A stretch of DNA of 21,966 bases from Candidatus Latescibacterota bacterium (GTDB lineage: Bacteria; Latescibacterota; UBA2968; UBA8231): positions 8,266-30,231 of the forward strand of contig JAGWBY010000049.1 in the NCBI GenBank assembly GCA_021295675.1, given 5' to 3'. The notes beneath the pieces were generated by a model that searched no databases, was not told where the DNA came from, and saw only the letters and a program-made list of their open reading frames with translations. Position 1 is the first letter of the stretch; each line of letters opens with the position of its first letter. A program made the translations under genes and the position numbers. This document shows, piece after piece, positions 1-21,966 of this stretch.

Positions 1-778
<778 letters not shown>

Positions 779-2515
779 ATGTTCCCCGCAGGCGCGGGGA
801 TGAACCGTGGATAGATACCGCTGATGGAGAACCCGAGAAATGTTCCCCGCAGGCGCGGGGATGAACCGAGGTATCTCTTTCTCCCAAAGGGGATAATAGC
901 ATGTTCCCCGCAGGCGCGGGGATGAACCGACATAGGCGTGAAAATCGGGAATGAGGGGTTAATGTTCCCCGCAGGCGCGGGGATGAACCGTTTTTCACGG
1001 ACGGCCTCCATGAGGGACACGAATGTTCCCCGCAGGCGCGGGGATGAACCGGTGCGGCTGGGAGACACTGAAGGGGCGCTTGAATGTTCCCCGCAGGCGC
1101 GGGGATGAACCGGATGTAGATTTTCGGCTGGGGCTGGTCGTCGCATGTTCCCCGCAGGCGCGGGGATGAACCGAAATAATGAAGAAAGATATAAAAAATA
1201 ATTTTATGTTCCCCGCAGGCGCGGGGATGAACCGGCGGCTACCGATTACGCGATTATCGAACCTAAATGTTCCCCGCAGGCGCGGGGATGAACCAGATGG
1301 GGATGGGCTGAGCGATGTCGAGCCAGAATGTTCCCCGCAGGCGCGGGGATGAACCGGCCATGCGGAATCCTCGACCTGATAGGTGTAGATGTTCCCCGCA
1401 GGCGCGGGGATGAACCGGGGTATTGCATGATCGTATACAACTCCCTCATATGTTCCCCGCAGGCGCGGGGATGAACCGTATTGCCAAATAGCTGAGAACG
1501 AGCAGCGCAAATGTTCCCCGCAGGCGCGGGGATGAACCGATATGGGACGACGCCTTGTCGATGTGGGATACATGTTCCCCGCAGGCGCGGGGATGAACCG
1601 TGCAAGCGTGGCGACTACGTCATTATACAGCAATGTTCCCCGCAGGCGCGGGGATGAACCGTTCGGCGTCAAGTGCGAACTCAACGTGGAGCCATGTTCC
1701 CCGCAGGCGCGGGGATGAACCGAGTCAATCCGCCCAACAAAAAGCGGCAGCGAAATGTTCCCCGCAGGCGCGGGGATGAACCGATGTGCTGGGCTTCCAG
1801 TATCGCTTGGTCCGTATGTTCCCCGCAGGCGCGGGGATGAACCGGCCGCCTCCGTCTGGATGCTCTTGCCAGTCCAATGTTCCCCGCAGGCGCGGGGATG
1901 AACCGGGGAGACCTACAACATGTCGCTGGAGATTGTAATGTTCCCCGCAGGCGCGGGGATGAACCGAATACGGGGTTTCCGTATCCGGGCGAGGCGATAT
2001 GTTCCCCGCAGGCGCGGGGATGAACCGTCGTGGCACAACCACAAAACGGATCTAGTACCATGTTCCCCGCAGGCGCGGGGATGAACCGTGTAGCCTCATC
2101 TCGGCCTTGGCGGCATTGTAATGTTCCCCGCAGGCGCGGGGATGAACCGCTCGCCCGGACGACCCTGTAATCCACGCGCGCATGTTCCCCGCAGGCGCGG
2201 GGATGAACCGTTGTACTAGAGTGGTACAGAATGTGCGAAACTATGTTCCCCGCAGGCGCGGGGATGAACCGGTTGTCGCGCATCCGTGCCCCCGTCTCGT
2301 TGGATGTTCCCCGCAGGCGCGGGGATGAACCGGAACACGCTGCGCTGATCCACCGGCATCGCGGATGTTCCCCGCAGGCGCGGGGATGAACCGGCTCGCA
2401 AATTAGCGCAGCGTGGCAAATGCAAATGTTCCCCGCAGGCGCGGGGATGAACCGGGGCAGTAGCAAGCACCTCCCAACTCTCCTACATGTTCCCCGCACA
2501 CACGAGGATGAGCCG
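779..2515 (+). CRISPR. Type I-E CRISPR array, 29 repeats and 28 spacers
   Basis: A 29-nt repeat recurs at an exact 61-nt period from 779 to 2487, so every spacer is 32 nt. The repeat opens with ATGTTCC, has a perfect 6-bp stem (CCCCGC with GCGGGG) around an AGGC loop, and closes with ATGAACCG, the type I-E layout cut by Cas6e. Repeats are identical except the ninth, whose last base is A (1295), and the terminal one. All 28 spacers differ, and none matches other sequence in the window by eye. Several read as open protein-like frames, as expected for phage or plasmid protospacers. The adjoining cas1 and cas2 are also of the I-E type. Confidence 0.99.
2487..2515 (+). repeat. Degenerate terminal CRISPR repeat
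   Basis: The last repeat keeps the first twelve bases (ATGTTCCCCGCA) but has substitutions in the loop, the 3' stem arm and the tail (CACACGAGGATGAGCCG). The stem can no longer form fully. Decay of the leader-distal repeat is usual and confirms that the array runs left to right. Confidence 0.9.
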
Positions 2516-2968
2516 GGTGGCAAAATCATTCTTTCGTTTGACAATTGATTTTCTCCGCATTTTATAACGGCTTGGTCGCAGTGTGGTCCGAGTTGTCGTG
2601 CCAAGCCGCAGCCATCCACAAAACGCTCGGCTTCCGGCAGGGCGATTTGGACTTTTGGCGCAAACTTTATTTTATTGCAACGTGCATCCCGTCGCTCAAC
2701 AAAGGCGAATGTCCTTAAAAAACAATGATTTGTTTATTTAAAAGTAAGCGCATATTACAAAGGCCCTGATTTCCGCGGGCGGCTTGGATACGCGCCTGTC
2801 CTAGGAAACGACGACCTGTCCCAAACCGATTCACCAATGTTTTGGGCGTGAGAGGCCAATGTTTGATCGGGTTTTGATTTTGGGCGCACTGCCGATGTCT
2901 CGAATGTTAAAGTCTCTTGTAAAAACAGTATCTTACGACTGATTCCCCCTTTCCCACGAGGAGATCCC
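2516..2968. other. Intergenic stretch without a supported gene
   Basis: These 453 nt separate the array from the oxidoreductase. A 59-codon open stretch at 2542-2718 (+) lacks a good start and ribosome site and resembles nothing I recognise. The part around 2715-2760 is AT-rich and holds a weak promoter-like pair, TTGTTT (2730-2735) and TATTAC (2753-2758), spaced 17 nt but 210 nt from the next start. I see no clear terminator hairpin, RNA gene or mobile element. Confidence 0.5.
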
Positions 2969-3941
2969 ATGATCCGCATAGCGCAGTACGGCACCAAGCA
3001 CGGCCACGCCGCTGGCAAACTCAAGGCAATGCTCGACAGCCCCGAGGTCGAAGTCGTCGGCCTGTACGAACCCGACGCCGAGCGCCGTCAGCAAGTCGCC
3101 GACGACGAACTCTATCGGCAGGTTCGCTTCTTGGACAGCGAAGAAGAACTGCTCGGCGATAGCTCTATCGTCGCCATCGCCTCCGAGGGCCGCAACGACG
3201 AGAGCTTGGACCAGACCGAGCGCATCGTTCAAGCTGGCAAGCACGTGTGGTACGACAAGCCGGCCGGAGACGATTGGGCGCAGTGGCAGCGAGTCGTCGC
3301 AGAGGCACGGGCCGCAGACCTGCAAGTGCAAATGGGCTTTATGCTGCGCTACCATCCCGGCTTCAGCCAGATCGCGGAGTGGGCGCGGTCGGGATTTTTG
3401 GGCAATGTCTATTCAGTGCGCGCCCACATGTCCACCAACATCACCGAGGCCGGGCGCAAAGTAATCGCCGCCGGGCACCACGGCGGCATCTTCTACCCAA
3501 GTGGTGTGGATTTTGGGGCGGCCGGAGAAAGTGACGACTTTTCTGCGCAATGACACCGGCGTCGTACCCGCGTTTCAGGACAACACGCTCGGCGTTTTTG
3601 AATACGAGCGGGCCATGGCTTGGGTCGATATTGCGGCTATGGAACCGCAGCCGATGGCGCGGCGCTTTGAGGTCTATGGCGAGCGCGGCAGCGCGATTCT
3701 GCTAGAGCCTTTTGAGCCGGGCCATATCATCCGGCTCTGTCTGACCGAGGCAGCCGACGGTTATACGCAAGGCGAGCAGATGGTGCCTTTTACGGGAATT
3801 TCGCGGCAGGGACTCTACGAACTCGAATTGGCGTCCCTCGTGCGAGTGCTCAAGGGCGAACACGGACCAGACCGCTCGCTCGACCACGAACTCCTCGTGC
3901 AGGAAACTTTACTGCGCGGGACCGGGCTTATCGCGGGCTGA
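2969..3941 (+). pseudogene. Gfo/Idh/MocA-family oxidoreductase, frameshifted
   Basis: This is an NAD(P)-dependent sugar or inositol dehydrogenase type of protein, with an N-terminal Rossmann domain and a C-terminal alpha/beta substrate domain. ATG 2969 follows a GAGGAGA ribosome site. The first part shows the Rossmann start (MIRIAQYGTKHGHAAGK), the conserved EKP-equivalent lysine in VWYDKPAG, and MGFMLRYHPG. After GGIFY (to 3496) the family sequence jumps to another frame at 3498 as QVVWILGRPEKVTTFLRND and continues to TGA 3939-3941. The usual D-L-x-x-H-x-x-D segment with the catalytic histidine is missing, so about 23-26 nt has been deleted. The total span is 973 nt, not a multiple of three. 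Without that histidine the product would be inactive even if the frame were restored. The 3' end overlaps the convergent hydrolase by 14 nt. Confidence 0.88.
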
Positions 3942-4923
3942 GCCATGCCTCGGCAAGCACGCGCTTGATCGGCGGGATTGCTAGCTGGAAGTTGCGGCCG
4001 ACCGGGCGCGGATGCGGAAACCACTTCCACAGCAAGGCACCAACCACGCGCGGTTCAGCGGCGATGGCGTCGAGCGCAGTGCGCATACAGACCACCTGGA
4101 CGGGAAGCGCGTCCTCGCCATCCACCGGATATGCCCACGGCGCAATCGGCGCTTGATGCGACTGGTTGTAGCCCAGCTCAGTGAAGAGGATGTTGCGGTT
4201 GTGTAGCTTGCCAAAGGCCCGCAGTTCCCTCATGCGCTCCGCCCAGCCAGCGCGGATATCCTCCTCGTCGTACTCGGGATCGTCAGTGAGGGGGAAATAA
4301 GCCTGAATGCCGATGACATCGAGCGCGTCCCAGAAGGGCACTTGGCGATAGTCAGTCCAATTGGCCGCGTACGTCAGCGGCGCATCAGTGCGCTGGCGCA
4401 CCTCGGCAATCAGCGCGCGCCATTCCTCCTCAAAGGTCAGCATGCGATCCAGTTCTGTGCCGACGACGAAGCCATCGGCCTCCCGGCAGACAGTGGCCAA
4501 CAGTGCGATCCACTCCCGATAGTCTCGCCAGAACCGCTGCCAATCCTCGGCGCGGTCAAAGGCGATTTCGCCCCGCCAAGAGAAGGGCGAGCGCCAATAG
4601 GCGATATGAGGCTTGATGTAGATGCGCAATCCCAAGCGGTGGGCCTCGCGGATAGGGCGGACGATATGGGCTGGCGGATCGTCTGGATCGATGTCCGACC
4701 ACCGGAGCGTGCCGTCGGCGCGGATGTTGGCGTAGGGGTGGATCGCCACCCAGTTGGCACCGACAGCGCGAATGTCCTCTAGCGTCGGCACGATGGCGTC
4801 ACTGCCCCAGTCGCGGCCAATGCCGTGCGTGGAGATCGTGATGCCGCGGACCTCAGTATCGTCGGCCAAGGTCGATCCGGCGAGAGCGAGGGTGAGAACG
4901 AGGGCGTTGATAGCGTTGGACAT
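3928..4923 (-). CDS. Secreted GH113-like glycoside hydrolase (mannanase-type TIM barrel)
   Basis: This 331-residue protein starts at ATG 4923, where a signal peptide begins (hydrophobic run ALVLTLALAG then A-x-A-like STLADD). A longer open frame reaching back to 5046 is rejected because it would hide the signal peptide and overlap the divergent sulfatase. The mature part is a TIM barrel resembling family GH113 beta-mannanases: NWVAIHPYAN, then KPHIAYWRSPFSW, then FVVGTELDRM with Glu157 as candidate acid/base, and NILFTELGYN with Glu249 as candidate nucleophile, followed by WAYPV. It probably cleaves beta-linked hexose polymers in the envelope or outside the cell. The substrate is inferred only from family resemblance. 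It is divergent from the sulfatase (48 nt between starts). Confidence 0.78.
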   Translation of the reverse strand: MSNAINALVLTLALAGSTLADDTEVRGITISTHGIGRDWGSDAIVPTLEDIRAVGANWVAIHPYANIRADGTLRWSDIDPDDPPAHIVRPIREAHRLGLRIYIKPHIAYWRSPFSWRGEIAFDRAEDWQRFWRDYREWIALLATVCREADGFVVGTELDRMLTFEEEWRALIAEVRQRTDAPLTYAANWTDYRQVPFWDALDVIGIQAYFPLTDDPEYDEEDIRAGWAERMRELRAFGKLHNRNILFTELGYNQSHQAPIAPWAYPVDGEDALPVQVVCMRTALDAIAAEPRVVGALLWKWFPHPRPVGRNFQLAIPPIKRVLAEAWLSPR

Positions 4924-4971
4924 ATAGGCTAAATATACGGAACCACGCCTAAACAGGATGGAGACCCAACC

Positions 4972-6357
4972 ATGCGTCCGAACATTCTCTGGATCTGCAC
5001 CGACCAGCAGCGCTACGATACGATCGGCGCGCTGGGCAACGAGCACATCCGCACGCCGAACATCGACCGCCTAGTCGGCGAAGGCACCGCATTCACCCAC
5101 GCCTTCTGCCAAAGCCCAATCTGCACCCCTAGCCGCGCCAGTTTCCTCACCGGCATGTATCCGAGCAGCGTCCACGGCTGCACCAACGGCAATGCCTACT
5201 GGTCCAGCGCAGCTCCCCTGGTCACCAAGCTGCTAACCGCCGCCGCCGCCTACGACTGCGGACTAGCCGGCAAGCTGCATCTAGCCGGCGCGCACGGCCG
5301 GATCGAGCCGCGCGGCGACGACGGCTATCGCGTCTTTCACTGGAGCCACGACTCGCGCGACCAGTGGCCCGAAGGCCACGCGTACGCCGATTGGGTCCGC
5401 ACCCAAGGCCACACCTTAGCCGACCTGCGCGAGGATCCAGCCCAGATGCCGCCCGCGCTACATCAGACCACTTGGTGTGCGGACAAGGCCATTGAGTTCA
5501 TGCACGAGGAGCGCACCACGCCTTGGCTAATGAGCGTCAACATGTTCGACCCACATTCACCCTTCGACCCGCCGCAAGAGTACTTGGACCGCTACGATCC
5601 AGCCGCCCTACCCGATCCGCTGTGGAGCGAAAAAGATCCCCAAGCCCATGCGCAACTCGGGCCGGTAGATGGAGCCGCGTCCATTGGCTTGGATCAGGCC
5701 AAGGAAGTCATGGCGGCGTATTACGCCATGATCGAATTGATCGACGACAATGTGGGACGCATGATCCAAGCCCTAGAAGAAAGCGACCAGCGCGATACTA
5801 CCCTAGTGATTTTCACTTCGGATCACGGTGAGCTGTTGGGCGATCACCAGCTCGTGGGCAAGGGATGCCGGTTCTACGAGTGCTTGGTGCGGGTGCCATT
5901 GATCTGCTCCTGGCCGGGTCGCGTACAGGAGGGCCGCGTCTGCGATGCGCTAATCGAGCTGATGGACATTGCTCCGACTTTGCTGGAACTAGCCGAAGTC
6001 CCCGTGCCCGCAAGAATGCAGGGACGCTCGCTGTGGCCTTTGCTAACCGGCCAAACCCAGACGCACCGCGCCTACGTCCGCAGCGAGTACTACCGCGCCC
6101 TAAATCCAGATGCACCGGGTCGGGAGCATCTCCAAGGCACCTACGGCACGATGATCCGCGACCAGCGCTACAAACTGGTCTGCTACCACGACCGCGCCCA
6201 AGGCGAGCTATTTGACCTAGAGGAAGACCCAAGTGAGTTCGACAACCGCTGGGACGACCCAGCCTACGCAGACGTGCGTTTCGCCCTGCTGAAACAAAAC
6301 TTCGACGCGCTGGCCCAAGCCGTGGATATTGGCCCCGTGCAGGTTACGCAGTTTTAG
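4972..6357 (+). CDS. Type I sulfatase (alkaline phosphatase superfamily)
   Basis: This 461-residue protein hydrolyses sulfate esters, probably on sugars. The N-terminus carries the metal-binding strand PNILWICTDQQ (Asp11, Gln12). Residues 51-55 are CTPSR, the C-x-P-S-R signature whose Cys51 must be oxidised to formylglycine by a maturation enzyme not present in the window. Later landmarks are TSDHGELLGDH with Asp284 and His285 as metal ligands, and Lys297 in VGKGC. The C-terminal part DQRYKLVCY and LFDLEEDPSEFDN is typical of the family, and the length is normal. No signal peptide is evident, so it may act in the cytoplasm. ATG 4972 follows a GGATGGAGA site. EamA begins 11 nt after its stop, suggesting one operon. 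Confidence 0.93.
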   Translation: MRPNILWICTDQQRYDTIGALGNEHIRTPNIDRLVGEGTAFTHAFCQSPICTPSRASFLTGMYPSSVHGCTNGNAYWSSAAPLVTKLLTAAAAYDCGLAGKLHLAGAHGRIEPRGDDGYRVFHWSHDSRDQWPEGHAYADWVRTQGHTLADLREDPAQMPPALHQTTWCADKAIEFMHEERTTPWLMSVNMFDPHSPFDPPQEYLDRYDPAALPDPLWSEKDPQAHAQLGPVDGAASIGLDQAKEVMAAYYAMIELIDDNVGRMIQALEESDQRDTTLVIFTSDHGELLGDHQLVGKGCRFYECLVRVPLICSWPGRVQEGRVCDALIELMDIAPTLLELAEVPVPARMQGRSLWPLLTGQTQTHRAYVRSEYYRALNPDAPGREHLQGTYGTMIRDQRYKLVCYHDRAQGELFDLEEDPSEFDNRWDDPAYADVRFALLKQNFDALAQAVDIGPVQVTQF

Positions 6358-6368
6358 CGGGGTGTGCA

Positions 6369-7271
6369 GTGGTGGTTGCCGACCAGAAAAGGGCCTATCT
6401 CTGCGGATTGGCCTCGGTGCTGCTGTGGTCAACCGTGGCGTCGGCCTTCAAAATTACCCTGCGCTATATGGACTACGCCGAGTTGCTGTTTTGGGCTAGC
6501 GGCACTTCGACATTGGCCTTGGGGGTGCTACTCGTCGCGCAGGGGAAAGTGGGACAGGTGCTCAGGAGCCGACCAACTGACTACGCCCGCTCGCTGACGC
6601 TAGGGGCGTTAAATCCCCTGCTCTACTATCTGATCCTCTTCAAAGCCTACCAACTGCTGCCCGCCCAAGAGGCGCAGGCACTCAATTATACTTGGGCGCT
6701 CACCCTGACTTGGCTCTCCATCCCACTCTTGGGACAGCGAATCGGTCGGCGCGATCTGGCCGCGGGCTTGGTCTGCTATGCAGGCGTGCTAGTCATCTCC
6801 ACGCGCGGCGAAATCTGGACCTTGCGCTTTTCCGATCCGCTCGGGGTCGCCTTGGCGCTAGGCAGCACCGTGGTATGGGCCTTCTATTGGATCTACAACA
6901 CCCGCGACAAGCGCGACCCCGTAGTGCGGCTCTTTCTCAATTTCGCTCTGTCGCTGCCGCTAACACTCGGCTGTGTTCTACTGATGGGACAGTGGCGGGC
7001 ACCTGCTTGGCCGGGTTTGTTGGGGGCGGCTTACATCGGCCTCTTCGAAATGGGGATCACGTATGTCTTGTGGCAGTGGGCGCTGCGCTACGCGGAAAAT
7101 ACCGCCAAAGTCGGCAACCTAATCTTCATTTCCCCGTTCTGCTCCTTGGTGCTGATTCACTTCGTGTTGGGAGAGTCGATTCGCGTGGCGACCCTAGCAG
7201 GACTTGTGCTCATCGTCGCCGGCCTGCTCTACCAGCAAAGGGGGCGCAAAGGAGCACGCCGTCGGCGCTAG
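6369..7271 (+). CDS. EamA/DMT-family transporter
   Basis: This 300-residue integral membrane protein has about ten hydrophobic segments arranged as two EamA repeats, the drug/metabolite transporter fold. Examples are YLCGLASVLLWSTVASAFK at the N-terminus and LAGLVLIVAGLLY near the C-terminus. It ends in a basic tail, consistent with a cytoplasmic C-terminus. The conserved first-helix tryptophan (VLLWST) is present, as is the second-repeat equivalent ALGSTVVWAFYW. The start is GTG at 6369, 11 nt after the sulfatase stop, so it is probably co-transcribed and may export or import a sulfatase-linked metabolite. The substrate cannot be read from sequence. Confidence 0.88.
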   Translation: MVVADQKRAYLCGLASVLLWSTVASAFKITLRYMDYAELLFWASGTSTLALGVLLVAQGKVGQVLRSRPTDYARSLTLGALNPLLYYLILFKAYQLLPAQEAQALNYTWALTLTWLSIPLLGQRIGRRDLAAGLVCYAGVLVISTRGEIWTLRFSDPLGVALALGSTVVWAFYWIYNTRDKRDPVVRLFLNFALSLPLTLGCVLLMGQWRAPAWPGLLGAAYIGLFEMGITYVLWQWALRYAENTAKVGNLIFISPFCSLVLIHFVLGESIRVATLAGLVLIVAGLLYQQRGRKGARRRR

Positions 7272-7363
7272 AGCAGCTAAGGATTGGGTAGTGGGCAAAC
7301 GCGCTCATAAGCAGTATTATATCTCCATGGACGACTACCTCTGAGAAGAGACTTGAAATGGTG

Positions 7364-7393
7364 TTGACTCCAACAGTATATCTCGGCCTAGAT
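7364..7393 (+). promoter_or_regulatory. Weak promoter candidate before the small-protein/protease pair
   Basis: TTGACT at 7364-7369 closely matches a -35 box, with CTAGAT at 7388-7393 after 18 nt as a poor -10 box. It lies 60 nt upstream of the ATG at 7453 in a gap of about 180 nt between genes. The -10 match is weak, so this is only suggestive. Confidence 0.3.
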
Positions 7394-7452
7394 TGCCGCC
7401 TATTTTATGCGCTCAAAATGGCCAAAGTTCAGCTAAGAAGAAGGAGGCCCTT

Positions 7453-7710
7453 ATGTCCAGAATATCTAACCAGCAATCCGAGGTGAATCGCAACTACGAA
7501 GCCTTTATGAAGCAACTGCCCGAGTTGATGCCGACGCACGGAGGCAAATTCGCCCTGATGCGCGATGGCGAAATTGTCGAGTTCTTCGACACAGCCCGAG
7601 ATGCCTTTGTGGCTGGGCAGGCCCTGTTTAAGCCGGATCATTGCTTTTCCATCCAAGAAGTGATACAAGGGCCAATTGATTTAGGCTTTTACTCTCATGC
7701 CGTGCTTTAG
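7453..7710 (+). CDS. Small conserved protein of unknown function (DUF5678-like)
   Basis: This 85-residue soluble protein has the core YEAFMKQLPELMPTHGGKFA, then LMRDGEIVEFFDTARDAFVAG and IDLGFYSHAV. The pattern (a helix, then a beta pair with a G-E-I turn, then a helix) resembles small DUF5678-like proteins, but I do not know a function. The start is ATG 7453 because a strong AAGGAGG ribosome site lies just upstream; an earlier in-frame start at 7393 lacks one. Its last 14 nt overlap the start of the retropepsin-like gene in another frame, implying translational coupling. I recall this pair as a recurring neighbourhood in bacteria, so the two probably work together, but that is inference. Confidence 0.75.
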   Translation: MSRISNQQSEVNRNYEAFMKQLPELMPTHGGKFALMRDGEIVEFFDTARDAFVAGQALFKPDHCFSIQEVIQGPIDLGFYSHAVL

Positions 7711-8098
7711 TGGTGAGTACAAGCCCGCTTGGGGGCCGGTGGTAAATTTGGGGATAGCCGCTCCCGGCACGGCAGCACAAGGACAGAGTCGGCCGTTTCC
7801 AGCCCTGATTGATACCGGGGCGAGTAGTACGTGCATCGCCGCTTCGGTGGCTGATGCTATAGACGTACAGCCCATCGGTAAGCAGCCTATGGTGTCGGCT
7901 ACTGGGGCCGAACCTGTCAATCAGTATATCGTGGATTTGGTGCTGCCGTTTAGTCCACCCATTGTGCTGCCCAGTCTGCAAGTGCTGGAGTTTGTTCAGG
8001 CTATGCCGACTGCCTTCCAAATATTGCTGGGACGCGATGTGCTATGTCAGGGCGTCTTTACGCTGAACTTCGACGGGACCTACGTGTTCTGTTTGTAA
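7697..8098 (+). CDS. Retropepsin-like aspartic protease domain protein
   Basis: This 133-residue single-domain protein has the clan AA signature ALIDTGASST, with Asp39 as the catalytic aspartate, preceded by a hydrophobic beta strand. The second conserved motif is ILLGRDVL near residue 116, the Leu-Gly-Arg-Asp pattern seen in bacterial retropepsin-like proteins after the flap. As one domain it would have to form a homodimer to make a full active site, as retroviral proteases do. No signal peptide or membrane segment is visible, so it should be cytoplasmic. The ATG at 7697 lies inside the end of the upstream small gene (14-nt overlap). The substrate is unknown; the upstream partner is one possibility. 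Confidence 0.82.
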   Translation: MPCFSGEYKPAWGPVVNLGIAAPGTAAQGQSRPFPALIDTGASSTCIAASVADAIDVQPIGKQPMVSATGAEPVNQYIVDLVLPFSPPIVLPSLQVLEFVQAMPTAFQILLGRDVLCQGVFTLNFDGTYVFCL

Positions 8099-8111
8099 CT
8101 AACGTTATTTT

Positions 8112-8330
8112 ATGAGATATAGACGCATTACAGTAAATCCAGCCCAAATGGGAGGCACTCCCTGCATTCGGGGGATGCGTATCCCGGTGGCGACCATTGT
8201 GGGGATGGTCGCCGAAGACATGAGCCAGCAGGAAATCCTCCAAGCCTATCCCGACCTCGAACCGGAAGATATCCGCGAAGGGCTGCACTATGCGGCGGAA
8301 GCGCTACGCGAGCAGGTAAGGAACTTTTGA
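8112..8330 (+). CDS. DUF433 protein (VapB45-like antitoxin type)
   Basis: This 72-residue protein has the DUF433 layout: an N-terminal RITVNPAQMGGTPCIRGMRIPVATIV, then a helix-turn-helix-like section with EILQAYPDLEPEDIREGLHYAA. Family members are commonly antitoxins placed directly before a PIN-like DUF5615 toxin. Here no such toxin follows. Instead the TGA stop overlaps the TTG start of a HigA-type gene (TTGA at 8327-8330). It starts 13 nt after the protease stop, so all four small genes may be one transcript. The family call is firm; an antitoxin role in this setting is uncertain. Confidence 0.85.
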   Translation: MRYRRITVNPAQMGGTPCIRGMRIPVATIVGMVAEDMSQQEILQAYPDLEPEDIREGLHYAAEALREQVRNF

Positions 8331-8635
8331 AACATACGGTCAGCTATGACGAAGGGCTGCTAAAGGCACTCAAAGACCCCGAAGAAGCTCGGGCTTATTT
8401 GGAAGTCGCCCTGGATGAGTGTGAAGCAAGCGGCGAGATCGATGGACTTCTATTAGCCCTACGCGATGTCGCCCAAGCACAAGGAGGCGTTGGTGCATTG
8501 GCAGAGCGCTCTGGCCTCAACCGCGAACATCTCTACCGCGTGCTTTCAAGTCGCAGTAAGCCGAAGATAGACAATCTGATGGCCATTGTATCGGCCTTGG
8601 GATTTCGGCTCAGATTGGATTTCGCCGAGCTATAG
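8327..8635 (+). CDS. HigA-type addiction module antidote protein (Xre HTH)
   Basis: This 102-residue protein matches the COG3636/TIGR02684 antidote family: the N-terminal DEGLLKALKDPEEARAYLEVAL, then a lambda-repressor-like helix-turn-helix in which GVGALAERSGLNREHLYRVL and the wing residues LSSRSKPKIDNL are visible, then ALGFRLRL. Such proteins repress their own operon and neutralise a Gp49/HigB-like RelE-fold toxin normally encoded just upstream. That slot is occupied here by the DUF433 gene. The start is TTG 8327, overlapping the previous stop. No toxin of either family is seen nearby. The family call is firm; the partner is missing. Confidence 0.88.
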   Translation: MKHTVSYDEGLLKALKDPEEARAYLEVALDECEASGEIDGLLLALRDVAQAQGGVGALAERSGLNREHLYRVLSSRSKPKIDNLMAIVSALGFRLRLDFAEL

Positions 8636-8664
8636 AGCTTTAACAGGTTGGACAAGGACAAGGG

Positions 8665-8706
8665 TAATACAGCCCCATTGACGAGTGAGTCCCTCCCCTG
8701 CGCTAG
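8665..8706 (-). repeat. Decayed copy of an aldo/keto reductase 3' end
   Basis: This stretch resembles 10275-10320, the end of the aldo/keto reductase gene. Blocks of 11 nt (CCCATTGACG with its flanking C) and 12 nt (CCCCTGCGCTAG) are identical in the same order with almost the same spacing (one base different). The region between is weakly similar, and GTAAT precedes both. It joins directly to the HEPN stub, and its parent protein ends ARQWGPHYGSVE. Confidence 0.6.
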
Positions 8707-8746
8707 AGTCTACCATATCGGCAAGATATAGTTCTTCACGACGCAT
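8704..8746 (-). pseudogene. HEPN toxin remnant (first 14 codons)
   Basis: An ATG at 8746 overlaps the end of the MNT nucleotidyltransferase gene and opens with MRREELYLADMVDS, the usual start of HEPN (HepT-like) toxins, which pair with MNT antitoxins in just this overlapping arrangement. After about 14 codons the similarity stops, and the sequence becomes that of a decayed aldo/keto reductase tail. The RNase motif R-x4-6-H of HEPN toxins is therefore gone. The call depends on a short recognised N-terminus plus context. Confidence 0.6.
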
Positions 8747-9038
8747 AAAGCACTTCTGCACTAGAAATTATCGCTTGGCGTATTTTTGGCTTCAGTCCTC
8801 CCTTGGGTACTAAATCTACCTTGCGATTAAGTACAGCCGAAAATTCTCTCTGCATTCTGGCCAACTTCATAAAACCCACCTGTGCTTCTGGTTGAAATTC
8901 CACCAGAAAATCGAGGTCACTGTCTGGCCCAAAACTATCCCCAAGAGCCGATCCGAAAAGCGCAAGCTCCCGCACCTGATAGCGCCGACATAATACATTG
9001 ATTGACTCTATAGGTAAGTCTATATCTTGGCTTATCAT
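8736..9038 (-). CDS. MNT-domain nucleotidyltransferase (MntA-type antitoxin)
   Basis: This 100-residue minimal nucleotidyltransferase has the signature GSALGDSFGPDSDLDFLVEF (the G-S ... D-x-D pattern, with two metal-binding aspartates), then a third acidic strand in KVDLVPKGG. MntA proteins neutralise HEPN RNases by AMPylating them. The ATG at 9038 follows an AGGAG site. The stop overlaps the start of a HEPN remnant, so the gene was once the first of a toxin-antitoxin pair. Now that the toxin is gone the antitoxin is an orphan, which may explain why it still looks intact: its loss is recent or it has another role. Confidence 0.85.
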   Translation of the reverse strand: MISQDIDLPIESINVLCRRYQVRELALFGSALGDSFGPDSDLDFLVEFQPEAQVGFMKLARMQREFSAVLNRKVDLVPKGGLKPKIRQAIISSAEVLYAS

Positions 9039-9098
9039 TATATCATCTCCTCAAAGATAAAAGACTCACTCCACCAGTCCGCAGCCCCCATTCTTTAC

Positions 9099-10232
9099 CT
9101 ACCAATTAGTATAGGACCCATCATCGCGCAGATATCCAGTCGGTGGTCCGTAATCCTGCGTTGACACGGCATCGAGCGCCGCCTCGTTGAATTCAATGCC
9201 AAGTCCGGGGCCTTCGGGCGGCAAGAGGTAACCAGATTCAAACGGCACCTGCACTGGAAACTCATCGGTGAGTGAAGACATCGGCGCGCGTGGAAGTTCC
9301 TGAACACCGACGAGTGAGGATGCTAAACACAGATGAAGACAGGCCGCGGTAGAAACCGGCCCGAGCGGGTTGTGCGGTGCCAGATGGATGTAATGCGTTT
9401 CGCACCACCCGGCAATTTTACGCGCCTCAGTCAACCCACCGGCGATGCACAAGTCAACGCGGCAGTAATCCATCAAATCCTCCTCAATGACTTCTCGGAA
9501 GGTCCACTTGCTATCAAATTGTTCGCCGACGGCCAGCGGGACCGAGGTCTGTTGGCGGAGCCGCCTGAGACTCGCTGGGTTTTCACTGCGCAGCGGATCT
9601 TCAATGAAAAACGGATTGTAGGGAGCAACCCGGTGGCAGAAATCGAGGCTATCCGCCGGGTCGAGACGGGTATGCACGTCAACTAATATGTTGACCTGAT
9701 CGCCTAGTGCATTGCGAACGGCTTCCACCTGCTCAACGCCGTGCTGGATAGCGCGTCTAGGTTCAAACGTCCCTTTATCTGCACCATCAGCCAAGCCCCA
9801 GCGGACGAATTTCCAACCGGCCTCATGGGTTTGGCGACAACTCTCAACGAGGGCATCAATTGTGCCGCCACCGTTGTGCGGATAGCAGACGACTTTGTCT
9901 CTCGTGCATCCACCTAAGAGTTCGTACACAGGAACATTGAGTGCTTTCCCTTTGATGTCCCAAAGTGCGATATCGACGGCACTCACTGCGGCGGATTGGA
10001 CGACCCCGCCGGGAAAGAAACCACCGCGAAACATCACTTGCCACAGATGTTCAATTTGGAAAGGATCCGCACCAATGAGGAACGGCTCAAAAGAGCGAAT
10101 GACTTCGGCCAAGGCGAGGGCACGCCGTCTCAATCCCCCTTCACCGAGACCGTAGATGCCCGCATCGGTTTCTACCTTCACAAAAAAATAGCCGCTCGAT
10201 CCAACAAAGGATTTGATCTTGGTGATTTTCAT
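9099..10232 (-). CDS. Mandelate racemase/enolase-superfamily enzyme, D-galactonate-dehydratase type
   Basis: This 377-residue acid-sugar dehydratase has an N-terminal capping domain and a C-terminal barrel. The catalytic set is complete: Asp185 and His187 in ILVDVHTR, Glu211 in FIEDPL, Glu237 in AVGEQF, and His287 in LAPHNPLGP. These match D-galactonate dehydratase of E. coli (D183, H185, E209, E235, H285) with a constant offset of two, so Mg-dependent removal of water from an aldonic acid to give a 2-keto-3-deoxy acid is likely. The exact sugar acid is not certain, since close relatives differ in specificity. The ATG at 10232 lies 28 nt after the aldo/keto reductase stop, so both are probably in one minus-strand operon. 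Confidence 0.88.
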   Translation of the reverse strand: MKITKIKSFVGSSGYFFVKVETDAGIYGLGEGGLRRRALALAEVIRSFEPFLIGADPFQIEHLWQVMFRGGFFPGGVVQSAAVSAVDIALWDIKGKALNVPVYELLGGCTRDKVVCYPHNGGGTIDALVESCRQTHEAGWKFVRWGLADGADKGTFEPRRAIQHGVEQVEAVRNALGDQVNILVDVHTRLDPADSLDFCHRVAPYNPFFIEDPLRSENPASLRRLRQQTSVPLAVGEQFDSKWTFREVIEEDLMDYCRVDLCIAGGLTEARKIAGWCETHYIHLAPHNPLGPVSTAACLHLCLASSLVGVQELPRAPMSSLTDEFPVQVPFESGYLLPPEGPGLGIEFNEAALDAVSTQDYGPPTGYLRDDGSYTNW

Positions 10233-10260
10233 AAATTCCCCATTAATGTTTTGTATCAGC

Positions 10261-11154
10261 TCACTCCACCGACCCGTAATGTGGCCCCCATTGACGGGCT
10301 ATCTCCCGCCCCTGCGCTAGCAGTGCCTGCTGTTCGCTTGCATCCAACGGAGCGTAACGCCGCACCCATTCGATGTTCTGTACCAATTCCTCCTCGTTAT
10401 AAACTCCTATGACCGCCAGACTCACCCCCGGCAATCCCAAAGCGTAGCGCAGCGCCCGCTCGTGATCGCCAAAGCCGCTGTTGGTCAGTTCCGAGGGCCG
10501 CGGCGTTTCGTACTCCATGTCGATGGCCCCGCCGTACACCTTCATCGCAGCGACGGCGGCGTTCTGGGCGCGAGCCAAGGGCAGGACCACCTCCTCAAAG
10601 TTGTAGATGTGACAGTCGGCGAAGCTGAGGGCAAACATGCAGGCGTCGATTTCGACCTCGCGCAGGACCTTGGCGGATTTCCAAGGTGCGTGATGAGCAG
10701 TGATGCCGATATAGCGGGTCCAACCGCGCCGCTGCGCTTCGCGCAAGCCAGCGAGAGCACCGTCTTTGGCCAGTACTTGTTCCACGTCTAAGTGCCCCAG
10801 CGAGTGGACGTACACTAGGTCCAAATGGTCGGTGCCCAAGGCGTCCAGATTCTTTTCGACGATATCGAGTGCCTCTTGGTAGTGGGCCGTGTGGGCCTTG
10901 CTGACCAAGAACAGCTCGCTTCGGCAATGAGGAACGATCTGGGCGAGCTGGCTCTGGGCGCGGTCGTAGCCGGGGGCTGTGTCGATGTAGGTAACGCCAA
11001 GGTCAATGGCCCGTTCAAAAAGCGCGATGGCATCCGCGTCTGCTAGGCCAAAGCCTCCGGGGGCCGTACCCAAGCCGAGCAAGGGGACGCGTTCGCCAGT
11101 CTTGCCGAAGATGGCTTGCGGCAGGGGGGCTATGTCGATAGAGGCGGTAGTCAT
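10261..11154 (-). CDS. Aldo/keto reductase (L-fucose/pyridoxal dehydrogenase-like)
   Basis: This 297-residue NADP-dependent oxidoreductase has the (beta/alpha)8 aldo/keto reductase fold. The catalytic tetrad is visible: Asp58 and Tyr63 in YIDTAPGYD, Lys86 in FLVSKAH, and His117 in VYVHSLGH. The start GKTGERVPLLGLGTAPGG is typical of the subfamily that includes L-galactose and L-fucose dehydrogenases. It lies just upstream of the sugar-acid dehydratase, so it may oxidise a sugar to the lactone that, once opened, feeds that dehydratase. That pathway is inference. A decayed piece of a related 3' end lies at 8665-8706. It is divergent from the cupin gene across 156 nt. Confidence 0.88.
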   Translation of the reverse strand: MTTASIDIAPLPQAIFGKTGERVPLLGLGTAPGGFGLADADAIALFERAIDLGVTYIDTAPGYDRAQSQLAQIVPHCRSELFLVSKAHTAHYQEALDIVEKNLDALGTDHLDLVYVHSLGHLDVEQVLAKDGALAGLREAQRRGWTRYIGITAHHAPWKSAKVLREVEIDACMFALSFADCHIYNFEEVVLPLARAQNAAVAAMKVYGGAIDMEYETPRPSELTNSGFGDHERALRYALGLPGVSLAVIGVYNEEELVQNIEWVRRYAPLDASEQQALLAQGREIARQWGPHYGSVE

Positions 11155-11310
11155 AAATATCTACTCCCTCGGTTGGGGGGACGGGTATTTGGGGACAAAT
11201 CTAACCAAACGGCGCACCGGCAACAGGGCGCACTTTGCCCACAACTTGCCGTTTGATATGTTAAGCCGACAATTTCACTGGCACGCACGATCAAACGCGA
11301 GGAGGATATT

Positions 11311-11676
11311 TTGGTCATTCGCAATTGGCGCAACGTCACACCCGTCGTCGGACATGAATCCAAACTGATCTGGTCGATCTTTCGCGCCCAAAGCGCCAAA
11401 GGGCTGGACGAGAACGAGGCAGTACTCCTAGGATTTTCCGGACTAACGCTGCATCGCCTGCAAGGGGGGCTAGAAGGCGATTACCACGAGCACGAAGCCA
11501 CCGAGCAAGTGTACTACTTCCTCAGCGGCCAAGGGCAGATGAAGATCGACGGAGAGATCTACGAAGTGCGCGAGGGCGACGCAGTGCACATTCCGCCGAA
11601 GGTCAAACACCAGCTTTCCAACACGGGGGACGATTGGGTCGAGCACTTGATCATCAGCGCCCAAGTCGCAGGATAG
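11311..11676 (+). CDS. Cupin-domain protein
   Basis: This 121-residue single-domain cupin has motif 1 with metal ligands His59, His61 and Glu65 (in YHEHEATEQVYYF) and motif 2 in GDAVHIPPKVKHQLSN with a further histidine. The ligands suggest a bound divalent metal, so it may be a small isomerase, dioxygenase or sugar-binding enzyme; the reaction cannot be fixed. The start is TTG at 11311, chosen because a strong AGGAGG site lies at the right distance and no ATG is available nearby. Its stop directly abuts the GTG start of the nucleoside hydrolase, so the two are very likely co-translated. Confidence 0.85.
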   Translation: MVIRNWRNVTPVVGHESKLIWSIFRAQSAKGLDENEAVLLGFSGLTLHRLQGGLEGDYHEHEATEQVYYFLSGQGQMKIDGEIYEVREGDAVHIPPKVKHQLSNTGDDWVEHLIISAQVAG

Positions 11677-12618
11677 GTGGCATTGCCTGCAACTCCCCTG
11701 ATTATGGACGTCGATACGGGCGTTGACGACGCCCTCGCCCTACTCTTGGCCCTGTCCTCTCCCGAGGTCGAGTTGGTGGGCGTCTCCACGGTAGCCGGCA
11801 ATGTGTCGTTGTCACGGACGACCGACAACACACTGCGCCTATTGCAGTGGGCAGGGTACGCCGACGTTCCGGTGTACGCCGGCGCAGAGCGGCCCTTGGT
11901 GCGTGCCCCGGTCGCCGCAGCCGACGTACACGGCGCGACCGGTCTAGGCGCAGCCCAATTGCCCGAGGCGCGCACTGCCCCAGCGGGCGACGGGGTGGAA
12001 TTTCTGCTGCACACCTTGCAGACGCACCCCGGAGAGATGACGCTCGTCGCCACCGGGCCGTTGACCAACTTGGCGAGTGCCGAGGCGCGGGTGCCGGGCG
12101 TGCTGCAACAGACGCGTCAAGTGGTGATCATGGGCGGGGCTGTGCGCGTGCCGGGCAATGTCACGCCAACGGCTGAGTTCAATTTCTACGCCGACCCGCA
12201 CGCCGCGCGCCAAGTCCTAGCGTCCGAGGCCGAGCTGGTGTTAGTGGGACTAGACGTAACCGAGCAGGTCTGGCTAGAGCAGACCACCTTGCAAGCTTGC
12301 ACAGGTCCGTACGCGGCGTTTTGCCGAGCAGCGTGTGAGCCGGTGGTCGCCTTCGAGTCCGCTCACTACGGATTTGCCGGAATGCACATCCACGATCCCG
12401 TAGCCTTGGGCGCGGCCCTGTGGCCGCAACTCTTTCGCACGCAGCAACTGTGGGTGGACGTGGAGACCACTGGCGAGCTGACCGCCGGTCAGGTGGTAGT
12501 TGACCAACGCACCTTAGCGAGCGACCAAGAGCGGCTGGGGCGGCCCGTAGAATGCGCGGTGGATGTGGAGCAGGCGAGCTTTCTAGAGCTATTCACCGAG
12601 CGGGTATTACAGGTTTAA
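11677..12618 (+). CDS. Inosine/uridine-preferring nucleoside hydrolase
   Basis: This 313-residue enzyme hydrolyses the N-glycosidic bond of ribonucleosides to free base and ribose. The N-terminal calcium-site motif D-x-D-x-G-x-D-D is present (Asp11, Asp13, Asp17, Asp18), with GNV in the next strand. Asn169 lies in EFNFYADP and Asp240 in HIHDPVALG, the remaining ligand and substrate residues of the family. The length is normal. It starts at GTG 11677, immediately after the cupin stop. Its TAA stop at 12616-12618 interlocks with the stop of the opposing GNAT gene through the shared palindrome TTAA. Confidence 0.92.
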   Translation: MALPATPLIMDVDTGVDDALALLLALSSPEVELVGVSTVAGNVSLSRTTDNTLRLLQWAGYADVPVYAGAERPLVRAPVAAADVHGATGLGAAQLPEARTAPAGDGVEFLLHTLQTHPGEMTLVATGPLTNLASAEARVPGVLQQTRQVVIMGGAVRVPGNVTPTAEFNFYADPHAARQVLASEAELVLVGLDVTEQVWLEQTTLQACTGPYAAFCRAACEPVVAFESAHYGFAGMHIHDPVALGAALWPQLFRTQQLWVDVETTGELTAGQVVVDQRTLASDQERLGRPVECAVDVEQASFLELFTERVLQV

Positions 12619-13766
12619 ACCGCGTCTTGACGGCCCCAAAAAAGCGGCAGCGGACACCACTGTTCGAGTGGAGCGGCCGCAGCAGGCAGAGACAACACAA
12701 GCGAGGGCGGCAAGGGACCACAGAGCAGGCGCATAGCCGTGAACGTGTCCATCTGCAACGCGGGTGCCGCCTCCGTGCGAACGCACTGCGCGTCGTCACC
12801 CCGCACCTCCAGCGCAACCCGTCCGTAGCCCGCAATCTCCACGACGACCGCGCCGTCCATTAGGGGAACCAGCGCGGCGCGCGTCTTGAGCAAGGCGTCG
12901 AGCGTCGTCTCCCAATCGAAAATCTGCCAATTGCCCGAACTCGATGCACTCACACCTTCACAGAGCTGGGCCAGCTTGGGCAGGAGGCGACTCCAAGGCG
13001 GCAACTCGAAAGAAGTATTCCCATAGCGCTGTACCCAAGCAGCGGCGATGTCCAACTCCGGTTCGCCCTCATTGACAGCTAACAGTTCGGTAACGCATGT
13101 CCGGTCGGCTTGGGCCACGAGATAGCCGATCATGCGGCCATCGCGCGAGCGGGCCACATAGGGCCGGTGCCCCCAACTCAGGAGCAGGTTGTAGAAGCGA
13201 TGCGGGGGGCGCACCCCGCGAAACGGCTGGGCGTCGTGCAGACCAATCACGCCTTGCAGGTGCGTGCGATCCTCGCGCTTAAGTGGGAAAAAGTCAATCC
13301 CAAAATCGGCGTCCCCCAAGCCGTGTCGCACATTGGTTTGGCTCAGCGTCAGTCGGTAGTACACGCCGCACTTCTCGTAGCCAAAATAGCCGTAGCGCTG
13401 GCGCTGTCCCCCTAACCAAGACAGGTGAAAACCCTCGGTGGGCGCGACTTCGACGCAATGGGCCATGAGCTGCTGCATGTAGCCTCGACCGCGGGCGTGC
13501 GGATGGCAGGAAACGCCGCCAATGCCAGCCACGCGTAGAGTCGCACCTCCCCATCGGTACGCAAGAGGAAACATCCCAACGACGGCGCGAATGCGGCCGT
13601 TTTCGCGCAAGCCAAAGTTCCAGCTCATCTCCTCTTCCCCGCGCCGGTACAAGACCGGCAAAATAGCCTCAAAATCTCGGGGCGGCGCTTTGCCAAAGGC
13701 GAGGTTGAGGACGTCGAGGGCTTCTTCAAAGTCCTCGGCGTGCAGCCGACTGATGGCAGTGGACAC
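12615..13766 (-). CDS. GNAT N-acetyltransferase (Eis-like, with C-terminal sterol-carrier-like domain)
   Basis: This 383-residue protein resembles the Eis family: an N-terminal GNAT domain (acetyl-CoA loop in SCHPHARGRGYMQQL), a second GNAT-like middle part (RFYNLLLSWGHRPYVARS), and a C-terminal SCP2-like domain. It transfers acetyl groups to amines. The substrate is unknown; family members acetylate aminoglycosides or proteins. The start is taken as GTG 13766, 5 nt after the msrA stop. The open frame continues upstream only because the frameshift in msrA joins the frames, so a 762-residue fusion is not real. It probably belongs to the same minus-strand operon as msrA and the small membrane protein. 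Confidence 0.8.
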   Translation of the reverse strand: MSTAISRLHAEDFEEALDVLNLAFGKAPPRDFEAILPVLYRRGEEEMSWNFGLRENGRIRAVVGMFPLAYRWGGATLRVAGIGGVSCHPHARGRGYMQQLMAHCVEVAPTEGFHLSWLGGQRQRYGYFGYEKCGVYYRLTLSQTNVRHGLGDADFGIDFFPLKREDRTHLQGVIGLHDAQPFRGVRPPHRFYNLLLSWGHRPYVARSRDGRMIGYLVAQADRTCVTELLAVNEGEPELDIAAAWVQRYGNTSFELPPWSRLLPKLAQLCEGVSASSSGNWQIFDWETTLDALLKTRAALVPLMDGAVVVEIAGYGRVALEVRGDDAQCVRTEAAPALQMDTFTAMRLLCGPLPPSLVLSLPAAAAPLEQWCPLPLFWGRQDAV

Positions 13767-13771
13767 GACGC

Positions 13772-14288
13772 CTAGGCCGTCGGCTGGAGGCGGTCGGCAA
13801 ACTCCTGGCGGAACTTGCGCATCTTGGGATCGATGACTATCGCGCAGTAGGGCTGGTTGGGATTGAGCCGATAGTAGTTTTGGTGGTAATCCTCGGCCGG
13901 CCGTCACAATCGGATCGGGCCAGAGGTCGGTCTTGTCCGTATGGGTCTTAGAGATAATAGCCCTCTCGAATTGCTCCGGGCTGTGGTAGAAAATCGCCGA
14001 GCGGTACTGGGTGCCGGAGTCCGCGCCCTGGCGGTTGAGCGTGGTGGGGTCGTGCGTGCGCCAGAAGATGTAGAGCACGTCATCAAAGCTAATGACCTCG
14101 GGGTCGAATTGCAGTTGCACAACCTCGGCATGGCCGGTCTGGCCGCTGCAAACAGCCTCGTACGTGGGATTCTCCAACGCGCCGCCCATATAGCCGGAGA
14201 CCAGGCTGGCGACCCCCCGCAGATCTTGGTACACGGCTTCGACGCACCAGAAGCAACCCGCGCCCAAAGTGGTAGTTTCCAAACTCAT
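13772..14288 (-). pseudogene. msrA: Peptide methionine sulfoxide reductase A, frameshifted
   Basis: MsrA reduces methionine-S-sulfoxide in proteins. ATG 14288 gives MSLETTTLGAGCFWCVEAVYQ, with catalytic Cys12 in the family motif GCFW. Conserved GYMGG, GHAEVVQLQFDP and DSGTQYRSAIFY follow, to WPDPIVT. Near 13900-13904 the frame is lost. The family continuation [14 protein letters not shown] then Y-C and [10 protein letters not shown] is found in another frame and ends with TAG at 13772-13774. The span is 517 nt (one over a multiple of three), so about 5 or 8 nt have been deleted (two residues or so). The first frame runs on into the GNAT gene. All the essential residues would be present if the frame were restored. 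Confidence 0.88.
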
Positions 14289-14485
14289 GCTGTGCCCTCC
14301 ATCCACTGCTTGTATTGCCGCCACGTGCCGCCCTCCGGGTGCTCCTCCAGCGTGCGGTGGACCCGTTTGTGTGCCCGGTGGTTGTCCTCGACGAGACGAC
14401 CGACGCCGCGACCTTGGGCCCGGTGAATGAACCAGAAAACTAGCGCAAAGAAAATCAGGTACAACCCTTTGCCAAAGTATTCCAT
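14285..14485 (-). CDS. Small single-pass membrane protein
   Basis: This 66-residue protein has one hydrophobic segment near the N-terminus (GLYLIFFALVFWFI), followed by a basic, histidine-rich soluble tail (HRAQGRGVGRL, NHRAHKRVHRTLEEHPEGG). The in-to-out orientation is not clear. The start is ATG 14485 because a GGAGG site is placed directly upstream; a TTG at 14497 would sit on that site. The TGA stop overlaps the msrA ATG (ATGA at 14285-14288), so it is translationally coupled to msrA. I do not recognise a family, and the function is unknown. Confidence 0.65.
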   Translation of the reverse strand: MEYFGKGLYLIFFALVFWFIHRAQGRGVGRLVEDNHRAHKRVHRTLEEHPEGGTWRQYKQWMEGTA

Positions 14486-14573
14486 AGCCTCCTCCAAATG
14501 ACTTTAAGGTAGGAACCTCAGCAGTCCCCGGCAACGCGCACCGCTTGACCGACGCAGGCGGTCGCTTACCTTG

Positions 14574-14737
14574 AGAAGCGGTCTGAAAATTCCGGGTGAG
14601 CCCCGAGCGCGAGCGAAAAAGTGGCGGACAAGGCGGGTGAAGCCGCCCATATTGTCGAAATATGGGTGGTTTCGCCCAACGCCGACCGCCGCTTTTGCAG
14701 CCGGGCGAAGGCCACCAGGGGTTTTTAGACCGCTTCT
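14574..14737 (+). repeat. 164-nt imperfect inverted repeat (large hairpin)
   Basis: Two arms of about 80 nt (14574-14653 and 14659-14737) are imperfect inverted copies around a 5-nt loop (GTCGA). The outer 20 bp pair AGAAGCGGTCT and the following nine bases with the right end, including three wobble pairs. The inner 19 bp next to the loop also pair, including three wobbles. The middle is less well matched. It ends 23 nt before the aldo/keto reductase start, so it lies in that gene's probable 5' untranslated region. A MITE-like or repeat-derived RNA structure is possible; no transposase is present. Confidence 0.8.
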
Positions 14738-14760
14738 GATACGCAGAAAGGAGACTACAC

Positions 14761-15663
14761 ATGTTGTACAGAGCATTTGGCCGAACGGGCTGGCAGGTCT
14801 CGGCCATCGGTTTGGGAACCTGGAACATCGGCAACCAATGGGGGCCTATCGACGAGGCCACCGCATGGGACACCGTGCGCACGGCCTTTGACTGCGGCGT
14901 CAATCTCTTCGACGCAGCCGAGTCCTACGGTACGCCCAATGGGCTGTCTGAGGAGCGCTTGGGGAGCGCCTTAGCCGGCATCCGGCACCAAGTTTTTGTC
15001 GTCAGCAAAATCGGCAATTGGGGAGCGCGCACCGGGCAGGGCGTGCCCAAAACCACGGTCGATATGATCCTGCACCGGCTGCGTACCGACTGGCACGACG
15101 TGCTGCTGTGCCACGAAGGCAACATCGAGGATCCGTCGATCTACCTAGATGCCTTTGCCGCACTCGTCGAGGAAGGACGGCTGCGGGCCTTTGGCATTTC
15201 GACCGATAGCCTAGAGGTACTCCAGCGCTTCAACGCCCGAGGCGACTGCTCGGTGGTGGAGATAGACTATTCGCTGGTCAACCTCCAGGCCGAAGCCGAG
15301 CTTTTGCCCTATTGCCAAGAGCACGGCATTGCCGTACTGGTGAGGGGGCCGCTGGCCAAGGGGCTTTTGTCTGGCCGTTACACCAAGGAGTCTGTTTTCA
15401 CCGACGAAATACGGCAGTCCTTCAACGCCGGCGCGGCGCAACGCGGCGCATTCGAGGCCAAGCTAGCGCAAGTCGAGCGCCTCGCCGAGGTCGTCACGCC
15501 CGGAGAGGGCATGGTGGAAAAAGCCCTCCAGTACGTCATTTCCCATCCAGCCGCGCCGGTGGCCATCCCCGGTGCCAAATCAGCGGCCCAAGCCCGCGCC
15601 AATGCCGCAGCCGGCGCGCAACTTTTATCCGCCGACGAAATGGAAAAGTTGCGGCGAATATGA
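14761..15663 (+). CDS. Aldo/keto reductase
   Basis: This 300-residue member of the aldo/keto reductase superfamily, of the larger general-stress type, opens LYRAFGRTGWQVSAIGLGTW. The catalytic tetrad is visible: Asp51 and Tyr56 in LFDAAESYG, Lys83 in FVVSKIG, and His118 in VLLCHEG. It uses NADP(H) to interconvert carbonyls and alcohols; the substrate is unknown. The ATG at 14761 follows AAAGGAG. It differs from the minus-strand reductase at 10261-11154 in sequence and length. The NHL-repeat gene follows after 46 nt and then the redoxin, all on the same strand, suggesting one transcription unit. Confidence 0.9.
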   Translation: MLYRAFGRTGWQVSAIGLGTWNIGNQWGPIDEATAWDTVRTAFDCGVNLFDAAESYGTPNGLSEERLGSALAGIRHQVFVVSKIGNWGARTGQGVPKTTVDMILHRLRTDWHDVLLCHEGNIEDPSIYLDAFAALVEEGRLRAFGISTDSLEVLQRFNARGDCSVVEIDYSLVNLQAEAELLPYCQEHGIAVLVRGPLAKGLLSGRYTKESVFTDEIRQSFNAGAAQRGAFEAKLAQVERLAEVVTPGEGMVEKALQYVISHPAAPVAIPGAKSAAQARANAAAGAQLLSADEMEKLRRI

Positions 15664-15709
15664 ATTATCGACGCAAAAGTACGTTTACTATCGCCAAGAG
15701 GAGAATCCC

Positions 15710-16546
15710 ATGACCTTAGTAGGCAGCGGCGCATTCACCTATGCAGTGCAGCAGGACTGGTTCGAGTTGCCGGAAGGCTGGAGTTTTGGCTGGGTTCCGG
15801 CCGTGGCCTGCGATTCCGCAGATCGGGTCTATGTGTACAGCCGCAGCGAGCATCCCATGATCGTCTTCGACCGCGAGGGACGCTTTGTCGCCTCGTGGGG
15901 CGATGAGGTGCTCAAGGACGCCCACGGCATCTTTATCGACGAGCGCGACCAAATCTGGTGCGTCGAACGCGAAACCCACTGCGTGCGCCAGTTCACCCGC
16001 GACGGCGAGCTGCTGATGACCTTGGGAACGCCAGACCAAGAGGGTGCAGAGGGCCAGCCCTTCCGGTTGCCTACCGACTTGGCGCTCGACGCCGACGGCT
16101 ATATCTACGTGTCCGACGGCTACGGCAACACCTGCATCCACAAGTAAACGTGGGGCCGTCCGGGCACTGGCCCAGGGGAATTCGATCTGCCCCACTGCGT
16201 GCGCGTGGATCAGCGCGGGCGGCTGATGGTAGCCGACCGCGCCAACAACCGCATCCAGTTCTTCGACCTCGACGGCAACTACCTAGAGGAATGGGGCGGC
16301 TTTCACCATCCCGATACGATCTTCCTCGACGGAGATACAGTCTATGTCGCGGAACTCGACCAGCGGGTAAGCATTCTCAACCTCGACGGCGAATGGCTCG
16401 CTCAGTGGGGATCGGGCGAGCGCATTGACGCGCCGGGAGAATTCCTCGGCTGCCCCCACGGCATCTGGATGGATTCCCGCGGCGACCTCTACGTGGGGGA
16501 AGTGCAAACCGACCACCGCATCCAGAAGTTCGTGCGGCAAACCTAA
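15710..16546 (+). pseudogene. NHL-repeat beta-propeller protein with in-frame stop
   Basis: This is an NHL/peptidyl-amidating-lyase-like propeller. ATG 15710 follows AGAGGAG. Repeats are recognisable as FDREGRFVASWG, FTRDGELLMTLG, then RLPTDLALDADGYIYVSD, FDLDGNYLEEWG and NLDGEWLAQWG, with GxxxVAD and GNT signatures between them. At 16145-16147 a TAA interrupts the same frame, right after CIHK. Downstream the same frame continues as TWGRPGTGPGEFDLPHCV to TAA 16544-16546. The expected strand between HK and TW (about nine residues, like FSPDGELLR) is missing, so an in-frame deletion created the stop at its joint. No signal peptide is seen. The function is not known. Confidence 0.82.
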
Positions 16547-16557
16547 GGAGGTTTACT

Positions 16558-17409
16558 ATGAGAAAATCTTTAGTCAGTTTGGCAGCTTTAGCGGTGTTAG
16601 GAACCTCAACCATAGACGCCCAAGTGCCACGAGTAGGCGATCCGGCTCCCGATTTTCTTTTAGACCGGGTCGATGGCGGCCAAGCCGCTCTGAGCGACTT
16701 TGAGGGCCAAGTCGTACTGATTTTCTTTTTGGGTTATAGCTGACCGGCCTGTCTCTCGCGTGCCGAGAGCTTTGAAGAACTGTGGCAGGACTTTGCCGCC
16801 GAGGCCGACGAGCGCTTTGTCGCCCTAGGGGCGGATGTGTGGGATGGCACCGCGGAACAGGTGCACACCCGCTGGCGCTTAGGCAAGGGCGTGACCATGC
16901 CCCTCTTGCTGAACGCCAGCCAAATGGCGAGCGATTACGGGCAAACCTATCAGACTTTTGCCATCATCGACCACGAGGGCCTCATCCGCTTCAAGACCAC
17001 TTCCCTGATACCCATAGAAGAACTCCGCGACGAAGTACTGCTGGCACTAGCCGACATACCTCCCATTGAGGAGGTAGTGGAGGAACCAGTGGAAACGGCG
17101 GTGGAAACGTCTGATCAGGCGTCCGTGCCCCAAGCCTTTTCGCTAGCGCAGAACGCGCCCAATCCGTTCAACAGCAACACGGTGATCCGCTTCGCGCTAC
17201 CGCAGCCGAGCCAAGTCGAGTTGGCGATCTACAACCTGCTCGGTCAGCCAGTGGCCGTGCTCGTCCAAAGACCTAGCGAAGCCGGGACATTTTCCGTGCG
17301 CTGGGATGGCCGCGACCAAACGGGACAGGCGGTGACCAGCGGAGTGTACCTCTACCAACTGCGAGCCGGAGACTACACCGAAGTCCGCAAGCTGCTGCTG
17401 CTTAGGTAG
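16558..17409 (+). CDS. Secreted redoxin, predicted selenoprotein (Sec62), with type IX sorting tail
   Basis: Read through the TGA at 16741-16743, this is a 283-residue protein. ATG 16558 follows AGGAGG. It has a signal peptide (SLVSLAALAVLG, cleavage about DA-Q), then the AhpC/TSA-Redoxin domain: RVGDPAPDFLLD, then VVLIFFLGYS-U-PAC, where Sec62 and Cys65 form a U-x-x-C motif at the place of the thioredoxin-fold active site. The frame stays open for 221 codons after the TGA and keeps family sequence (FVALGADVWDGT, TFAIIDHEGLIRFKT). The C-terminal 85 or so residues form a FlgD-like/type IX sorting domain (LAQNAPNPFNSNTVIRF, YNLLGQ, SGVYLYQLRAG). The TGA is followed by a SECIS-like hairpin. No selA-D genes lie in the window. 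Confidence 0.8.
16751..16770 (+). promoter_or_regulatory. Predicted bacterial SECIS hairpin
   Basis: Beginning 7 nt after the TGA, G16751 can pair with C16770 across a bulged U16752, then CTCTCG (16753-16758) pairs perfectly with CGAGAG (16764-16769) around a CGUGC loop. The loop starts 15 nt after the UGA and contains GU. A bulged U in the stem and GU in the loop are features of the E. coli fdhF SECIS bound by SelB. The fold was done by hand. Confidence 0.65.
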
Positions 17410-17429
17410 GGGCGGTTTGCAAACCGCCC
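17410..17429. terminator. Perfect 20-bp palindrome between convergent genes
   Basis: GGGCGGTTTG is followed directly by its exact reverse complement CAAACCGCCC, just after the redoxin stop (17407-17409) and 12 nt before the end of the opposing outer-membrane gene. In RNA it would fold into a GC-rich hairpin readable from either strand, so it may terminate both transcripts. No U-run follows. This kind of short GC palindrome is also known as a dispersed intergenic repeat. Confidence 0.6.
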
Positions 17430-17441
17430 GCGTCAGGACGA

Positions 17442-18965
17442 TCAGAAGAAGCGGTTGAGCAGCCGGACTTCGACGCCCTTAAACCCTAGCACCTCATAGC
17501 AGATACCGGCCGTGCAGGCTAGCCCTGAGCGGCGCTGGCCGGCAAAAACATTGAGGATATGGCCCTCGCCAATGTCAGCACCAATGTTGAGGCCCCGCCA
17601 CCAAGTGATGCCAGAGGGATCGGCCCCGGTTTCCAATTCGTCGGAGGTGCGCTGAATCTGCACGGCGGCGGAGAGGCCGGGAGCGCGGTGGATCGCTAAG
17701 GCATAGTAGTGATTGGTGTAGGGAAGCGCTAGGTCGCCGAACCGCCGATCGACGTCTTGAAATTGCGCGTCGAACTCAAAGGCGTAGGACCCGTCTGGCA
17801 ACCACTCCCAGTGCGTGCCCAAGAGGCGGCTCTTGTCGTCGAGGAGAATCTGATTGTGACTGAAGTCGGCAAAAAGCTGCACATCGGCGCGTTGGCCCAA
17901 GGGCGAATCCATCTGCACAAAGAATTCGCGCAGGACATTGTCGTCGGCTGCTCCCGAATCGCGGCGGCGCGTGGCACGAGTCGCATTAGCAGTGAGGGTC
18001 TGGCCGCTAGGTAGAACGTAACTCAGTTCGGCTTGGTAGCCCTGCTCGTCATCGGCGAGCACATCGTGCGTGATGCGGTTGAGAAGATAGGCCGAGTGTT
18101 CGCGGATCAAGGGCGGAGGATTGTTGATGTGTTCGAGAGCAAAGTCTTCGTAGTCTTTGTATTCCAAGCTCAACCCCCACGGCCCGGACGCCAAAGTAGC
18201 CGCCAGATACAGCGCACGCCCCAAATCGCGGTCGAGCGAAAAGAAGCGATCGAACGCCACATCGCGCTGGGCGTACTCACCCTGGAGATCGGCATACACT
18301 CCGGTGAGACCAAGACGGGCCAGCAGGGGCGTAAGCCGCCAGCGGGCATTGAAGGCCGCGGCCGTTTCTTGCCGCCTGCCGGCTGGGTAGCGGATGGCAC
18401 TAACACCAACGTCGAAATGCAGGTGCGGCTTGAGTTGGAGCGAGCCAGCGTGGAGCACGTCTGGGCGCCGCTCAACCCCCTCCAATCCGGGCGGCAGATT
18501 GCTGTTGATCGGCGCACCGCGCAACAGCAGCACTTCGGCCCGCTTGGCGCGGTAGCGCATCTGAACGCCGTCGAGATCGCGCACGATCTGGTAGCGACGG
18601 CGGCTGCCCCGCGACTCGGTGACGACGCCGGGCAACTCAAAGGCGTGGAGCAGCAAGCCGCTGCCGACGATGGTATAGAAATTGCCAACCGTGGCTTCAA
18701 AGCCACTCCGGCGATAGGAAGCAGAGCGCTGGAGGAATTGGCCGTAGTTGCGATTAGTTGCGCTAGCACCAAAAGTCTCGCCGCGGACCCCGACTTGGAA
18801 ATCGGCGATTGCATAGTCGAGACTGAACTGGTGATAAAGCGTCCGCAAGTCGCTGGGCTGCGCACCGGGCAAATTGCCGACTTGACCTTCGGTCAGGGCC
18901 GAAAGACGCAACTCGGCTTGGAGGGGAGCGGCTAGCAGCAGTACAATTGCGGGAACAAAGCGCAT
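17442..18965 (-). CDS. Outer-membrane beta-barrel protein, DUF6029-like
   Basis: This 507-residue protein starts at ATG 18965 with a signal peptide (VPAIVLLLAAPLQA, then ELRLS). A longer open frame reaching 19067 would overlap the divergent gene and is not used. The mature part is rich in alternating amphipathic strands (e.g. DFQVGVRGETFG, QFLQRSASYRRSG, YAFEFDAQF, HYYALAIHR) and ends in Phe-Phe, as outer-membrane barrels do. It resembles the DUF6029 group from Bacteroidota and related phyla; this is from memory and is moderately sure. It is divergent from a TlpA-like thioredoxin with only 35 nt between starts, so they may share a promoter region. The function is unknown. Confidence 0.72.
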   Translation of the reverse strand: MRFVPAIVLLLAAPLQAELRLSALTEGQVGNLPGAQPSDLRTLYHQFSLDYAIADFQVGVRGETFGASATNRNYGQFLQRSASYRRSGFEATVGNFYTIVGSGLLLHAFELPGVVTESRGSRRRYQIVRDLDGVQMRYRAKRAEVLLLRGAPINSNLPPGLEGVERRPDVLHAGSLQLKPHLHFDVGVSAIRYPAGRRQETAAAFNARWRLTPLLARLGLTGVYADLQGEYAQRDVAFDRFFSLDRDLGRALYLAATLASGPWGLSLEYKDYEDFALEHINNPPPLIREHSAYLLNRITHDVLADDEQGYQAELSYVLPSGQTLTANATRATRRRDSGAADDNVLREFFVQMDSPLGQRADVQLFADFSHNQILLDDKSRLLGTHWEWLPDGSYAFEFDAQFQDVDRRFGDLALPYTNHYYALAIHRAPGLSAAVQIQRTSDELETGADPSGITWWRGLNIGADIGEGHILNVFAGQRRSGLACTAGICYEVLGFKGVEVRLLNRFF

Positions 18966-19000
18966 GGCTTGGTCCTTATAGAGAAAAACGGAGTCCCAAA

Positions 19001-19495
19001 ATGAAACCAATTTTCGCATTAGCAACCTGCTTGCTGCTCGTCGCCTCGGCTCGCGCCGAAAAGGCACCGCAGCTCGTGTTGGAAAACCTCGACGGCTCGA
19101 CTTTTTCGCTAGCGGAGGCGCTCAAAAAAGGGCCGGTAGTATTCGACTTCTGGGCGACTTGGTGCAAGCCCTGTATCAAAAGCCTGCCCAAGCTCCAATC
19201 CCTCTCCGAAGAATACGCCAAGCGCGGCGTCCAGGTGCTGACGATCAACATTGACGGCCCCAGAAACCTGCCCAAGGTGCGGCCTTTTATGCAGCGCCAC
19301 AAGCTCAAATTGCCGGTTCTGCTCGACAAGACCAACGAGGTGCTCAAGCAGTTCCACCTAGCGGGCGTCCCGGCGACCCTGATTATTGCAGCCGACGGGA
19401 CAGTGTGGTACAAGCACCAAGGGTACCGGCCCGGAGACGAGAAAAAGCTCAAGGCCAAACTAGACGAATTGCTTGGCCCTTTAGCGGACCAATAA
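19001..19495 (+). CDS. TlpA/ResA-like thiol-disulfide oxidoreductase
   Basis: This 164-residue thioredoxin-fold protein has an N-terminal signal sequence (PIFALATCLLLVASARA, cleavage about ARA-E). The active site is WATWCKPC with Cys55 and Cys58 (W-C-x-x-C), followed by the usual helix, and the cis-proline loop is in AGVPATLII. It should work outside the cytoplasm, reducing or exchanging disulfides, for example in cytochrome c maturation or on outer-membrane proteins. It is divergent from the DUF6029-like gene, which might be a client; that is inference. The length is normal for the family. The ATG at 19001 follows GGAG. Confidence 0.92.
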   Translation: MKPIFALATCLLLVASARAEKAPQLVLENLDGSTFSLAEALKKGPVVFDFWATWCKPCIKSLPKLQSLSEEYAKRGVQVLTINIDGPRNLPKVRPFMQRHKLKLPVLLDKTNEVLKQFHLAGVPATLIIAADGTVWYKHQGYRPGDEKKLKAKLDELLGPLADQ

Positions 19496-19630
19496 TCTGC
19501 GACCGACTGACACCGGGTGAGCATCGGTGCGGACAGCCTTCTGATACGAGATGGAATTGGTGCTGAAACCCGGCGTAAAGGATTAACAAATCCGCAAAAG
19601 GCGCTGCGGTTGGGTGGTCTGGGGCCCAAG

Positions 19631-19966
19631 TCAGCAGGGCAGTGCCGCTCGCAGTGCCTGAGCTACCCTTTGCTGGTCTTCCGCTGTCAAGCGCCCCACC
19701 GTACCGAGGATGAGTCCGTTGTCCAACGTGAACAGCTTCATCCGGGCGAGACAGGGTTTGCGCAAGCCGGCTTGGCTCCACTGCTCGAGCGCCACATCTA
19801 AGTGCCAAGCACTGCGGGCGGCGCTGGTGATCATCATAAGCAGGCTGGAGGCGTTTTTCTGGTTAAAAACAGCGTCGGACAGTACCAGGGCCTTGCGGCG
19901 TTTGGCGTGGGGCACATCGCTGAACGGAAAAGGCACATCAACGATGTCAAAGCGGCTACAGATCAT
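19631..19966 (-). CDS. MazF/PemK-family endoribonuclease toxin
   Basis: This 111-residue toxin opens FDIVDVPFPFSDVPHAKRRKALVLS, the beta-strand and R-loop of the MazF/PemK SH3-like fold (the P-F-x-x-R-P-type arginines contact RNA). The core strands SSLLMMITSA and ARMKLFTLDNGLI follow, with a C-terminal helix AEDQQRVAQALRAAL. It should cleave mRNA unless bound by the AbrB-type antitoxin encoded directly upstream on the same strand. Its ATG at 19966 overlaps the antitoxin stop by 11 nt, the usual coupling in this operon type. No defect is visible. Confidence 0.88.
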   Translation of the reverse strand: MICSRFDIVDVPFPFSDVPHAKRRKALVLSDAVFNQKNASSLLMMITSAARSAWHLDVALEQWSQAGLRKPCLARMKLFTLDNGLILGTVGRLTAEDQQRVAQALRAALPC

Positions 19967-20177
19967 CGTCTTCCTCGTCCTGCCACTCAGTCAGGGTTTG
20001 TTCGAGAGCCTTGACCCACTCTAAGTCGATTTTTGCGGCTTTGCAGATGCTGACCTTATCGCCTTCTACTTGATAGGCGATGGCGTCCCCCGGCTGTAGA
20101 TCCAGCGAACGGCGAATGGCCACGGGCACCGTAGTCTGGCCTTTGGATGAGATCGTGCTAATTCTGATCGGGTCCAT
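19956..20177 (-). CDS. AbrB/MazE-type antitoxin
   Basis: This 73-residue antitoxin has an N-terminal SpoVT/AbrB swapped-hairpin DNA-binding domain: RISTISSKGQTTVPVAIRRSLDLQPGDAIAY. The acidic C-terminal tail (EWQDEEDDDL) is expected to lie across the toxin and block its RNA site. The start is ATG 20177; an upstream TTG at 20207 is possible but adds a tail unlike the family. A perfect 16-bp palindrome lies 43-58 bp upstream and is the likely operator for autorepression. It overlaps the toxin gene by 11 nt. Confidence 0.88.
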   Translation of the reverse strand: MDPIRISTISSKGQTTVPVAIRRSLDLQPGDAIAYQVEGDKVSICKAAKIDLEWVKALEQTLTEWQDEEDDDL

Positions 20178-20219
20178 AAGTGGCTTGGGTAGAGGTAACG
20201 AGAGCAAAGGTCTTTATAT

Positions 20220-20235
20220 TCTTTACTAGTAAAGA
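20220..20235. promoter_or_regulatory. Palindromic operator of the mazEF-like pair
   Basis: TCTTTACTAGTAAAGA is a perfect 16-bp palindrome in the AT-rich segment 43-58 bp upstream of the antitoxin start. AbrB/MazE dimers bind such sites to repress their own operon. On the minus strand a TATAAA box lies just downstream of the palindrome, so a bound repressor would cover the promoter. This was seen by eye, and the binding is inferred. Confidence 0.62.
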
Positions 20236-20321
20236 TAACATTGCTTGAACGGCTCGCAAGCATTGATGGCTCAATGACCCGATCTACTCAGGTCAGCCCT
20301 CCATAAAACCAATAAGCGCAT

Positions 20322-21335
20322 CTATCCCTGTTTGACGAAGGTGATCCACAGCGGGCTGTCGCCTACTTCGTGTTGCTCTAAGGGCGTCAGCGCCCCTTTG
20401 TCCACGGCAATGCGGTACGAAGTCAACCTGCCTGAATCTTGCCCAACCGAATAGGCGAAGCGACCGTTCGGATCCAGTTCAAAAAAGCGAGGCGTAGCCT
20501 CAGTGGGATAGCGTCCTTTAGCCGTCAACTCCCCATCGTCGCCAATGGCAAAAAGGGCCAAGGAATCGTGGCCGCGATTGGACCCATAGAGAAACTGGCC
20601 GTCGGGCGTGATCTTTATTTCGGCTGTGGTGTTGTCCTCGCGGTTAAATCCCTCCGGCAACGTCGAGATAACCTGAAACGACGATAGCGTCCCGGCCTCC
20701 GAGTCGAAGTGGTGCGCCGACACCGTGCTGCCATTTTCATTGACCGAATAGAGCAGGTCGCGAGTCGGGTGGAAGGCGAAATGGCGCGGGCCTTCGGGCG
20801 TAGCCGGCTCTATCTTCGGCGGATCGTTGGGCGTCAGCCGCCCAGTTTGCTCGTCAAAGCGAAACTGAAATATCGCGTTGGATGGGTTGGTGTGCGGTAC
20901 AAAGGCAAAGCGGTTCGCACGGTCGGTTTGGATGCTGTGGGCGCGTATTGCGGTGGGAATCGTTTGCAGCGGTTCGGCCGATATAGCACCATCCGCGGCC
21001 ACGCCGTGTACGGCGACCTGACCCGACCCATAGTACGACGACAGCAAAAAGGCACCACTGTTGTCCAAATACAGATAGGGCGGGCCTTCTTCTAAGCTCG
21101 TCTCCGCCAGCTTGGCGAGCGTTCCCTTCCCCTGATCAACCGCATAGCTAGCCAGTTTTTGGACCGAGCGCAGGGCCACGAACATCTGAGTCCCGTCTGG
21201 GCGCGTGGCCACCGCCCCAGGGGAGTCCTCCAACTCGACATTGGGCTGCGGCTCTAACGCGCCGGTGTCTTCATCCATCAGAAAATGCGACAAAAAGTTG
21301 CTGCCCGAGTTTGAAATATACACGTGATACGCCAT
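20322..21335 (-). CDS. Lactonase-family beta-propeller (6-phosphogluconolactonase-like)
   Basis: This 337-residue protein has the seven-bladed propeller of the bacterial lactonase family (Pfam Lactonase). Repeats include YISNSGSNFLSHFLMDEDTGAL, MFVALRSVQKLASYAVD, LYSVNENGSTVSAHHFD, LYGSNRGHDSLALFAI and FAYSVGQDSGRLTSYRI. The GPRHFAFHPTRDLLY and EIKITPDGQFLYGSNRGHDS stretches are characteristic. Members hydrolyse sugar lactones such as 6-phosphogluconolactone; some act on other lactones. There is no signal peptide, so it should be cytoplasmic. ATG 21335 is chosen over an upstream TTG because GGAGGAGA lies just before it. It is the second gene after the membrane protein, separated by 21 nt. Confidence 0.88.
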   Translation of the reverse strand: MAYHVYISNSGSNFLSHFLMDEDTGALEPQPNVELEDSPGAVATRPDGTQMFVALRSVQKLASYAVDQGKGTLAKLAETSLEEGPPYLYLDNSGAFLLSSYYGSGQVAVHGVAADGAISAEPLQTIPTAIRAHSIQTDRANRFAFVPHTNPSNAIFQFRFDEQTGRLTPNDPPKIEPATPEGPRHFAFHPTRDLLYSVNENGSTVSAHHFDSEAGTLSSFQVISTLPEGFNREDNTTAEIKITPDGQFLYGSNRGHDSLALFAIGDDGELTAKGRYPTEATPRFFELDPNGRFAYSVGQDSGRLTSYRIAVDKGALTPLEQHEVGDSPLWITFVKQG

Positions 21336-21356
21336 GAAAATCTCCTCCAAAAGGGG

Positions 21357-21929
21357 TTAATGTGTCACTTCCTGCAAGGCGTGCAAAAAGACGGCTGGAT
21401 CAACTGGGCCGAGCAAGAGGGCATGGGAACCGCGCGTTGGAATATACACAGCGCGCGGTGTACCCGTGTAGAAAACGTGCGCCTTCTCCCCATTGCGCAG
21501 GTAAAACGCCCCTCCGCGAAAAAAGAACGCGCTAATGGCAAAAATTTTACCCTTGGTCCGGTATTGGGGCTCGGCCGACAAATCGACGACGCGGGCCTCC
21601 TCCACCTTTAGCTCGTCGTAGGTGAAGTGCTTGCCGTGGGCGCTGTTGCGGATGAGCAGATGTCCTTCTAGCAAGACAAAATCCGTACGGCGGGCACTTA
21701 AATAAAACCAAATAAAGACCGAAAAAAATATGATCAGCATCAGCACGTACGACGAGCCCAAGGCCACGGGCGCGGCGACGTGGGCAACTGGGCCGTCTGG
21801 GTCAATAGCCGCGTAGAGCGCGAGGGTCAACACGCCGAAAAAGACGGTAGTCACAGCAAAAGACGCGGCCAGCACTTTGCCAAACAGAGCGGCAGACGGC
21901 GGGTGGATGGGGAAGATGCGTGGTTCCAT
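21357..21929 (-). CDS. Two-TM membrane protein with PH-like C-terminal domain
   Basis: This 190-residue protein has two hydrophobic segments near the N-terminus (VLAASFAVTTVFFGVLTLAL and SYVLMLIIFFSVFIWFYL) separated by a short loop with a DPDGP turn. A mostly beta C-terminal domain follows (DFVLLEGHLLIRN, FTYDELKVEEARVVDL, KAHVFYTGTPRAVYIPT). The layout resembles bacterial PH-domain membrane proteins, but I cannot name a family. The start is ATG 21929, as the TTG six bases earlier has no advantage. The stop lies 21 nt before the lactonase start, so both are probably one minus-strand transcript. The function is unknown. Confidence 0.68.
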   Translation of the reverse strand: MEPRIFPIHPPSAALFGKVLAASFAVTTVFFGVLTLALYAAIDPDGPVAHVAAPVALGSSYVLMLIIFFSVFIWFYLSARRTDFVLLEGHLLIRNSAHGKHFTYDELKVEEARVVDLSAEPQYRTKGKIFAISAFFFRGGAFYLRNGEKAHVFYTGTPRAVYIPTRGSHALLLGPVDPAVFLHALQEVTH

Positions 21930-21966
21930 TATCAACTAGCCTTAATAAGCACCAAACCTCCGACGA

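Follow-up and report, generated by a model that had tools for sequence, protein, structure and literature searches.

Does the TGA at positions 16741-16743 of the window, the whole 21,966-nucleotide stretch of DNA analysed here, terminate a short secreted peptide, or does it specify selenocysteine (Sec) at the active site of a redoxin that is carried out of the cytoplasm? The gene in question, on the forward strand at 16558..17409, encodes 283 residues, including U62, and ends in TAG; the TGA is the only one in frame between the ATG at 16558 and this stop, and the frame stays open past it, in agreement with the preliminary description of the locus. A ribosome-binding site read from the sequence (AGGAGG, 16546..16551, forward strand) precedes the ATG, and a similar or identical purine-rich stretch lies ahead of the start in most of the relatives shown. 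The product opens with a signal-peptide-like leader of approximately residues 1-21 (MRKSLVSLAALAVLGTSTIDA, 16558..16620), recognized by a simple rule comprising charge, hydropathy and an AxA-like site, and continues, on the same strand, with an AhpC-TSA/Redoxin domain (residues 26-146, 16633..16995), an acidic linker (17053..17148) that is modelled with low confidence and is very different in length among relatives, and a predicted type IX (Por) sorting domain with an FlgD/Ig-like beta sandwich (residues 201-280, 17158..17397). Elsewhere in the window a CRISPR-like array at 776-2520 contains 28 copies, at an exact spacing of 61 nt, of a repeat around TGTTCCCCGCAGGCGCGGGGATGAACCG, which we take to resemble type I-E repeats. 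ARAGORN found no tRNA in the window, and an Rfam scan of it returned nothing at the gathering score.

The redoxin domain exceeds the curated cut-offs of two Pfam families, AhpC-TSA (5e-15, residues 26-145, 56 bits against a cut-off of 26) and Redoxin (5.6e-12, residues 26-146, 46.1 bits against 26.6), and adopts a thioredoxin fold in an AlphaFold2 model built from 30 sequences (mean pLDDT 81.7, pTM 0.56), in which a loose linker joins it to a beta-sandwich tail. On the redoxin part of the proteins examined, every NCBIfam model shown stays under its cut-off (for the relative L118, among the best 25 of 59 matches). The Pfam domain extends across the TGA which, as had been proposed, occupies the redox-active position (16741..16743, residue 62) and is followed by the partner Cys65 of a U-x-x-C motif (TGT, 16750..16752), an assignment that draws on both the sequence and its homologues.

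Conservation of the TGA was evident among the relatives. Within the Latescibacterota-type phylum 33 of 64 genomes contain a family match, and 50 of the 51 matches in these genomes have exactly one in-frame TGA, the match in G031 having a TAA. Fifty of the 51 matches were compared at column 62, the G036 match being left out, and TGA occupied it in all but one, the G031 gene (L134), where a TGT is directly preceded by a stop. L134, the only gene of this phylum without the TGA, was considered and rejected as a clean Cys control, as the preceding stop indicates that it may be broken. When repeated loci were removed, together with L140, which is identical to another gene from -60 to +120, 49 of 50 distinct genes, including that of the window, carried TGA at column 62 and the remaining gene TGT; judged from these sequences, such recurrence at one column is beyond chance. 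Four full-length relatives in other assemblies, displaying 88-95% identity, also kept the TGA. In the window clade (28 pairs) the 38 codons that precede the TGA gave a pN/pS of 0.16 and the 17 that follow it 0.34, values that point to purifying selection both before and after the codon. In the protein databases, where 1916 homologues were found among 7997 scored candidates and the best 120 of the 1916 were examined, Cys occupies positions 62 and 65 in all 11 full-length (redoxin-bearing) homologues among the matches listed. The gene thus combines an in-frame UGA at the redox site with Cys in its homologues, the pattern by which selenoproteins are recognized. The first 75 matches (P0002-P0076) comprise 163-258 amino acids and contain tail domains only; the 11 that were inspected all begin downstream of the TGA and, by their length and coverage, the others probably also start after the Sec codon. 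Three of the 75 are named 'T9SS type A sorting domain-containing protein', a name that hides the enzyme.

The family extends to a second phylum, which was reached through L005 (SelB over cut-off) and explored by a domain-profile search of 39 genomes. All 39 contained some match, mostly to more remote thioredoxin-like proteins; the eight top matches, which are close relatives, comprise six genes with TGA and two with TGC. On a tree of 73 domains, in which 20 of 70 inner branches were open, the distribution of Sec requires three changes of state. Further thioredoxin-like genes of the second phylum (L186, L188, L191, L196 and L199) also have a TGA at the active site, in URQC and UxxC motifs unlike those of the window's family.

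The preliminary description had also drawn attention to a hairpin just downstream of the TGA, with a perfect 6-bp stem and a GU-containing loop, and this is borne out by the candidate SECIS element CUCUCG-CGUGC-CGAGAG (16753..16769, forward strand), in which the stem pairs 16753-16758 with 16764-16769 around the loop CGUGC at 16759-16763. The published bSECIS model, as set out in PMC13188914, describes a loop of 3-9 nt with G among its first two bases, a stem of 4-16 bp, a distance of 16-37 nt from the UGA and an energy of at most -7.5. The hairpin of the window, which lies 12-28 nt from the U of UGA, agrees with the model in its loop (5 nt, G second) and stem (6 bp) and narrowly misses it in spacing, the loop beginning 15 nt after the UGA, and in energy, which for the hairpin alone is -6.4 kcal/mol; an equally good hairpin arose in 4% of 200 synonymous-codon shuffles. 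The fold energy of the entire 51-nt segment is ordinary (-11.8, energy z 0.06). Across 49 genes the mean 51-nt z was -1.01, compared to -0.18 for 529 other windows. Since the window's hairpin did not stand out by z-score, the analysis turned to local hairpins and to pair counts. A strict filter (stem of at least 5 bp, a G at loop position 1 or 2, energy of -7.5, spacing of 15 nt or more) was passed by 29 of 49 genes, where synonymous shuffles predict 3.4, and by 78 of 1563 other in-frame windows; in the window clade seven of eight genes failed the filter and only L109 passed.

Pair counts, which are favoured by the derivation of the hairpin registers from the same sequences' own folds, put the share of pair cells that form at 92% in the half of the family that includes the window (15 distinct segments), compared with 23-51% when the register is slid, and at 71%, compared with 36-51%, in the other half (20 segments). 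Pair 15-25 in the window's half is U-A in four segments and G-C in 11, a swap that requires changes in two amino acids. A hairpin of the type GGUCCCA-GGN-UGGGACC is common to the six TGA genes of the second phylum, with 43 of 48 pair cells formed and three pairs displaying double changes (slid versions, 14-23), whereas the two Cys genes form eight of 16 (slid, 1-7). On this comparative evidence the hairpin is covarying among relatives in both groups; that of the window itself is a marginal example. The fdhF element of Escherichia coli has a similarly placed GGUC loop, as does L124.

The genes selA, selB and selD and a tRNA-Sec were looked for, and are present, in sister genomes. SelB is over its cut-off in three of the four genomes nearest to the window; the fourth, G003, contains a part of SelB only (positions 175-579, 123.8 bits, under cut-off) that starts at base 12 of its contig. 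All four have a tRNA-Sec over the gathering score, with the anticodon TCA (ARAGORN). Of the 64 genomes of the first phylum, 44 have SelB over cut-off, 45 SelA and 47 SelD. SelD is over cut-off in every one of the 33 genomes that contain a family match, and no such match occurs in the 17 genomes outside the SelD set (Fisher p 1.9e-7, a test that ignores kinship and in which many SelD-less genomes are small), and 14 genomes have SelD with no family match. In 40 of the 47 genomes the SelD gene itself contains one inner in-frame TGA, from which SelD of the first phylum seems to be a selenoprotein in its own right. It is also observed that selA lies 4.8-9.3 kb from sprA in 13 genomes (G001, G003, G004, G044-G047, G049-G051, G057, G059 and G060), which were chosen because both matches share one contig; in G042 the two genes are far apart.

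It could be argued that the TGA is a plain stop, which ends a short secreted peptide and is followed by a separate downstream gene, and the databases do hold the downstream part alone, as described above for the first 75 matches. The redoxin domain, however, spans the TGA, the frame is kept with the codon at the active-site column in 49 of the 50 distinct genes, selection is purifying on both sides, and the downstream part on its own would be a sorting tail that has no leader. An error for TGC or TGT, or reassignment of TGA throughout the genome to a standard amino acid, would both accord with the Cys found at this column in homologues. Against an error is the presence of TGA in many separate assemblies, while reassignment conflicts with the SelB, SprA and PorU frames of sister genomes, which have no inner stop, and with several other family genes that end in TGA. 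A plain stop, a sequence error and a genome-wide code change are all rejected, each being exceedingly improbable. The TGA at 16741-16743 is most readily interpreted as an in-frame Sec codon, at which Sec would be incorporated.

If the product is a selenoprotein, where would it function? The pairing of a type IX tail with a signal peptide in this protein, the unusual feature that first singled it out, holds by the leader rule and by NCBIfam TIGR04183 (41.6 bits against a cut-off of 23), but not by Pfam Por_Secre_tail, which stays under its cut-off (23.1 against 27); Pfam FlgD_ig is over cut-off. The protein thus possesses a C-terminal sorting domain by TIGR04183 and an N-terminal signal peptide by the simple rule, two of the features expected of a type IX substrate. 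A basic, hydrophobic leader with an AxA-like site was found by the simple rule, with starts chosen near the expected place, in all 49 TGA genes. Among the 30 sequences of alignment A2, 26 match TIGR04183 (E 0.001), which is over cut-off in all six Sec genes of the second phylum (32.9-45.4), with no such match in the two Cys genes of that phylum; L108, the frame of which is broken after a run of N, was left out for the tail. Type IX genes were also sought. SprA is over cut-off in the four nearest genomes and in 61 of the 64 overall, and in ten selected sister genomes PorU is over cut-off in seven and PorV in all ten; no PorU was found in G003 at E 1e-30, and in G042 and G043 PorU is partial and under cut-off. 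The presence of SprA, PorU and PorV, together with the sorting domain, makes type IX export of the Sec redoxin plausible.

Other termini occur in the family. By eye, the tail is replaced in the genes of G042 and G043 by HYDIN-like repeats with a dockerin-like end, and in L124, L128, L130 and L150, from other genomes, Pfam identifies HYDIN-Ig in all four and Dockerin_1 in two, one of these over cut-off. A second Sec redoxin branch (L121-L154 but not L134-L145; 26 distinct genes in the tree, often as tandem pairs) has HYDIN-like Ig repeats with dockerin-like or EF-hand-like ends and is without the tail. In L118 (16-1932) a hydrolase domain of the serine beta-lactamase-like kind stands between the Sec redoxin and an FlgD/type IX-like tail. 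The linker between redoxin and tail in L107, L109, L114 and L115 is a low-complexity repeat, of the ETEETAETEE or AADAQA kinds, that is very different in length, as if expanding and shrinking.

An alternative is that the protein is a genuine exported Sec redoxin in which the tail is an ordinary FlgD-type Ig domain, such that the enzyme stays in the periplasm or at the membrane. In favour of this are the Pfam scores, and FlgD is the best fold match of the tail modelled alone (3e-4) and the best match of a profile of 15 tails against the sequences of solved structures (3e-7); gingipain and other type IX tails appear in the profile search only at 0.08-0.7, and three relatives from the same phylum (L116, L117 and L119) have no tail while others have another C-terminus. 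The TIGR04183 score, however, argues for a sorting domain, as do PorU as the fifth profile match (7e-4), the presence of PorZ, PorU and the NucA type IX substrate complex (3e-3 to 1e-2) after FlgD among the fold matches, and the SprA, PorU and PorV of the sister genomes. We consider a periplasmic or membrane location to be improbable. The reaction catalysed is also contested, as the enzyme could be a Sec peroxiredoxin-like peroxidase and not a thiol-disulfide oxidoreductase. In keeping with a peroxidase, Pfam ranks AhpC-TSA first, the fold matches include peroxiredoxins and Bcp and, on visual inspection, the window product has a residue other than Pro where thioredoxins have their cis-proline. 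The best solved matches of the redoxin model, however, are a Bacteroides disulfide isomerase and ResA, and the motif is UxxC, as opposed to the TxxU of the Sec peroxiredoxin described in PMC1088965. A peroxidase is unlikely, if a credible competitor; the UxxC motif and the ResA-like fold favour thiol-disulfide exchange.

A DUF6029 protein (17442..18974, reverse strand) adjoins the gene and is conserved there, and a TlpA-like thioredoxin with CxxC (19004..19495, forward strand), a possible electron donor, follows; both are found beside the gene in all six contigs that extend sufficiently far (L001, L003, L004, L167, L168 and L169). In G051 (L170) the gene is absent from its place between the NHL gene and DUF6029, and a Sec redoxin displaying 43% identity lies on the same strand after the TlpA gene, its match starting 80 nt past that of TlpA. 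This adjacency and the conserved neighbourhood make electron flow from the TlpA-like protein to the Sec redoxin our leading guess, and the product is likely to be an extracytoplasmic thiol oxidoreductase beside the TlpA-like thioredoxin. Just upstream, at 15572-16546, is an NHL beta-propeller gene interrupted by a TAA at 16145; it is without 24 nt that are found at that place in all eight relatives.

On the preferred reading, UGA 16741 would be decoded as Sec by SelB and tRNA-Sec with the help of the downstream hairpin, and the signal peptide would take the product out of the cytoplasm, where it would fold as a ResA/TlpA-type thioredoxin domain with the redox pair U62-P-A-C65. The C-terminal domain would hand the protein to the type IX system (SprA, PorU and PorV) for delivery to the cell surface or beyond, and thiol/disulfide exchange would most likely proceed by way of a selenenylsulfide between U62 and C65, with the TlpA-like thioredoxin next door as a possible source of electrons. 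The TGA, the frame, the domains, their conservation and the machinery of the sister genomes are read directly from sequence, and from these we infer incorporation, export route, location, reaction and partner. We assign this explanation as a whole a probability of approximately 0.7, a value set by the tail fold, which favours FlgD.

Sec is both costly and reactive. If the assignment is correct, a Sec enzyme bearing a type IX tail would expose a selenol at the cell surface, which raises the questions of how the selenol survives there, what reduces it and whether such a protein is carried by the type IX pathway. More broadly, and at somewhat less than even odds, at least two phyla may perform selenium-based thiol redox chemistry outside the cell through an expanded family of exported Sec redoxins, with type IX tails in some branches, HYDIN-Ig/dockerin-like modules in another, an occasional serine hydrolase fusion and feeding by a TlpA-like partner. 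The family would have been overlooked because gene calling starts after the Sec codon, an annotation blind spot in which gene databases cut these proteins at that codon.

How does this protein compare with known systems? Sec-containing redoxins are established, as the preliminary description acknowledged. PMC13188914 (2026) reports 119 Sec families or subfamilies, including Redoxin (PF08534, UxxC; its Table 1) and a Prx-like thiol:disulfide oxidoreductase (PF00578, UxxC), and the GOS survey in PMC2398784 describes two UxxC families, Prx-like 1 and Prx-like 3, together with Sec-containing secreted serine proteases and fusions of the thioredoxin fold; the window product shares the redoxin fold and U-x-x-C motif with each of these redoxin and Prx-like families. 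In the descriptions given by these papers the Sec redoxin and Prx-like proteins have no type IX tail, HYDIN or dockerin modules or signal peptide, and it is by description that the present family is set apart. Words that begin with 'secret', 'periplasm' or 'latesci' occur zero times in the main text of PMC13188914, and 'extracellular' once, in a reference. The product is below the cut-off of the NCBIfam TUGYCR (seleno)protein model, NF053656 (18.9 against 100 bits), and a scan of viral contigs with the domain profile found no relative. Selenoproteins outside the cytoplasm also have precedents, although with different folds, in the predicted trypsin-like and MucD-like secreted proteases of PMC2398784 and, by name, in the TonB-dependent receptor, MtrB/PioB-type barrel and ExtKL cytochrome of PMC13188914; in what these sources say of them no type IX tail is mentioned. 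A literature search at the level of titles and the starts of abstracts, with preprints and most subscription journals outside its scope, found no description of Sec and a type IX tail on one protein. Sec redoxins are known, and the exported, tail-bearing family appears to be new as far as the literature searched reaches.

With proteins of the ResA/TlpA type the product shares its fold (TM normalised by target 0.87-0.90 to the solved ResA structures 1su9 and 1st9) and a redox pair two residues apart. It differs from ResA in having Sec-Cys where ResA has Cys-Cys, in a sequence identity of 22-23% and in a score of 34 on the NCBIfam ResA model, far under the cut-off of 170. The Cys-type redoxins with a type IX tail (P0077-P0083, P0089, P0106 and others), from sources that include Balneola and Calditrichae, have the same architecture and 31-40% identity, with Cys where the window product has Sec; Sec and Cys members side by side offer a test of what Sec buys.
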